DNA of 64,000 nucleotides, from positions 4,394-68,393 of the forward strand of contig JAILZY010000011.1 in the NCBI GenBank assembly GCA_023512255.1, read 5' to 3'. The notes beneath the pieces were generated by a model. The model searched no databases, was not told the DNA's origin, and was given only the letters and a program-made list of their open reading frames with translations. Shown one piece after another: positions 1 to 64,000 of this stretch. A program made the position numbers and the translations under genes. Within the stretch, counting starts at the first letter, position 1. Every line of letters starts with the position of its first letter. The stretch is from a bacterium. Its GTDB lineage: Bacteria; SZUA-182; DTGQ01.

Positions 1-1
1 G

Positions 2-289
2 CTGCGATGGGCCGGCGCAGCACATGATGAGATCGTAAGTCACGCCAACGGTTCGACGTTCCTGGAAATCAGCAAGTCCAACTTCAGGCCGATTCGTGTC
101 GTCACGCCGCCGACCACCGTCATGGACGCCTTTGATCGCGTGACGCGCCCGCTCTATCTCAAGGTTGTCGACCACGAGCACGAATCCCGCACCCTTGCCG
201 CGCTGCGTGATGCGCTGTTGCCGAAATTGATTTCCGGGGAGATCCGGGTGAAGGACGCGGGGCGGTTTTTGAAGGACCGGGGGTTATGA
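2..289 (+). CDS. hsdS: Type I restriction-modification specificity subunit, C-terminal part
   Basis: This open frame enters from the left edge and stops at TGA 287-289, giving about 95 residues. The visible part has the end of a target-recognition domain ([12 protein letters not shown], then a TPP motif) followed by a helical region and the typical HsdS ending [16 protein letters not shown]. HsdS selects the DNA target for the HsdM methylase and the HsdR nuclease. A full-length hsdR lies downstream, which supports the call, with a broken transposase gene between them. hsdM is not in the window and probably lies to the left. The 5' end is missing because of the window edge, so whether the gene is intact is unknown. 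Confidence 0.85.
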
Positions 290-321
290 ACAAGAACCGG
301 GATGGACAACATAAAATCGTA

Positions 322-343
322 GGGGCACGTTGCAACGTGCCCC
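322..343. repeat. REP-type perfect palindrome
   Basis: A 22-bp perfect palindrome starts GGGGCACGTTG and ends CAACGTGCCCC. It lies inside the RAYT frame just after the start. It resembles the short GC-rich hairpins (REP sequences) that RAYT enzymes process. Confidence 0.7.
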
Positions 344-623
344 AACAGGACAACCCGCAACGCTATCATCGCCGTTCCATCCGTTTGTGCGGATACGATT
401 ATTCGCAGGCAGGGGCGTATTTCGTCACCATCTGCACGCAGGATCGCGCCTGTTTGTTCGGAGATTTGGTGGATGGGGAAATGCGGTTGAACGATGCGGG
501 ACGGATGGTCGAACAATGGTGGTGCGAAATCAACAGAAAATTTCCATGGGTTGAAACCGACTAACATATAATCATGCCAAACCATTTTCACGGGATTATC
601 GTCATCAATGCCCCCACCCCCGT

Positions 624-649
624 AGGGGCGGACCTGCGTGTCCGCCCCT
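624..649. repeat. REP-type hairpin
   Basis: AGGGGCGGAC and GTCCGCCCCT form a perfect 10-bp stem around a 6-base loop within the RAYT frame. The left arm with its flank, GTAGGGGCGGACCT, is identical to 14 bp in the centre of the family A element at 15244-15344. Confidence 0.7.
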
Positions 650-661
650 GTGAACCAAACC

Positions 662-802
662 ATTCGGGCGCACACAACGCGTATTCGGGCGCACACAACG
701 CGTATTCGGGCACACACAACGCGTATTCGGGCGCACACAACGCGTATTCGGGCGCACACAACGCGTATTCGGGCGCACACAACGCGTATTCGGGCGCACA
801 CA
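662..802 (+). repeat. 21-bp tandem repeat array inside the RAYT frame
   Basis: Six full units and one partial unit of a 21-bp repeat (beginning ATTCGGGCGCACACAAC and ending GCGT) run head to tail from 662. The third unit has one change (GCAC to ACAC). Because 21 is a multiple of three, the array keeps the frame and encodes SGAHNAY repeats. The near identity of the units suggests recent expansion. Confidence 0.9.
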
Positions 803-1035
803 CAGGTGCGCCCCTACCGGCCATCATCCAATGGTTTAAAACCATGACAACCAACGAATACATCCGCGGGGTGAAAACATCCGGGTAGCCGCCGTTTGCG
901 GGCAAATTGTGGCAACGCAATTATTACGAACACATCATCCGGAACGATGAATCGTTACATCGTATCCGGGAATACATTATTAACAACCCGTTGCAATGGG
1001 CATTGGATCGGGAAAATCCCGATAGGTCCTTGCAA

Positions 1036-1056
1036 GGGCAACCACATAGGGTTGCC
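1036..1056. repeat. REP-type hairpin near the RAYT 3' end
   Basis: GGGCAACC and GGTTGCCC form an 8-bp perfect stem with a 5-base loop, just upstream of the hsdR start. It is the third GC-rich hairpin inside the RAYT frame. Confidence 0.55.
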
Positions 1057-1073
1057 CCGACAGGCGACGAACC

Positions 1074-4234
<3,161 letters not shown>

Positions 4235-4238
<4 letters not shown>

Positions 4239-4435
4239 CCAACGAAGAAATAGCCAAATTCTTCAACACAACGCGGCCACACATCCAGGGCAACCCAAAC
4301 CTGCGTGATCCCCTCAGGGATGGTTCCGCAGGCGCTAGCACTTCCCCAGCAGCGCTGCTCGCAGGTGCGGCAGGTAGCAAGGTGGCTCTGCACGCACCAG
4401 CACTTCCTGTTTTTGGCTCATATAGCCGATGCTAG
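4235..4435 (+). CDS. Small unrecognised ORF overlapping the hsdR stop
   Basis: An ATG at 4235 overlaps the hsdR stop in an ATGA arrangement and opens a 66-residue frame beginning [18 protein letters not shown]. The overlap suggests translational coupling and the first ~25 residues look protein-like. The remainder is low in complexity (Ala, Gly, Ser) and runs into decayed sequence with short repeats. It may be the head of a broken gene. I do not recognise a family. Confidence 0.3.
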
Positions 4436-4471
4436 ACTTTACGGTGTTCCGCACGCACCAGCACTTCCTGA
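4389..4471 (+). repeat. Two direct copies of a ~20-bp motif
   Basis: GCACGCACCAGCACTTCCTG occurs near 4390 and again near 4451, about 60 bp apart, in the decayed stretch after hsdR. No array continues on either side. Confidence 0.5.
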
Positions 4472-4654
4472 TCGCGCCAGGGCGTTCAGACGAACCGAAA
4501 AAGCTCTCGAAGCCTTGCTGCAAGGTCGCGGCAGCCAAACAGCACCAAAGACCACCACGGGCGAGTTGAAAAATATCATGCCTGCTCTTATAATCCAGCT
4601 GGGGAAGCTTATGATAAGTAAGCGGAGATATGCCGCAATCCAATTTACCTGTCC

Positions 4655-4803
4655 GCTAAGTTTGATCGCACTAGGGAGGATCTTGAGGGTAAGCTCTTTG
4701 GGACAGAGCTTAAACGCCAAGTCTGATCGCAAGCGGTAGGATCGCGTTATCAACCTAAGGATGATGGTACTTTTGCGCCAAGTCTGATCGCACGCGGGAG
4801 GAT
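4655..4803 (+). repeat. Three dispersed ~25-bp direct repeats
   Basis: Variants of AAGTYTGATCGCA followed by a short variable piece and GGAGGATC/GTAGGATC appear near 4657, 4720 and 4779. Spacing is about 60 bp and the copies are imperfect. No coding function is seen in this part. Confidence 0.5.
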
Positions 4804-4807
4804 CGTT

Positions 4808-4885
4808 ATGACCGAGCGAAGCCACCAGGGGACAGGTCTTTAAGGCATGACCGAGCGAGGCCACCCGAGAACAGGTTTTCAAGGC
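4808..4885 (+). repeat. 39-bp tandem duplication
   Basis: Two adjacent 39-bp units start at ATG 4808 and ATG 4847 (ATGACCGAGCGARGCCAC...), differing at a few positions. The second copy runs into the gene remnant that follows. Confidence 0.7.
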
Positions 4886-5048
4886 ATTCCCGGCCATCGC
4901 GAACCTGGCCGACAAATCCGACGGAGGCAAGGTGCGAATCCGCATCGAGGGCTCATCGGCCGCGGGCTTCGATCCTGTCTGGCTGCGCAACGCCGTGGAC
5001 GAGCCGCTCGACGAAGCAGACATCGAGCGGAGCAGTGTAGATGGTTAA
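4851..5048 (+). pseudogene. C-terminal remnant of a large protein, possibly a DUF499-type ATPase
   Basis: A frame without a start, from after TGA 4848-4850 to TAA 5046-5048, encodes about 65 residues. The part reading FKAFPAIANLADKSDGGK, then GFDPVWLRNAVDEPLDEADI, looks like a real protein C-terminus and resembles from memory the ends of DUF499 family ATPases of defence islands. The rest of the gene is absent, so this is a decayed fragment. Its GC-rich composition matches hsdR, and the sequence becomes AT-rich immediately afterwards, marking the island edge. The family assignment is tentative. Confidence 0.4.
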
Positions 5049-5113
5049 ATAAATATAAGCGATTTATTTTTAATTATTTTTATATTTTTTTTATTTTTAT
5101 TATATAATATATA

Positions 5114-5225
5114 CGCTCTTATATATCAGACACCATAAACCCTATATCAGAAAACCATAAACTCTCGCAGGGGCTTAGCTCTTATTAGGGTTATGTCTCT
5201 CAATGGTAGCTAATAAATAAGAGCG
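5114..5225 (-). mobile_element. Family C short non-autonomous element, copy 1
   Basis: Ends are CGCTCTTAT on the left and ATAAGAGCG on the right. Internally it is the reverse complement of the copy at 14091-14179, including the AGAGACATAACCCTAATAAG block. Flanks are AT-rich (ATAATATATA and ATAATATATT), consistent with but not proof of a target duplication. It lies between the GC-rich island and nrdJ. No coding capacity. Confidence 0.7.
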
Positions 5226-5268
5226 ATAATATATTAATATCCAGCTCCTATAATATGCAGCTCCAGGA

Positions 5269-7401
5269 TTATAGGCTACAGCCGGGCGACGTGGGACAGC
5301 CCCCTGAGTACTCAGCCTCAGCCGTAGTGTACCAGGCCTCCTCTTCTACCTTTTCCTTATACTGCCCAGGCAGGGAGAGAACCTGATCTGGTTTTGAGCC
5401 GTAGCGATAGATGGTAATTCCCTTGCAGCCAAGATGATAAGCCTGACGGTAGATCTTTTTTACCTCATCCACTGTAGCTTCAGCAGGCAGATTGATGGTT
5501 TTGGACACAGAATTATCCGTGTATTTTTGAAAAGCAGCCTGAATCTTAAGGTGCCATTCAGGTGCAATATCAAGCGCGGTAACAAACACTCGGCGGACAT
5601 CCTCAGGGAGCTCAAGAAGCTGCTTGATCGACCCTAGTCTGGCGATCTGTCCCATAAGCTCCTGGCTGAAAAAGCCGCGCTCTTTAGCCACTTTTTCAAA
5701 CACCGGGTTGACCTCGGTCAGCTTGGTCCCATCCATGATGTTGCGGATAAAGCTCAGGGCAAAGACCGGCTCAATGCCGCTTGAGCAGCCGGCAATAATG
5801 CTGATGGTACCGGTAGGCGCAACTGTGGTTGTGGTGGCATTTCTGACTGCAGCCTCACCCCTTCGGGCATAGACTGAGGCCGGGAAATTAGGAAAGGCTC
5901 CTCTTTCTCTAGCCAGGAGTCGAGACTGATTCCAGGCCTCTTCCTGTATATGCCTCATAATCCGCTCGGCCATCTCAACCGCCTGATCAGAATCATACGG
6001 TATCCCAAGCTCAAACAGAAGGTCAGCAAAGCCCATAACCCCAAGGCCTATCTTGCGGTTTGCTTTGGTGATTTTCTCGATCTCGGGCAGGGGAAAGCGG
6101 TTTATCTCGATGATATCATCGAGAAATCGGACCCCAAGATGAACAATTTTAGTCATCTGTTCCCAATCGATCTCTTTTCCCCTAACCAGGCGGGCCAGGT
6201 TAATGGAGGCTAGGTTGCAGCTTTCGTATGGGAGCAGGGGAAGCTCGCCGCAAGGGTTAGTGGCCTCTATCTGGCCAAGCTCAGGCGTGGGATTGGCCCG
6301 GTTTATGGTATCGAGAAAGATCATGCCCGGATCACCACTCTTCCAGGCCATGTGGGCAATTAGGTCAAAAATCTCCCCAGCCGGAACTCGCCTGACTTCC
6401 TGACCATTTCTGGGATTAATCAGGGGATAATCCCTCCCCGCCTCAAGGGCCTGCATGTAGTCATCGGACGCGGCTACGGAGAGGTTAAAATTTCGAAACT
6501 TTCCCTCCTCTCCCTTAGCAGTGATAAAGTCAATAATATCAGGATGATCTATCCGCAGGATACCCATATTGGCCCCTCGCCTTCTGCCTCCCTGCTTGAC
6601 CACCCCAGTGGCGGTATCGAAAATCTCCATGAAGGAAACAGGACCAGAGGCAATGCCCATCGTGGACATAACCATGTCTCCTCGAGGCCGCAGCCGAGAA
6701 AAGGAAAAGCCTGTTCCCCCGCCGCTCTGGTGGATGAGGGCCATATTTTTTACCGCATCAAATATGCTCTCGATAGAGTCTTCTACCGGAATGACAAAAC
6801 AGGCAGACAACTGTCCCATCTGAGTTCCAGCGTTCATCAGGGTTGGGGAGTTGGGCATAAATAGCCGGCTAGCCATTAGTGTATAAAATTCCTCCTCGAA
6901 AAACTTGACTCTAGACCCAGAGCCATACTGGCGCTCAGCCTCAGCCACAGCCCTAGCTACCCGGCGAAACATCTGAGCCGGTGACTCAATTATCCTCCCT
7001 TGCTCATCTTTCCTAAGATACCTTCTCTGCAAAACCCGAACGGCATTGACCGGCAGCTTCAGCTCATCCCGCACCCCCATCCAGCTCTTTATTTCCCTAA
7101 TTTCCTGATGCCGCCTTCGGTATAGAATATAAGCTCTAGCCACCTGAGCAAACCCCTCCTTAATCAGCACCTCTTCAACCACATCCTGAATTTCCTCAAC
7201 AGAGGGTACTTCCCCAAACCGCTCCCTGAGCAGGGGAATGATTCTGTCGGCTAGCTCATTGGCTCTCTGCTCAGACTCTGCTTCATCCCGCAAGACTTCA
7301 ACAAAGGCCCGATAAAGCACGGATTGAATCTTTTTTCGATCAAAATGCACTAGCTCACCGCTGCGGCGGCGAACCTGCTTGATAGTGGTCTTTTCTTCCA
7401 T
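5269..7401 (-). CDS. nrdJ: Adenosylcobalamin-dependent (class II) ribonucleotide reductase
   Basis: This 710-residue protein makes deoxyribonucleotides by radical chemistry using coenzyme B12, without oxygen. An N-terminal ATP-cone occupies roughly residues 8-98. The catalytic loop NPCGELP gives N382, C384 and E386, followed by LPYESCNLASINL. Other hallmarks are SACFVIPVEDS, TGTISIIAGCSSGIEP and a C-terminal CPTSPGC, whose C702 and C708 would be the shuttling redox pair. The length and lack of a separate radical subunit gene nearby fit class II rather than class I. The start ATG 7401-7399 is the first Met before the ATP-cone. A family B repeat lies about 155 bp upstream and may carry a promoter or attenuator, but nothing in the sequence proves that. 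Confidence 0.94.
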   Translation of the reverse strand: MEEKTTIKQVRRRSGELVHFDRKKIQSVLYRAFVEVLRDEAESEQRANELADRIIPLLRERFGEVPSVEEIQDVVEEVLIKEGFAQVARAYILYRRRHQEIREIKSWMGVRDELKLPVNAVRVLQRRYLRKDEQGRIIESPAQMFRRVARAVAEAERQYGSGSRVKFFEEEFYTLMASRLFMPNSPTLMNAGTQMGQLSACFVIPVEDSIESIFDAVKNMALIHQSGGGTGFSFSRLRPRGDMVMSTMGIASGPVSFMEIFDTATGVVKQGGRRRGANMGILRIDHPDIIDFITAKGEEGKFRNFNLSVAASDDYMQALEAGRDYPLINPRNGQEVRRVPAGEIFDLIAHMAWKSGDPGMIFLDTINRANPTPELGQIEATNPCGELPLLPYESCNLASINLARLVRGKEIDWEQMTKIVHLGVRFLDDIIEINRFPLPEIEKITKANRKIGLGVMGFADLLFELGIPYDSDQAVEMAERIMRHIQEEAWNQSRLLARERGAFPNFPASVYARRGEAAVRNATTTTVAPTGTISIIAGCSSGIEPVFALSFIRNIMDGTKLTEVNPVFEKVAKERGFFSQELMGQIARLGSIKQLLELPEDVRRVFVTALDIAPEWHLKIQAAFQKYTDNSVSKTINLPAEATVDEVKKIYRQAYHLGCKGITIYRYGSKPDQVLSLPGQYKEKVEEEAWYTTAEAEYSGGCPTSPGCSL

Positions 7402-7555
7402 GTCTGAGATCTCCCATTACTCCCCTGGCCAGGCCCCAAATCATCCGCTGACTAGGTGCTCTATTCCCTCTTCTTTCTTGTAGGATCTTGCGCCTAGGCT
7501 AACAATCTGCAATTTGGCTAACAATCTGCAATTTCAATCTTAGTGTTATTTATCC

Positions 7556-7672
7556 TGAATCCAGAGCGAACACCTGAAAAGCTTTATATTCCAGAATGTT
7601 AACTAACACATTTTGTGAAAGTTAACTGATTGATTTTAAAATTGCAATCAAGCATTCGCTCTGGCATAAGGT
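7556..7672. repeat. Family B repeat, copy 1 (10-bp inverted ends)
   Basis: The core 7561-7664 is bounded by CCAGAGCGAA and TTCGCTCTGG, a perfect 10-bp inverted repeat. It is nearly identical to 47242-47357. Identity extends a few bases past the inverted ends on both sides. No flanking duplication is obvious. It sits upstream of nrdJ. Confidence 0.8.
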
Positions 7673-7773
7673 TTATCCTTAGCTTTTATTTTATTACCTT
7701 AGGTTTTTATTAATCTTAGGTCGGCTATGAGCAGGGAAAGATGTGAGAGAAATTTCCCCCAAGAGGATTTAGT

Positions 7774-7885
7774 GGTCCTTTCGCTAACAAAGTGCACAAG
7801 CTGGGCGAACATAAGGTCTGCCCCTACAATTGATAGCATAATTGAGCCGCTGCGCACTTGGGTTACGCACTTAGCAAAAGAACCA
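7774..7885 (+). mobile_element. Family A short non-autonomous element, copy 1
   Basis: Begins GGTCCTTTCGCTAA and ends TTAGCAAAAGAACCA. Flanks are TTTAGT on the left and TTTAGC on the right (5 of 6 match). The interior carries the family core ATAAGGTCTGCCCCTACAAT. Confidence 0.75.
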
Positions 7886-7938
7886 TTTAGCGAAACTTGC
7901 AAAAACGGCAAAAGCTGGCTAAGCCAAAAGCAACTAGC

Positions 7939-8793
7939 TCAAAATTGGGCAGTCAACCCCAAATAGCCAACTAATACCTGCCCCTCGCCAAAAGTCCCCC
8001 TAACCCTTTGAATAGCCTGCTCTCCCGTGCAGTGGCATGGGATCAGCACCTTAGGCGACAGAAAAGATAGAGCTTCTACAGTGCGCTCAAGGCGCGAGCT
8101 ATCGGCCTCAAGTAGATGAAAGCCGCCGATAAGGGCTAAAATCCTGGAATTTGCGCTCAGCCGCCGTATATAGCTCAAGGTATTGATCAGTCCGGCATGA
8201 CAGCATCCTACACAGATGACTATACCCTCCTGAGCCTCGATCCAAAGAGCCTGATCATCAGCCAGGCAGTCCCTGCGCTTGCCTTCAGGGTCAAGAAAAA
8301 AGTGGCCCCCTGCTTCATCCTCCTCGAAGGGTATCTGGCGGGGAATCGGCCCGCTGAGGCCAATACGGCTGGTGTAGCTAAGCGGTTGAGTTGCCCAAAT
8401 CAGCCGCTGCTCTCTGTCTATCTGCTCCAGGGCAGATCTGCTTTCAGTAGGCATTCCGATTGACCGAGGCGGCCTCCCAGGCTGGAGACTGTAGCGGGAT
8501 AGCACAGCATCAGGGTGTAAAACCAGCCGCATCCTGGGTGCAATCCGTACCATATCGGCTAATCCACCCGTGTGGTCATAATGGCCGTGACTTAATACAA
8601 CCATATCAGTCTCATCCAGCCGAATCCCAAGCTGATGGGCATTTTCCTGCAGAGCCTTGCCCTGCCCGGTATCAAACAGGATCCTCCTGCCCTCGGCCTC
8701 GATCCAAACCGATAGCCCGTGCTCGGCAATCAACCCTGCTCGCCCTGGGGTATTATCAACCAGTATGGTGATCTTAATCGACCCGGCGCTCAT
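7939..8793 (-). CDS. MBL-fold metallo-hydrolase
   Basis: The 284-residue protein has the metallo-beta-lactamase fold. The metal-binding motif HGHYDH is at SHGHYDHTGG, preceded by ILFDTGQG. Later ligands are probably in CCHAGLINT and GGFHL, and the His of IPCHCTG. This pattern matches the subgroup annotated as 7,8-dihydropterin-6-methyl-4-aminobenzene-phosphate synthase-like, related to archaeal MJ0301. The substrate cannot be told from sequence. It is on the minus strand between repeat elements, with no operon partner. The minus-strand start ATG at 8793 is preceded by AAAAGGATG-like sequence. Confidence 0.85.
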   Translation of the reverse strand: MSAGSIKITILVDNTPGRAGLIAEHGLSVWIEAEGRRILFDTGQGKALQENAHQLGIRLDETDMVVLSHGHYDHTGGLADMVRIAPRMRLVLHPDAVLSRYSLQPGRPPRSIGMPTESRSALEQIDREQRLIWATQPLSYTSRIGLSGPIPRQIPFEEDEAGGHFFLDPEGKRRDCLADDQALWIEAQEGIVICVGCCHAGLINTLSYIRRLSANSRILALIGGFHLLEADSSRLERTVEALSFLSPKVLIPCHCTGEQAIQRVRGTFGEGQVLVGYLGLTAQF

Positions 8794-9257
8794 CCTTTTC
8801 TCCTAATATGCTTAAGGGGGCCTAGTATTCTTAACGGGTTGAATCACAAATGACAGCTATATTTTATCTCCTTCGTACCGCAAGTCAACAGAAAGCAGTA
8901 TCGCCTTGCCTTCTGCCTTTGGGAACCACCAAAGGCACTGGGGCAGGATCGATTCAAGGAGTGAGAGAGCTTTTTGAAGTATTTCAGAAGATAATCAAAA
9001 CTCTGGAGGCTATCTTATTGATTCTTATTGATATATTTATTGAAGTGAATGACTTAAAAATTAGTGTCACTTAATTCGCTGTCCGAATTTCCGAGTCCAT
9101 TATATTTACCCAAATAAGCTTAAAGTCTTATGACCTTGAAAAATAAGGTCTTACCCTTATGAAATAAGGGATTCAGAAATCAAAATTATTTGACCATGAA
9201 TATCAATTGAGGTACAATTATTGTTAATTAAGGTAAAGATTAATTGATGGGGTAACT
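8794..9257. other. Intergenic region upstream of the coiled-coil gene
   Basis: No convincing gene. A 74-codon frame at 8850-9074 has poor protein character. Two adjacent small hairpins lie at 9132-9150 (GACCTT/AAGGTC) and 9154-9170 (CCCTTAT/ATAAGGG); they are not followed by clear T-tracts. Confidence 0.5.
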
Positions 9258-9860
9258 ATGAAACAGCTTGCTAATAAAATAATCAAGAAGATATCACTAG
9301 AAATAATTTATGAAGCTGTAGAAGAAAAAACGACAGAAATCAGAAGAGATATTGTAGAACTTAAAAATAAACAGGAAGCTGATTTTCGCTATTTAAATAC
9401 ACAAATAAGCCAAGTCAAAGATGTTCTCGGTCAAAAAATTGATATTCAAATTAATCAATTAAACCAGAAAATTGATAATCAAGCTAATCAATTAAACCAG
9501 AAAATTGATAGTCAGATTGGACAGCTAAACCAGAAAATCGATAGTCAAATTGGACAGCTAAATAGTCAAATTGGACAGCTAAACCAAAAAATTGATAGTC
9601 AGATTGGACAGCTAAATAGTCAGATCGGACAGCTAAACCAGAAAATCGATAGTCAGATTGGACAGCTAAATAGTCAAATTGGACAGCTAAACCAGAAAAT
9701 CGATAGTCAAACTGGCCAATTGAACCAAAAAATTGATAGTCAAATTGGACAGCTAAACCAAAAAATTGATAATCAAATTGGACAGCTAAACCAAAGACTT
9801 GATATTCTCATTAAAATGTTTATTGAATTTACAAAAAGTGGGAATGAAAATGGGAAATGA
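9258..9860 (+). CDS. Repetitive coiled-coil protein of unknown function
   Basis: The 200-residue protein has a non-repetitive head of about 60 residues (MKQLANKIIKKISLEIIYEA...), then a highly regular coiled-coil rod. The rod is built from 11-residue units of the type LNQKIDSQIGQ mixed with 7-residue LNSQIGQ units, with hydrophobic I and L at regular spacing. A short tail RLDILIKMFIEFTKSG follows. At DNA level the units are near-identical 33- and 21-bp repeats from about 9436 to 9800, so copy number may vary between strains. No signal peptide is seen. It stands alone after a repeat-poor 460-bp gap. Function is unknown; such short coiled-coil proteins often accompany restriction-like or mobile sequences, which is only an association. 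Confidence 0.7.
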   Translation: MKQLANKIIKKISLEIIYEAVEEKTTEIRRDIVELKNKQEADFRYLNTQISQVKDVLGQKIDIQINQLNQKIDNQANQLNQKIDSQIGQLNQKIDSQIGQLNSQIGQLNQKIDSQIGQLNSQIGQLNQKIDSQIGQLNSQIGQLNQKIDSQTGQLNQKIDSQIGQLNQKIDNQIGQLNQRLDILIKMFIEFTKSGNENGK

Positions 9861-9953
9861 AAAATTGCGTATTAAATGCTTACAAGTTGAAAATAAAGGC
9901 AAAAACCCTCACTTTTTCTTTTCTTACCTTGAGAGCAATACTGAAAAATCTAA

Positions 9954-10028
9954 TGGTGGGCGATACTGGGATCGAACCAGTGGCCCCTGCCGTGTGAAGA
10001 CAGTGCTCTCCCGCTGAGCTAATCGCCC
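9954..10028 (-). tRNA. tRNA-Val (anticodon CAC)
   Basis: On the minus strand the sequence starts GGGCGATTAGCTCAGCGGGA, with a D-loop, anticodon arm CTGTC-TTCACAC-GGCAG (anticodon CAC), a T-arm with GGTTCGATCCC, and a 7-bp acceptor closing with ATCGCCC. Discriminator A and an encoded CCA follow (9954-9957 on the plus strand). All stems pair. Confidence 0.97.
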
Positions 10029-10786
10029 TTCATTCACTTTCTGACCTCTATACTTGTATCAAATTTCCCTTATTGTGTCAAGCTGATTAAAAAGACTAGC
10101 AGATGTTCCCCACACCCTTAGATAGAGGTGAGCCACCGGATACCGCACCGATTAGCCGAACGAATGTTCCCCACACCCTTGGATAGAGGAGATTATGGGA
10201 GTCTGCAATAAAGATGGAAACATCTGGCCCTGACCTATAAGTTCCATTGACAGATAGTTCAGCTTGTGGTAAGAATATAATATATTTTTAAGAGTAGGCA
10301 TAATTTTATATCTTGAGGAGAAGAATAATTATGTATCTGAAAAAGATTCACTTGTATGGATTTGTTGGACAATATTGACCCTGGGGAGCTAACTCTGGCC
10401 GGTGGTCGGGGCAATATGAGGGATGAGACGATGTTTTTATTATCATTTTTTTTAAAACTTCAATCTGTTATCCAAAAAATTAAATCATGCCTTTCAATTA
10501 AAGCCGCGTTTGATTCGGGCACGCAGTCTCAGGTTATCAACTGTGGTCTAAGAGTGCCTCTTTTCTTCTTTTCACCATCCTCCCAGAAAACATCCCCTAT
10601 TGAAATATTCCCTTACCTTATCCGGTCATGGTTTTCTCTTTTTTCAGAAATTACCCGCCCTACAGTGGTAGGAAGTAGGGGTAAATTTTTTCAAAATCAA
10701 ATCCGAATTTCCTGATAAATTTCTTGATAATTTTCATCAGGGAGTCGGAAATTTAAAATTTTTTAAGAATTATTTTGAGAATTATC
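10029..10786. other. Intergenic region between tRNA-Val and tRNA-Sec
   Basis: Besides the paired 26-bp repeats, this holds a short frame at 10331 with GAGGAG upstream and in-frame TGA codons (10376-10378 and 10424-10426), and AT-rich sequence. An imperfect inverted repeat (AATTTCC...GGAAATT) at roughly 10706-10755 precedes tRNA-Sec. No protein family is recognised. Confidence 0.5.
10103..10190 (+). repeat. Two 26-bp direct repeats spaced 61 bp apart
   Basis: ATGTTCCCCACACCCTTRGA followed by TAGAGG occurs at 10103 and at 10164. The 61-bp period equals one repeat-plus-spacer of type I-E CRISPR arrays, and the first half resembles such a repeat (GTTCCCCACACC). The second half is not a matching palindrome and there are only two copies and no cas genes, so this is at most a decayed remnant. 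Confidence 0.35.
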
Positions 10787-10876
10787 GAGGGTAATGGTAC
10801 TGGTGTGCCCCACGGACTTCAAATCCGTCGGTCGGCCTGTGCAAGGGCCGTAGGAGGTTCGATTCCCCTTACCCTC
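10787..10876 (+). tRNA. selC: tRNA-Sec (anticodon UCA)
   Basis: The 90-nt sequence has a long acceptor stem (GAGGGTAA with TTACCCTC), a 5-bp D stem (GGTAC/GTGCC) with a 4-base loop, an anticodon arm ACGGA-CTTCAAA-TCCGT with anticodon TCA, and a long variable arm (CGGCC/GGCCG). The T-arm has the TTCGATT loop. The long acceptor, large variable arm and UCA anticodon identify selenocysteine tRNA. The base after the acceptor is T rather than the usual G and no CCA is encoded, unlike the nearby tRNA-Val. selB follows 330 bp downstream. Confidence 0.93.
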
Positions 10877-10939
10877 TTTAAATTTTATTCAGAAACTTTA
10901 TCAAGGGGGCGAAGCAATGACCTTATCAAAAGTCTAAGC

Positions 10940-11053
10940 GGTCTTTTCGCTAATAAAGCGCGCAAGCTGCGGCGGCACAAGGTCCGCCCCGACAATTGAT
11001 TGGATAATTGATCCGCTGTACGCACTTGTGTTACACACTTGGCGAGGAAACCA
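10940..11053 (+). mobile_element. Family A element, copy 2
   Basis: Begins GGTCTTTTCGCTAATAAAGC and ends in CTTGGCGAGGAAACCA. It is flanked by a perfect 6-bp direct repeat, CTAAGC (10934-10939 and 11054-11059). It lies between tRNA-Sec and selB. Confidence 0.85.
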
Positions 11054-11207
11054 CTAAGCAATTACTACACTTTTGCAGAAATTTCTTATCGCCTTGAAAT
11101 CCTTGAAAGTTACCTCTAATAGCAAATCCAGTAAAATCAAGGCCTTGGAGAAAAAGTGCAAAAGCATAGCAATTAATAAATTGTAAAAATTCAGGTGATT
11201 TATCTCT

Positions 11208-13130
11208 ATGAAAAACGTAGTTATTGGTCTTGCTGGGCATATTGATCATGGCAAGACTGCTCTGGCCAAGGCTCTTACTGGCATAGACACTGATCGGCTG
11301 AAAGAGGAAAAGGAGCGAGGCATATCGATAGAATCAGGCTTCGCACCCTGTCGGCTTCCCAATGGACAGCTGGTGAGTATTGTTGATTGCCCAGGCCATG
11401 AAAAGTTTATCAAGAATATGCTCAGGGGCATCTCTGGGGTCGATGTGGCCATACTGGTTGTCGCCGCCGATGATGGCCCTATGCCTCAGACTAGAGAGCA
11501 CCTTGATATTCTTGCCCTCCTGGGAATCAGGCGCGGGCTGGTAGTAATCAATAAGATTGATCTTGTGGACAGAGACTGGCTTGAGCTAGTTCATGAGGAA
11601 ATCATCAGGCTGATTGAGCCAACTTTCCTTCGACAGGCGCCGATTATCAACTGTTCATGCCGAAGCGGAGAAGGGATTGAACAATTGAAAAAAGCCCTGA
11701 TGGAAGCTGTGGACAAGGTTGAGAGAGCTAGCTTAAGGGAGGAATTTAGACTTCCTGTGGATCGGGTTTTTTCAATCCCTGGCTACGGCACAGTGGCTAC
11801 TGGCACTTTAGTGGATGGCGAGGTAATGGCTGGATCGACAGCCGTGGTTTATCCTGAAGGTCGCAAAGTCAAAATCCGCGCTCTCCAGGTTCATAATCAG
11901 TGGGTAGAAGAAGCCCAGGCTGGGCAGCGAGTTGGCTTTAACCTGGCCAATATAGGGATATCTGAGCTAAAGAGAGGAGATGTTATCGCCTCACCAGGCT
12001 CCCTTCTGCCTACCACTATCCTGGATGCCAGGCTCCGATATCTGGAATCTAACCTTGCTCCCTTGACCAATAGAACCAGGGTCCGGTTGCATACCGGAAC
12101 TACTGAAGTCATAGCTAGAGTGATTTACATGGATAGGGAGAAAATCGAGCCTGGTGAGCAGGCTATTGTTCAGTTCAGGCTGGAAGAGAAGGTTGCACCC
12201 GCGGTCTTTGACCGATATATTATCCGCTCGCTCAGCCCTGCCCATACTATCGGCGGAGGAGTTATCTTGGACGCCTACTCAAGGCGCTATAGTGCCACAG
12301 AGGGCAACAGCAGAGCGGCTCACCTAAAGCTTCTGGAGGAGGGAAAATTCGAGCAGTTTATCATCGAGACACTTTCACGGTATAAATTTCATCCCTGCAC
12401 TCGGAGTGAACTGATTCGCAAGACTGCCCTCTCTCGCAAAGAGCTTGACCAGACCCTGGCCCGGCTACAGGCTGAGGGCGAAATTTGCCCCCTTGATGAT
12501 GAAGAATTTTTGATATCCAGTAGGCAGGCAATCTGTATCAAGGAAAAACTGATCGATACATTGAAAGATTTTCATCGTAAAAATCCTCTTGAAAAAGGGA
12601 TGGGGAAAGAGCTCCTCAGGTCAAAGATAGCCGTAGAAATAGATAGCCGGCTTTTCCATCATCTCATCAGGGAGCTTGAGATGAGCCGGACAATCGTCTC
12701 TGACGGCCCAACGATCAGGCTGGCTGACCACAGCCTATCTTTCAGCTCAGGGCAAAAAGAGATTATCAAGACCATGGAACGGGAACTTTTGGCCAGCGGC
12801 CTGCGGCCATTAAAGATAACGCAGCTATATCAGAATATCCCCCATAGGGGAGAGGAGGTGGACAGATTATTAAAGGTGCTCATAGATCAAGGCATTTTCA
12901 TCCGAATTGCTCAAGATACCATTATGCATAGCCAGCCTTTCCATGAGCTCAGAGAGATGATAAAGGCGCATATCAAGGAGCAGGGAAAGCTTACCCTCCA
13001 TGATTTTCGGGACCAGATAGCAGATCTTGGTCGAATAAAAACCGTTCAGATTCTGGAATACTTAGATTCTATCGGTTTCACTAGACGAATCGGTGATATT
13101 CGAGTGCTTACAAGATCTGAAAACAAATAA
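11208..13130 (+). CDS. selB: Selenocysteine-specific translation elongation factor
   Basis: This 640-residue protein delivers Sec-tRNA(Sec) to ribosomes at UGA codons next to a SECIS hairpin. The GTPase motifs are GHIDHGKT (10-17), DCPGHEKF (60-67) and NKID (115-118). EF-Tu-like domains 2 and 3 follow (for example PVDRVFSIPGYGTVATGTL), then a C-terminal part from about 370 made of winged-helix repeats that bind the SECIS RNA. Length is normal for SelB. Together with tRNA-Sec upstream, this shows that the organism makes selenoproteins. selA and selD are not in the window. Confidence 0.97.
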   Translation: MKNVVIGLAGHIDHGKTALAKALTGIDTDRLKEEKERGISIESGFAPCRLPNGQLVSIVDCPGHEKFIKNMLRGISGVDVAILVVAADDGPMPQTREHLDILALLGIRRGLVVINKIDLVDRDWLELVHEEIIRLIEPTFLRQAPIINCSCRSGEGIEQLKKALMEAVDKVERASLREEFRLPVDRVFSIPGYGTVATGTLVDGEVMAGSTAVVYPEGRKVKIRALQVHNQWVEEAQAGQRVGFNLANIGISELKRGDVIASPGSLLPTTILDARLRYLESNLAPLTNRTRVRLHTGTTEVIARVIYMDREKIEPGEQAIVQFRLEEKVAPAVFDRYIIRSLSPAHTIGGGVILDAYSRRYSATEGNSRAAHLKLLEEGKFEQFIIETLSRYKFHPCTRSELIRKTALSRKELDQTLARLQAEGEICPLDDEEFLISSRQAICIKEKLIDTLKDFHRKNPLEKGMGKELLRSKIAVEIDSRLFHHLIRELEMSRTIVSDGPTIRLADHSLSFSSGQKEIIKTMERELLASGLRPLKITQLYQNIPHRGEEVDRLLKVLIDQGIFIRIAQDTIMHSQPFHELREMIKAHIKEQGKLTLHDFRDQIADLGRIKTVQILEYLDSIGFTRRIGDIRVLTRSENK

Positions 13131-13168
13131 GGGATAACCATAAGAAATAAACAAGGGAGTGATAACCA

Positions 13169-13942
13169 ATGAACAAGCATAGGATTTCGATACCCTTATT
13201 CGCCATGTTAACAGCTTTTTCAATAAGTTATTTTATCCTCTGCCCAGCCCACCAGATTGCAGCCGCACCCCGTATTCTCTTTCCTGTTTCATCGTTCGAT
13301 TTTGGGGAAATTTATCAGAATAAGACGGTTAGTCATATTTTTACCTTCCAGAATACCGGCGATGAGGTGTTGAATATTACCGAGGTAAAGACATCTTGCG
13401 GCTGTACCGCGGCCGTGCTTTCTCAAAAATCGATCAAGCCGACCGAGACAGGAAAGATCGAGGTTAGCTTCAATTCTGCCTATCGCCGGGGTAAGCAGCA
13501 CAAGATCATCTATGTTCATTCTAATGATCCGGCCAATCCGATTACCCAGTTGACTATCGAGGCCCTGGTCAAGGTCGATCTGGAAGCTACTCCAGCCAAT
13601 GTTTACTTTAATCAGATAAAAGCGGATCAGGCAGCTAATCAGGAAGTGGTGCTGAAAAATACCGGCCAGGAGAGCATGTCAATTTTATCGATGCAAACCT
13701 CTCCTTCGGCTGGCATATCAGTAAAAATCGCCTCAGAAAAAGCTGCTTCAGAGCAGATTAACCAGCCGCTCAGTCTCAAACCGAATGAGTCTTTGAAGAT
13801 CATTGTTTCGGCAAAACCGATAGACAATAATCCCCGCCTGAGCGGACAGGTAAGGATCAAAACAGACAGTAAAACCACTCCAGAGGTAATTATACCGGTA
13901 TTTTTATCCCTAGACACTACTTCTGCTCCCAACAGGAAATAA
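13169..13942 (+). CDS. Secreted DUF1573 protein
   Basis: The 257-residue protein starts with a signal peptide (hydrophobic segment about 8-24, probable cleavage after AAA at 31-33). A DUF1573 domain follows: FDFGEIYQNKTVSHIFTFQN, then TSCGCT with CGCT at 77-80, and a glycine-poor beta-rich segment. A second similar beta-sandwich (residues ~140-250, with VVLKNTGQESMSI) completes it. DUF1573 domains are Ig-like ASH-type folds found in periplasmic or surface proteins; function is unknown. It begins 38 bp after selB with GGGAGTG upstream, so it may be cotranscribed, though no functional tie to selenium is known. Confidence 0.8.
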   Translation: MNKHRISIPLFAMLTAFSISYFILCPAHQIAAAPRILFPVSSFDFGEIYQNKTVSHIFTFQNTGDEVLNITEVKTSCGCTAAVLSQKSIKPTETGKIEVSFNSAYRRGKQHKIIYVHSNDPANPITQLTIEALVKVDLEATPANVYFNQIKADQAANQEVVLKNTGQESMSILSMQTSPSAGISVKIASEKAASEQINQPLSLKPNESLKIIVSAKPIDNNPRLSGQVRIKTDSKTTPEVIIPVFLSLDTTSAPNRK

Positions 13943-14090
13943 GCTTGGCCATACTATCGACTATATCTATAACCACTATAGATTTTTTCGATATTATTCT
14001 TGACTTTCTGAAACCAGCAAGTATTATTTACTATAACTAGATTATAATTGCATGAATTGCCTGATGCCGGGGTAATTTTTATCCATAATT

Positions 14091-14179
14091 GCTCTTATTT
14101 ATTAGCTACTATTGAGAGACATAACCCTAATAAGAGCTAAGCTCCTTTGAGGGGTTATGGTGTCTGATATATAAGAGCG
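14091..14179 (+). mobile_element. Family C element, copy 2
   Basis: Runs from GCTCTTATTTATTAGC to ATATAAGAGCG and is flanked by a perfect 9-bp direct repeat TCCATAATT (14082-14090 and 14180-14188). The interior matches 5114-5225 (reverse) and 26046-26151. It sits between the DUF1573 and DUF3343 genes. Confidence 0.85.
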
Positions 14180-14238
14180 TCCATAATTTTTATCCGCTAC
14201 TTTGAGGCTTATTATTATGACCTTGAGGCTTATATAGT

Positions 14239-14505
14239 ATGGCTGTCTATGCGATCATCACCTTCCACACTACCCACTTTGCCCTGAAGGCCAAAAAAGT
14301 GCTTGAAAAAACTGACCAGGAGATAGAAATGATCCCGGTGCCGAGGGAATTTAGCTCTAACTGCGGCTTTTGCTGCAAGCTGCCTTGGTCGGAGCGGGAG
14401 AAAGCCGAAAGGGTTTTGCTCGATAGCCAGGTGGAGATCGACCAGATTTATCGATGGGAGCGGGATGATGAGGCAGAGAAGAAAAAAAGGTTTAGGTTTA
14501 TCTAG
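14239..14505 (+). CDS. DUF3343 protein (putative Se/S carrier)
   Basis: This 88-residue protein matches the DUF3343 family, small proteins usually encoded beside selenium-metabolism genes. Visible features are an ACT-like start (YAIITFHTTHFALKAKKVL), the phrase MIPVPREFSSNCGFC and a cysteine pair followed by another Cys (CGFCCK), then an acidic/basic tail. The cysteines may carry sulfur or selenium. It lies 60 bp before yedF, in line with the family's usual neighbourhood. The direct biochemical role is not established. Confidence 0.85.
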   Translation: MAVYAIITFHTTHFALKAKKVLEKTDQEIEMIPVPREFSSNCGFCCKLPWSEREKAERVLLDSQVEIDQIYRWERDDEAEKKKRFRFI

Positions 14506-14565
14506 GTCAGGCTTATTCAGGTTTATCTAAGTGATAATTTAATTGATTCTTCAAGGAGAGATCGT

Positions 14566-15219
14566 ATGGCGATAACGGTTGATGCTCGGGGGTTGGATTG
14601 TCCTAAGCCGGTAATAAAAACAAAGGAAGCCCTTGAGCAGGCAGCTGGCCAGCCTCTTTTGGTCATGGTCAGCAGCGCGGCTTCGAAGGAGAATGTGATC
14701 AGGTTTCTCAACCGAAACGGGGTAGCGGTTGAGCGGGTAGAAGAACGGGGAGGTGAGTTTCACATCTATACTGCAGGCTGCGAAGGTCTAGGGCAGGATG
14801 TTCAGCCGGTCTCACCCGGCGCAGAGCCCCAGTCCGCGGACTGCTCCTGTAACTCTTCTCAGGCTCCATCTTGGCCTTTGGGTAGAGGCACAGTGCTCTT
14901 TATCACTAGAGATCGGATTGGCTCTGGGAGCGATGAGCTTGGCATGAGCCTTCTTGTGGCTTTTATAGCCACAATTAGGGAACTTTCCGCTCAGCCAAGG
15001 ACAATCTGCTTCATGAACAGTGGGGTAAAGCTGACAGTCAATGGAGCCCCGACCCTCTCTTACCTGAAGGAACTTGAGGAAAAGGGAGTCGAGCTTCTGG
15101 TCTGTGGAACCTGTCTGAATTACTTCAACCTTACCCAGGAACTTGGGGTAGGCAAGGTGTCCAATATGTATGACATTTCCGAAACACTGCTTAAGTCAGC
15201 TAAAGTAATCACCATTTAG
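14566..15219 (+). CDS. yedF: Selenium metabolism protein YedF (TusA-like plus DsrE-like)
   Basis: The 217-residue protein fuses two domains. The first, residues ~1-75, is TusA/SirA-like with DARGLDCPKPVIKTKEAL, where Cys12 of the CPKP motif is the sulfur/selenium-carrying residue. The second, from ~100 to the end, is DsrE-like (VLFITRDRIGSGSDELG, then LLVCGTCLNYFNL). This architecture is the selenium-associated YedF. It has AAGGAGAG 6-7 bases before the ATG. Its place between DUF3343 and a cysteine desulfurase supports a chain that moves Se or S from cysteine desulfurase to a carrier. Confidence 0.92.
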   Translation: MAITVDARGLDCPKPVIKTKEALEQAAGQPLLVMVSSAASKENVIRFLNRNGVAVERVEERGGEFHIYTAGCEGLGQDVQPVSPGAEPQSADCSCNSSQAPSWPLGRGTVLFITRDRIGSGSDELGMSLLVAFIATIRELSAQPRTICFMNSGVKLTVNGAPTLSYLKELEEKGVELLVCGTCLNYFNLTQELGVGKVSNMYDISETLLKSAKVITI

Positions 15220-15243
15220 TTATAGTTAACATTTAGTTTTAGT

Positions 15244-15344
15244 GGTTCTTTCGCTAAATGCGAGATCAGATCCAATTACCCAATCAATTGTAGGGGCGGA
15301 CCTTGGGTCCGCCCAAATTGCGCACTTTATTAGCGAAAAGACCA
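15244..15344 (-). mobile_element. Family A element, copy 3
   Basis: Begins GGTTCTTTCGCTAAATGCG and ends TTAGCGAAAAGACCA, so it is reversed relative to copies 1 and 2. Flanked by a perfect 6-bp repeat TTTAGT (15238-15243 and 15345-15350). The centre has the hairpin GGGCGGACC-TTG-GGTCCGCCC. Confidence 0.88.
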
Positions 15345-15441
15345 TTTAGTTAATAAGAGCTGATAGTTAAAAAGGGCTGAACTGTGAGTATTTTAGTATT
15401 TTTAGAAAAACTAGACCGCAAGTTAGCTGGGCAAGCCGCAG

Positions 15442-16590
15442 ATGATCTATTTTGACCATGCAGCCACATCAGGAATTAAGCCTCCCGCAGTGATCGAGGC
15501 TATAGTTGATTGCCTGAAGAACGCCAACGCTAACCCGGGCCGCTCCTCGCATTCGCTGTCGATCAAGGCCGCCGAGATTATCTATCGGACCCGTGAGGTC
15601 ATCGGTGAGCTATTCAACTTTCCCGAAACGGAAAATATTATCCTGACCAAAAATGCCACCGAGGCCTTGAATCTGGCTATTTATGGAACGCTGGGATCAG
15701 GAGGGGGAGAAGCAATTACCACCTCGATGGAGCACAATTCTGTCCTAAGGCCGCTCAACCGCCTGAGAGAAAAGGGCTTGATCAGGCTAAAAATAGTTGA
15801 GGGAGACACAAATGGCCTGATATCCCCTCAGAAGATCGAGGAGGCCATAAGTGATAATACCCGACTGGTAATCGCTACGGCAGCTTCCAATGTCTGCGGC
15901 AGCCGGCTTGATCTTGAGGGAATCTTGCAGGTCTGCCAGTCCAAGGGAGTGAAGCTTCTGGTCGATGCTGCTCAAGGGGCTGGAGCGATAGAGATTGATT
16001 TAACCAAGACCCCATTTGATTTTTTGGCTATAACCGGACATAAGCATCTTTTCGGACCGCAGGGGACCGGAGCTTTGATTATCAAGGAGCCTGATTCTCT
16101 GGAGCCTTTTATGTGCGGTGGGACGGGCAGCTTATCGGAGAAAACCATCCAGCCTGACTTTCCGCCGGATAAATTCGAGGCTGGGACCCTGAACACGCCA
16201 GGGTGTGCAGGTCTTTGTGCTGGGATCGAATTTATTCTCTCCGAAGGGCTCAATAAAATTATTAGCCGGGAGCAGCATCTAGTGAGCTATCTGCTCGATA
16301 AGCTCAGCGGGATTGAGGAAGCCAAAGTTTATGCAGCCGAGGTCACTGATCGGTTGGCTGTAGTTTCATTCAATTTGGAAGGGGCGATGCCATCAGAGGT
16401 TTCTCACTATCTTGACCGCAAGTGGCAAATCTATACCCGACCAGGGCTTCACTGTGCCCCCCAGGCTCATCAGACGCTAGGCAGCTTCCCTCAAGGAACG
16501 GTTCGTATCAGCCTCTCTTACTTTAATACCGAACAGGAGATTGACACAGCCATCGAGGCCCTAAAATCTTATGTATGCACTAGAAGCTAA
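15442..16590 (+). CDS. Cysteine desulfurase family protein (selenium-locus type)
   Basis: This 382-residue PLP enzyme belongs to aminotransferase class V. The Schiff-base lysine is K201 in ITGHKHLFGPQGTG, and the catalytic Cys is C338 in RPGLHCAPQAH. The start MIYFDHAATSGIKPPAV is typical of the subfamily seen next to yedF and selenium genes. It removes S (or Se) from cysteine (or selenocysteine) to form a persulfide. No IscU gene is nearby, so a role in selenium or general sulfur transfer is more likely than dedicated Fe-S assembly. A family A element separates it from yedF. Confidence 0.9.
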   Translation: MIYFDHAATSGIKPPAVIEAIVDCLKNANANPGRSSHSLSIKAAEIIYRTREVIGELFNFPETENIILTKNATEALNLAIYGTLGSGGGEAITTSMEHNSVLRPLNRLREKGLIRLKIVEGDTNGLISPQKIEEAISDNTRLVIATAASNVCGSRLDLEGILQVCQSKGVKLLVDAAQGAGAIEIDLTKTPFDFLAITGHKHLFGPQGTGALIIKEPDSLEPFMCGGTGSLSEKTIQPDFPPDKFEAGTLNTPGCAGLCAGIEFILSEGLNKIISREQHLVSYLLDKLSGIEEAKVYAAEVTDRLAVVSFNLEGAMPSEVSHYLDRKWQIYTRPGLHCAPQAHQTLGSFPQGTVRISLSYFNTEQEIDTAIEALKSYVCTRS

Positions 16591-16591
16591 T

Positions 16592-16680
16592 TGTTATATT
16601 GTTATATAGTTATCCAGAAACTAATTGTTATATAGTTATTTATTATATAGTTATTTATATAGTTATATACCTTAAATAAT
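16592..16680 (+). repeat. AT-rich short repeats before the transporter operon
   Basis: Variants of TTGTTATATAGTTAT repeat several times between 16592 and 16670. The stretch is compatible with promoter-rich DNA but no clear -35/-10 pair stands out. Confidence 0.45.
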
Positions 16681-16709
16681 CACCATGTTTACAGATAAGG
16701 AGAGAGTGT

Positions 16710-17582
16710 ATGTCAGAGCGTATATCTAAGCGGGTATCTATTATAAAGATGAAAAAAATAACTACCGTATTATTGATTATGGCTTGTTTAATCCTGGGCA
16801 GTGCGGGAGAGGGGGTGCAGGCCGGAGCCCTAGATTCTTTCAAGGATGAGAAGGGAGTATTAAAAATAGCTGGTGGTACAGCCCATATCCCAGTGATGCA
16901 AGAGGTGGCTAAGCGGATTATGGAGATTAATCCAGAGATCCAGATAACCATTGCTGGTGGTGGCTCTGGGGTTGGAATCAAACAGGTAGGGGAAGGGCTG
17001 GTTCAGATAGGTAATTCTGGACGAAAACCAACTGATGAGGAGATCCAAAAGTATAATCTCAAAATGTTCCAGTGGGCCCTTGATGGCGTAGGTATTATTG
17101 TTCATCCTGATAATAAAGTTAGAAATCTGACCAAAGCCCAGGTTATAGATATCTTCTCAGGCAAGATCGACAATTGGAAACTCGTTGGCGGTCCAGATAA
17201 AGGGATCAATGTCTACACCAGAGATGAGGCCAGCGGCACCCGTGAAGTTTTTTGGGAAAAGGCTTTGGATAAGGGAGCGATTAGTCCAAAAGCTAATTTC
17301 GTCGCCTCAAACGGAGCCATGAAATCAGCCATATCAAAGGATCCTTATGGCATAGGATATGTTTCCGTTGGCCATATTGATGAGACGGTAGCTCCGGTTG
17401 CTTTCGATGGAGTGTTGCCGACTCTGGATAATGTGAAACAGGGTAAGTATACTATTAGTCGAGGGCTTTATAGTAATACTAAGGGAGAGCCTTCAGGGTT
17501 GACTAAAAAATTTATTGATTATCTTTTTACGCCCGAAGGTCAAAAAATCGTTGAAAGTAATGGCTTTATCTCAATCAAATGA
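16710..17582 (+). CDS. pstS: Phosphate-type ABC transporter substrate-binding protein
   Basis: The 290-residue protein begins with a positively charged stretch and a signal peptide (residues ~15-38, ending VQAGA). The mature part is PstS-like: LKIAGGTAHIPVMQEVA, then IAGGGSGVGIKQVGEG, IGNSGRKPTDEE, IDIFSGKIDNWK and TRDEASGTREVFWEK. The ATG at 16710 has AAGGAGAG about 7 bases upstream; a Met at 16749 would shorten the n-region. It captures an oxyanion in the periplasm for PstC/PstA/PstB. The loop GGTAHIP where most PstS proteins have GST/GSS is unusual. Placement inside a selenium gene block leaves the real substrate open. Confidence 0.85.
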   Translation: MSERISKRVSIIKMKKITTVLLIMACLILGSAGEGVQAGALDSFKDEKGVLKIAGGTAHIPVMQEVAKRIMEINPEIQITIAGGGSGVGIKQVGEGLVQIGNSGRKPTDEEIQKYNLKMFQWALDGVGIIVHPDNKVRNLTKAQVIDIFSGKIDNWKLVGGPDKGINVYTRDEASGTREVFWEKALDKGAISPKANFVASNGAMKSAISKDPYGIGYVSVGHIDETVAPVAFDGVLPTLDNVKQGKYTISRGLYSNTKGEPSGLTKKFIDYLFTPEGQKIVESNGFISIK

Positions 17583-18442
17583 TCAATATCCCCGAAAAGG
17601 CGGCTGAGAAATTATTTCTTCTGCCGACAGTGATTAGTATTGCTATAACTATCGGTATATTTGGATTTATGCTCCTGCTGGGCCTTCCTCTGATCATCAG
17701 AGGAGGGCATTTTTTAAATCTACTGGCTCAGTCGTGGGCGCCAGGTTCTGGTTTATACGGCATTTATCCTATGATCGTGGGGAGTCTGAGCATTGCCAGT
17801 TTGAGTCTTGTCTTTGCCTTTCCGCTGAGTTTGGGATGTTCTGTCCTGATTAGTGTAGTTGGCCATGAGGTCTTCGGTCGCTTCTTGAGAGGAGTAGTTC
17901 AGCTCATGACCGGCATACCTACGGTTATTTATGGATTTGTGGGTGTTTTTCTGCTGGTTCCCAGAATAAGAGAAATATTTCAACGCGGCTCTGGAATGTG
18001 TATTCTGTCTGCTTCACTGATGCTGGCAGTGCTAATTTCTCCGACCATGATTCTCTTTTTTACCGACAGCTTTGATCATGTCCCCAAATCCTATGGCCAG
18101 GCTGCTGAGGCCTTAGGGGCGAGCAAGGGGCAAAAATTCCTTTACGTCACGCTACCCTGTGCCTGGCGGGGTGTGCTGACCGGGCTCATCCTGGCAGGGG
18201 GCAGAGCCCTTGGAGATACCCTTATCGCCTTGATGCTTGCTGGGAATGCGATTCAGATTCCTGGCTCTGTTTTAGACTCAGCCAGAACATTAACCTCTCA
18301 CATAGCCTTAGTGTTTGCTGCCGACTATGAAAGCCTGGAATTTAAATCGATATTTGCCTGTGGAATGTCGCTCTACCTATTGGCGACTTTGCTTGTCTTG
18401 GGGGCCAGGGGCCTATGGCATAGGAATGAAGGAGAAAAATAA
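17579..18442 (+). CDS. pstC: Phosphate-type ABC transporter permease PstC
   Basis: The 287-residue membrane protein has about six hydrophobic helices and the binding-protein-dependent permease EAA loop (EALGASKGQKFLYVTLP). Other family phrases are TGIPTVIYGF and GGRALGDTLIALMLAGNAI. The ATG overlaps the pstS stop by four bases (ATGA), so translation is coupled. It forms the membrane pore together with PstA. Confidence 0.92.
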   Translation: MINIPEKAAEKLFLLPTVISIAITIGIFGFMLLLGLPLIIRGGHFLNLLAQSWAPGSGLYGIYPMIVGSLSIASLSLVFAFPLSLGCSVLISVVGHEVFGRFLRGVVQLMTGIPTVIYGFVGVFLLVPRIREIFQRGSGMCILSASLMLAVLISPTMILFFTDSFDHVPKSYGQAAEALGASKGQKFLYVTLPCAWRGVLTGLILAGGRALGDTLIALMLAGNAIQIPGSVLDSARTLTSHIALVFAADYESLEFKSIFACGMSLYLLATLLVLGARGLWHRNEGEK

Positions 18443-18451
18443 GGGAGAAAA

Positions 18452-19336
18452 ATGATGAATCGGCTCGGTGAGAAACTGCTTATCGCCTTTTCGTGGATCA
18501 GCGGGATAACCCTAGTCAGCGTTGTTTTTTTCATAGTTGGCCATTTGATTTTCAAAGGCATAAGAGCCATAAATCTTAAGCTTATCTTTGGTGAAACCAG
18601 ACCCCTTGATGCGCTCCTGCTCAGGAAACAGGTCTTTCACGGCCTATTTCCAGCTATGATGGGGACCTTTCTGTTAGTTGTTTTATCGGTCGGTTTGGCA
18701 GCTCCAGTTGGCCTGGCCTCGGGTATTTATCTGGCAGAGTATGCCCAGGGTAAGGTGAGAAAAATAGTTAATTTCTTTTTTGATATTCTGGCCACCATTC
18801 CCTCGATTGTCATAGGTCTTACTGGATTTTCTGTGGCTGTTTTTCTACACCAGCACTATTCTAAGCAGATCTATCCTTGTCTTTTAATCTCTAGTCTATC
18901 ACTCTCTTTTCTAGTTTTACCCTATATTATCCGCAGCACTCAGGTTTCTCTGGAGAGTCTGCCCTTGAATACACGCCTGACAGCCTTGGCGCTTGGGGGC
19001 ACAAGAGTGCAAAATATTTTATATGTTCTTGTCCCTCAATCTCTCTCAGGCATTTTAAGTGGTCTTATTCTGGCCATTGGCCGATGCGCTGAAGATACTG
19101 CAGTGATCATGCTCACTGGTGTAGTGGCCACAGCCGGCTTGCCTAGATCTGTGCTCGCACCATATGAAGCTCTTCCATTTTACATCTACTATATTTCCTC
19201 TGAATATTCGAGCCCAGAGGAACTTTTGACTGGATACGGCGCCTCGATCATCCTCTTAATTATCTGTATGACATTATTTTTATTTGCTTTTATTGTTAAG
19301 CGGCGGATAATCTGGCAGACTTTTTATCATCTTTGA
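18452..19336 (+). CDS. pstA: Phosphate-type ABC transporter permease PstA
   Basis: The 294-residue protein has an N-terminal anchor and five further hydrophobic helices. Motifs include APVGLASGIYLAEYA, ATIPSIVIGLTGF, the EAA-like loop ALALGGTRVQNILYVLVP and AIGRCAEDTAVIMLTG. It starts 9 bp after pstC with GGGAGA upstream. It pairs with PstC as the second permease half. Confidence 0.92.
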   Translation: MMNRLGEKLLIAFSWISGITLVSVVFFIVGHLIFKGIRAINLKLIFGETRPLDALLLRKQVFHGLFPAMMGTFLLVVLSVGLAAPVGLASGIYLAEYAQGKVRKIVNFFFDILATIPSIVIGLTGFSVAVFLHQHYSKQIYPCLLISSLSLSFLVLPYIIRSTQVSLESLPLNTRLTALALGGTRVQNILYVLVPQSLSGILSGLILAIGRCAEDTAVIMLTGVVATAGLPRSVLAPYEALPFYIYYISSEYSSPEELLTGYGASIILLIICMTLFLFAFIVKRRIIWQTFYHL

Positions 19337-19348
19337 CAAGAGGTCCTT

Positions 19349-20083
19349 TTGATGAATAAGCCAGTAAAAATAAGAACTACAAACTTGTGTTTTTCATACT
19401 ATAATCACCCTGTCCTTCAGGATGTTACGCTCCAGTTTTTTGAAAATTCTCTTACTGCTATTGTTGGCCCCTCCGGGGTCGGCAAATCAACTTTTCTGAT
19501 GACTCTCAATCGATTATGGGAAGAAATCCCCGGGGCTCGGATGAAAGGTAGGATAGAAATTAAATTCAACGGAAGCTTTCATGATATTTATGCTCGATCT
19601 TATTCTCTGCCGCAATTGCGGCGAGCAGTGGGGATGGTTTTTCAGGTGCCTAATCCCTTACCAATGAGTATTTTTAAAAATATTGCTCTTCCCTTGAAAC
19701 TGGCTGGTATAAGAGACCGAAGTCTTATCAGTTATAAAGTGGAGCAAGCTCTCAAGAGAGCCTATCTGTGGGAGGAGGTCAAGGATCGGCTGACCGACAG
19801 TGCTCTTAAGCTATCCGGTGGACAGCAGCAGCGTCTTTGTATTGCCCGAGCCCTGATTTTAGAACCTGAGGTTTTGCTTGTCGATGAGCCTACTTCATCC
19901 TTGGACGGCAAAGCCGCATCTGTGATTGAGGAGTTATTACTCAGCCTGCGAGAGCACTGCACCATCCTAGCAGTTTCCCATTATTGGGACCAGGTGAAGA
20001 GGATTGCTGATGTCGTAGTTGAACTGTCAAATAGTCATCATCAGTCAAATATTTATCATCATCAAAAGCCTCAGCCTGTCTAA
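19349..20083 (+). CDS. pstB: Phosphate-type ABC transporter ATPase PstB
   Basis: This 244-residue ABC ATPase has Walker A GPSGVGKST at 40-48, a Q-loop in MVFQVPNPLPMSIFKNIALP, signature LSGGQQQR near 155-162 and Walker B VLLVDEPTSSLD. The phrase FQVPNPLPMSIFKNIA is typical of PstB. The tail carries a His/Gln-rich run (SNSHHQSNIYHHQKPQ). It closes the pst set. phoU, the usual next gene, is missing, and a LysR gene comes instead. Confidence 0.93.
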   Translation: MMNKPVKIRTTNLCFSYYNHPVLQDVTLQFFENSLTAIVGPSGVGKSTFLMTLNRLWEEIPGARMKGRIEIKFNGSFHDIYARSYSLPQLRRAVGMVFQVPNPLPMSIFKNIALPLKLAGIRDRSLISYKVEQALKRAYLWEEVKDRLTDSALKLSGGQQQRLCIARALILEPEVLLVDEPTSSLDGKAASVIEELLLSLREHCTILAVSHYWDQVKRIADVVVELSNSHHQSNIYHHQKPQPV

Positions 20084-20146
20084 AGAGCAGGATATTAAGA
20101 TAATCTGAAGAGCATGATATTAAAATAAGATTAAGGATTTCCCACT

Positions 20147-21070
20147 ATGAATATCGATCTCCATCACCTTGAGGTTTTCTGCAGGTGCGCTGAGTTAGGC
20201 AGCTTCTCACAGGCCGCGGCCTCACTTGGCATCAGGCAGTCCACAATTAGCGCCCACATCAAAGCGGTTGAATCTGAACTTGGCACTCAGGTTTTTGACC
20301 GCCGCAAAGGCCGTATTCATCTTACTCCAGCCGGCGAAATTCTATACCGGCAGGGATTGAAGGTTATCGCCTGCCGCAAGGAAGCCTTGGGTGAGGTCAG
20401 CCGCTTTTTGGGCAGAATTGAGGGCAAAATCTCCTTGGCCGCGAGTACGATTCCAGCCTCCTACATTTTGCCTGAAATCATTGCTGGTTTTATTAAAATT
20501 TACCCAAAAGTCATGGTACACATGGCTACAGGAAATACGAGCAGTGTTTTCCATGATCTGTCTTTGGGGAAAATAGAGCTTGGCGCAGTAGGTAGCTCGC
20601 CTGATGAGCGGCAATTTGCCTCTTGTATCTTAGGTAATGATGAGCTTGTGCTCGCCTACTCTCCTGTTCATTTTCCACATATACCTAAAGAGCCGACTCT
20701 AGCCCAGGCGATAGAGTTTCCTCTAATTCTGAGGGAGAAGGGATCAGGGACCAGGCGCCTTTTTGAGAACGTATTGTCCCAGATGAATCTTACTCAAGAT
20801 AGGATTAAAGTTGTCGCTGAGATGGGCAGCCTCGAGGCGATAAAGCGGGCTGTTATGGCAGGCCTTGGCATCTCATTTATCCCTAAGACTGCTCTTTTAT
20901 TTGAACTAGAGGGGAGGAGTATAGGGGCTGCTACACTCTCTGATGTTCAAATTACCCGCAATTTCTATCTGGCTCGCCTCTTGTGGAAAACTCTCTCTCC
21001 GCCAGCTCAGGCTTTTTGGGATCTAGTGAGCAATTCAGCTGATAAGTGCCGATCATTAAAAATTTTATAA
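20147..21070 (+). CDS. LysR-family regulator, selenium-associated type
   Basis: The 307-residue protein has an N-terminal helix-turn-helix (residues ~5-65: LEVFCRCAELGSFSQAAASL, then RQSTISAHIKAVESELG) and a periplasmic-binding-like effector domain. The effector domain has AASTIPASYILPEIIAGF, ILREKGSGTRRLFE and EMGSLEAIKRAVMAGLG, matching the LysR group found with selenium-metabolism genes. It follows pstB by 63 bp on the same strand, so it may be in the same transcript. It probably senses a small anion or sulfur/selenium metabolite and controls part of this block; target sites were not identified. Confidence 0.85.
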   Translation: MNIDLHHLEVFCRCAELGSFSQAAASLGIRQSTISAHIKAVESELGTQVFDRRKGRIHLTPAGEILYRQGLKVIACRKEALGEVSRFLGRIEGKISLAASTIPASYILPEIIAGFIKIYPKVMVHMATGNTSSVFHDLSLGKIELGAVGSSPDERQFASCILGNDELVLAYSPVHFPHIPKEPTLAQAIEFPLILREKGSGTRRLFENVLSQMNLTQDRIKVVAEMGSLEAIKRAVMAGLGISFIPKTALLFELEGRSIGAATLSDVQITRNFYLARLLWKTLSPPAQAFWDLVSNSADKCRSLKIL

Positions 21071-21769
21071 CTTGAAAAATTTTATAACTTGCCATTTTTA
21101 TTACTCTAAATTACCTAATCACTCTGAATCATTACCCCATCACTCTGAATCACCTCGAATCATACCTCGAATCATACATGGAAGATTTTAGTAAACTCGC
21201 CTCTTTAAAATTTAGTGGTTCTTTCGCTAAGTGCGTAATACAAGTGCGCAGCAGATTAATTACGCTATCAACTGTAGGTGCGACCTTAGGTCCGCCCAGC
21301 TTGCGCACTTTATTAGCGAAAAGACCTCTTAAAGACCATTTAGTCACTTAAGGGTAAAGATTTTCGCTATTGTGTCGCTATTGTGAATAAAATTTCATTC
21401 GTTTTTTAATTTAACTTATTAATTTAATTAATATTTTAACTCCAGTTGCAAAAATTTTCATAGATAAAATCATTATTTTTATTCTTTTAGTTGCTATTTT
21501 TCACTTCTTTTCTCTTTTTTTCCTTTCTTATCAATTCAAAATTTATTTTTTATGCTAGTTGTCTTCATATTTCAATCAGTAAATTATAAAAATATCTTAT
21601 TGGTATCTTATTTGCAAGATATAAATAGGTTATAAAAATTACTCAATATTTAGGTTATATTTTGAAGATAAAAGCTCACAAGTGGCTACCTTAAGATACA
21701 TTATCTTATCGAGATAGCCTAATAAACTTTAGCGGAATAGATACGGGATAGATAACGACATTATAAACT
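21071..21769. other. Intergenic region before the exopolysaccharide locus
   Basis: This 700-bp gap has short repeats of CACTCTGAATC and CCTCGAATCATAC near 21119-21180, a family A element, then about 400 bp of very AT-rich DNA without genes. The AT-rich part probably holds the main promoter of the polysaccharide locus, but no consensus could be fixed by eye. Confidence 0.55.
21217..21338 (-). mobile_element. Family A element, copy 4
   Basis: Begins GGTTCTTTCGCTAAGTGCG. The right end is duplicated (AAAAGACCTCTT, then AAAGACCA). With the outer end it is flanked by TTTAGT (21211-21216 and 21339-21344), a perfect 6-bp repeat. Confidence 0.85.
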
Positions 21770-22735
21770 ATGCTCTTATTGGAAAAAGGTATTGGAGGGA
21801 AAAGTCTGTTAGACATCGTAAAAGTAGTTCATCTGACCAAAGGGATAATTTCTCTTTTTTGGGGGGCTTTCTTATCCATTTTTATACTTTTTTTACCTGG
21901 CCGTGTTTGGGCGATACAGAACTCTTATAAGGTAGGAACAGAAGACGTATTATCCATTACTGTTTGGGGCGAGCCTGAACTGGATAAGACTGTAGTTGTT
22001 GCTCAGGACGGGACAATCAATTATCCACTGCTAGGAAACATTGCGGTTGCTGGTTATACGGTCAAAGAGATCGATGAGCTGATTACCCGGCTATTGGCTG
22101 CGGATTATTTGGTAAATCCCCAAGTTGATGTCATGGTTAAGGAATATCGAAGTCAGAAGGTATTAGTTTTGGGAGAGGTTTTACGCCCTGGTCTCTATAT
22201 CCTTACCGGGCCGACCTCCCTTCTGGAAATTATCTCCATGGCTGGTGGGGTGAGTGATAAGGTGGGCAATCAGGTAAGTATCCTTCGATCTCCTGTTGAG
22301 GATAGGAAAATCAAAGATAATAAACACGCTTCCAAAGCCATAGAGGAGAAAGAGGCTAAATCTATTTTAATTGACCTTGAAGAATTGCTCAAAGGAAGGG
22401 ATCTAGCCAAAAATATTTACCTTGAGCCAGGGGACATCGTTTTTTTAGCTGGCAAAAAGGACACCAATATCTCGGAGCAGCAAGTATATATTTCTGGCCG
22501 GGTACAGAAGCCTGGCGCTTATGAATATCAAAAGGGGCTGACGGCTCTAAATGCCTGCATTATGGCTGGAGGTTTTGATAAGTCCGCAGCCTCGAATCGG
22601 ACTATTTTGACCCGCAATTTCGCTGGGCAGCAGCAGATATTTAAAATTAATCTTGACTTAGTCAAAGAAGGAAAGCGCCCGGATATTCAATTGCAGCCTG
22701 GAGATCGTCTATTTGTGCCAGAGAGCTTCTGGTAA
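21770..22735 (+). CDS. Polysaccharide export outer-membrane protein (Wza-like)
   Basis: The 321-residue protein has an N-terminal hydrophobic segment (~28-48) as a signal or anchor, a Poly_export domain (YKVGTEDVLSITVWGEPELD, then DGTINYPLLGNIAVAGYT), and two SLBB domains (VLVLGEVLRPGLYILTGPT and VYISGRVQKPGAYEY). This is the arrangement of Wza/GumB-type secretins that let polysaccharide cross the outer membrane. No lipobox Cys was seen. It is the first gene of the locus and precedes the inner-membrane Wzz/Wzc partner, as usual. Start is uncertain, as no good ribosome site precedes 21770. Confidence 0.9.
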   Translation: MLLLEKGIGGKSLLDIVKVVHLTKGIISLFWGAFLSIFILFLPGRVWAIQNSYKVGTEDVLSITVWGEPELDKTVVVAQDGTINYPLLGNIAVAGYTVKEIDELITRLLAADYLVNPQVDVMVKEYRSQKVLVLGEVLRPGLYILTGPTSLLEIISMAGGVSDKVGNQVSILRSPVEDRKIKDNKHASKAIEEKEAKSILIDLEELLKGRDLAKNIYLEPGDIVFLAGKKDTNISEQQVYISGRVQKPGAYEYQKGLTALNACIMAGGFDKSAASNRTILTRNFAGQQQIFKINLDLVKEGKRPDIQLQPGDRLFVPESFW

Positions 22736-22828
22736 GAAGCCTAGGATAAAAATCTAAGAATCAAGAGAAGGTTTTAAGTTCTATAATTTTAAGTTCTATT
22801 AAGAAGGTTATAAGGAAGGTTCTAAATA

Positions 22829-24391
22829 ATGATGGACTTGCATTCAAAAGAGATCCATTTGCTCGACTATCTTTATCTTCTGCGCAAGCGAAAATGGTTC
22901 GTTTTGGCCAGTCTGCTCATAACGGTTACCACAGTTATTATCGGCAACTATGTCACTGCGCCCATTTATGAGGCTCATTCCCAACTGGTGATTGAAAAAG
23001 AGAATGCTAGGTCGGTGGTTAGTGGCCAGGAGCTTGAATATCTGGATTATGAGAGCTATCTGTCTGAGAGTCTGACCTTTAATACCCAGTTTAAAATGGT
23101 GGTCAGCTATCCTGTGCTTGAGCGGGTAGTCAGGAATCTACATCTAAAAGAGCGTGCTCTTGATCAGGAAAAACATCAGGCTGCTCGAGGTGGCCCAGTT
23201 TATTTCAAAAAGTTCATCCATGATAACATCACCAAGCTCCAAGAGCTTTTGAAAAGCTATGTTCCCTTTATAGATGAAAAAACAAAAGAGGCCTTCCCCC
23301 TGCCGAACATTTCTCCTGAGCAGGCGGAGGAGCTAGAGATGATCGCTCTGGTTAATGACTTGAAGCAAAAAATTACTGCTGAGCAGGTCACAGACACCCG
23401 TTTGGTCAATATAACAGTCAGAGATGAGGACCCTGTCTGGGCGCAGAAGATAGCCAATGGAGTAGTGGATGCCTACATTGAATATGACCTCCATACCCGA
23501 GGTAGTGCCGCTCAGAAGTTTGTGGATTGGATCTTATCGCAAATCAATGACATGAAGCGAAAGTTAACTGAATCAGAGCAGGCTTTTTACCGTTTCAAGA
23601 CCGAGAATAAAATTTTCTCTTTGAGCGGAAAGCAGGGTATTGATACTCAAAAGATTGGCGAGTTAAGCGCCTCGTATATCAAGCTTCGAACAGAGCACAT
23701 GGAGCTGAAGGCTAGGCTGGCTGAGCTAGAAAAAATCATGGCCAGGCGAAATGAGAAAATACTGAGTAGCCGACTGTTCGGTGATCCAGTTCTGGTAGAT
23801 CTGAGCAAGGAGTTGACCGAGGCTCAGATTGAGTTGTATGACCTAAAAACTCGCTACAAGGACAAGCATCCCAAGGTAGCTAATCTGGCCAGTCGGGTAG
23901 AAATTCTGCGGAATGAATTCAATGATAAGTTGGAAAAAGTATATAAGAATCTTCTGATTGAGGATAGTATCCTTCAGTCTAGGGAGGAAGAGCTGCAGAA
24001 GGCCATCAAAAAGTATGAGGAAGATGCGCTTTTAACTAATCAGAACGAGCTTCGCTATGCGGTTCTGGAAAGGGAGGTTGAAACTAATAAAGGTCTTTAT
24101 GAAATTATGCTGAACAAATTGAAAGAAACCCAGATCAATGAAAGTTCAGGTAAATCAAACATCAGGCTCATTGAACCTGCTGACCTGCCGCGATCTCCTA
24201 TCAGGCCTAGAAAGGCGCTAAATATCATCCTGGCAGTAATTGTCGGGCTTGTGTCCGGGGTAGGTTTGGCCTTTTTGATGGAATATATGGAAACTAACAT
24301 TAAAACAGAAGAGGATGTGGAAATCTATCTTCGTCTGCCGGTGCTGGGAATCATACCAGAAGTAGAAAGGGTAAAAAATTATCATGAGTGA
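22829..24391 (+). CDS. Chain-length / export protein of the GumC-Wzc N-terminal type
   Basis: The 520-residue protein has a Wzz domain with a first membrane helix (~25-45, FVLASLLITVTTVIIGNY), a long periplasmic coiled-coil section (about 200-420) and a second helix near 475-495 preceded by the Pro-rich LIEPADLPRSPIRPRKAL. It lacks the kinase domain, which is the next gene, as in GumC/ExoP-split systems. It regulates chain length and couples the inner membrane to the outer-membrane exporter. Its stop overlaps the next start by 8 bases. Confidence 0.92.
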   Translation: MMDLHSKEIHLLDYLYLLRKRKWFVLASLLITVTTVIIGNYVTAPIYEAHSQLVIEKENARSVVSGQELEYLDYESYLSESLTFNTQFKMVVSYPVLERVVRNLHLKERALDQEKHQAARGGPVYFKKFIHDNITKLQELLKSYVPFIDEKTKEAFPLPNISPEQAEELEMIALVNDLKQKITAEQVTDTRLVNITVRDEDPVWAQKIANGVVDAYIEYDLHTRGSAAQKFVDWILSQINDMKRKLTESEQAFYRFKTENKIFSLSGKQGIDTQKIGELSASYIKLRTEHMELKARLAELEKIMARRNEKILSSRLFGDPVLVDLSKELTEAQIELYDLKTRYKDKHPKVANLASRVEILRNEFNDKLEKVYKNLLIEDSILQSREEELQKAIKKYEEDALLTNQNELRYAVLEREVETNKGLYEIMLNKLKETQINESSGKSNIRLIEPADLPRSPIRPRKALNIILAVIVGLVSGVGLAFLMEYMETNIKTEEDVEIYLRLPVLGIIPEVERVKNYHE

Positions 24392-25670
24392 GTCAGCTCG
24401 GGAAGATCGTAAGAGAAATACTCATCTAGCCAGACGACCATACCCGTTGGTTTTAGGAAAGGATTTATCCCCTTCTTTTGCCGAATCTTATCGAACGGCC
24501 CAGACCAATATTCACTATGCTCTAAACGGGAAATTCGGCAAACTCCTCCTGGTAACTAGCAGTCTCCCCCAAGAGGGGAAAACAACTACGGCCGTAAATT
24601 TGGCTTTGACTATGGCTGAGGGTGGACAGAGGGTACTTTTGGTAGACACAGACCTTAGAATCCCCTCGATATATAAAATCTTCGGTCATGATCGAAATCG
24701 AGGTTTGACCAATATCCTGATGGAGATGTACGGTGCTGATTTGACTGGAGGAGACTTGTCTCAATATGGGCCTGGTGATTTGGTTTCTATCCTGGGAATC
24801 CAGGGGAAAAGCGGTCTTTTGAATATTTCAGCCAACGGGGATATTTACCATCTTATATTTCGGAATGGGAATCTGGTTGATGTTCAGTGGAAAAATCGTC
24901 CGGTGGAAGATCGGCTTGGATCGATACTGGTGGAAAGCGGTCGAATCACGGCAGATCAGCAGGCTCGGGCTCTAAAGAGACAGGTAGGTACGCAAAAAAA
25001 ACTCGGCTCGATTCTGCTGAACATGAATCTTATTTCTCCCCAGGAGATCGAAGGGCCGCTGAAGCTACACTTGTCTGAAACCCTACAGCGTGTCTACTCT
25101 TTGAAAAGCGGTGCATTTTATTTTCAAGATAAGAGTCTGCCTGATGATTATCAGATCCTTGATCCTCATCAGGGAGGCAATGGTTTTTCTCTCTTCAACG
25201 GTATACGTGAGGTAGCTGTCGAGAAGAAAAACACTCCCTTTATTGATCAGAGAATATCTATGTATCTGCAGAATAGCCCGGTTGATAATTTGAAGGTTTT
25301 AAATTCTGGTCCGATTCCCTCTAACCCTATGGAGCTACTCGGGTCAAGAAGGCTATCGGAGCTAATCAATATTTTAAAGGAAAAGTTTGAGGTCATCATT
25401 TTTGATTCGCCTCCCCTGAATTCGGTCAGTGATGCTTGTATTCTTTCATCCCGGGTCGATGGAGTGATCCTGGTTGTGCGGGTGGGCCGGACAAATCGCC
25501 GTGGGGTGAAAAAGGCCAAGCAACACCTTGAGAATGCAGGGGCAAAAATTTGTGGAGTAATTCTCAATCGTCTGGATCTCAGAAAGGGCGGTTATTATTA
25601 TAACTATTACTACCGCTATTATTATAGCCATTACCAACAGCCCAAAAATGGCTCACGGGATGGGAAATAA
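24384..25670 (+). CDS. BY-kinase (CpsD/Wzc-type) with an inserted DUF4388-like domain
   Basis: This 428-residue cytoplasmic protein has the bacterial tyrosine kinase core: Walker A SSLPQEGKTT (59-68), Walker A' VLLVDTD (84-90), Walker B VIIFDSPP (337-344) and a C-terminal tyrosine cluster (10 Tyr between 404 and 417). Normally about 25-40 residues separate A' and the conserved VLPAGPIPPNP-type segment; here that segment (LNSGPIPSNPMELLG) is delayed to ~307. The insertion, about 115-295, reads like DUF4388: SILGIQGKSGLLNI, FRNGNLVDVQW, then LGSILVESGRIT and LGSILLNMNLIS repeats and SLKSGAFYFQ. The kinase phosphorylates its tail to control polymerisation; the insert may add a sensing or docking function. 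Confidence 0.9.
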   Translation: MSESAREDRKRNTHLARRPYPLVLGKDLSPSFAESYRTAQTNIHYALNGKFGKLLLVTSSLPQEGKTTTAVNLALTMAEGGQRVLLVDTDLRIPSIYKIFGHDRNRGLTNILMEMYGADLTGGDLSQYGPGDLVSILGIQGKSGLLNISANGDIYHLIFRNGNLVDVQWKNRPVEDRLGSILVESGRITADQQARALKRQVGTQKKLGSILLNMNLISPQEIEGPLKLHLSETLQRVYSLKSGAFYFQDKSLPDDYQILDPHQGGNGFSLFNGIREVAVEKKNTPFIDQRISMYLQNSPVDNLKVLNSGPIPSNPMELLGSRRLSELINILKEKFEVIIFDSPPLNSVSDACILSSRVDGVILVVRVGRTNRRGVKKAKQHLENAGAKICGVILNRLDLRKGGYYYNYYYRYYYSHYQQPKNGSRDGK

Positions 25671-25925
25671 GAGCCCTTTTTTAAGCTGAAAAGAGCTGTT
25701 GTTTTTTGATTCGGCAAGAGAGCAAAAGGAGCCCAAGGGAGGCATCTTTTTCCTTATCTTTTGGGCTCGATAGAATTTTTGTCTCAAATTAATAAATTGA
25801 CAATCATTGATTATCAGAATCCTCAAAATCTGAAAGTAGGCACCTTAATCTTGGTACTGAGAGGGCGAAGCTATACTCATAATTTTCTTATTCATAATTT
25901 TTTGAGGCATAGTTATAGTTTTAGT

Positions 25926-26027
25926 GGCCCTTTGGCTAACAAAGCGCGCAATTTTGGCGACCACAGGGGGCCGTTCCTGTGATTGATTGGGTAATTTGAT
26001 CTGCTATCGCACTTGGTGAGAAAACTA
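25926..26027 (+). mobile_element. Family A element, copy 5 (diverged)
   Basis: Begins GGCCCTTTGGCTAACAAAGC and ends near GAGAAAACTA. It is the most diverged copy and has no clear flanking repeat (TTTAGT left, CTTCGG right). Confidence 0.6.
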
Positions 26028-26045
26028 CTTCGGTACTTTTTTGAT

Positions 26046-26151
26046 CGCTCTTATTTATTAGCTACCATTAAGAGACATAACCCTAATAAGCCTCTTCGAG
26101 GGTTTATGGTTGTTCTGATATAGGGTTTATGGTGTCTGATATATAATAGCG
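26046..26151 (+). mobile_element. Family C element, copy 3
   Basis: Begins CGCTCTTATTTATTAGC and ends ATATAATAGCG. It is flanked by a perfect 8-bp direct repeat TTTTTGAT (26038-26045 and 26152-26159). The interior has a small tandem duplication around GGGTTTATGGT. Confidence 0.85.
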
Positions 26152-26383
26152 TTTTTGATTTGGTCGCGCTAGGTAAGGTGTGGTGAATGATTTTGGCATA
26201 CGGGGCCAAGTGTCCTCGTAGAGCGTACCAGGCGCACAAGTGCTCTCGTTGAGCGTACCAGGCGCAAGCAGTTTGGGGCGAATAGGGAGAAATTTGAAAA
26301 AATCTGCTGATATCCTTATGGAAAAATGCCCTTTAACTGTGGTATGTTATCTTTCTCAGACAACAGCCAATCTTAGGCTTAAT

Positions 26384-26484
26384 GGTCTTTTCGCTAATAA
26401 AGTGCGCAAGCTGCGGCGGGCACAAGATCTGCACCTACAATTGATCAGCTGCGTATTTGTGTTACGCACTTAGCCAAAGAACCA
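26384..26484 (+). mobile_element. Family A element, copy 6
   Basis: Begins GGTCTTTTCGCTAATAAAGT and ends TTAGCCAAAGAACCA. Flanked by a perfect 6-bp repeat CTTAAT (26378-26383 and 26485-26490). Confidence 0.88.
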
Positions 26485-26534
26485 CTTAATTCTTAAGGAG
26501 TAAGGCTAATCCAGGGAAAGGAGACATACCATCA

Positions 26535-27473
26535 ATGGCACTTTTTTTAATTACCGGAGGAGGAGGATTTATAGGTTCAAATCTGGTCAAGGCTCTCATC
26601 TCTCAGGGAGAGAAGGTACGGGTATTGGATAATTTTTCCACTGGTAAGAGGGAAAATATCGCTGAGGTTCTTGACCAGATCGAATTAATCGAAGGGGATA
26701 TTCGAGATTTCGAAATAGTCAAACGCTCAGCTCAGGGAGTAGATTATATTCTACATCAGGCGGCCTTGCCTTCTGTGCCTCGCTCGATTGCCGATCCGAT
26801 CTCTTCCACCTCGGTCAATATTGATGGGACGGTAAATCTTTTAGTGGCCGCCAAAGACTGTGGCGTGAAAAAATTTGTCATGGCCTCTTCTTCTTCGGTT
26901 TATGGAGACAGTCCGACGCTTCCCAAACATGAAGAGCTTCCCCCTCGGCCCCTCTCCCCCTATGCCTTGACTAAACTGGCTGGGGAGCAGTATTGCCAGA
27001 TATTTTCGCGCCTTTATGGGCTCAAGACTGTCTGCTTGAGATACTTTAATGTATTTGGCCCAGGGCAGGATCCCAACTCGCAGTATGCGGCGGTGATACC
27101 AAAGTTTATAATTTCTCTCCTGCGAAACACTCCTCCCACAGTATTTGGTGATGGAGAGCAATCACGAGACTTTACCTTTGTTGAAAATGTGATTCAGGCT
27201 AATCTCCTTGCCGTCCGAAGTGAGGTAAGTGATGGGAGCCCAATAAATATTGCCTGCGGGCAGAGAATCTCACTTAATGAGCTGTTGAGAGAGCTAGGGG
27301 CCATTTTGTCAAAAAAGATTGAGCCTATCTATCAACCACCCCGGCCCGGTGATGTCAAGCATTCGCTGGCGGCTATTGAGCGAGCCAGAATTTATTTGGG
27401 TTTCAAGCCAGTGGTAAATACCCAAGATGGGCTTAGGAAAACTGTTGACTGGTTCTCTCGCACCCTATGCTGA
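26535..27473 (+). CDS. NAD-dependent sugar-nucleotide epimerase (extended SDR)
   Basis: The 312-residue protein has the Rossmann motif ITGGGGFIGSNL (7-18), the catalytic Ser in SSSSVYGDSPTLPKHE, and the YxxxK pair in PYALTKLAGE. It resembles UDP-GlcNAc/GlcNAcA C4-epimerases of the WbpP type (CLRYFNVFGPGQDPNSQYAAVIPKF split across its C-terminal half). It probably inverts a hydroxyl of a UDP-sugar used for the polysaccharide. AAGGAG is 14-20 bases upstream. Confidence 0.88.
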   Translation: MALFLITGGGGFIGSNLVKALISQGEKVRVLDNFSTGKRENIAEVLDQIELIEGDIRDFEIVKRSAQGVDYILHQAALPSVPRSIADPISSTSVNIDGTVNLLVAAKDCGVKKFVMASSSSVYGDSPTLPKHEELPPRPLSPYALTKLAGEQYCQIFSRLYGLKTVCLRYFNVFGPGQDPNSQYAAVIPKFIISLLRNTPPTVFGDGEQSRDFTFVENVIQANLLAVRSEVSDGSPINIACGQRISLNELLRELGAILSKKIEPIYQPPRPGDVKHSLAAIERARIYLGFKPVVNTQDGLRKTVDWFSRTLC

Positions 27474-27575
27474 AAAAATGACGTTGCTGAAAAATAATGG
27501 CTAAAAAGAGCTAGAAAACCAATAAGAGGCAAGGGCTTGAAGCAAGCTAGGCATTATTTAGACTTAGGCATTATT

Positions 27576-28883
27576 ATGAAAATACTTTTGATTTTCCCCT
27601 CCCGAAGTCGAAAAAGGACATATTCAAGTGCTAATCCGCGGCTTCAGGAGTTTTTCGATACTAATCGGTATCTTCCGACATTTTTCCTCCCTAGCCTTGC
27701 TCTTTTGACCATTGCTGCCTGTACGCCGCAGGAAATTGAGGTGAAACTGATTGATGAGCGGATCAGTCCGATCGATTTTGAAGAGCAGGCTGATCTTGTC
27801 GGCATCAGTATCATGACCGAGCAGGCCCTTCGGGGATATGAGATTGCCAGGGAGTTCAAAAGAAGAGGAGTTTTTACCGTAATTGGTGGCATCCATGCAA
27901 GTGTTCTCCCTGAGGAGGCGGCAAGCCATTGTGATTGTGTGGTTATTGGTGAAGGAGAGACGCTCTGGCCAAAGCTTTTGGAAGATTTCAAAAAGGGGGA
28001 GGTAAAGAGATTTTACCTGAATGACGGTCAAGTCGATCTTTTACACTCTCCTATTCCACGCTATGATCTTTTGGATAGGGACGTATATAATCTTATCCCT
28101 ATCCAGACTAGCCGAGGCTGTCCCAGGGATTGCTCTTTTTGTACTGCTACCAAGGTATACGGACCTCGGTTTAGAACTAAAACTGTGGGGCAGGTAATTA
28201 ATGAAATCGAGGCCATCGAGGAGGTATTAAAAAATCACAGGATCGTGTTCAATGACGATAATATGTTTTTTGACCGCCAAAGGTCATATCAACTCCTCTC
28301 AGCACTTATTCCATTAAGAATAAGGTACTTTGCTGAGTCGGATGTCTCCATAGCTGAAGATGAAAAACTGCTTGATTTGATGCAAAAAAGCGGCTGTGTT
28401 ACTGTATTCATCGGTTTTGAGAGTCTGGTGGCTGAAAATTTGACTTCTCTTCACCATAGCCAGTGGAAGTGCAAACGGGTGGCAGGGTATGCCGAAAGCT
28501 GCCGAAAGATTCAAAGCCACGGCATTCAGGTGTTGGGATCCTTCATTGTCGGGTTTGATCATGATGATAAAAGCGTTTTTCAACAGCTTATTGACTTTGT
28601 CCTTGAAAATAAAATCTTGGCCCAGTTTCATTTTTTAACCCCTTTCCCTGGTAGCCAGCTGAGGGCATCCCTTATCAGGGAAGGTAGGCTCAGGCAGGAT
28701 GATAGCCACTGGGATGCCTATAGCTGTTTTGACGTTGTCTTTGCTCCCCTCAGGATGTCGTCCCAGGAGCTTGAGGAGGGGCTTCTTTCTGTCTACCAGG
28801 CAGTGTATAGTCAAGGGGCTCATCTTTCAAGATCTCGCCATATGATCAATATTTTTAGGCATCTTAGGCAGCAGCAGGATTGA
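27576..28883 (+). CDS. B12-binding-domain radical SAM protein
   Basis: From the ATG at 27576 the protein has 435 residues (an upstream TTG at 27537 is possible). The N-terminal half is a cobalamin-binding Rossmann-like domain (TVIGGIHASVLPEEA, CDCVVIGEGETLWPKL), followed by a radical SAM core with CPRDCSFC (CxxxCxxC) after IQTSRG and then FNDDNMFFDR. These enzymes usually carry out methylations or rearrangements on inert carbons. It precedes the ACP and ligase genes, so its substrate might be a lipid or carrier-bound group, but this is only positional. Confidence 0.85.
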   Translation: MKILLIFPSRSRKRTYSSANPRLQEFFDTNRYLPTFFLPSLALLTIAACTPQEIEVKLIDERISPIDFEEQADLVGISIMTEQALRGYEIAREFKRRGVFTVIGGIHASVLPEEAASHCDCVVIGEGETLWPKLLEDFKKGEVKRFYLNDGQVDLLHSPIPRYDLLDRDVYNLIPIQTSRGCPRDCSFCTATKVYGPRFRTKTVGQVINEIEAIEEVLKNHRIVFNDDNMFFDRQRSYQLLSALIPLRIRYFAESDVSIAEDEKLLDLMQKSGCVTVFIGFESLVAENLTSLHHSQWKCKRVAGYAESCRKIQSHGIQVLGSFIVGFDHDDKSVFQQLIDFVLENKILAQFHFLTPFPGSQLRASLIREGRLRQDDSHWDAYSCFDVVFAPLRMSSQELEEGLLSVYQAVYSQGAHLSRSRHMINIFRHLRQQQD

Positions 28884-29033
28884 AGTCTCTCATCTTGAAT
28901 TAGATCTTATCTCTTATCTCTTATAAAACTTGGGATATCGTTTATTCTTGTAAATTATCTGTGATAATGGTTAAAATAATATAATATATAAAAAATAATT
29001 TAAGTTTTTAATATAATAATTTTAATAAGGATA

Positions 29034-29309
29034 ATGATTATGAAAGAAATTGAAAAACAAATTAAAGATTTCATTTTTGAAAATTTTCTTATTGGCCAAA
29101 GCACTCGTGATTTAAAGAACGATGTTTCTTTCCTTGATGAAGGGATTATCGATTCTACCGGTATGCTGGAATTAGTGGCTTTTATTGAAAATACCTATGG
29201 GATTGTGGTCGAAGATGAGGAGCTAATACCTGAGAATCTAGACTCTATCAACCGAATCATAGCCTATCTTGAGAGGAAGGGATGCCTTTTTGCAAAACTC
29301 AGAGGCTGA
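29034..29309 (+). CDS. Acyl carrier protein
   Basis: This 91-residue acidic protein has the carrier-protein helix bundle with the phosphopantetheine site at Ser41 (EGIIDSTGMLELVAF). The canonical DSL is DST here. It lies 3 bp before an AMP-forming ligase gene, indicating that the ligase loads this carrier. ATG choices at 29034 and 29040 are both possible, with AAGGATAA upstream. Confidence 0.9.
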   Translation: MIMKEIEKQIKDFIFENFLIGQSTRDLKNDVSFLDEGIIDSTGMLELVAFIENTYGIVVEDEELIPENLDSINRIIAYLERKGCLFAKLRG

Positions 29310-29312
29310 AAA

Positions 29313-30881
29313 ATGCTACTGCAAGATTTTCTCACCGAGAGCACTGAAAGATTTCCTGACAAAGTGGCCGTTATCTTCAGAGGACAGCGGTTTACCTACG
29401 GGGAATTAGAACGTCAGGCTAACAGGTTAGCTTGGGCCTTGCTCGACCTTGGGGTTAAACGAGGCGAGCGGGTGGCAGTATTTCTCGATAACTCTCTGGA
29501 ATCGGTAATTGCCCTGTTTGGAATTTTAAAGGCCGGAGCTGTCTTTGTCATCCTGAGTGCGGCCGCAAAAGCTGCCAAAGTTGAATATATCTTAAGCCAC
29601 TGTGGAGCCAGGGTATTGATAAGTCATGGCAATAAACATGAGGTCTTGCGGGATCTAAAGTTGCCTGGGTTGGTTAAAATTATGATTGGAGAAGATGAAG
29701 CTGGGCAAAGTCCACCAGATGTTTCATGGTCTCAGGTTATGACTGCTGGTGAGGCTGATCATTGTCCGCCGAGGAGAAATATTGATCTTGATCTAGCTGC
29801 TCTTATCTACACCTCAGGCTCGACTGCGGATCCAAAAGGGGTTATGTTGACTCATCTCAATATGGTTTCAGCGGCCACTTCCATTATCAGCTATCTGAAA
29901 AACACACCAGATGACATTATCATGAATGTTTTGCCTCTATCCTTTGATTATGGTCTCTACCAGGTGCTTATGGCCGTTAAGTTCGGAGGGACGGTTGTGT
30001 TGGAAAAGTCGTTTGTCTATCCCTACGCGGTAATTGACAAAATGATTAGGGAGAGGGTATCAGGTTTTCCCCTGGTTCCGACCATTGCGGCTATCCTATT
30101 GCAGCTTGAGAGCTTGAAAAATTATACCTTTTCTTCACTAAGATACATCACCAATACGGGAGCCGCCCTTCCTGAAAGTCATATAAGGAAGTTGCGCGAC
30201 CTGTTTCCCCAGGTAGCTATTTATTCTATGTATGGGCTGACTGAGTGTAAGCGGGTATCTTATCTTCCACCTGAGGAATTGGACCGAAGGCCGAATTCTG
30301 TGGGCAAACCGATGCCGAATGTGGAGGCGTTCATCGTTGATGAGCAGGGAAATGAAATTGATGAGCCTGGCAGGATTGGTGAGCTGGTGGTCAGGGGGAG
30401 CAATGTCATGCGAGGCTACTGGCAAGATCCTGAAGAGACAGCCAGGGTTCTGAGACCTGGTCGGTATCCTGGGGAGGTGGTTCTTTATACTGGTGACTAT
30501 TTTAAAATGGATGAGGAAGGCTATCTTTTCTTTGTGGGCAGAAAGGACGATCTTATTAAAACGCGGGGTGAGAGGGTATCTCCGCGGGAGGTGGAAAATG
30601 TTCTTCACCAGATAGATGGGGTTTTGGAGGCTGTAGTCATTGGAGTTCCTGATGATCTTTTAGGCCAGGCGGTCAAGGCCTTCATTATGCTTCAGGAAGG
30701 TAAGATCTTGAGTGAAAAAGAGATTATTGCCTATTGTATGGATAAATTAGAATTTTTTATGGTACCAAAATTTGTAGAGTTTTTGACTGAATTTCCTAAA
30801 ACTGCTACTGGAAAGATTGATCGCAGAGCAATGGCCATGAGAGAGGAGAGACTAAATGGTCTTTTTGCTAATAAAGTGTAA
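29313..30881 (+). CDS. AMP-forming acyl/amino-acyl ligase with a repeat-derived C-terminal tail
   Basis: The 522-residue protein is an ANL-superfamily adenylating enzyme. The P-loop-like YTSGSTADPKG is near 166-176, then YGLTECKRVSYLP, YTGDYFKMDEEGYLFFVGRKDDLIKTRGERVSP, and the late lysine in TATGKIDRRAM. It activates a carboxylic acid as AMP ester and probably loads the adjacent carrier protein. The last eight residues (GLFANKV after N) come from a family A element inserted at 30858, which supplies the stop codon; the catalytic lysine lies upstream, so activity is probably kept. Confidence 0.9.
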   Translation: MLLQDFLTESTERFPDKVAVIFRGQRFTYGELERQANRLAWALLDLGVKRGERVAVFLDNSLESVIALFGILKAGAVFVILSAAAKAAKVEYILSHCGARVLISHGNKHEVLRDLKLPGLVKIMIGEDEAGQSPPDVSWSQVMTAGEADHCPPRRNIDLDLAALIYTSGSTADPKGVMLTHLNMVSAATSIISYLKNTPDDIIMNVLPLSFDYGLYQVLMAVKFGGTVVLEKSFVYPYAVIDKMIRERVSGFPLVPTIAAILLQLESLKNYTFSSLRYITNTGAALPESHIRKLRDLFPQVAIYSMYGLTECKRVSYLPPEELDRRPNSVGKPMPNVEAFIVDEQGNEIDEPGRIGELVVRGSNVMRGYWQDPEETARVLRPGRYPGEVVLYTGDYFKMDEEGYLFFVGRKDDLIKTRGERVSPREVENVLHQIDGVLEAVVIGVPDDLLGQAVKAFIMLQEGKILSEKEIIAYCMDKLEFFMVPKFVEFLTEFPKTATGKIDRRAMAMREERLNGLFANKV

Positions 30882-30976
30882 AGTGCGCAAGCTGCGGCGG
30901 CAAAAGGTCCGCATCTACAATTGATAGCAGAATTGATTCGCGGCGCACTTGTGTTACGCACTTAGCGAAAGAACCT
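30858..30976 (+). mobile_element. Family A element, copy 7, at the 3' end of the ligase gene
   Basis: Begins GGTCTTTTTGCTAATAAAGT and ends TTAGCGAAAGAACCT. Flanked by a perfect 6-bp repeat CTAAAT (30852-30857 and 30977-30982). It enters the ligase reading frame and provides TAA 30879-30881. Confidence 0.9.
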
Positions 30977-31025
30977 CTAAATCGCTACGAAAGAAGAGAG
31001 ATACTTATGAAAGAAGGGATAACTA

Positions 31026-32060
31026 ATGAACAGCTCTTTGATGTCGAAAAGTGTTGAGCAGCAAGCAAAGGGAGATGGATATTCACCGCAAGAGGTGCTT
31101 CGCATTGACCCAGAGAGTGAGTGTGCTCGCATTTGCGCCTTTATTCGGGAGCAAGTGGTGGCTAGGTTTAAACGCCAGGGGGTGGTTATTGGCCTCTCAG
31201 GGGGTATAGATTCAGCCCTGGTCTCAGAACTATTGGTTCGGGCACTTGGCCGAGAACGGGTGCTAGGGTTGATTTTGCCAGAGCGCGAGTCAAATCCCGT
31301 AAGTGAGATCTATGCCAAAAAGCAGGCCGCAAAATTGGGTATCAGGGTTGAGATGGTGGATATTAGCGGTCAACTTGAGGCTTTTGGGGTTTATGAGCGC
31401 AGAAACGAGGTTATCAAGTCTATTTTCCCAGATTTTGATGACTCGTATGTTTTCAATATTTCACTTCCCCAGAATATCCTTGAGAAAGACAGGCTTAATT
31501 ACCGGTTCATAACTGTGGTGGATAAACACCAAAACAGGAAAACTGCTCGGCTATCCTATCAGCAGTGGCTAGTCATCTCTGCCTGTCAGAATATCAAGCA
31601 GCGGGTCAGAATGATAAATCTTTATTTTTGGGCTGAGCGCAGCAACTACCTGGTGTGTGGAACAACTAACAAATCTGAGGCAGAGGCAGGCTTTTTCGTC
31701 AAGTTCGGCGACGGCGGTGTCGATATTGAGCCAATAGCTCATCTCTATAAAACGCAGGTCTTCCAACTGGCCAGATATCTTGGGGTGATTGATGAGATTA
31801 TCAATCGGACACCAAGCCCTGACACCTACAGTCTGCCGGTGAGCGATCAGGAATTCTACTTCTGTCTCCCCTATTCTATGCTTGATCTGGCCCTTTATGC
31901 TCGTGAACATGGGGTTTCGATCGAGCAGGCGGCTGAGCTATTATCCATTTCCAAAGAGCAGCTTTCCCGAATTTACAAGGACCTTGAGGCTAAAGTGCGA
32001 GCCACCTGGCACCTTCGTTCCCTTCCCCCCTCAGTTGAGCAGGAGAAAGCCTGCCTGTGA
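31026..32060 (+). CDS. NAD synthase-like PP-loop amidoligase
   Basis: The 344-residue protein has the PP-loop SGGIDS at 58-63 and NadE hallmarks CGTTNKSEAEAGFFVKFGDG and IAHLYKTQVFQLARYLGV. It is longer than a minimal ammonia-dependent NadE, with an insertion around 115-185. Copies like this in polysaccharide loci are usually not the housekeeping NAD synthase; they may adenylate and amidate a carboxylate. Its stop overlaps the next gene's GTG start (GTGA). Whether it can make NAD is open. Confidence 0.8.
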   Translation: MNSSLMSKSVEQQAKGDGYSPQEVLRIDPESECARICAFIREQVVARFKRQGVVIGLSGGIDSALVSELLVRALGRERVLGLILPERESNPVSEIYAKKQAAKLGIRVEMVDISGQLEAFGVYERRNEVIKSIFPDFDDSYVFNISLPQNILEKDRLNYRFITVVDKHQNRKTARLSYQQWLVISACQNIKQRVRMINLYFWAERSNYLVCGTTNKSEAEAGFFVKFGDGGVDIEPIAHLYKTQVFQLARYLGVIDEIINRTPSPDTYSLPVSDQEFYFCLPYSMLDLALYAREHGVSIEQAAELLSISKEQLSRIYKDLEAKVRATWHLRSLPPSVEQEKACL

Positions 32061-32092
32061 GGCACAAGGGAGGGCGAGAAAGACCCACGCCT

Positions 32093-33097
32093 ATGCGATA
32101 CTGTAGCCGTTGTACACTTCCCGCGACCTTTCCTGGTGTTACCTTCGATGCTCAGGGTATTTGCCAATATTGTCTAAGATTTCAGCCATCCTTAATAAGG
32201 CAACAGATGAATAGGTATCAGTTAAAATTTGCTGCCTTAATTAAAAAATATCGGGGTCGAAGTGAATATGACATCCTGGTTAGCTATAGCGGCGGCAAGG
32301 ACAGCAGCTTTATCCTTGATCTTTTGAAGAATGAGTTTGGTCTTAAGGTCCTGGCTTTCACTTTTGATAATGGATTTATATCGAGCGCGGCGCAAGAAAA
32401 TATCCACCGGGTGGTGGAAAAACTGGGTGTTGACCACATCCTGGTTAAGCCACGGTTTGACGTGCTTAAGAAGATATTTGCCACTGCCGCCTCATCTGAT
32501 GAGCTTTATAGTCGAAAGAGCCTTGAGCGGGCAAGTCCGATCTGCACTGCCTGTATCAGCTTGGTCAAATCTATCGGCTTGCGAATGGCTATTGAGAAAC
32601 GGATTCCTCTCTTAGGATTTGGCTGGTCTCCTGGTCAGGCTCCTATTCAATCATCGGTGATGCGGCTAAACCCTAGTTTTGTTAATCTTAGCCAAAAAAA
32701 ACTTCTGGCTCCCTTGTGCACTATTCTCAGCAAGGAAGAGCTTGGACCATACTTTTTAACTGATACCAATCTTGCTCTTGGAGCTCAGCATTTTCCCTGG
32801 AACGTCCATCCCTTGGCCTTTCTTGAATACAGCCAGGAGAGGATTTTTCAGCGAATTGAGGCTCTTGGCTGGCAAAGGCCGGCTGATACTGGAGTGCACT
32901 CCACCAATTGCCTGCTCAATTCCCTGGCTATTGAGAACCATAAGGCCAGGTATCATTTTCACCCCTATGCCTGGGAAATAGCCAATCTTGTCCGCTCTGG
33001 CAGGATGTCGAGGGCGGAGGGGCTTGAGAGAATAAGGGCAACTGAGCCCTCTTCGATAGTTGATTATGCCAGAGAGCGGCTAGGGTTAGTATCGTAA
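32093..33097 (+). CDS. PP-loop N-acetyl sugar amidotransferase-like protein (WbpG/PseA type)
   Basis: From ATG 32093 the protein has 334 residues; a GTG at 32057 overlapping the previous stop is an alternative start. It begins with a zinc-ribbon-like YCSRCTLPATFPG and ICQYC, then the ATP-pyrophosphatase loop SYSGGKDSSF. CTACISLVK and the GFGWSPGQAP stretch are typical of WbpG/PseA-related sugar amidotransferases. It probably adenylates a sugar carboxylate or acetamido group for amidation. The pairing with a NadE-like gene, ACP and ligase is a recurring but undefined set in surface polysaccharide loci. Confidence 0.82.
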   Translation: MRYCSRCTLPATFPGVTFDAQGICQYCLRFQPSLIRQQMNRYQLKFAALIKKYRGRSEYDILVSYSGGKDSSFILDLLKNEFGLKVLAFTFDNGFISSAAQENIHRVVEKLGVDHILVKPRFDVLKKIFATAASSDELYSRKSLERASPICTACISLVKSIGLRMAIEKRIPLLGFGWSPGQAPIQSSVMRLNPSFVNLSQKKLLAPLCTILSKEELGPYFLTDTNLALGAQHFPWNVHPLAFLEYSQERIFQRIEALGWQRPADTGVHSTNCLLNSLAIENHKARYHFHPYAWEIANLVRSGRMSRAEGLERIRATEPSSIVDYARERLGLVS

Positions 33098-33103
33098 TTT
33101 AAT

Positions 33104-33243
33104 CGCTCTTATTTAATTAGACGCCATGCATTATATGACGTGCTCACCAGAATAACAATATAAAGAAACTCTTATGAAGTCAGAAGCTCTAGACATCTTT
33201 CTAGACGGGGTTTCCCCTCATCTAGTATTTGCTTATAAGAGCG
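33104..33243 (+). mobile_element. Family C element, copy 4 (different interior)
   Basis: Ends CGCTCTTAT and ATAAGAGCG match family C, and a perfect 8-bp direct repeat AATTTAAT flanks it (33096-33103 and 33244-33251). The 120-bp interior does not resemble the other three copies, so the ends were used to move a different cargo. Confidence 0.85.
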
Positions 33244-33316
33244 AATTTAATTATTTATTCAATGACTTTGGTACATTAGGTTTCACAGTAGGCATTAATA
33301 CAGGAGGCATTAAATA

Positions 33317-34363
33317 ATGAAAAAAGCAGATGCCGCAGGAAGCGATAATTCATCAATGAGTCTTAGGAAATATGAACAGAGCGACATACTCAGCTATCCA
33401 CACTTTTTTATTGTTGGAACTCAGCGATCTGGAACAACCCTGCTCAGGCTTATTCTCAACAGTCACTCATCAATAGCCATCCCAGAGGAAGCCGCTTTTT
33501 TCATGCCTTTTCTCACTCGAAAAAAGCTCTTAGATCCAAAGCCTCTTCCTCTTTCTGTCAGAAAGAATCTGGTAAATTATTTAATCAATAATTATCAATT
33601 TAAGAAATGGAAATTAGATGAATCCAAGCTGCTTCCGATCCTTGAAAACAGCTTCTCTTATCATCAGGTGATAGGATTTCTATATAAAACCTTTGCCCAA
33701 AAGTATGGCAAATCAATATGTGGTGATAAATCTCCGGCATTTATTCGTAAACTTAACCTTCTTTTGGAAGCATATCCAAAGGCTAAAATTATCCATATTA
33801 TTCGAGATGGGAGAGATGTTTATCTAAGTTTTAAGAAAAAGAACCATCCCGCTGCCTCAAGCATTGCTGGGGCGGCACTTGAGTGGAGAATTAAACTTTT
33901 CTTGATTTCTCGGGCTATAAAAACCAGGCAAGGCTCGGTGATCGAAGTTAAATATGAGGACTTACTACAGCATCCTGTATCGGTAATAGAAAAAATATGC
34001 GCATTTTTGGGTATTGCGTTTGAAAACGAGATGCTGGAATTCTGGAAACAGAGCAGTGAGTTTATCGATCAACAGCATTCAGATCTCATATTTAAACCGA
34101 TTCAGACATCTAACATTAATAAGTGGGAAACTCTCATGAGTTCTGCTGAGTTAGCTCAATATGAGTTTTTTGCCCAAAAAGGGCTTAAAGAGTATGGATA
34201 TCCCATCTCGCAAGGAAATCCAAATTTTATAAAAAAGCTAATTTTTATCAGCAACATACTCTCATTCTTACCCAAGAGAATATGCAAAATTATGCAGATT
34301 GCCTTGCGCATGCGAATCGCCAGTATGTATGGGCTGGAGGTTTCTTCTCAATATTATGAATAA
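33317..34363 (+). CDS. Sulfotransferase family protein
   Basis: This 348-residue protein has the PAPS-binding loop FIVGTQRSGTTLLRLILNSH (near 31-50) and the 3'-phosphate motif HIIRDGRDVYLSFKKKN (near 158-174). It probably transfers sulfate from PAPS to a sugar of the exopolysaccharide. It is the first of several genes after the family C element and its stop overlaps the flippase start. No PAPS synthesis genes are in the window. Confidence 0.88.
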   Translation: MKKADAAGSDNSSMSLRKYEQSDILSYPHFFIVGTQRSGTTLLRLILNSHSSIAIPEEAAFFMPFLTRKKLLDPKPLPLSVRKNLVNYLINNYQFKKWKLDESKLLPILENSFSYHQVIGFLYKTFAQKYGKSICGDKSPAFIRKLNLLLEAYPKAKIIHIIRDGRDVYLSFKKKNHPAASSIAGAALEWRIKLFLISRAIKTRQGSVIEVKYEDLLQHPVSVIEKICAFLGIAFENEMLEFWKQSSEFIDQQHSDLIFKPIQTSNINKWETLMSSAELAQYEFFAQKGLKEYGYPISQGNPNFIKKLIFISNILSFLPKRICKIMQIALRMRIASMYGLEVSSQYYE

Positions 34364-35996
34364 AGATAGCTACTACTGCTGCAAGCATCAGGAAATTTCT
34401 CGGCCAGAACTTCATACAAATACAAATAATAGCCAAAATAGCCAAAAGAGGGTAAATAGCCAAAATCAGGCTGAAGAAGCCTGTTTTTCTGAATTGCCCA
34501 AAATCGTTAAAGGAGGAGGCATTAGTTTAGTGGGTTCTGTAGGGGCCAAGGGGATGCTTTTTCTTCTGGCTCTCTTCATCGCTAAGGCATTAGGTCCTAG
34601 TGATGTTGGCATCTATTTTTTAGCCATAACTATTTGCGAACTGCTCACGCTTTTATCCCTTCTTGGGCTTCCAAATGGAGTAACAAGATATGTGGCTGTT
34701 TATAGGGAAAGAAACGATGTCCAAAGAATGAAAGGCACGGTTTTAGGGGCAGCTTTTTTAAGTCTCCTCATAAGTTTGCTGAGTGCGGCTTTGCTATTTC
34801 TCTTGGCTGGTCCTATCTCTTCTCTTCTCCATAAACCGAGTTTGGCTCTCGTGCTAAAACTTTTTGCCATATCAATTCCTTTTGAGTGTCTGATGAAAAT
34901 TTTTACTGCCTCAACCCGGGGGCTGAAGATCATGGAGCACACAGCCTATATCGAGCAAATCTCCTGGATTGGCTTGAGACTTGGCTTGGCCCTCTTCTTT
35001 GTATCCGTGATGAAAAGCGGGCTTGCTGGAGTTATCCTGGCCTATGTTGGAGCATCTTTTATTTCTGCGGTCTTGGCTTTCTCCTATGCCAGTAAGTGGA
35101 TGCCATTGGTCGATAAGCGAATATACCCTATTTTTGAAATCAGAGAGCTGTTCAGGTTTTCCTTTCCGATGCTGCTGTCAACATTAATCCATGACATAAT
35201 GATGAAGGAAGATATTGTGATGTTGGGCTATTTTGTCAGTGCAGCCGAAGTAGGAATTTACAGTGTGGCGGTAAAGGTTCTCAATCTAGCTGAGGTTATT
35301 TTTCAAACCTTCAGACCAATATTCAATCCTTTGGTTGCCGAGCTGCATGAAAGAAAAGAATTTAGTAGGCTGGGTCATCTCCTCAAGCTAATCACCCGGT
35401 GGGATATTATGGCAGCTTGCCCGATTTTTCTATGTCTCTTCCTATTTCCTGGGTTTTTCCTTAGCATTTTTGGTAAAAAGTTTGCTGCTGGCTCTTCCTG
35501 TCTGCGAATTCTCATTTTCAGCAGTGTAGTAAATGCCTTATCGATCTATCCAGACTCGATCATTTATATGTCTGGTAGGTCCGAGATAACTATGATGAAT
35601 GGTTTTTTGGCTCTAATTGTCAATTTTATTGGCAATTGTCTGCTCATCCCATCCCAAGGAATACTAGGAGCAGCCCTGGCCACTGTGGCCGCTTTATTAG
35701 TGGCAGCGTTATTGAGGATATCAATTCTATTTTGGATGATGAATATTCACCCTTTAAGCAAAGCTCTCTGGAAGCCATTGACTGCGGGATTCATCTCTCT
35801 TTTTCTTACTTTTACCATAAGCAAAATTATTCCAGGCAGTATCCATCCAGAAAGTCATAGTCTGACCATAGTATTCCTCATATCTATTTTCATGATGTCT
35901 TACTCACTTATCATATATCTTTTAAAATTTAACCAGGAAGAGTTGTATCTAAAAGATAGAATAAAAGAAAAAATTATGGCAGCCATCAAACACTGA
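34356..35996 (+). CDS. Polysaccharide flippase (Wzx, MATE-like)
   Basis: The 546-residue protein from ATG 34356 has a ~50-residue soluble N-terminus rich in Asn/Gln, then about 12-14 hydrophobic helices (from VSLVGSVGAKGMLFLLALFIAK, trimmed). It matches Wzx/PST flippases that move undecaprenyl-linked repeat units across the inner membrane. The first 20 codons overlap the sulfotransferase end (ATGAATAA). A longer frame from 34299 would only add overlap sequence. Confidence 0.9.
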   Translation: MNKDSYYCCKHQEISRPELHTNTNNSQNSQKRVNSQNQAEEACFSELPKIVKGGGISLVGSVGAKGMLFLLALFIAKALGPSDVGIYFLAITICELLTLLSLLGLPNGVTRYVAVYRERNDVQRMKGTVLGAAFLSLLISLLSAALLFLLAGPISSLLHKPSLALVLKLFAISIPFECLMKIFTASTRGLKIMEHTAYIEQISWIGLRLGLALFFVSVMKSGLAGVILAYVGASFISAVLAFSYASKWMPLVDKRIYPIFEIRELFRFSFPMLLSTLIHDIMMKEDIVMLGYFVSAAEVGIYSVAVKVLNLAEVIFQTFRPIFNPLVAELHERKEFSRLGHLLKLITRWDIMAACPIFLCLFLFPGFFLSIFGKKFAAGSSCLRILIFSSVVNALSIYPDSIIYMSGRSEITMMNGFLALIVNFIGNCLLIPSQGILGAALATVAALLVAALLRISILFWMMNIHPLSKALWKPLTAGFISLFLTFTISKIIPGSIHPESHSLTIVFLISIFMMSYSLIIYLLKFNQEELYLKDRIKEKIMAAIKH

Positions 35997-36161
35997 CTAG
36001 ATAAAAATCTTTCTGTAATTTCTAAGTTCGTACAATAAAGCGAAGAGAGGATGGCTGTAATTTTTTGATCAAAAATATAGGGGAAAGCCTAAATAGTCTT
36101 ATGCTCTATTTCATCATTTAAAGCTCGTTATGTTTAACCAAACCTTTTGTGGGAGCATGTT

Positions 36162-37361
36162 ATGCCTAGGTTAGCACTACCGCAAAATTACATAAAAAAT
36201 CAAGGAAGTTTGATTGAGGATTTTGAAACACTTAGTGAATGGAGCACAACAGGGGCTGTGGCTATATCTGCCGATACAGAGAATTTTAAATGCGGCACTA
36301 AATCAATTCGCTTTACTCATACTTCAGCCTCTTGGGGAGCAATGACAAAAACTATCAATCGGTCATTTTGGGGGACAAGATTTTTCCATGTGTGGGTATA
36401 TATTCCCACAACTCAAGATCGAGATGGAATCGTACAGGTAGTTTTGCGCCTGTCCTCCGTATCTAATTTTTCAAAATATATGCAGATGGCCTGGTTTGGA
36501 TTGAGTAATTTATCTGTAGGCTGGAATTGTTTGGGCTGTCATCGGGATAATTTTACCAGCACTGGCGGAGAATCTTGGGCTAATACCATGATCAGAATGC
36601 GATTTGAACTTAATCGCACAACTGGAGCCGCACCACAACTATCATTCGATAGCTTCTATGTAGATATGGAATCCCTGCCGCGCTGTATTATTATGTTCGA
36701 TGACGGATATGCTTCTACCTACAGTGTGGCTTATGATTATATGCAGCCGCGGGGCTTGAAGGGCACGGTATATATGATCTCTAACGTAATTGGGACATCA
36801 GGGTGGCTCACGCAAGAAGATTTAACCACTATGTATAATGCAGGATGGGCAATAGCAAATCATACATCGGATCATTCTAATCTTTCTTTATTAACCCAAG
36901 AGCAAGCACAAGAGAAGCTTATTGCCTGTCGCAATGTTTTAAATGTTTTAGGATTTACCAGATCAAGTCGGCATGTAGCTTATCCCTATGGAACATACAG
37001 CAGTGAGACGCTTTTGGCCATGTCAGCCTGTGGGATGTTGACTGGCAGGGATACGGCTTCAACATATAATTTCCCGCCGGTTGAAGATTTGCGCTTGTTA
37101 CATGTTAAATCATGTCAGGCTTCTATTCCGCTATCCACTGCTAAAGGGTGGATAGATTATACCATTAAATCAGGAGCAACTCTTTGTTTATTATTCCATG
37201 ATTTAGTTGAATCCCCTACTGGTGTGAGTTGGGCAATTTCAGATTTCCAAGCCTTAATGGATTATATTGTAGCACGAAGGCTTCAGTGTGTAACCATAGA
37301 TGAATGGTATGAGGGGTTAACTAATCCAAGGTATCGTTCTGTGCCACTTGACAGAGGATAA
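36162..37361 (+). CDS. Polysaccharide deacetylase with an N-terminal beta-sandwich domain
   Basis: From ATG 36162 (GGGAG at 36151-36155) the protein has 399 residues. The N-terminal ~170 residues look like a carbohydrate-binding beta-sandwich (LIEDFETLSEWSTTG, CGTKSIRFTHTSASWG). The C-terminal part is a NodB deacetylase: IMFDDGYAST with the metal-binding Asp pair, NHTSDHSNLS giving HxxxH-like ligands, and YPYGTYS. There is no clear signal peptide, so export or a cytoplasmic role is unclear. It probably removes acetyl groups from the polysaccharide. Confidence 0.85.
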   Translation: MPRLALPQNYIKNQGSLIEDFETLSEWSTTGAVAISADTENFKCGTKSIRFTHTSASWGAMTKTINRSFWGTRFFHVWVYIPTTQDRDGIVQVVLRLSSVSNFSKYMQMAWFGLSNLSVGWNCLGCHRDNFTSTGGESWANTMIRMRFELNRTTGAAPQLSFDSFYVDMESLPRCIIMFDDGYASTYSVAYDYMQPRGLKGTVYMISNVIGTSGWLTQEDLTTMYNAGWAIANHTSDHSNLSLLTQEQAQEKLIACRNVLNVLGFTRSSRHVAYPYGTYSSETLLAMSACGMLTGRDTASTYNFPPVEDLRLLHVKSCQASIPLSTAKGWIDYTIKSGATLCLLFHDLVESPTGVSWAISDFQALMDYIVARRLQCVTIDEWYEGLTNPRYRSVPLDRG

Positions 37362-37367
37362 GCAGGG

Positions 37368-38840
37368 ATGGAAAGATATAGGGCATTGTCTATCAACTTA
37401 AAAGATGCTCTCATAGCCTTTGGTGTCAGCCTGCTCTGCGGAATTTTAATTGTTAGGTATAATCTATTAATAATACCTGCTATCGCCGGAATTATACTTT
37501 TTCTTCTATCACTTTGTAAATATGAATTTATCTTTTACTTTGGTATATCTTCTTGTGTTTTTTATAATCTTGCCATAATACATTTTGGTTCATTTGATGG
37601 GAAGCCTTACCAGATTATATGGAGTATGGTATTTATCGCCTATATCCTAAAATCGCTTTACCATCGAGAACAGATTTTAAAATTCGACAAAATTGATATT
37701 CCACTCTTTACTCTTCTGGCTGCCTATATGTTATCCCTGATTAACTCGATCAATTCAGGAATAACTATCAAAGAGACCATACAGCTTTTTTATTTCATTC
37801 TTACTTTTAAGATTATCTGTACATCAATAAAAAATAAGAAAGAAATGATTAGGGTTTTTCACCTTGTGATTATATTTGGGCTAATATTTATCGGCATAGG
37901 GCTGTTAACAGTTTTTATTGGCCGGGCTCCTTTCCCTCAGCTTTTGATCGACGTATCTAGAAAAAAGATAAGCTTGAATACTCATGGAATACTTTTCCAG
38001 GAAGCCATGAGGTCCGCAGGACGAGCAATTTTCACTAGGGTAAGCAGTTGCTTTCTCGGCTATGTTGAAACTGCTAATATTTCATGCCAGATGCTGATTA
38101 TCCTCCTTGTACTTATTGGCGGCAAGCACCTTGGGGTACAAAAAAAAGTTCTTCTTTCCCTTGCCTTCCTTTTAGGAGGAATATTATTGATTTTTACCTT
38201 TTCAAGAGCTGGGATAACTGTTTTTACCTTTTCTGCCATGCTAGTCATGTATTTCAGAAGGCAATTTAAAAGTATCCTCATTTTCTTGCTTATTCTGGTA
38301 TGCGTTATTACCTGTTACCAGCCCTTCAAGGCAAGAATGAAAGAGGCTAGTACCCTGGAGCAGCACTCTACTAAAGGTCATCTGGCATTGTATTGGGGAG
38401 CATGGAATATATTCCTGAAGTCGCCACTGTATGGAATAGGAGCTGGCACATTTAAAGAGTTAGATAAATTTGATTTAGTAAGAGATATTAAAAAAAAATT
38501 TAATATCTGGGGCTGGCCCGATGCCCATAATATGCTTCTCCAATGTGCGGCTGAAACAGGTATTCTGGGGTTAATAAGTCTTATTTCGATCATAGGAATA
38601 TATTTCCATTCGCTCATAAAAGCTATCCGTATTCAAGAGGATAGTTACTATCGGGACCTTCTCATTGGTCTGACACTTGCGAATTTATGCGCCTTCCTTA
38701 TGAATCTTACCATGAATGCTTTTGGTGTGGATACATTTTGGATAATAGCTGGCGTAGGCTATGCTGCAGCATCTCTTGTCAGTGCTAGACCTGTAGACGT
38801 AATATTCAGCAATAATGAAAATTATCCTGGTCAACACTAA
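37368..38840 (+). CDS. O-antigen ligase / polymerase-like membrane protein (Wzy/WaaL)
   Basis: The 490-residue protein has about 11-12 hydrophobic helices and the Wzy_C signature region LALYWGAWNIFLKSPLYGIG with DAHNMLLQCAAETGILGL. The long periplasmic loop between them fits polymerases or ligases that join lipid-linked repeat units. It starts 7 bp after the deacetylase stop (AGCAGGGATG upstream) and overlaps the next gene by 26 bases. With Wzx and Wza it completes a Wzy-dependent export set. Confidence 0.86.
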   Translation: MERYRALSINLKDALIAFGVSLLCGILIVRYNLLIIPAIAGIILFLLSLCKYEFIFYFGISSCVFYNLAIIHFGSFDGKPYQIIWSMVFIAYILKSLYHREQILKFDKIDIPLFTLLAAYMLSLINSINSGITIKETIQLFYFILTFKIICTSIKNKKEMIRVFHLVIIFGLIFIGIGLLTVFIGRAPFPQLLIDVSRKKISLNTHGILFQEAMRSAGRAIFTRVSSCFLGYVETANISCQMLIILLVLIGGKHLGVQKKVLLSLAFLLGGILLIFTFSRAGITVFTFSAMLVMYFRRQFKSILIFLLILVCVITCYQPFKARMKEASTLEQHSTKGHLALYWGAWNIFLKSPLYGIGAGTFKELDKFDLVRDIKKKFNIWGWPDAHNMLLQCAAETGILGLISLISIIGIYFHSLIKAIRIQEDSYYRDLLIGLTLANLCAFLMNLTMNAFGVDTFWIIAGVGYAAASLVSARPVDVIFSNNENYPGQH

Positions 38841-40047
38841 GCACTTCCCAGGCGGGGGAGACAGCACTTACACCTTTAACCTCGCTCGGCTGCTCAGGGA
38901 AAAGGGTCATGAGGTGGCCCATTTTGCCATGCAGGATCCAAAAAATATCCCTGATGTTAATAGCGATCTTTTCGTCAGCTACATTGACTTCAAGGAGCTG
39001 AATCGCCGGAAAAACCTCTCAAGCGGCCTCAAAACGTTAGGCCGAGCCATTTATTCTCGTGAGGCTAGGAGAAATTTCGGCCATCTTCTCGACCGTATCC
39101 AGCCGGATATTGTGCACCTGCAAGGGATTCATGCTCATATTACCCCATCGGTTATTTTTGAGACTAAAAGCCGCGGACTGCCCGTAGTCTGGACTCTTCA
39201 TGACTATAAGCTGATTTGCCCCAATACCCACTTTCTGATAGATGGTAGCGGTAAGATCTGCGAATCTTGCGGGAGGTGGTCTTTTTGGCCTGCGATAGTG
39301 AAAAGATGCAAAAAAAATTCTCTTTTGGCAAGTAGTATGGCTGTTTTAGAGACCTACATTCACCGGCTGATAGGAGTATGGAATAGGGTTGATTTTTTTC
39401 TCTCACCAAGCGCTTTTTTGAAGGATAAATTAGTGCGCCGTGGCCTGCCAGCATCGCGGATAGAACATCTGCCGCTCTTTTTACCAGATGAGTTATTTCT
39501 TGATGAGCGGGGCGATGAGGGATATCTCCTTTTTATGGGCAGACTCGATCCGATAAAGGGGATTTATCCCTTGCTTAAGGCTGCGCATCTTGCGACCAAG
39601 ACCCGCCTTGTTCTGGCAGGCAGAGCGGAAGGATCGGTGGCCGATCAGCTCACTGGACTTCTGCCGCCAAATGCTCAGTATGTGGGTATGAAACAGGGAG
39701 TAGAGCTTAGACGACTTCTCAGCAGGGCAAGGGCAGTAGTGCTTCCATCTTTATGGTATGAGAATCAGCCCTTTAGCCTCACCGAAGCCTTTGCGGCGGC
39801 AAAGCCGGCCATTGTCTCTGATCTTGGGGGAATGACTGAGCTGGTTACCAAAAGCCAAGGCGGTATTTTGGTTCCGCCTGGTGATGTTGATGCCTTGGCC
39901 AAGGCTATGGACTGGATGAGCCTGCATCCTGATGATGCGCGTGAGATGGGGCAAAAAGCTCAAAAATATGCTCTTTGTGTTCATTCCGCGAATGTACATT
40001 ATCGAAAACTTATGGAAATCTATCAACTTTCAATTAAGGGAAAATAA
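38815..40047 (+). CDS. Glycosyltransferase family 4
   Basis: The 410-residue GT-B enzyme has an N-terminal acceptor domain (GGGDSTYTFNLARLLREKGHEV split by loops) and the donor site in the C-half: LLFMGRLDPIKGIYPLLKAA and PSLWYENQPFSLTEAFAAAKP with the EX7E pair. A Cys-rich insert (CPNTHFLIDGSGKICESCG) resembles a small zinc knob common in this family. The donor sugar is unknown. Confidence 0.9.
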   Translation: MKIILVNTKHFPGGGDSTYTFNLARLLREKGHEVAHFAMQDPKNIPDVNSDLFVSYIDFKELNRRKNLSSGLKTLGRAIYSREARRNFGHLLDRIQPDIVHLQGIHAHITPSVIFETKSRGLPVVWTLHDYKLICPNTHFLIDGSGKICESCGRWSFWPAIVKRCKKNSLLASSMAVLETYIHRLIGVWNRVDFFLSPSAFLKDKLVRRGLPASRIEHLPLFLPDELFLDERGDEGYLLFMGRLDPIKGIYPLLKAAHLATKTRLVLAGRAEGSVADQLTGLLPPNAQYVGMKQGVELRRLLSRARAVVLPSLWYENQPFSLTEAFAAAKPAIVSDLGGMTELVTKSQGGILVPPGDVDALAKAMDWMSLHPDDAREMGQKAQKYALCVHSANVHYRKLMEIYQLSIKGK

Positions 40048-40062
40048 GTAAAGGAGAAAGAG

Positions 40063-40635
40063 ATGTCATCAATAAGTGCTCAAATCATAGGGATTAATGC
40101 TGGGGCGTCTGACGATATTGGCGCTAAATGTGTAGATGCGGTATGCGATCCAAATGCGGAGGCTAGTATTATTGCCTTGCTCAAGGGGCTACTCAAACAG
40201 CTTCAGGGCGATGGCTCAGGATCTGCACCGGTAAACCTTGCGGGATGCTTGTCGCACGAATATGACACCATTGATGTGGCTAAGCAGAGCAAGGGGGGGG
40301 TAACAGTAGCCCATAACGCTATTACTGCTACTGCCACCAGCGATGAGATTGACTGCCGGGGCTATAATGCCATTTCGGTTGAGTGTGAGGTATCGAATAT
40401 TACCTCCGGTAATTGGGTAGTAGAGATTTTGGGAAGTGCCATATCTGGGGGAACATTCGGCAACTGTTACCAACCCAAGGATGATGGTGATTTTGCTCAG
40501 CAGAAGACCCCCACGCTAGATGCTAATGGCAATAAAACCTTTTATTTTCGCGGCGTTCCAAATTTCGTCAAGATTCGGGCTACCCGCACAACCGACGGTA
40601 CCCTAACCTGCCGAGTGACCCCGATGAATCTGTAG
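40063..40635 (+). CDS. Unrecognised protein with phage-virion-like character
   Basis: The 190-residue protein has AAGGAG 9 bases before ATG. The opening SAQIIGINAGASDDIG, ASIIALLKGLLKQLQGDGSG and a beta-rich C-half (YNAISVECEVSNITSG) resemble short proteins near phage tail or capsid genes, from memory. No signal peptide. It lies between two glycosyltransferase-type genes on the same strand, with no other phage gene around. Function unknown; the resemblance is weak. Confidence 0.6.
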   Translation: MSSISAQIIGINAGASDDIGAKCVDAVCDPNAEASIIALLKGLLKQLQGDGSGSAPVNLAGCLSHEYDTIDVAKQSKGGVTVAHNAITATATSDEIDCRGYNAISVECEVSNITSGNWVVEILGSAISGGTFGNCYQPKDDGDFAQQKTPTLDANGNKTFYFRGVPNFVKIRATRTTDGTLTCRVTPMNL

Positions 40636-40755
40636 ATGAATCTGTACTACGACAAGACATACACTACAACAAGGCTGTGGCTAGTTTTTACCCACGGCTA
40701 GAGTAAGTTATAGATTACAGTAGGTTATAGTATAGAGTAAGAGGTTATTGACAGG

Positions 40756-41754
40756 ATGGAATGCGCGGTTATTACTACATATCGCTGTAATGCTCGATGC
40801 CAGATGTGCAATACTTGGCAGGCACCTACCTCAAAGAGCGAAGAGTTTAATCCAGCCATTTTGGAGAAAATCCCTGGCGGCATGATTCGACTCAACATTA
40901 CCGGTGGTGAGCCGATGCTGAGGGATGACATCATGGATATCGTAAGCATTCTGGATAAAAAGACCAAAAGGCTAGAAATCAGCACCAATGGCTATTTCAC
41001 TGACCGGATCATCAAGGTGTGCGAGCGGTTTCCTAATATCACCATTCGGGTAAGTGTCGAGGGGCTGCCAAAGCTCAATGATGAGCTTCGGGGAATCAAG
41101 AACGGCTTTGACCATGCTCTGCGGACTATTTTAAAACTCAAAGCTATGGGCATAAGAGACATTGGCTTTGGCATTGTGATCTCGGATCGCAACTGCTCTG
41201 ATCTTTTGGAATTATACACGCTCTGCTCCAGTATGGGGATAGAATTCGGGAATGCCACGATGCATAACTCATTCTATTTCCATAAACTTGACAACAAGAT
41301 AGAGGATGTGGATAAGGCTGTCGGCCAGATGAAGCGCTTCATCCAAGCTCTTCTCCAAAGCCACAGGAGCAGCTTGCGGATGCGGCTTAAAGATTGGGCC
41401 CGAGCATACTTGAATCTTGGAACCCTTGGTTATATTCAAGGCAAAGCCAGGCCGCTTGGCTGTGGTGCAGCTACGGATACCTTTTTCATTGATCCCTGGG
41501 GTAGGGTTATGGCCTGCAATGGCTCGGCTGAGCCCTGGATCATGGGGGATCTGAAAACCCAATCATTTGATGATATATGGTATGGCCCACAAGCAGAAGC
41601 AGTGCGGCAGAAGGTGCGAGAGTGCCGGCGCAACTGCTGGATGACCGGCACTGCCGTGCCAGCTATGCGAAAGAATATCTGGGTGCCGCTTATCTGGATC
41701 ATCAAAAGTAAACTTAATCTTGCTCTCGGCAAGGAGGTTGTGCCCGAATGTTAA
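40756..41754 (+). CDS. Radical SAM protein with SPASM-like C-terminus
   Basis: The 332-residue protein has CNARCQMC at 11-18 (CxxxCxxC), the GGEPMLR SAM-binding turn and a C-terminal Cys set (LGCGAATDTFFIDPWGRVMACNG, then CRRNCW) like a SPASM/twitch domain. Such enzymes modify peptides or small molecules by radical chemistry; in polysaccharide loci they are found but poorly understood. The 7-base overlap with the next gene suggests cotranslation. Confidence 0.85.
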   Translation: MECAVITTYRCNARCQMCNTWQAPTSKSEEFNPAILEKIPGGMIRLNITGGEPMLRDDIMDIVSILDKKTKRLEISTNGYFTDRIIKVCERFPNITIRVSVEGLPKLNDELRGIKNGFDHALRTILKLKAMGIRDIGFGIVISDRNCSDLLELYTLCSSMGIEFGNATMHNSFYFHKLDNKIEDVDKAVGQMKRFIQALLQSHRSSLRMRLKDWARAYLNLGTLGYIQGKARPLGCGAATDTFFIDPWGRVMACNGSAEPWIMGDLKTQSFDDIWYGPQAEAVRQKVRECRRNCWMTGTAVPAMRKNIWVPLIWIIKSKLNLALGKEVVPEC

Positions 41755-42857
41755 AGATCGCTTATCTTGGGATCAAGGGACTGCCCTCAAAGGGCGGGGC
41801 TGAGCGGGTGGTTGAGCCGATTGTCCATGCACTTTCAAGCAGGCAAAAGTTGACTGTTTACTGCAATAGCCGCTATACCCCGCAGGGTACAAAGATAGGG
41901 AGAGTAAGGCTGGTTCGCATTCCGACCTTGCCGGGCAAATATCTTCAGCCGGTGTCATTTTTTATCCTGTCCGCGCTTCATGCCCTATTTAAGGGGAATT
42001 ATGATCTTATACATGTCCATAACGTTGAGGCCTGCTTTATTTTGCCCCTTTTGCGAATTAGGTATCGGGTAATTGCAACCTCCCACGGAAGCCCAATCAG
42101 GGCTGCTCGAAGCAAGTGGGGTCCCTTGGCCCGCACTCTAATGGGATTGACCGAATACCCATACCTGCTGCTGTCAAATTGTGCGACCAGTGTCTCACGG
42201 GCTGATGCTGAGTATTTTAAACAGGTGCGGGGGCGCAAGGTAGTTTATCTGCCTAATGGGATAAGAGAATACCCAGTTGATCATAAGCTGGCCAGGCAAA
42301 ACTTGAAAGAAATGGGGTTATCCCCTAGTAGGTATATTCTTTTTGCTGCTGGCCGTATCGATCCTACCAAGGGATGTCATCTGGTTCTTGAAGCCTTTAA
42401 TAAGCTCAATCTAAATCTACCGTTGGTTATTGTCGGTGATCTGGCCCAGGTGCCGCATTATGCTCAAGGTCTTCGGCAGATGGCTGATGAGCGAGTGGTG
42501 TTTATTCCCCACATTGCGGACAAAGAAAAGCTGTTTGGCCTTGTCCGCAACTGCCGCTTATTTATCTTCCCCTCGCTGGTTGAAGCCATGTCAATGATGT
42601 TATTAGAGGTAGCGGTCATGGGGGTTCCCTTGATCTGTAGTGATATTCCCGAAAATAAAGATATTTTGGATAAGCATGCTGTTTACTTTCAATCTGGAAA
42701 TGCCGAGGACCTGGCCCGAAAAATGCGCTGGGCTTTAGACCACCCTGACCTTATGAACAGCTATGCTAAAGGAGCCCAAGCATGGGTCAAAAGCCACTAC
42801 TCTTGGGAAAGAATGGTCAAAGGATATGAAACACTCTATGAGAAAATAGCCGGGTAA
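41748..42857 (+). CDS. Glycosyltransferase family 4
   Basis: The 369-residue GT-B protein begins MLKIAYLGIKGLPSKGGAER, typical of WcaL/RfaG-like enzymes. The donor-binding part is FAAGRIDPTKGCHLVLEAF and FPSLVEAMSMMLLEVAVMG with the EX7E motif. It adds one sugar to the repeat unit. Confidence 0.9.
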   Translation: MLKIAYLGIKGLPSKGGAERVVEPIVHALSSRQKLTVYCNSRYTPQGTKIGRVRLVRIPTLPGKYLQPVSFFILSALHALFKGNYDLIHVHNVEACFILPLLRIRYRVIATSHGSPIRAARSKWGPLARTLMGLTEYPYLLLSNCATSVSRADAEYFKQVRGRKVVYLPNGIREYPVDHKLARQNLKEMGLSPSRYILFAAGRIDPTKGCHLVLEAFNKLNLNLPLVIVGDLAQVPHYAQGLRQMADERVVFIPHIADKEKLFGLVRNCRLFIFPSLVEAMSMMLLEVAVMGVPLICSDIPENKDILDKHAVYFQSGNAEDLARKMRWALDHPDLMNSYAKGAQAWVKSHYSWERMVKGYETLYEKIAG

Positions 42858-42958
42858 GACAAAGTACGGGTAAGACACAGTATAAAGACAAGAAAATAAA
42901 GACAAGAACAGCGGGTTAAGAGACAGAGAGTGAAGTAAAAGACAAAGAGTGAGGTATT
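42858..42958 (+). repeat. Low-complexity purine-rich spacer
   Basis: Repeated GGGTAAGACA and AAGACAAGAA/GACAAAGAGTGA words fill the gap before the priming transferase. It may hold a ribosome site (GAGTGAGG) but no defined structure. Confidence 0.4.
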
Positions 42959-44551
42959 ATGATGCTTTCTAAACATAAAATCTGCATGGCCATATTAGAT
43001 GTTTTGCTCATCTTTGCTGGCTTCCATAGCGCTTTTTGGTTTGTTTTTGCCTCAGGGCTATACAATGGCGGTGGCGGCGTGCCGCAGCAGCGGTTTCCGA
43101 CCTATTATGCCCCTTCCATAGTGCTGATCACTGTTATCTTCCTCATTGTATTCCAGCTTGAGGGCTTATATAAGTATCAGGCAATCACCAATCCTATTCA
43201 TCAGCTTCAGTCGCTTTTGAAATGCTATCTCAGGTGTCTGGCTGCCTTTATGGTAATCGTTTTCTTTCTTAAAACAGAATACATTGCCACAAGCCGACTA
43301 ACGATAGGGCTTGGTTTTTTGATCAGTTTTATGCTCATGGTTCTAGCCAGGACCCTGATTGTACCCAAGTTGTTCTACTTTCTGGTCAGGACAGGTAGGG
43401 TAAGAAAACGAACCCTAATCATAGGAGCTGGACGGCACGGGAGCAAGATCTGTAGCTATCTTGAGCATAATCCCAAAAGTTATTTTGAGGTGGTTGGCTT
43501 TGTCGATGATTTTAAGAAAGCAGGCACTGTGGTGTGTGGTCATGAGGTTTTGGGGAATAGCTATGAGCTAGAGCATATCATTTTAAAACATAAAATAAAA
43601 GAAATCATTTTGGCTATCAATAACATCGGCAAAGGAGCATTGATCGCGCTGATTGATCGGTGCAAAGGGGCAGGGGTGGTAATTCATGTGGTTTCAGACC
43701 TATTCTCCAAGGTAGTTGAGAAAATGGAAGCTGAGGAGTTTAGCGGGTTAGTTACTTACCGAATAGTGCCCCGGCAGATGGGAATTATTCAGCGGACAGT
43801 CAAACGAGCGGTTGACCTGCTAGGGTCGGCTATTTTGCTTACCCTTTTTTCTCCATTTTTTTTGATCATTGCCCTGGCTATAAAGTGGGATTCAGAAGGT
43901 CCGGTTTTTTACAAAAGCCAGGTAGTTGGCCAAGGAGGCAAACCTTTTGTGGCTTATAAATTTCGGAGTATGCTCAATCATCAGTCAGCCAATGAAGAAG
44001 AGAGGCAAAAATATGAAGCTGGCAAAAAGCGCCATCTTCAATTTATGGAGAGCTTTATTCAGGGACGAATCAGCGGAAAATATTTTGTTAAGGATGAATC
44101 TCGGGTTACCAGGGTAGGCCGCTTTTTACGCAAGCACTCCCTGGATGAGCTTCCGCAGTTAATCAATGTCTTTCGGGGAGAGATGAGCCTGGTAGGACCG
44201 CGGTTTTGCTCGATTGAGGAATATCAATTTTATAAGCCTTGGCATAAGCGGCGGCTTCAGGTAAAGCCTGGGATTAGTGGGCTGTGGCAGGTTAGAGCTC
44301 GAAGTGAGGTCAGCTATGATGATATGGTTATCCTCGATCTTTACTATATAGAAAATTACTCTCTTTTGTTTGATCTTGAGATTTTATTGAGAACGGTATC
44401 AGTTGTTATTACTGGTAAGGGAAGCAGAATAAACAGAATATCAGGAGGAGATTTTGAACAAGGGGAAAGGGATGAACAAGTATCTATGCAAGTAGATATG
44501 AATAAATCAATGGTTGCAAGTTTAAGCTTTAAGGGAGTTGATAACCGATGA
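42959..44551 (+). CDS. Undecaprenyl-phosphate sugar phosphotransferase (WbaP/WcaJ-like)
   Basis: This 530-residue protein starts polysaccharide synthesis by moving a hexose-1-phosphate to undecaprenyl phosphate. N-terminal helices (~5-125), a Rossmann-like CoA_binding_3 domain (TLIIGAGRHGSKICSYLE), a further helix (LLGSAILLTLFSPFFLII) and the catalytic Bac_transf domain with DESRVTRVGRFLRKHSLDEL and QVKPGISGLWQV-like RLQVKPGISGLWQV follow in order. A ~45-residue insertion (about 350-385) is visible within the catalytic domain. Its stop overlaps the next start. Confidence 0.92.
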   Translation: MMLSKHKICMAILDVLLIFAGFHSAFWFVFASGLYNGGGGVPQQRFPTYYAPSIVLITVIFLIVFQLEGLYKYQAITNPIHQLQSLLKCYLRCLAAFMVIVFFLKTEYIATSRLTIGLGFLISFMLMVLARTLIVPKLFYFLVRTGRVRKRTLIIGAGRHGSKICSYLEHNPKSYFEVVGFVDDFKKAGTVVCGHEVLGNSYELEHIILKHKIKEIILAINNIGKGALIALIDRCKGAGVVIHVVSDLFSKVVEKMEAEEFSGLVTYRIVPRQMGIIQRTVKRAVDLLGSAILLTLFSPFFLIIALAIKWDSEGPVFYKSQVVGQGGKPFVAYKFRSMLNHQSANEEERQKYEAGKKRHLQFMESFIQGRISGKYFVKDESRVTRVGRFLRKHSLDELPQLINVFRGEMSLVGPRFCSIEEYQFYKPWHKRRLQVKPGISGLWQVRARSEVSYDDMVILDLYYIENYSLLFDLEILLRTVSVVITGKGSRINRISGGDFEQGERDEQVSMQVDMNKSMVASLSFKGVDNR

Positions 44552-45678
44552 TTGTGCCTTTTGTGGATTTGAAGACTCAGTATCAAAACATCAAGCCTGA
44601 AATTGATCTTGCCATTCAGGAGGTTTTAGACAGTGCCGCCTTTATCATGGGGCCGAAGGTAAAAGAGTTTGAGGAGGGTTTTGCCAGGCTTCATGAGGCA
44701 GCATACTGCATTGGGACCAGCTCAGGGACAGACTCACTGCACCTGGCTCTTTGGGCTGCCGGCATTCAGCCTGGCGATAAGGTGATTGTTCCGGTCAATA
44801 CCTTTATTGCTACTGCCGAGGCGGTGAGCCTGTGCGGTGCAGAGCCTGTTTTTATCGACTGTGATGACTACTATAACCTTGATGTTTCAAAGCTTCGGCA
44901 AAAGCTGTCAGCAATGAGTGCAAAGGAGCGGACTAGACTGCGGGGAATCATCCCGGTTCATCTCTATGGCCAGCCAGCAGATATGGATGAAATTATGGCC
45001 CTGGCCAAAGAGTATAACCTTTTGCTGGTCGAAGATTGTGCTCAGGCCCATTGCGCTCGATTTAACGGCCAGCCGGTCGGAACGCTCGGCCTGGTCGGCT
45101 GCTTTTCCTTCTATCCTGGCAAAAACCTTGGAGCCTATGGAGAAGCAGGAGCGGTGATTACCAATGACCGTAGGCTCTATGAAGCCATGAGGCTGATCCA
45201 TGATCATGGTGCGCCGGTGCGCTACCAGCACGATGTGGTTGGCCATAACTACCGGATGGAGGGGATTCAGGGAGCGGTCCTGGCAGTTAAGCTGAATTAT
45301 ATCAGCGCCTGGACAAGGATGCGGCAGGAAAATGCAAATCTCTATAGCCAATGGTTACAGGATGTGACCGAAGTGACTGTGCCTCGGATAAAATCAGGCC
45401 GCACGCACTCCTTTCACCTTTATGTAATCAGGGTCAAGGAGCGGGATGCCTTAATGAAATATCTGGCAGATCATGGGATCAGCACCGGGCTCCATTATCC
45501 TGTTCCTCTTCATCTTCAAAAAGCTTACGCTCATCTTGGGTATCAGCGGGGAGACTTTCCAGTAGCCGAGAAGATGGCCAAAGAGATCCTTTCCCTGCCG
45601 ATGTATCCAGAATTGACCGAAGAGCAGATTCGTTTTGTGGTCGATCAAATCAAGAACTTTTTTGCCAGCAGAAGATGA
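44548..45678 (+). CDS. DegT/DnrJ/EryC1/StrS aminotransferase (sugar aminotransferase)
   Basis: The 376-residue PLP enzyme begins MIVPFVDLKTQYQNIKPEI, typical of WbpE/WlbC and FdtB-like enzymes. The signature is IGTSSGTDSLHLAL, HLYGQPADMDEI, VEDCAQAHCA and the PLP lysine in SFYPGKNLGAYGEAG. It transfers an amino group to a 3-keto sugar nucleotide. ATGA overlap with the priming transferase indicates coupling. With the next two genes it forms a WlbABC-like set. Confidence 0.92.
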   Translation: MIVPFVDLKTQYQNIKPEIDLAIQEVLDSAAFIMGPKVKEFEEGFARLHEAAYCIGTSSGTDSLHLALWAAGIQPGDKVIVPVNTFIATAEAVSLCGAEPVFIDCDDYYNLDVSKLRQKLSAMSAKERTRLRGIIPVHLYGQPADMDEIMALAKEYNLLLVEDCAQAHCARFNGQPVGTLGLVGCFSFYPGKNLGAYGEAGAVITNDRRLYEAMRLIHDHGAPVRYQHDVVGHNYRMEGIQGAVLAVKLNYISAWTRMRQENANLYSQWLQDVTEVTVPRIKSGRTHSFHLYVIRVKERDALMKYLADHGISTGLHYPVPLHLQKAYAHLGYQRGDFPVAEKMAKEILSLPMYPELTEEQIRFVVDQIKNFFASRR

Positions 45679-45688
45679 GGACAAATCC

Positions 45689-46651
45689 ATGTTGAAAATA
45701 GCAGTCTTGGGCTTGGGATGGTGGGGATCAAAGCTGTTTCGGAATGCGTTTCGACATCCAGCGGCTGAGCAGGTGATAGGGGTTGATCCTTCAGCGGCTC
45801 GTCGTCAGGAGTTGGCCGCAAGCCTCGAAACTTCGGTGCTGGCTGATCCTGAGGAGGTGTTGGCTGATCCTACGGTTCAGGCCGTTATCATCGCTACTCC
45901 GCCAAAAACGCATTTCAATCTGGCTCAACAGGCACTGAGAGCTGGAAAGGATGTCCTAATAACCAAACCGCCGACCAAAACTATTGAAGAGCTGGAATGT
46001 CTTACCGCTTTGGCTAAAGCCAATCGGTGCATCTTTATGATGGATTCTACCTTTGTCTACAGCGAGCCGGTTAGGAAAATAAAAGAGCTATTTGATCAAC
46101 ATCTTTTTTCAGAGATCTTATTCATACAATCCCTACGGTATGGTAACGACCTTCGGCTGCACCATGTAAGCCGGCTGCGGCAAACCATGCTGGCCAATGG
46201 GATCAATGTAGTCGAAGACCTTGTGTTTCATGATCTGGCTATGCTCAATTATCTACTGCCGGAGGAGAATTTTCGACCCAAAGCAGGCCATAGGGTAAAC
46301 CTCCTGTCGGATGAGCTTTGCGATACGGCCTTTATTCGCCTGGAAACCGATACCTTCCCTGTCCATATTGGATTGAGTTGGACTTTGCCCGAGCGCCGGC
46401 GTGAGCTACTGGTCTGTGATCGAGACAAGCAATTAATTTTTGATGATCTGGCAGCAGAGCATAAGCTCAAACTCTTTTGGATCGAAGACAAGCGGGAAGA
46501 GTTGATTGAGCATGGACATGAGGAGCCGCTTTTTCGGGTCATCAATCACTTTTTCCATTGTATTGAAACCAGACAGACCCCATTTACTGATGGAGCTTAT
46601 ATGTTAAAACTTATGAAAATTTTTCAATCAGTGCTGGAGCTTTTCCCATGA
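45689..46651 (+). CDS. Gfo/Idh/MocA oxidoreductase (WlbA/WbpB-like)
   Basis: Starting at ATG 45689 (GATGAGGAC upstream) the protein has 320 residues. The NAD-binding motif is LGLGWWGSKLFRNAF, followed by ATPPKTHFNLAQQAL and ITKPPTKTIEEL. Next to an aminotransferase and an acetyltransferase it probably oxidises the 3-hydroxyl of a UDP-sugar uronate or related sugar before amination. Its stop overlaps the next start. Confidence 0.88.
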   Translation: MLKIAVLGLGWWGSKLFRNAFRHPAAEQVIGVDPSAARRQELAASLETSVLADPEEVLADPTVQAVIIATPPKTHFNLAQQALRAGKDVLITKPPTKTIEELECLTALAKANRCIFMMDSTFVYSEPVRKIKELFDQHLFSEILFIQSLRYGNDLRLHHVSRLRQTMLANGINVVEDLVFHDLAMLNYLLPEENFRPKAGHRVNLLSDELCDTAFIRLETDTFPVHIGLSWTLPERRRELLVCDRDKQLIFDDLAAEHKLKLFWIEDKREELIEHGHEEPLFRVINHFFHCIETRQTPFTDGAYMLKLMKIFQSVLELFP

Positions 46652-47238
46652 GCAGCCAATCTGCCACTTTACCTTTACCCTTCATTCACCCCTTAGCCAT
46701 CGTTGAAACAAAAAATATTGGTTATGGCACTCGCATCTGGGCCTGGACCCATATTCAGGAGGAGGTTATGGTCGGAGCCTATTGCAATATCGGAGAGCAC
46801 TGTTTTTTGGAAAACGGTGTTTCGATAGGCAATCGGGTAGTGATCAAAAATGGTAACTCCCTATGGCAGGGAGTTACGGTTGCTGATCAGGCTTTCATCG
46901 GGCCACAGGTTATTTTTACCAATGAGCGGTTTCCCCGATCAGGGTTTCGCAAGCCCTTTGAGGCAATTACTATCGGCCGGGGAGCAAGTATTGGCGCCGG
47001 CGCGGTTATTGTTCCTGGGGTCAGAATAGGCTGCTACGCAACCATAGGGGCAGGCTCAGTGGTTACCCGCTCGGTAGCTGACCATGCCTTGGTGTTTGGA
47101 AATCCGGCCAGGTTTCAGGGCTGGATGTGCGTATGTGGTTTGAGACTTAAGATGAGCAACTCGACGGACTTGGCAAAGTGTGAATGCGGAAGAAGGTATG
47201 AGATATTGCCAGATATATGTCGACTGGCTATTGATTGA
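46648..47238 (+). CDS. Sugar N-acetyltransferase (WlbB/WbpD-like left-handed beta-helix)
   Basis: The 196-residue protein has hexapeptide repeats (IGYGTRIWAWTHIQEEVMVG, VTVADQAFIGPQVIFTNERFPRS) typical of UDP-2-acetamido-3-amino-glucuronate acetyltransferases. The C-terminus has a CxC/CxC zinc-ribbon-like end (CVCGLRLKMS, CECGRRYEI), seen in this family. It would acetylate the amino group made by the preceding aminotransferase. A 6-dehydrogenase making the uronate (WbpA) is not in the window. Confidence 0.9.
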   Translation: MSSQSATLPLPFIHPLAIVETKNIGYGTRIWAWTHIQEEVMVGAYCNIGEHCFLENGVSIGNRVVIKNGNSLWQGVTVADQAFIGPQVIFTNERFPRSGFRKPFEAITIGRGASIGAGAVIVPGVRIGCYATIGAGSVVTRSVADHALVFGNPARFQGWMCVCGLRLKMSNSTDLAKCECGRRYEILPDICRLAID

Positions 47239-47241
47239 ACA

Positions 47242-47357
47242 TGAATCCAGAGCGAACACCTGAAAAGCTTTATATTCCAGAATGTTAACTCACACATTTT
47301 GTGAAAGTTAACTGATTGATTTTAAAATGCAATCTGGCATTCGCTCTGGCATAAGGT
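47242..47357. repeat. Family B repeat, copy 2
   Basis: The core 47247-47349 is bounded by CCAGAGCGAA and TTCGCTCTGG. It is nearly identical to 7556-7672 (a few substitutions and small deletions near the right end). It lies about 70 bp before hddA. Confidence 0.8.
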
Positions 47358-47425
47358 CGAAATAATTTCATAGCTTTTTTCATAACGCTTTTTTCTTCAT
47401 AGTTTTTCCAAGGAGAGTTAAAGAG

Positions 47426-48493
47426 ATGATCATTACCAGAACACCATTTAGAATAACTCTGGGGGGAGGAGGAACCGATTTACCATCATACTACACTCAA
47501 TACGGAGGATTTGTTTTTAGCGCGGCCATCAACAAGTATATGTTCATTAACTTGAATCGACCAGTGGTCGACGATCTGGTCAGGGTAAAATACACCAAAT
47601 CTGAAACCGTCAAACACCGGGATGATCTACAGCATGAAATTGCCAAGGGGGCCCTGAGGATGTTGGGCATTGAAAGGGCTATCGAGATTATCTCCTCAGC
47701 CGACATTCCAGACGGGACAGGGCTCGGTTCATCAAGCTGTTATGCCGTTGGGCTGCTGAACGCCATTCATGCGCTAAAGCGCGATTATATCAGCCTTCCT
47801 GAGTTGGCTGAGGAAGCTTGCTATCTTGAGATTGAGTTATTGAAAAAACCGATTGGCAAGCAAGATCAATACATTGCTACCTTTGGTGGATTGACTGCCT
47901 TTGAGATCGCTAAGGATGGCCGGGTTACTGTGATCAGGGCTGATGTCTCATCGAGTGTGTTAGATGATTTGAAGCGAAATTTGCTGATTTTCTACACCGG
48001 AGTATCGCGTCAGAGTATGGATATCTTGAGTGAGCAGAACAAGGGCGCTCAGACTAATAAGAAAACGGTTTTAGAAAGTCTCCATTATATTAAAGAGAGC
48101 GGCTATCGGATTAAGGAGCTGATCGAAAGTGGCAACTTGACCGATTTTGGCCTGATGATGGATAAGCACTGGGAGTATAAGAAAAAGATGTCTTCTAAGA
48201 TCTCTAATCCGGAATTTGATCGGATTTATGAAGTGGCTAAAGAGTGCGGTGTTCTCGGCGGCAAGATTACCGGTGCCGGTGGAGGAGGATTTTTCCTGTT
48301 TTACATCGAGAAAGGGCATGAGCGGCTGCGAACAGCAATGCATATGATGGGGCTTCGGGAAATGAGATTTAACTTTGAATTTGAAGGCTCAAAGGTTTTG
48401 GTCAACCTGATGAATAGCGAAGATGAAGGTCAGAGTCGCTATGTATGGACTCCTTCGCGGCTAGAGAGAATGGCGGTAATTCATGCGGTATAG
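47426..48493 (+). CDS. hddA: D-glycero-alpha-D-manno-heptose-7-phosphate kinase
   Basis: This 355-residue GHMP kinase starts MIITRTPFRITLGGGGTDLP, with the ATP loop DGTGLGSSSCYAVGLLNA and the C-terminal KITGAGGGGFFLFY. These match HddA, which phosphorylates C1 of heptose-7-phosphate in the GDP-heptose route. AAGGAGAG is 8 bases upstream. gmhB, hddC and gmhA lie nearby, so the pathway is complete in the window. Confidence 0.9.
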   Translation: MIITRTPFRITLGGGGTDLPSYYTQYGGFVFSAAINKYMFINLNRPVVDDLVRVKYTKSETVKHRDDLQHEIAKGALRMLGIERAIEIISSADIPDGTGLGSSSCYAVGLLNAIHALKRDYISLPELAEEACYLEIELLKKPIGKQDQYIATFGGLTAFEIAKDGRVTVIRADVSSSVLDDLKRNLLIFYTGVSRQSMDILSEQNKGAQTNKKTVLESLHYIKESGYRIKELIESGNLTDFGLMMDKHWEYKKKMSSKISNPEFDRIYEVAKECGVLGGKITGAGGGGFFLFYIEKGHERLRTAMHMMGLREMRFNFEFEGSKVLVNLMNSEDEGQSRYVWTPSRLERMAVIHAV

Positions 48494-48569
48494 GTATAGT
48501 TCTTGGGTATGGGTATATTATGGGTATAGAGATTATGGGTATAGAGAAAGAACCATTTAGAGCAAGGCT
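48494..48569 (+). repeat. Short tandem words and a possible family A end
   Basis: ATTATGGGTATAGAG occurs twice in tandem (about 48517-48547) after GTATAGTTCTTGGGTATGGG. It is followed by GAAAGAACCATTTAG, which looks like a lone right end of a family A element. Confidence 0.45.
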
Positions 48570-49403
48570 ATGAAACTTAAGGGTAAAATTGCCATTATTA
48601 CTGGCGGCAGCCGGGGGATAGGGAAAGCCATAGCCAGGGCATTTTTGGCTGAGAGCGCCTCGGTAGCCATTGCTGGTCGGAATCAGGATGAGCTGACCAA
48701 GACTAGCCAAGAGTTGTCAAGGTTTGGAGTTATTCGCAGCTTTCGGGCTGATATCTCGGAGGAAAAGGACATACAGAAGCTTGTGGCCGAGGTTTTGGAT
48801 ACTTTTGGCACCATTGATGTGCTGGTGAACAATGCAGCTGTGCAGGGACCGATCGGGAAATTTTGGGAAGTAGGCTTTGATGATTGGGTTAACAATATCA
48901 ATATTAATCTGCTGGGTACTGCCCGATGTATCCGTGAGGTATTGCCTATTATGATAGCCAAAAAGGCAGGTAAAATCATCAACCTGTCAGGTGGTGGAGC
49001 CACTGCCCCAAGAGCCTACTTTTCAGCCTATGCCGCGGGGAAGGCGGCTGTTGTTCGGTTCACAGAAACTCTGGCCGAAGAGCTTAGAGAGTATCATATC
49101 GATGTCAATGCTATAGCTCCGGGGGCGGTAAATACAAGGATGCTGGATGAGGTATTGGCTGCAGAAGATAGAGCTGGGGATAAAGAGCTGCGGGAGGCTA
49201 AGAAGAGAAAAGAAAAAGGGGGTACCCCACCTGAGCTAGCAGCCGCTTTGGCGGTATTTTTAGCCTCCTCGGCCTCTGACGGTCTGAGCGGGCGTCTTAT
49301 CAGTGCGGTTTGGGATGATTGGATGCGGTTTGGACCGGATCGGATTCAAGAGGTTATGTCGGGAGATTTATATACCCTGAGAAGGGTTAGCCAAAAGGGA
49401 TAG
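48570..49403 (+). CDS. Short-chain dehydrogenase/reductase
   Basis: The 277-residue protein has TGGSRGIGKAIARAF (TGxxxGxG), NNAAVQGPIG and the catalytic YAAGK within FSAYAAGKAAVVRF. It is a classical SDR acting on NAD(P). Between the heptose kinase and an oxidoreductase it probably modifies a nucleotide sugar, but its exact substrate is unclear. Confidence 0.88.
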   Translation: MKLKGKIAIITGGSRGIGKAIARAFLAESASVAIAGRNQDELTKTSQELSRFGVIRSFRADISEEKDIQKLVAEVLDTFGTIDVLVNNAAVQGPIGKFWEVGFDDWVNNININLLGTARCIREVLPIMIAKKAGKIINLSGGGATAPRAYFSAYAAGKAAVVRFTETLAEELREYHIDVNAIAPGAVNTRMLDEVLAAEDRAGDKELREAKKRKEKGGTPPELAAALAVFLASSASDGLSGRLISAVWDDWMRFGPDRIQEVMSGDLYTLRRVSQKG

Positions 49404-49452
49404 TAATCGGGTCTTGTGGAGTTGATGAGATGATGAGGGAGAAGATCAAGAT

Positions 49453-50457
49453 ATGCAAGTAGCCATCATAGGAGCAGGTTTAATCGGGAATAAGAGAGCT
49501 GCGGCCATAAGGAAGTTGCCAGAGTGCAAACTGGTGGCGGTTTGTGACCTCAATCTTGAACGGGCCAAGAAATTGGCTCAAGAGTTTGGTGCAGAGGCCT
49601 ATCAGAGTTGGGAAGAGATGGGGACACGGCGAGACGATATCGAGTTAGTAATCGTGGCTACCATAAACAAGTTTTTAGCTCCTATCACTCTATTCTTTCT
49701 AGAGCGGGGAAAGCATGTTTTGTGTGAAAAGCCTCTGGGGAGAAATGCCTCAGAATCCAAGCTCATGGTAGAGGCGGCCAGAGAGAGAGGAGTAAAGCTT
49801 AAAACCGGCTTTAACCACCGCCATCATCCAGGCATAGCCAGGGCGCGGCAGCTGGTGGCTGAGGGTCAGATTGGTAAAATTAGCTTTTTGCGCTGTAGGT
49901 ATGGTCACGGAGGTAGGCCAGGATATGAGCATGAGTGGCGGGCGGATAAGGACCTTTGCGGCGGGGGTGAACTCCTGGATCAGGGAGTGCATGTGGTAGA
50001 CCTCTTCCGCTGGTTTGTCGGGGAATTCCATGAGGCTTTTGGCTATCTTTCAACCTATTTTTGGAAGATGGAGGTTGAGGATAACGCCTTTGCTTTGTTT
50101 AAGACTAAGGCTGGACAAATTGCCTTTATGCATACTAGCTGGACTCAGTGGAAAAACCTGTTCTCTTTTGAGGTTTTTGGCTCTGAGGGGTATGTGGTTG
50201 TGGAAGGGTTGGGCGGAAGCTACGGCCCACAGAGGCTAAGAATAGGCAGAAGGAGACCAGAGGGCTGGGTGCCGGAAGAGGAGTTTATCGATTTTCCCGG
50301 TGAGGATATTTCCTGGGAAGAGGAGTGCAAGGAACTGGTGCAGGCCATTAAGGAAAATCGTGAGCCCCTGGGAAGCGGCTGGGACGGGTATCAGGCTAAT
50401 CGAATGCTTGGAGCGGTGTACGAGTCAGTCCGGCTTGGCAGGCCAGTAAATTTATAG
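49453..50457 (+). CDS. Gfo/Idh/MocA family oxidoreductase
   Basis: The 334-residue protein has IGAGLIGNKRAAAIRKLPEC, HVLCEKPLGRNASESK with EKP, and KTGFNHRHHPGIARAR. It is a second sugar oxidoreductase in the locus, distinct from the WlbA-like protein. It might work with the SDR in front. GGGAGAAG is upstream. Confidence 0.88.
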   Translation: MQVAIIGAGLIGNKRAAAIRKLPECKLVAVCDLNLERAKKLAQEFGAEAYQSWEEMGTRRDDIELVIVATINKFLAPITLFFLERGKHVLCEKPLGRNASESKLMVEAARERGVKLKTGFNHRHHPGIARARQLVAEGQIGKISFLRCRYGHGGRPGYEHEWRADKDLCGGGELLDQGVHVVDLFRWFVGEFHEAFGYLSTYFWKMEVEDNAFALFKTKAGQIAFMHTSWTQWKNLFSFEVFGSEGYVVVEGLGGSYGPQRLRIGRRRPEGWVPEEEFIDFPGEDISWEEECKELVQAIKENREPLGSGWDGYQANRMLGAVYESVRLGRPVNL

Positions 50458-50479
50458 GCCTTTTACCTTCAAAATAAAG

Positions 50480-51128
50480 ATGATTTTCTTCTGGCTATTG
50501 ATTTTTACTCCTCTACCCAAAGGAACAATAACCTTTTGGCCTTCTGCTACAGTTCACCACCTTGTCTGCCTCGGGCTATTGATCAGTCTTCTGGTTGAGA
50601 TGAGATGGAGGATGGGTAAATCAAACGGAGGCTGGCAAAAGGCGCGAACCTGTTTGGATCTGCCCATCCTGATCTTTTTCCTCCTCCTTACCCTGTCGGC
50701 TGTATTCTCGATTGATCGCAAGCACAGTCTTTTTTGAATTATTGAAGTTTATTGATTGTGTAATTATTTACTACACGGTAGTATTTCGGTGTGATAACCA
50801 AAGAGATATAAATTTATGCCTCTATCTCATCATGGGCGTAGGATTTTTCTTCTCTGTCCGGGGCATTATTCAATACCTCGGAGGAGCAGACCGCTCTTTT
50901 TGGCTCCTCGCCAACGAGCTTTCAGGGCCGTTTGATAATTCTGATGTTTTCGCTGGCTATCTGATTATGGTCATATTGCCTGGGCTTGGGGTAATGACTG
51001 CTCCCTTGCTCCATTTTATGTCAAATACTATCCTTCTGGCTACCTTAAGCGGCCTGGCTATGAGCAGATATTTTCAAGAGAAAAGCCGGCTGAAGGAGCC
51101 TTCCTATATCAGAGATAGCAGTTTTTGA
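50480..51128 (+). pseudogene. O-antigen ligase-like gene, frameshifted and truncated
   Basis: Two frames together spell the N-terminal part of a polymerase/ligase: 50480-50737 (hydrophobic helices, ending SIDRKHSLF) and the frame of 50712-51128 (FELLKFIDCVIIYYTV, FFSVRGIIQYLGG, GPFDNSDVFAGYLIM). The join is at a T6 run near 50730-50735 where one base too many or too few breaks the frame. After about 215 codons the gene ends without the Wzy_C domain, so it is truncated too. The intact counterpart is at 37368-38840. A sequencing error could explain the frameshift but not the truncation. Confidence 0.75.
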
Positions 51129-51218
51129 AAAAATCTTAGGTCTCTCTTTTGAGCAATAGCCACATTTTGATAACCACCCCCTTTTTGATAACAACACCAT
51201 TTGCGAGGACCAATCAAG

Positions 51219-52160
51219 ATGAACAAAAAAACCATTCTGGTTACTGGCTGTGCAGGCTTTATCGGCAGCAACCTGTGTAGATGGCTCTGCGATGAAGGGT
51301 ATATGGTAGTGGGGATTGATAACCTCTCTTACGGTACCCTTGAGAATATTGATCCACGGGTGATCTTTCACCGGAAAGATATTCGGGATCCGGAGATTTA
51401 TCCCTTATTTGAAGGGGTAGATACCGTGTTTCATCTGGCGGCTAAAAATTGCCTGATCGATTGCCTGCGAAATCCTCTTGAAACGAGCGAAATTAATGTC
51501 TATGGAACAGTCAATGTTCTTGAAGGAGCACGAAGAGCCGGGGTGAGAAAATTTATCTACGCCGATACCTCGGCTGAATATGAAGGGATCATGGATTTTC
51601 CCTCTAGGGTAGACAGGGTGTGTCCTATAAGCACCTATGCTGTGAGCAAGAGGGGGGCGGCTCTCTTTTGTGAGAGCTACCGCAAGCTTTTTGGCATGCG
51701 CATTACGGTCTTGAGATATTTTAATGTCTATGGTCCGGCTCAGGATTGGCGCCGAGTGGTGCCTCCAGTAATGAGCTCTTTCATTATGAAAATGCTCAAA
51801 AGGGAAAGGCCGGTGATTTATGGAAATGGAGAAAAGAGACGTGATTTTATCTATGTGGATGATGTCAACCGGTTTCATCTTATGGCCATGAATGATGAGC
51901 GGCTAGATGGCGGTACATTTAATGTGGGCAGCGGGATAAATTACTCGATTAATGATATCTTTTCAGCCATCGAAAATATTCTGCGCACTGGGCTGACTCC
52001 AATCTACCGAGAGGACCTGCCCGGGGAGGCACAAATCACCTTGGCGGATATCTCCCGGGAGAGAACCCTCGGGTGGGAACCAAAGGTAAGCCTGGAAGAA
52101 GGGTTGAAAAGGTCAATAGAGTATATTCAAAGCAAAGTGCTTGGGATGAGTCTGCTATGA
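51219..52160 (+). CDS. NAD-dependent sugar epimerase/dehydratase (extended SDR)
   Basis: From ATG 51219 (GCGAGGAC upstream) the protein has 313 residues. It has VTGCAGFIGSNLCRWLCDEG, AAKNCLIDCLRNPLETSEIN, TSAEYEGIMDFPS, and YAVSK for catalysis. It resembles UDP-glucose 4-epimerase-like proteins. Its stop overlaps the next start (ATGA). Confidence 0.87.
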   Translation: MNKKTILVTGCAGFIGSNLCRWLCDEGYMVVGIDNLSYGTLENIDPRVIFHRKDIRDPEIYPLFEGVDTVFHLAAKNCLIDCLRNPLETSEINVYGTVNVLEGARRAGVRKFIYADTSAEYEGIMDFPSRVDRVCPISTYAVSKRGAALFCESYRKLFGMRITVLRYFNVYGPAQDWRRVVPPVMSSFIMKMLKRERPVIYGNGEKRRDFIYVDDVNRFHLMAMNDERLDGGTFNVGSGINYSINDIFSAIENILRTGLTPIYREDLPGEAQITLADISRERTLGWEPKVSLEEGLKRSIEYIQSKVLGMSLL

Positions 52161-52870
52161 AGGGGATCATTTTGTCTGCTGGCAAAGGAACAAGGCTTGG
52201 CTCATATACCCGAAACATACCTAAGGTGATGATGGAAGTTGGAGGAAAGCCGGTTCTGGAATATGGAATTCTTCTCTTCAAACAGCATGGGATTGAGGAG
52301 ATTTTTATCAATCTTCACCACTGCCCGCAGGTGATTCAGAACTACTTCGGGGATGGTCGAGCGTGGGGGGTGAAGATTCGGTATCATTTTGAAGAGGAGC
52401 TTCTCGGCACAGCCGGAGCGGTAAAGGCTTTTGAGGATTGGATAGGAGCGGATGATGAAGTTTTTGTTTTATATGGAGATAATTTGACTAATGCTGATCT
52501 GGCTGCTATGAGACGTTTTCATCAGGAAAAGAGAGGAGTGCTGACTGTAGCCTTTATTGAGGAAGAGGATGTACTGAAAAGCGGCATTATTGCCTTTGAT
52601 GATCATTACCGGATAGTGAAAATGCTCGAAAAACCAAAGCCGGATGAGGTTTTCAGCCATTTTGTGAATGCAGGGCTGCTCTTGATGGAGCCTGCAGTGC
52701 TTGACCTGATTCCAAAGGGTGTATTCTATGATTTCGGCTATCATCTTCTTCCAAGAATGATTCTGGAAGGAATGGAAGTCTATGCTTATCCACTCGATGG
52801 ATACGTAATTTCTATTGATACACCGGAATATTATCTTCAGGCTAAGGAAAAATTTAGACTTAAGGGTTGA
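52157..52870 (+). CDS. hddC: Sugar-1-phosphate nucleotidyltransferase (probable HddC)
   Basis: The 237-residue protein from ATG 52157 begins MKGIILSAGKGTRLGSYTRN, with the nucleotide-binding loop GxGTRL and IPKVMMEVGGKPVLEY. The metal site is in VLYGDNL. In a cluster with HddA, GmhA and GmhB, it most likely makes GDP-D-glycero-alpha-D-manno-heptose, though mannose-1-phosphate or another sugar phosphate is possible. An earlier start at 52073 is unlikely because it overlaps the epimerase. Confidence 0.8.
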   Translation: MKGIILSAGKGTRLGSYTRNIPKVMMEVGGKPVLEYGILLFKQHGIEEIFINLHHCPQVIQNYFGDGRAWGVKIRYHFEEELLGTAGAVKAFEDWIGADDEVFVLYGDNLTNADLAAMRRFHQEKRGVLTVAFIEEEDVLKSGIIAFDDHYRIVKMLEKPKPDEVFSHFVNAGLLLMEPAVLDLIPKGVFYDFGYHLLPRMILEGMEVYAYPLDGYVISIDTPEYYLQAKEKFRLKG

Positions 52871-52928
52871 AAGATTAGAGGTCAACAATAATCATCACAC
52901 CGTCAGAAAAGGGGATATATAAGGTAAC

Positions 52929-53657
52929 ATGGAAGAAATAAGAAGAGCAGTATTTTTAGATCGGGATGGGGTGATCAACGAGATTATCTACCATCAAGAT
53001 ATCGGGGTGATTGATAGTCCCTTTACACCTGAGCAGTTTCACCTGATGGATGGAGCGGCGTGGGCTATACAAGAGATCAATAGAATAGGCTTGCTGGCTA
53101 TTGTGGTTACCAATCAGCCTGGGATTGCTAAGGGACATTTGAGTAAGCGGGTTTTAGACTTGATCACAGAGAAAATGATTAAAGAGCTGGCTCTTGGTGG
53201 GGCCTGTCTGGATGATATCTACATGTGTCTTCACCACCCGAAGGGGAGCGGCAACGGGAGCGGAGATCAGCGCTACGTGATGGACTGTAGCTGCCGAAAG
53301 CCAAAACCTGGTTTGCTCATCGAGGCTGCCAAGAAGCATCAGATAAATCTGGCTGCCTCCTACATGATCGGCGACAGCATTACGGATATCCAGGCCGGGG
53401 CTTCTGTCGGATGCACTACTTTTTTGATCGGCCATCCAAAGTGTGATTTGTGCCGGATTATGGAAAAAAGCGGAGTGAGGCCAGACTTTATTGTACCAAG
53501 TCTTCTGGAAGCAGTAAAGGTTATCAAGTACCAGGAAAATTTAAAAAACAGTTTCCAAGGCTCATCTTCTGAGCAGTTATGTTTGAGTGAAATATTTATT
53601 GATGACAACTTTTACGCTCATGAGAATCCCTTGTCAATTGAGAGAAAATTTTGTTAA
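52929..53657 (+). CDS. gmhB: D-glycero-D-manno-heptose bisphosphate phosphatase (HAD)
   Basis: The 242-residue protein has FLDRDGVINE with D11 and D13, VVTNQPGIAKG, and the Cys/His zinc loop (CLHHPKG, then CSCRKPKPG) followed by MIGDSITDIQAG. These are GmhB features. The C-terminal ~50 residues are extra and not part of the fold (Gln/Ser rich, ending ERKFC). It removes the C7 phosphate from heptose-1,7-bisphosphate. Confidence 0.9.
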   Translation: MEEIRRAVFLDRDGVINEIIYHQDIGVIDSPFTPEQFHLMDGAAWAIQEINRIGLLAIVVTNQPGIAKGHLSKRVLDLITEKMIKELALGGACLDDIYMCLHHPKGSGNGSGDQRYVMDCSCRKPKPGLLIEAAKKHQINLAASYMIGDSITDIQAGASVGCTTFLIGHPKCDLCRIMEKSGVRPDFIVPSLLEAVKVIKYQENLKNSFQGSSSEQLCLSEIFIDDNFYAHENPLSIERKFC

Positions 53658-53821
53658 CCTAATATTTTCGCTTTTTCTCTAAGTCTTTGATTTTACTAAG
53701 GTTTGGTATGAAAGATAACTTCAAAAGAATTTCAAGGTATGGAGAGATTTTCCGCAAAAGTGTAGACTTAACCCAGGTTATAAGAAAAAATTTTAAGGAA
53801 AGTTAAGGAGAGAACAACAGC

Positions 53822-54418
53822 ATGGCTTACACAACTGATTACTTTTTGGAGATACAGGAAATTATACGGCGGATCAATCTTTCAGACATAGACAAAATGA
53901 TAGACCTTTTAGCTGAAATAAAAACAAGAGGCGGAAGACTTTTCTTCCTAGGCGTTGGCGGTGGGGCAGGAAATGCCTCTCATGCAGTGAATGATTTTCG
54001 CAAAATTGCCGGCTTTGAAGCCTATAGCCCAACGGATAACGCTTCTGAGCTTACTGCTCGCGTCAATGACGATGGTTGGGAGACGGTATTTGTAAACTGG
54101 CTTAAAGGAAGCAGGCTTAGGGCTTGGGATGGGCTATTTATCTTTTCGGTCGGCGGTGGAAATCTGGAAAAGAAGATCAGCGCCAATCTGGTATCTGCTA
54201 TTCAATATGCCCGTGAGACTGGAGCCAAAATCCTTGGCATTGTGGGCCGTGATGGCGGCTATACAGCTCAGGCCGCAGATGCCTGTGTGATTATTCCTAC
54301 CATTAACCCCCAAACAGTTACTCCGCATACCGAATCATTCCAAGGAGTAATCTGGCATTTGATCGTCTCTCATCCCAAAATGAAGGTCTCGGAAATGAAA
54401 TGGGAATCGGTCAAATAA
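53822..54418 (+). CDS. gmhA: Sedoheptulose-7-phosphate isomerase-like SIS protein
   Basis: The 198-residue SIS-domain protein has FFLGVGGGAGNASHAVNDFRK, a typical phosphosugar-binding turn, then FSVGGGNLEKKISANL and TPHTESFQGVIWHLIV. It matches the GmhA group that converts sedoheptulose-7-phosphate to heptose-7-phosphate. It follows gmhB by 160 bp, with AAGGAGAG upstream. Confidence 0.85.
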   Translation: MAYTTDYFLEIQEIIRRINLSDIDKMIDLLAEIKTRGGRLFFLGVGGGAGNASHAVNDFRKIAGFEAYSPTDNASELTARVNDDGWETVFVNWLKGSRLRAWDGLFIFSVGGGNLEKKISANLVSAIQYARETGAKILGIVGRDGGYTAQAADACVIIPTINPQTVTPHTESFQGVIWHLIVSHPKMKVSEMKWESVK

Positions 54419-54724
54419 GGATACCTAATAACGCAAAGACTAACCATTTGCGCCCCTTGACCTGTTTGCCGGCATTATAAAAACCTATCGCACCTATCGC
54501 AGTAGAATACCTATACGCAAGGATTAACCATAACTTAAATAGCGGTCTTTTCGCTAATAAAGTACGCAAGCGGCGACGGCACAAGGTCCGCACCTACAAT
54601 TAGCTTATCCGCCCCTACAATTGATAGCGTAATTAATTCGCTGTGCAACTTGTGTTACGTACTTAGCGAAAGAACCACTTATAGGAAGATCAGCATAGTA
54701 ACCACAACTTTAGGGAGATCAGCG
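54419..54724. other. Intergenic region before the transaldolase
   Basis: This 306-bp gap is mostly a family A element with a small internal duplication. No gene is present. Confidence 0.6.
54544..54677 (+). mobile_element. Family A element, copy 8
   Basis: Begins GGTCTTTTCGCTAATAAAGT and ends TTAGCGAAAGAACCA. It contains a short internal duplication of the CCGCMCCTACAATT core. The flanks do not match well (AATAGC and CTTATA). Confidence 0.8.
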
Positions 54725-55396
54725 ATGAAGATTTTTATTGATTCAGCTAACTTGAAAGATATCGAAGAGGCCTTGAAAAGAGGATTCGCCAGTGGGATTA
54801 CCACTAATCCCTCGATTTTAGCCAAAGAGAAAAAATGTGATTTTAAGGAGCATATTCATAAAATTATCAGCCTAGTCAGGGAGTTTGGCTTGCGGGATAT
54901 CCCTCTCAGTGTGGAGGTTTTCTCCACCGAGCCTGACGAGATGGTCAGGCAGGCTGAGCAGTTTGTTAAGGAATTTCGCTATGAGGGGCTTAACATTAAA
55001 ATTCCCATCGGTTGGGATGAATTATCTGTAATCAAGAGATTGAAGGATAAAGGTATCAAGGTGAACTGCACCTGCTGTATGTCCTATAATCAGGCTATCA
55101 TGGCAGCAGATGCCGGCTCTGACTTTGTAAGCCTCTTCAGCGGTCGAATCAGAGACATCGGCTACAATTCCACAGCGGTTATCAGCGCCGTAAAACGAAC
55201 CCTGGCCGACTGGGAATGTCCATCAAAGATCATTGTCGGCAGCATTCGTCATATAGCTGATATTAATGAGGCCCTGCAGGCTGGAGCAGATATTGTGACT
55301 GTTCCGCCCAAATTCTTCACCCAGATGTGTTCCCATCCCAAAACTACCGAGGTGGTCAATCAATTTATCACTGATTTCAGGGAGTGGCTAGAGTAA
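54725..55396 (+). CDS. Transaldolase / fructose-6-phosphate aldolase family protein
   Basis: From ATG 54725 (GGGAGATCAGCG upstream) the 223-residue protein begins MKIFIDSANLKDIEEAL, with ITTNPSIL and the Schiff-base lysine K92 in NIKIPIGWDEL. This is the short transaldolase/FSA group. It could supply sedoheptulose-7-phosphate to the heptose pathway, as its position after gmhA suggests. An earlier frame start at 54650 overlaps the family A element and is unlikely. Confidence 0.88.
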   Translation: MKIFIDSANLKDIEEALKRGFASGITTNPSILAKEKKCDFKEHIHKIISLVREFGLRDIPLSVEVFSTEPDEMVRQAEQFVKEFRYEGLNIKIPIGWDELSVIKRLKDKGIKVNCTCCMSYNQAIMAADAGSDFVSLFSGRIRDIGYNSTAVISAVKRTLADWECPSKIIVGSIRHIADINEALQAGADIVTVPPKFFTQMCSHPKTTEVVNQFITDFREWLE

Positions 55397-55440
55397 GAAG
55401 TGAGGCTTGATCAGGTTTTCAGTTAGGATACAAAAGAGAG

Positions 55441-56643
55441 ATGGCTGAAGAAGAAAAATTATTCCTGGCTTGTTTGCGCTTTTTTTTCAGGAAAATGGAT
55501 TCAGTAGCTGAAATCCGAGCTTGCCTTGGGAAAGAGATAGACTGGGATCTTATTCTTTCCTGGGCGCAATGGCATGGGGTAAGTCCTCTGCTGTATCACA
55601 TCCTGAAAGAAATAGGCTGGTCAGGGATACCAAAGCAGGTCAGGGAGAGATTAGAGCATAGTTTTCGGCTGAATATGGCCAGAAACCTTTTCCTGTGGGC
55701 AGAAACAAGCAAGGTTTTGACTGCCCTAGAAAAGCAGAGAATAATCAGCCTTCCACTAAAGGGTATTTTTTTGTCGGAGGAAGTCTATCCAGACATATCA
55801 TTTCGGGTGGTAACTGATATTGATCTGCTGATTCGGCAAGAGGATCTGGCCGCAGCCGAAGCCTCACTGATAGAGCTGGGGTATTGCCGCGACCCTTTTA
55901 TCAGAAAGGGGCTTCTACCAGATAACTGTTATACACTACATATGGAGAAGGGAGAAAGAGTCGGGCAGAGACTATGTGTTGAGTTGCACTGGGGGCTAGC
56001 TAACCCTCGGGATTATGCCCTGCCAGTGAAAAGCTGGTGGGAGGAAATCTTTCATAACAGTCGCAGCGCCTATTCTTGGAACGGAATAAGCTGTTTGCGG
56101 ATGGGACCTGAGATAACCCTACTCTATCTGACTATCAATGCCCATATGTCCCGCTATTCATTCCTCAAGCAGTTGATTGATATCGGCCAGGTTATCAACC
56201 ATTATGAGCATGAGATGGATTGGAAAAAAGTAGCTGGCATGGCTAGTGAGCTTGGCCTTCTCGATAATCTGGTTTTTGCCTTGGGACTGGTTCAGCGAAT
56301 GTTTGACCTGCGGATAGGAAGCGAATTGATTAATTGGCCACTCTCATGGAAGCAGAGGATGCTTCGGTCGATCTTTAGGGAACACAGGCTTGTGCAGGGC
56401 TTGATAGGCCAAGATTTGAGACAATTTCTTCTGCTGTTTTTACTCGATGAGAAGATGATCATCAGCTCGATCTTTAAGGTGTTATTCTCCTCACGACAGA
56501 CCATTGCTTACCGCTATGGTCTGCCTCCTCAGTCATGGAGTAATTACTTCTATCTTATTCTCAATCCCTTGCTTTCTATCTATCGTTTGTTTCGAGGGGC
56601 AGTTGTGGATTGCTGGTCAGGTAAGGGGGTGGGTAAAACATAA
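55441..56643 (+). CDS. Nucleotidyltransferase-fold protein (PF14907 type)
   Basis: The 400-residue protein has the minimal nucleotidyltransferase site in FRVVTDIDLLIRQEDLAAAE (the DxD is in TDIDLL), preceded by LPLKGIFLSEEVYPD, and WHWGL-like VELHWGLANP. These features fit the PF14907 family, which is common beside PqqD-like and radical SAM or lasso-peptide genes. It starts 44 bp after the transaldolase. It may transfer a nucleotidyl group to a peptide or protein; its role is not established. It is the first gene of the peptide cassette. Confidence 0.85.
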   Translation: MAEEEKLFLACLRFFFRKMDSVAEIRACLGKEIDWDLILSWAQWHGVSPLLYHILKEIGWSGIPKQVRERLEHSFRLNMARNLFLWAETSKVLTALEKQRIISLPLKGIFLSEEVYPDISFRVVTDIDLLIRQEDLAAAEASLIELGYCRDPFIRKGLLPDNCYTLHMEKGERVGQRLCVELHWGLANPRDYALPVKSWWEEIFHNSRSAYSWNGISCLRMGPEITLLYLTINAHMSRYSFLKQLIDIGQVINHYEHEMDWKKVAGMASELGLLDNLVFALGLVQRMFDLRIGSELINWPLSWKQRMLRSIFREHRLVQGLIGQDLRQFLLLFLLDEKMIISSIFKVLFSSRQTIAYRYGLPPQSWSNYFYLILNPLLSIYRLFRGAVVDCWSGKGVGKT

Positions 56644-56840
56644 GAGATGTTTGCATCCGATGTATTTTAATAATTAATTATAAAAAATATTTTTTACCTT
56701 ATTGTTTAAATTAAAATTATCAGTAATAAATTTTATTTTATGTTTTATATTGAAATTCGATTTAATCTTGGATATAATAGGAAGGAAAGTAGAAATTTTC
56801 ATATTACCAGATTATCAAGCATACTATCAGGGAGATTTAT

Positions 56841-57137
56841 ATGCTCGCAAAATATATCGCCAGAAATGAAAATACAGCTTCAAGGATAATTGATGGGCAA
56901 GCCGTAATCATGACCCTGACAGACAATACCTTACACACGTTGAATGCAGTAGGCTCAAGAATATGGGAATTATGTACTGGCCAAAAAACCATGGAAGAAA
57001 TTATTCAGATAATCCAGGAAGAATATATATCCTCAAGACCCGATGAGATCAGATCAGATTGTGAGATTTTCTTTAAGGATTTGTACAGTAAGGGGATGGT
57101 GGTTATATTGGATGAGAAGGCCCAAGGGAATAATTAG
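56841..57137 (+). CDS. PqqD-like peptide-recognition protein
   Basis: The 98-residue protein resembles PqqD: a beta-hairpin and three-helix shape suggested by RNENTASRIIDGQAVIMTLTD (trimmed), LHTLNAVGSRIWELCTG and TMEEIIQIIQEEY. In this family the domain is the RiPP recognition element that binds the precursor's leader. It lies 9 bp before the radical SAM gene, with GGGAGATTTATATG upstream. Confidence 0.9.
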   Translation: MLAKYIARNENTASRIIDGQAVIMTLTDNTLHTLNAVGSRIWELCTGQKTMEEIIQIIQEEYISSRPDEIRSDCEIFFKDLYSKGMVVILDEKAQGNN

Positions 57138-57146
57138 GTACCGATC

Positions 57147-58268
57147 ATGAAAGATATTATATCCTACGTCCAGGAGAAGAAGATCCCCCTTGCAGTACAC
57201 ATTAATTTAACTAGGCGATGTAATCTCCACTGCCTTCACTGCTGTGTGGGGAAGGGAAGAAAGACCGCATCTGGCCAAGCAGGAACGACTGAGGCTGGTT
57301 TTGAGCTAGGGCTGATGCACATTCAGCGAGTCTTTGAGGAGCTGGCTCAAGTTGGCTGTCTTCTTCTCACCCTTTCAGGCGGGGAAGTTTTGCTTCGAGA
57401 TGATCTGCTTGAGATTATAAGCCGGGCGAGGGAGTTGGATTTTGCGGTTAAGATTTTTACTAACGGAACCTTAGTTGGTAGAAAGGAGGCCCAAGCATTT
57501 CATAGACTACGTATTCAGGAAGTGCATGTCAGCCTATATGGGGCAGATGCAAAGATACATGATCTGATCACCGGTGTTTCCGGCTCCTGGACGAAGAGCA
57601 TGGAAGGGATTCGGTGGCTGAGGGAGGAAGGCGTAGCGGTTAAGGTAAAGTGCCCCATAATGAAGCAAAACCTGGCCGAGTATCGTAAGGTATATGAGCT
57701 GGCGGTGAGTCTTGGAGCTGATTATGCTTTTGACCCGATGATTACCGTCCGGGATGATGGGAACCGAGATCCGCTCAACTACCGAATAAGTCAAGAAGAT
57801 TTGCAGATGGTCCTAGCTGATCCTATTTTTCAGACTAAGCGCAAAAGCTATAGGGAAAGAGAGGAGAGTTTTGCCTGCTCAGCCAGTATGATGAGTGAAA
57901 TAAGTGAAGAGGTCCTCTGCAGTGCCGGTCATTATATCTGCTTCATTTCTCCAGAGGGTGATATTAACCCTTGTGTTCAGTTGCCTATTTTCTGTGGCAA
58001 TGTCCTAGAGCATGATTTTCAATGGATTTGGTATCATTCACCGCAGATGCTTAGAATTCGGAATCTGCGGATGAAAGATGTTCGGAGCTGCAATAACTGT
58101 AGGTACCTCCCCTGGTGTGCCAGATGTCCTGGCTTAGCCTATCTTGAAGATGGCGATCTCCTTGGTCCTTCCAGTGCTGCCTGTTGGATGGTGCAAGCAA
58201 AAGAGGGAGACAGACAGTTTAATAATCAGATACAAGCCAATAATCAAATACAACCTATTGTAACTTAA
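57147..58268 (+). CDS. Radical SAM/SPASM peptide-modifying enzyme
   Basis: The 373-residue protein has the SAM cluster CNLHCLHC at residues 25-32 after HINLTRR, SGGEVLLRDDL, and a C-terminal SPASM domain with Cys in CSAGHYICFISPEGDINPC, CGNVL, CNNCRYLPWCARC and CW. SPASM enzymes of this kind install crosslinks or epimerise peptide residues. A short Cys-containing peptide gene follows at 58322, and the PqqD gene precedes it. Substrate and product are unknown. Confidence 0.92.
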   Translation: MKDIISYVQEKKIPLAVHINLTRRCNLHCLHCCVGKGRKTASGQAGTTEAGFELGLMHIQRVFEELAQVGCLLLTLSGGEVLLRDDLLEIISRARELDFAVKIFTNGTLVGRKEAQAFHRLRIQEVHVSLYGADAKIHDLITGVSGSWTKSMEGIRWLREEGVAVKVKCPIMKQNLAEYRKVYELAVSLGADYAFDPMITVRDDGNRDPLNYRISQEDLQMVLADPIFQTKRKSYREREESFACSASMMSEISEEVLCSAGHYICFISPEGDINPCVQLPIFCGNVLEHDFQWIWYHSPQMLRIRNLRMKDVRSCNNCRYLPWCARCPGLAYLEDGDLLGPSSAACWMVQAKEGDRQFNNQIQANNQIQPIVT

Positions 58269-58307
58269 GTTATTTTTGTAAACTAGGTTAACGTTCATCT
58301 ATAAGTT

Positions 58308-58314
58308 AAGGAGG
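58308..58314 (+). promoter_or_regulatory. Strong ribosome binding site of the precursor peptide gene
   Basis: AAGGAGG lies 7 bases before ATG 58322 and sets the start. It is the best match to the anti-SD in the cassette, fitting a highly expressed precursor. Confidence 0.8.
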
Positions 58315-58321
58315 TAGAATC

Positions 58322-58486
58322 ATGGAAGAAAAAAAGACAACAGTCGCAAAACCAGCAGTCAAAAAGGTTTATGAAAAACCCCAGATAGTTTCCGAAGAAG
58401 TATTTGAGACCTTGGCTCTTGCCTGCTGCAAGAGTAATAACTGTAAGAATTACGGCCTTCCGAAGGGGATGCACGCTGTAAGTTAA
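58322..58486 (+). CDS. Candidate RiPP precursor peptide (54 residues)
   Basis: This short gene runs from ATG 58322 to TAA 58484-58486. The Lys/Val-rich leader (MEEKKTTVAKPAVKKV) is followed by YEKPQIVSEEVFETLALA, then a core with Cys35, Cys36 and Cys41 (CCKSNNCKNYGLPKGMHAVS). The middle motif looks like a leader recognised by PqqD-type domains, from comparison with radical SAM-linked precursors in memory. It lies 53 bp after the radical SAM gene on the same strand, with AAGGAGG at 58308-58314. No other precursor was seen in the cassette. Confidence 0.85.
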   Translation: MEEKKTTVAKPAVKKVYEKPQIVSEEVFETLALACCKSNNCKNYGLPKGMHAVS

Positions 58487-58807
58487 TAGATCAAGGTTCC
58501 AGCCTGCTGACCCTTTGTTCAGTGTAAAAATTCTCGATTGAGTTATAATTTTTAATATTTTTTACAAAATTCAGCACTTCATATAGCATAAGATGCAGGC
58601 TCATCCTCCAGGATGAGCACTAATCACACACGTCTCTTCTTTGGGGGGAGGAAGAGTGGTGATTTTTCCCTAAAAGTGCCACTTTGGCTCTTCATTCATC
58701 TTTTGGCCTAAGGCTAGCTCTGATGGGACAAGGGGACAGTAGCGCGGCTTTTATAAACATGGAGACCTAACTTTTCCTAAATCTGCCTTTAATGAGGAAA
58801 AAGAAAA
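58487..58807. other. Intergenic region with a hairpin downstream of the precursor
   Basis: The 321-bp gap has a perfect 9-bp stem (GCTCATCCT and AGGATGAGC, about 58600-58619) not followed by a T-run, then GC-skewed sequence. It could stabilise or end the precursor transcript. No known riboswitch was recognised. Confidence 0.5.
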
Positions 58808-61800
58808 ATGAAACGAAAGTCTTTTACGATCCTGACATCATTATTGTTTGGATTTATACTCAGTTTATGCCTATTTTTTTGGCATACGCCGCCTGCCTAT
58901 TCCCAGGATAAGGCAGCGGAGAGTACTACTTTGAGTCCGTCGCCCAGAAAAACTTCTGGCGCCTACGTTATCGAAGATATAGCCTATGATCCTGAAACCC
59001 AAATTTATACCTATACATATGTATTGCATAATCTGGGAAAACAGCAAGTTTGGTGGTGGGGTATATGGTATGAGGAAGATCCTCAAGCTATACTTGATGA
59101 CTCTTCGGTAGATGAAAATGGCTTTGCCCCTACTGACTTGACTGACTGCTCGCCTGGATGGAAAAATTCTGCCCCTGAGAGACGGATGGGGTTTTATTTA
59201 TACAGTGGTCCTAATGGGGAGCTAGGTTTTTATTCCACCTATGCCAGCGACTCTCGGTCGGGAAATAGCCCGATCGTTCCTGATTCTATCAATGTTCCCC
59301 GACTTGGAGGCCAGTGGGGATGGAATGGGCCAGGAGCGAATATTATCACCGCCTATGGAATCCAAAAAGGACAAACAGGCTATTATGTGATTCGGTCTAA
59401 AAAGTATTTTCCAGATAATAAGATGTTTTTCTACAATACCAAGGATTACTGGAATTCCTACTTCGATCCTCAGACCGGGCAACTTGTCATCAGGGGGTTG
59501 GAATTTGTCTCTATAACTCAGCGGTCCTATTCGATATCAATGTCTCTGACCCGGGGGTATAATCTTATTTCGCAACCCCTTGAGGAGCTGATAACCTCAG
59601 ACAATCTCTCATCTGCTTCCTACCGGGCCTCAACTCTGTTGAGTAGCATTCCGGGATGTCAAAAAGTTATTCGCTTTGATCCTAAATCCCAAAAGACCGA
59701 AAGCTATATCTCTTGGGATGGAACCGCGATCGGCACTGACTTTCCGATTAAGCCTGGTGAGGGATACTATACCGAGGTATCCACTGACACCACTTTTAAC
59801 CTTACCGGCTTGCTAGCTACTGAGCCGCAAACCCTTAATCTAAGCCAGGGGTATAATTTAATCTCTTTTATTTACGGACCTAATATGCCTGACGACCCAA
59901 GGACAGGCTATAGCTCATCATCGCTCTTGTCAGCAATTCCAGGCTGCAAATCTGTGATCCGCTTTAATCCTGTATCACAAAAGACTGAAAGCTACCGAAT
60001 TTGGGCTGGGTATAATATCGGAACAGAGTTTGACATTCGGGTTGGAGAAGGATATATGGTTGAGGTCCAGGATGATATTTCCTGGACACCGGCCAAGCTC
60101 TCCCTACCAAGGATGAGGTTCAGGCAGAGCCAGTTGGAGGGTGAGCCTAGCTATGATTTAACCTCATCAGCTCTGCCTGCTCCGATCATCTCCGAGGTCA
60201 GAGAATCATATCAGACAGCAGGCTCAGTGGTTATCTCCTGGATTACTGATATTGATAGTCCGGGCGAGGTCCACTATAGTACCAGCCCCGACCTTAGCGA
60301 CTCAAAACTAGCCAGAGATAGCGTCATAGGAAAGGTCCACTGGGTAGAGTTGAGCGGCTTGCAGCCTGGGACAACCTACTATTATGAGGTACAATCAGGG
60401 GCATCTGTAGACAACAATGCTGGCTCCTACTATCTTTATACTGCTCCTAAGGTATCTCCACCGCTAGATAACGTCTTTATCGGCGGACGCCTTGTAAAGC
60501 CAGATCAAAGCCCACTGGTGGGTGCCCTGGTATTGGTTACGATTAACCACCGTGGGGTTTATTCTTATCCTCTCTCCACCCGCACTACCAAAGACGGAAT
60601 ATGGCTTTTGAACCTGGCTGATTTGAAAAATTCTCTCACCGGAGATTCACTGCCAAATAGCCCAAATGATCCAGTCCTAATCGAAGTCAACGGCGGTGAT
60701 GGTTGGCAGGCAGATGATGCGACCAGAATGATTTCCGATCTGACTGAAGATAAAGCCTATACCCTGATTGTGTCTTCTCCGACCTCAGTCGCTTTGGCTA
60801 CCCCTATATTTTCTCCCCCATCCTGCACTTTCATTGGTTCAATTACCGTATCAATCACCTGTGCTATTCAAGGGGCCACTATCCGCTACACCAAAGATGG
60901 CAGCGAGCCGACCGCAAACTCACTCACCTATACCACTCCTCTGACCCTAACTGAGACTACAACCATAAAGGCTAAAGCCTTTAATGGAAGATATGCCCTA
61001 AGCAATACCGCATCTGAGACATATACTAGAATCCGGGAAAAAGTAGCTACCCCTGTTCTTTCTCCCTCATCTGGTACTTTCACTGATTCAATTCCCGTAT
61101 CAATAACTTGCGCTACGCCAGGAGCCACTATCCGCTACACTAAAGATGGCAGCGAGCCGACCGTAAACTCACCCGCCTATACCACTCCTCTGACCTTGAC
61201 TAAGACTACTACCCTTAAGGTTAAGGCTTTTAAAAGCGGCTACTATACTCCTAGTGATACTGTAAGCGGGACCTACACCAAATTGGAAAAAATGGCTACC
61301 CCTGTCATCTCTCCTGTGGTCCGAACTTTTATCCCCTCAGTTTCTGTATCTATAACTTGTGCGACTCAAGGAGCCACCATCTGCTATACGACCGATGGAA
61401 GCGAGCCGACCGAAAGCTCACCTGTCTATACTGCTCCCCTGACACTGACCAGCACCACTACGGTTAAAGCCAAGGCCTTCAAAGAGGGCTACATCCCAAG
61501 TGAAGTCGTAAGCGCAACTTATACGAAATTAGCAGAAAAAGTGGCTACTCCTTCATTCTCTCTTCCATCAGGCATTTTCACCGGTTCAGTTTCTGTATCC
61601 ATAACCTGTGCGACTCAAGGAGCCACCATCTGCTATACGACCGATGGAAGCGAGCCGACCGAAAGTTCACCTGTCTATACTGCTCCCCTGACCCTGACCA
61701 CCACCACCACGATCAAAGCCAAGGCCTTCAAAGAGGGCTACACCCCAAGTACTACGGCTCAAGCTACCTATACGAGGAAAGTTGCTGTTGTGGCTAAACC

Positions 61801-62257
61801 CACTCTCTCTCCCTCATCTGGTACTTTTACTAATTCAGTTTCTGTATCAATAACTTGCGCTACGCCAGGGGCCACTATCCGCTACACTAAAGATGGCAGC
61901 GAGCCGACTGAAAGCTCACCCACCTATACCGCTCCCCTGACTCTGACCAGCACCACTACGGTCAAAGCCAAGGCCTTCAAGGATGATTATACCCCAAGTG
62001 ATGTTGTCAGCGGAACTTATACCATCAAGCCGAAACAGCCGTCGAGCTCAACCCCATCAACTCCTGTTTATACGAGTGGAACCTCCACTCTGTGGACTCA
62101 ACCATGGTCTTACTCCTACAGCGCTCTTAGCCTAGACTATCAACCTTCGTACTTTAACAGTCTGGGTGGTTATCAGCAGTTGTTGTCTTCTTGGAACTAT
62201 TCAGCATGGCCACTTACCTCAAGCTGGAGCTACTCAGCATGGCCGAGCAATTTTTAA
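58808..62257 (+). CDS. Large secreted protein with chitobiase/FN3-associated repeats
   Basis: The 1149-residue protein has a signal peptide (residues 1-33, hydrophobic FTILTSLLFGFILSLCLFF). After a ~230-residue unassigned N-part come two ~90-residue repeats (MSLTRGYNLISQPL... and LNLSQGYNLISFIYG..., each with IPGC and KTESY). A fibronectin type III-like domain with WITDIDSPGEVHYST follows, then an all-beta carboxypeptidase regulatory-like region. Five ~83-residue repeats (~660-1075) each have SITCATPGATIRYTKDGSEP followed by TTTLKVKAFK-like words, typical of CHB_HEX_C/FN3-associated domains. A Trp/Ser/Tyr-rich tail ends the protein (SWNYSAWP and SWSYSAWP). It is probably a cell-surface adhesin or coat protein. 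It is between the precursor and HprK-like genes. Confidence 0.85.
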   Translation: MKRKSFTILTSLLFGFILSLCLFFWHTPPAYSQDKAAESTTLSPSPRKTSGAYVIEDIAYDPETQIYTYTYVLHNLGKQQVWWWGIWYEEDPQAILDDSSVDENGFAPTDLTDCSPGWKNSAPERRMGFYLYSGPNGELGFYSTYASDSRSGNSPIVPDSINVPRLGGQWGWNGPGANIITAYGIQKGQTGYYVIRSKKYFPDNKMFFYNTKDYWNSYFDPQTGQLVIRGLEFVSITQRSYSISMSLTRGYNLISQPLEELITSDNLSSASYRASTLLSSIPGCQKVIRFDPKSQKTESYISWDGTAIGTDFPIKPGEGYYTEVSTDTTFNLTGLLATEPQTLNLSQGYNLISFIYGPNMPDDPRTGYSSSSLLSAIPGCKSVIRFNPVSQKTESYRIWAGYNIGTEFDIRVGEGYMVEVQDDISWTPAKLSLPRMRFRQSQLEGEPSYDLTSSALPAPIISEVRESYQTAGSVVISWITDIDSPGEVHYSTSPDLSDSKLARDSVIGKVHWVELSGLQPGTTYYYEVQSGASVDNNAGSYYLYTAPKVSPPLDNVFIGGRLVKPDQSPLVGALVLVTINHRGVYSYPLSTRTTKDGIWLLNLADLKNSLTGDSLPNSPNDPVLIEVNGGDGWQADDATRMISDLTEDKAYTLIVSSPTSVALATPIFSPPSCTFIGSITVSITCAIQGATIRYTKDGSEPTANSLTYTTPLTLTETTTIKAKAFNGRYALSNTASETYTRIREKVATPVLSPSSGTFTDSIPVSITCATPGATIRYTKDGSEPTVNSPAYTTPLTLTKTTTLKVKAFKSGYYTPSDTVSGTYTKLEKMATPVISPVVRTFIPSVSVSITCATQGATICYTTDGSEPTESSPVYTAPLTLTSTTTVKAKAFKEGYIPSEVVSATYTKLAEKVATPSFSLPSGIFTGSVSVSITCATQGATICYTTDGSEPTESSPVYTAPLTLTTTTTIKAKAFKEGYTPSTTAQATYTRKVAVVAKPTLSPSSGTFTNSVSVSITCATPGATIRYTKDGSEPTESSPTYTAPLTLTSTTTVKAKAFKDDYTPSDVVSGTYTIKPKQPSSSTPSTPVYTSGTSTLWTQPWSYSYSALSLDYQPSYFNSLGGYQQLLSSWNYSAWPLTSSWSYSAWPSNF

Positions 62258-62312
62258 CTCTTGCCAAGTTGCTGATTAAAGTTTTATAGAGTTATTCTCA
62301 TTTCACTTATTT

Positions 62313-62344
62313 CCCCTGGCTTCCCACTTTGTGGGGGCCAGGGG
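62313..62344 (+). terminator. Strong stem-loop after the surface protein gene
   Basis: CCCCTGGC and GCCAGGGG pair, continued by TTCCCAC with GTGGGG, around a small loop. A second stem (CTGCCCC/GGGGCAG, 62370-62391) follows. There is no long T-run, so it may be a factor-independent pause or an RNA stability hairpin. Confidence 0.5.
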
Positions 62345-62466
62345 AGAGCCTGCTAGAAGAGACTATGGCCTGCCCCTCGCCTCGGGGGCAGAAACCCATT
62401 TTATTCCCAGAAATTATTATATTCTCTAAAATTAACCAAGCAGTCGCTTACAAATGGAAATAATTC

Positions 62467-63324
62467 ATGGAAATGAAAAATATCGAATTGGAAATTGGCG
62501 GCATTCCCCTAATCATTAGCTCTAGTGAGTCAGGATTTATCCAAATGATAGCGGATAAATATCGGGCTTTTATTATCTCCCCTAATGGGTTCAAGACAAA
62601 CAATACTCAGCGATCTGCTTATTCTGGCTGCCACTCACCTATTCATCTGCATCTTGACCTTCGGCAGAAGGAAATGGAAAAGCGGGCTGAGGAGATGATC
62701 AAAGAAGAGCTTTGGGTAGATGTTTCTTATCAAAATAAGAAATTTACCATCCGAAGGCCAGATCTTGAGGGCGAGATAGATCTTGTCAGCCGAAGGGCTA
62801 GGGTTATCAACAGGGCAGCAGTTTACAGCTTTGATTCTTTCTTGCGAATTCTATACTCACTGATTCTGGCTCAAGAAGAGGGCTTTCTCCTTCACGCCGC
62901 CTCGGTAATAAGAGATGGGTTAGGGTATTTATTTATGGGAAAGTCTGGAGCAGGAAAGTCCACTGTTGCTGCCCATTCTTCTGAATATACGATTTTGAGT
63001 GACGAAATTTCTTTGGTTAAAAAGGTGGGAATTGATTATTTAGTCTACAGCACCCCTTTTTGGGGAGAGCAAGAAATTAAGGGTAAAAATTTTTCTTCTC
63101 CGCTTGCGGGAGTCTACCAGCTTAAGCAAGGCTTGCGGGTTGTGGCTAAAAGGTTGCCCAAAAGGGAAGCTTTCCGCAAGCTTATGGGAAATATCCTCTA
63201 TTTTAGTCGAGAGCCTTTCCTAACTAGGCAATTATTCCAAAATTGTGTGGATTTTATTCAGCAGGTATCGGTATATGAGTTAGAATTCCAAAAGGATGGT
63301 TTGTTTTGGGGAGTAATCAGTTAA
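62467..63324 (+). CDS. HprK-like P-loop kinase-family protein
   Basis: The 285-residue protein has an N-terminal ~140 residues of mixed alpha/beta character and the P-loop GKSGAGKS at 158-165 within YLFMGKSGAGKSTVAAH, followed by LSDEISLVKK. It lacks the standard HPr-kinase signature loop, as in the HprK-related proteins beside lasso-peptide, PqqD and nucleotidyltransferase genes. It may phosphorylate a peptide or protein of the cassette, or act as an ATP-dependent assembly factor. It is separated from the other cassette genes by the large secreted-protein gene. Confidence 0.85.
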   Translation: MEMKNIELEIGGIPLIISSSESGFIQMIADKYRAFIISPNGFKTNNTQRSAYSGCHSPIHLHLDLRQKEMEKRAEEMIKEELWVDVSYQNKKFTIRRPDLEGEIDLVSRRARVINRAAVYSFDSFLRILYSLILAQEEGFLLHAASVIRDGLGYLFMGKSGAGKSTVAAHSSEYTILSDEISLVKKVGIDYLVYSTPFWGEQEIKGKNFSSPLAGVYQLKQGLRVVAKRLPKREAFRKLMGNILYFSREPFLTRQLFQNCVDFIQQVSVYELEFQKDGLFWGVIS

Positions 63325-63383
63325 GTATTTTGGAATATAGTCGGTTAATTAAATGAGTTCGATATAAGTGGTTTTTTATAAGT

Positions 63384-63495
63384 GGTTCTTTCGCTAAATA
63401 CGTAACACAAGTGCGCAGCGGATTAATTACGCTATCAATTGTAGAGGCAGACCTTGTGCCCGCCCGGCTTGCACACTTTATTAGCGAAAAGACCA
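63384..63495 (-). mobile_element. Family A element, copy 9
   Basis: Begins GGTTCTTTCGCTAAATACG and ends TTAGCGAAAAGACCA. Flanked by a perfect 6-bp repeat ATAAGT (63378-63383 and 63496-63501). Confidence 0.88.
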
Positions 63496-63563
63496 ATAAG
63501 TTTGTTCAAAAGTTTAATGAGAATAACTCAGGAAATCAAGAACATATTTTTGTTACTAATTTT

Positions 63564-63944
63564 TCAGCTTCCTTTGAGATTGAACAGCGAGCACAGAAAA
63601 TGAAACATACACCAAAACCCCCACCGCGATGCTCGATAAAAAAAATCCGGTTTATGATTTTCACTGTTTCTTTGATTTTTCTCACACGTTTCTATTAAAG
63701 TATAAATTCTGCCAGCCATAGCATAGAATTTTAATAATTTTTGATTTCGCTTTTGCCACAGATCAGGTTGTAATTTGGAGGAAAGCTCTGGCTGACCTTC
63801 AATAGCTAAGACGATGGCGGCAATTTCCTCAGGCTGACATATTTTAGGGAAATAATCATTGTCTCCTTTTTCCCAGAATAATAGCTGATTTTTAAGGCAA
63901 AATCTACTTACAAGTCTATGTATCAGATGTTCCCCATGTTTAAA
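63564..63944 (-). pseudogene. Unrecognised minus-strand frame at the right edge
   Basis: An uninterrupted minus-strand frame of about 126 codons ends at TGA (63566-63564). It reads HLIHRLVSRFCLKNQLLFWE, then PKICQPEEIAAIVLAIEGQP, and looks like real protein, but it has no ATG near its 5' end and meets a stop at 63945-63947. It may be the tail of a broken gene. No family is recognised. The rest of the window's end holds no other gene. Confidence 0.3.
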
Positions 63945-64000
63945 TTAGGAGGAGGAGATAAGCCGCAGGGTAAGGGTATTGAGGTAAAAGATAATAGTAT

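Follow-up and report, generated by a model that had tools for sequence, protein, structure and literature searches.

A widespread, predicted RiPP gene set pairing a radical SAM/SPASM maturase with an HprK-fold kinase, and a conserved C-terminal serine in its precursors

Overview

Analysis of a 64,000-nucleotide stretch of bacterial DNA (the window) revealed a peptide-maturation cassette whose enzymes, a kinase, a PqqD-type protein and a radical SAM/SPASM enzyme, form a co-inherited unit that is widespread, yet apparently undescribed. The peptides encoded with this gene set conserve a C-terminal Ser over about a dozen bacterial phyla. The best explanation, and in our view the probable one, is a RiPP pathway in which a SPASM maturase is joined to the kinase/nucleotidyltransferase pair known from phosphorylated lasso peptides.

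The cassette and its conservation

The five co-directional genes and the 54-codon peptide gene of the original prediction were all recovered, and the PqqD protein, SPASM enzyme and Cys-containing precursor of a RiPP-type cassette are in place. The features are as follows:

55441..56643, + strand: PF14907 nucleotidyltransferase-like protein, 400 aa, with the phosphorylated peptide as predicted substrate (Pfam PF14907, 4.4e-52)
56841..57137, + strand: PqqD-type RiPP recognition protein, 98 aa (Pfam PF05402, 2.4e-15)
57147..58268, + strand: radical SAM/SPASM maturase, 373 aa (Radical_SAM PF04055, 2.1e-21; SPASM PF13186, 3.9e-7)
58322..58486, + strand: precursor peptide, 54 aa, ending ...HAVS (conserved in G001-G003; homologous motif in distant loci)
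58370..58381, + strand: Y17-E-K-P20 motif of the leader, where PqqD is predicted to bind (alignment A3, with invariant Y and P)
58403..58411, + strand: 'FET' at residues 28-30, with Thr30 as the candidate point of leader cleavage (cut after it)
58481..58483, + strand: codon of the C-terminal Ser54, predicted phosphorylation site (from last-residue Ser counts)
58808..62257, + strand: large secreted repeat protein, 1149 aa (five CHB_HEX_C_1 repeats, Pfam)
62467..63324, + strand: HprK/PEPCK-fold peptide kinase, 285 aa (His143, Lys164, Asp179, Glu180; profiles and model)
about 63564..63950, - strand: S26 signal-peptidase-like gene, C-terminal part, a candidate for the leader peptidase (an in-frame stop lies upstream of it, before the contig ends)

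The cassette lies 45 bp downstream of sugar genes from an exopolysaccharide locus. Genome G001, of the same genus, has the cassette genes in the same order; between the two, the cassette proteins have dN/dS values of 0.07-0.15 and the precursor one of 0.37. The radical SAM gene ends 53 bp before the 54-codon ORF, which is a real gene because its place beside the radical SAM and kinase genes is kept in G001, G002 and G003, and because distant loci have equivalents.

The original prediction was to be abandoned if its gene families did not co-occur elsewhere; they do so widely. Of the loci analysed, 54, drawn from about a dozen groups at phylum level, have both the kinase and the radical SAM enzyme, in nearly every case along with PqqD; an archaeal-type signal-peptidase-like protease and PF14907 are often there too. 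PF14907 was found near the cassette in 23 of these 54 loci, fewer than half, on contigs that are often short. An S26 peptidase lies close to the cassette in about 30 loci, and is also present in the window's family. Among loci found through radical SAM similarity the kinase is present in 36 of 80, and in 22 of the 24 best. Distances of kinase, PqqD and radical SAM proteins are correlated across 55 loci (r 0.75-0.87, p 0.0005).

The enzymes

Sequence profile analysis of the kinase recovered HprK-related families (ScmC, 6.3e-10; HprK_rel_A, 6.6e-7), all below their curated cut-offs. Its profile gave mainly P-loop matches among the sequences of solved structures, and the fold was therefore tested by a model. 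The AlphaFold2 model (pLDDT 90.3) matches structures of PEPCK (Z 14.9) and HprK (1.1e-5), supporting an HprK/PEPCK fold. The window kinase has residues of the His-Lys-Asp-Asp type, with Glu180 replacing the last Asp; among 55 kinases the His and Lys are present in all 55, and the Asp and the Glu/Asp in 54 each.

In the radical SAM enzyme the CxxxCxxC motif and the SPASM cysteines are invariant (alignment A1). It matches the SkfB structure 6efn at 1.4e-13, and none of the maturase models searched reaches its cut-off. The nearest solved chain of the PqqD protein is the lasso RRE TbiB1 (5v1u, 7.1e-8). The S26 gene is complete in G001 and G003, and a complete homologue (L021:13225-13830:-) fits the family profile at 5e-13; the portion in the window falls just outside the interval of the original prediction.

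The precursor and its C-terminal serine

Precursors across loci share little beyond a Y..P motif in the leader, two or more Cys (52 of 52 curated precursors) and a C-terminal Ser. The last residue is Ser in 31 of the 42 precursors of the first set; in a held-out set, fetched afterwards from another phylum, it is Ser in 13 of 14 and Thr in the remaining one. (The phylum of G094 was considered for this purpose and dropped, having only 4 genomes.) Together these give 44 of 56 raw cases, and 43 of 52 after four chance-looking motif-bearing ORFs, three without the Ser and one with it, were removed by hand. By comparison, a terminal Ser was found in 15 of 167 other ORFs carrying the motif, and in 1 of 12 precursors from related radical SAM loci lacking the kinase, a small control that in part represents one precursor type. 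All six Ser codons are used (TCN 33, AGY 11). The precursor sequences are related, and on clustering at 50% identity Ser is the majority residue in 22 of 31 clusters. The nine curated precursors without it (one ends in Thr) belong to loci that do have the kinase. The original prediction of a peptide 'possibly phosphorylated or nucleotidylated' can be sharpened to a single predicted residue, the C-terminal Ser.

Proposed pathway

From the homologues we infer both the individual chemical steps and their order. The PqqD protein would first bind the Y17-x-x-P20 motif of the leader, after which the SPASM enzyme would act on the core, with the conserved Cys that follows 'LALA' as the most likely site, for example by forming a thioether or C-C crosslink. 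The kinase would then phosphorylate Ser54 by means of His143, Lys164 and Asp179/Glu180, and the PF14907 protein might transfer a sugar or nucleotide onto that phosphate. Finally, the S26 signal-peptidase-like protease could cut off the leader, for which the end of 'FET' (Thr30) is a plausible place, to release a 24-residue peptide. Of the 52 curated precursors 17 contain FET, and in 16 of them another 19-24 residues come after it. The peptide is most likely Cys-modified, phosphorylated on Ser54, perhaps glycosylated by PF14907, and cut after 'FET'. Precedents for the terminal decoration come from lasso peptides, in which kinases with a His-Lys-Asp-Asp motif phosphorylate the C-terminal Ser and PsmN adds a hexose to the phosphorylated residue (PMC9266682). 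More tentatively, the loci might define a distinct RiPP class of about a dozen phyla, combining a radical SAM cross-link with a C-terminal Ser that carries phosphate and a sugar or nucleotide; in the window's lineage the donor could be the NDP-heptose of the genes immediately upstream, tying the peptide to the exopolysaccharide. We consider this wider reading as a whole less likely than not.

Relationship to known systems

As originally predicted, loci of phosphorylated lasso peptides, and loci related to them, repeatedly contain PF14907-type and HprK-like proteins (PMC9266682, PMC13381572). Close parallels exist with the lpp cluster of Paenibacillus alginolyticus, which makes linear polyphosphorylated peptides (LPP; PMC13381572, 2026). 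Both loci combine a discrete RRE, an HprK-like kinase and an NTP transferase with a YxxP leader and FET before the core, and both adjoin polysaccharide genes. LPP has an SpI/S26 leader peptidase; in the window the candidate counterpart is represented by the C-terminal part that precedes the contig end. The same YxxP motif occurs in lasso and LPP leaders, and the LPP peptide is cut after FET (PMC13381572). However, the described LPP core has no radical SAM enzyme and its product is linear, whereas in the window a radical SAM/SPASM gene stands beside the precursor. The LPP leader motif is YxxPxVLxHQxIxFETxxS (PMC13381572); the window leader YEKPQIVSEEVFETLALA lacks the HQ, has FET two residues nearer and does not match this motif. 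LPP systems further have an internal Ser phosphosite and an MsbA-like exporter, and are described as restricted to Bacillota; the genes scanned on either side of the cassette, on a contig that ends at 64000, showed no such exporter.

This likeness bears on the choice of residue, since LppK phosphorylates the internal Ser3 of the released core rather than the C-terminus (PMC13381572). With the LPP-like FET motif and S26 peptidase, the kinase might likewise target an internal residue (Ser38 in the window), the C-terminal Ser being kept for recognition by a peptidase or exporter or for some other reason. Distant precursors, however, have no internal Ser at a fixed position, the last residue is Ser in the raw majority given above, and the single held-out exception is Thr; we consider an internal target unlikely.

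Phosphorylation of Ser54 also has to be weighed against the SynChlorMet (Scm) cassettes (NCBIfam TIGR04248-TIGR04251), to which a partial likeness had been noted. In gene content the likeness stands: PqqD, the HprK-like ScmC and a SPASM radical SAM enzyme are common to both, and locus L174, which exceeds the ScmC cut-off, has two radical SAM genes, PqqD, ScmC, PF14907 and an S26 peptidase. By score it does not, the window falling far below every Scm cut-off (bits/cut-off: ScmC 38.9/125, ScmD 25.9/100, ScmE 121.8/400, ScmF 85.2/400). SynChlorMet loci have two radical SAM enzymes and a precursor ending in ...HLTGG, against one enzyme and a C-terminal Ser in the window; membership was rejected on these three grounds. 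It is quite improbable that the cassette is of this type with a regulatory or ATPase HprK-like protein: ScmC is indeed the best named match of the window kinase, and L174 combines the same families with a precursor lacking the terminal Ser, but nearly all kinases retain the catalytic residues. On another reading, only the radical SAM, PqqD and precursor genes belong to a RiPP pathway, and PF14907 and the kinase work for the adjoining exopolysaccharide locus, as the proximity of the cassette to its sugar genes could suggest. This is hardly credible as a whole, given that kinase, PqqD and radical SAM enzyme stay together in many phyla with different surroundings and diverge in step; for PF14907 alone such a role is conceivable.

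Phosphorylated lasso peptides (paeninodin, pseudomycoidin; PMC9266682) share with the window a YxxP/WxxP-type leader with an RRE and an HprK-like kinase, and their nucleotidyltransferase (PsmN) and C-terminal Ser phosphosite have counterparts in PF14907 and the C-terminal Ser. In place of the lasso macrolactam cyclase beside the precursor, the window has a radical SAM enzyme; no cyclase was found among the cassette genes. A lasso peptide was rejected, as the B2 transglutaminase-like leader peptidase (PF13471) was not found in the genome, which is 97% complete. With sactipeptide-type SPASM maturases such as SkfB the cassette shares a radical SAM/SPASM enzyme whose predicted substrate is a peptide with Cys, to which it adds a separate PqqD, a kinase and a nucleotidyltransferase; the Cys counts are compatible with a sactipeptide/ranthipeptide thioether, and no more. 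The cassette resembles LPP and SynChlorMet systems but lacks defining features of each. The literature searched, mostly without subscription papers, yielded no report linking HprK-like kinases to radical SAM RiPPs and none on 'SynChlorMet'.

Implications

The proposed pathway joins two tailoring logics so far described apart, modification by a radical SAM enzyme and the decoration of a C-terminal Ser through a kinase, and names one predicted residue, Ser54. It also yields a mining rule: beside genes for PqqD, an HprK-fold kinase and a SPASM enzyme, a peptide with a Y..P leader, two or more Cys and Ser as its last residue. This rule recovers members in many uncultured phyla. The kinase/NTP-transferase pair might accordingly be viewed as a portable module acting on lasso, linear and radical SAM peptides alike, often beside polysaccharide loci.

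The large secreted protein

The original prediction had included a repeat-rich secreted protein in the cassette. This was not supported: G002 and G003, which belong to the same family, lack the gene between precursor and kinase, and it is present only in the window's genome (G000) and G001, and so confined to one genus. A hairpin resembling a terminator lies in the 321-bp gap that precedes it. Its N-terminal domain was found nowhere else in the genome. Its role as a core part was rejected, and it is probably a neighbour. Other loci carry different, unrelated large secreted proteins, and a looser association is possible.

Gene content of the cassette in the window and its close relatives

The six plus-strand genes of the original prediction were all recovered by gene calls and family searches, with their coordinates unchanged. 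None of the cassette proteins of the window reaches an NCBIfam cut-off. The right end of the window (G000:C90:4394-68393) is also the end of the contig, and shortly before it lies part of a convergent peptidase gene.

Genes at the cassette of the window assigned by family searches, and the adjacent gene fragment
55441-56643, +, PF14907 protein
56841-57137, +, PqqD protein (PF05402)
57147-58268, +, radical SAM enzyme with SPASM domain (PF04055 and PF13186)
58808-62257, +, large secreted protein with five CHB_HEX_C_1 repeats
62467-63324, +, HprK-related protein
about 63564-63950, -, C-terminal part of an S26 peptidase-like gene, with an in-frame stop upstream

The gene order is kept in G001, a genome of the same genus, including the four upstream sugar genes as well as precursor and large secreted protein; between the two, the precursor has a dN/dS of 0.37, compared with 0.05-0.15 for the proteins. 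In the same family, G002 (on a contig of just 3.2 kb) and G003 retain the radical SAM enzyme, the precursor and the kinase, with PqqD and PF14907 additionally present in G003, and in both the large secreted protein is absent between precursor and kinase. A complete S26 gene occupies the same convergent position in G001 (L021:13225-13830, minus strand) and G003 (L023:498-1064, plus strand). Ser is the last residue of the precursor in the window and in all three of these genomes (HAVS or HGVS). The kinase had no match in the five further genomes from the same order or class.

Phyletic spread and co-inheritance

A scan with the radical SAM alignment, using one genome per species, recovered 80 loci, which were typed with profiles for four enzyme families; gene calls in the distant loci were mechanical. 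The kinase is present in 22 of the best 24 among these 80. Kinase and radical SAM enzyme occur together in 54 analysed loci, and PqqD accompanies them in nearly all. The 54 comprise the window, 36 of the 80 scan loci and 17 fetched around kinase hits, in which the kinase, and none of the remaining genes, is present by construction. Among the members are loci from Acidobacteriota, Elusimicrobia, Rokubacteria, Lentisphaerae, Binatia, Planctomycetota, Omnitrophota, Aminicenantes, Deltaproteobacteria, WOR-3, Verrucomicrobia, Bdellovibrionales and the actinobacterial-type 'Solincola'. Near the cassette, about 30 of the 54 loci have an S26-type peptidase gene, which in several of them sits immediately between the precursor and kinase genes; 23 have PF14907 and about 9 have ABC-2 exporter genes. 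Pairwise distances across 55 loci correlate at 0.87 for HprK and radical SAM, 0.82 for radical SAM and PqqD and 0.75 for HprK and PqqD (permutation p = 0.0005); the three proteins diverge in step, and the cassette is a unit.

At six loci from different phyla, the kinase/radical SAM cassette is adjoined by genes for large secreted proteins that carry a C25 (gingipain-like) peptidase domain:
L025:3306-7349
L034:9-3266 and 3755-8824
L062:75-3062
L063:9321-12236
L066:2588-7648
L081:136-7473

In the acidobacterial cassettes L040, L043, L048, L049 and L058 a common family of 700-900 aa proteins adjoins the precursor; the one member tested had no Pfam match.

The precursors and their C-terminal serine

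To count as a precursor candidate, a closed ORF had to be 35-125 codons long, share the strand of the radical SAM gene, lie no more than 1.5 kb from a core gene and contain the motif Y..P.[hydrophobic] followed 10-35 residues on by Cys; the set therefore depends on this motif, and the last residue was not a criterion. Ten precursors of the cassette type had no significant match in NCBIfam. The C-terminal residue is Ser in 31 of 42 candidates of the first set. In a held-out set, drawn from kinase loci of a different phylum (the one containing G093) once this trend was known, it is Ser in 13 of 14 and Thr in the other. The corresponding counts are 1/12 beside related radical SAM enzymes lacking the kinase and 15/167 among other motif-bearing ORFs. 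Fisher's test for loci with versus without the kinase gives p = 8.5e-6, a value that overstates independence because the sequences are related. After manual removal of four chance-looking ORFs, 43 of 52 curated precursors end in Ser, and Ser is the majority in 22 of 31 clusters at 50% identity. All six Ser codons are used at this position (TCN 33, AGY 11), which points to selection acting on the residue itself. None of the 52 has fewer than two Cys; 'FET' occurs in 17, being followed by 19-24 residues in 16 of them.

Predicted kinase and peptidase chemistry, and relation to known systems

Kinases of the PadeK, ThcoK and PsmK type use a His-Lys-Asp-Asp motif to place phosphate on the C-terminal Ser of lasso precursors, and PsmN, annotated as a nucleotidyltransferase, is required for placing hexose on the phospho-Ser (review PMC9266682). 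At the matching positions of the cassette kinases, His and Lys are each conserved in 55/55, Asp in 54/55 and Glu or Asp in 54/55, and modelling predicts an HprK/PEPCK fold. In the linear polyphosphorylated peptides (LPP) a SpI peptidase cuts after FET, aided by the RRE, and LppK phosphorylates Ser3 of the core (PMC13381572). The S26 proteins of cassette loci display Ser, His and Gly-Asp motifs; one scored 49.1 against the archaeal signal peptidase model (cut-off 51.85).

By analogy, the cassette is predicted to act in the way that the tailoring enzymes of phosphorylated lasso peptides and LPP do, and we call it a sister of these and of the SynChlorMet (Scm) systems. It is not itself a lasso system, as the window genome has no PF13471. 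It differs from LPP in that the leader motif of the latter is missing and the radical SAM enzyme is an addition, and from Scm in that every Scm model scores far under its cut-off in the window. SynChlorMet-type loci L174:5134-10988 and L035 also have PF14907 and/or S26 peptidase genes, which suggests that Scm is part of the same kinase/NTP-transferase group; L174, which exceeds the ScmC cut-off, combines two radical SAM genes, PqqD, ScmC, PF14907 and S26 with a precursor ending in HLTGG. At L169:2550-2717 a lasso-like precursor (YETPRLVSYGSISKLTQG...) accompanies HprK-like and PqqD-like genes, with no radical SAM gene.

Exopolysaccharide context and the rest of the window

The 21.8-55 kb region of the window (21770-55396) is an exopolysaccharide locus coding for EpsE-type export, a chain-length protein, a tyrosine kinase, a flippase, an O-antigen ligase and glycosyltransferases. 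Genes for a heptose-type sugar nucleotide close the locus immediately before the cassette, and the last four genes of the locus have the same order in G001. LPP and paeninodin loci often adjoin capsule genes too (PMC13381572). One might speculate that the PF14907 protein uses a heptose donor. Within the locus, a polysaccharide polymerase-like gene (50480-51128) is probably broken, as it is seen only as two short overlapping ORFs, and a second SPASM-type radical SAM gene (40756-41754) falls under all cut-offs. Elsewhere in the window lies a tRNA-SeC gene (10787-10877), so the organism may use selenocysteine.
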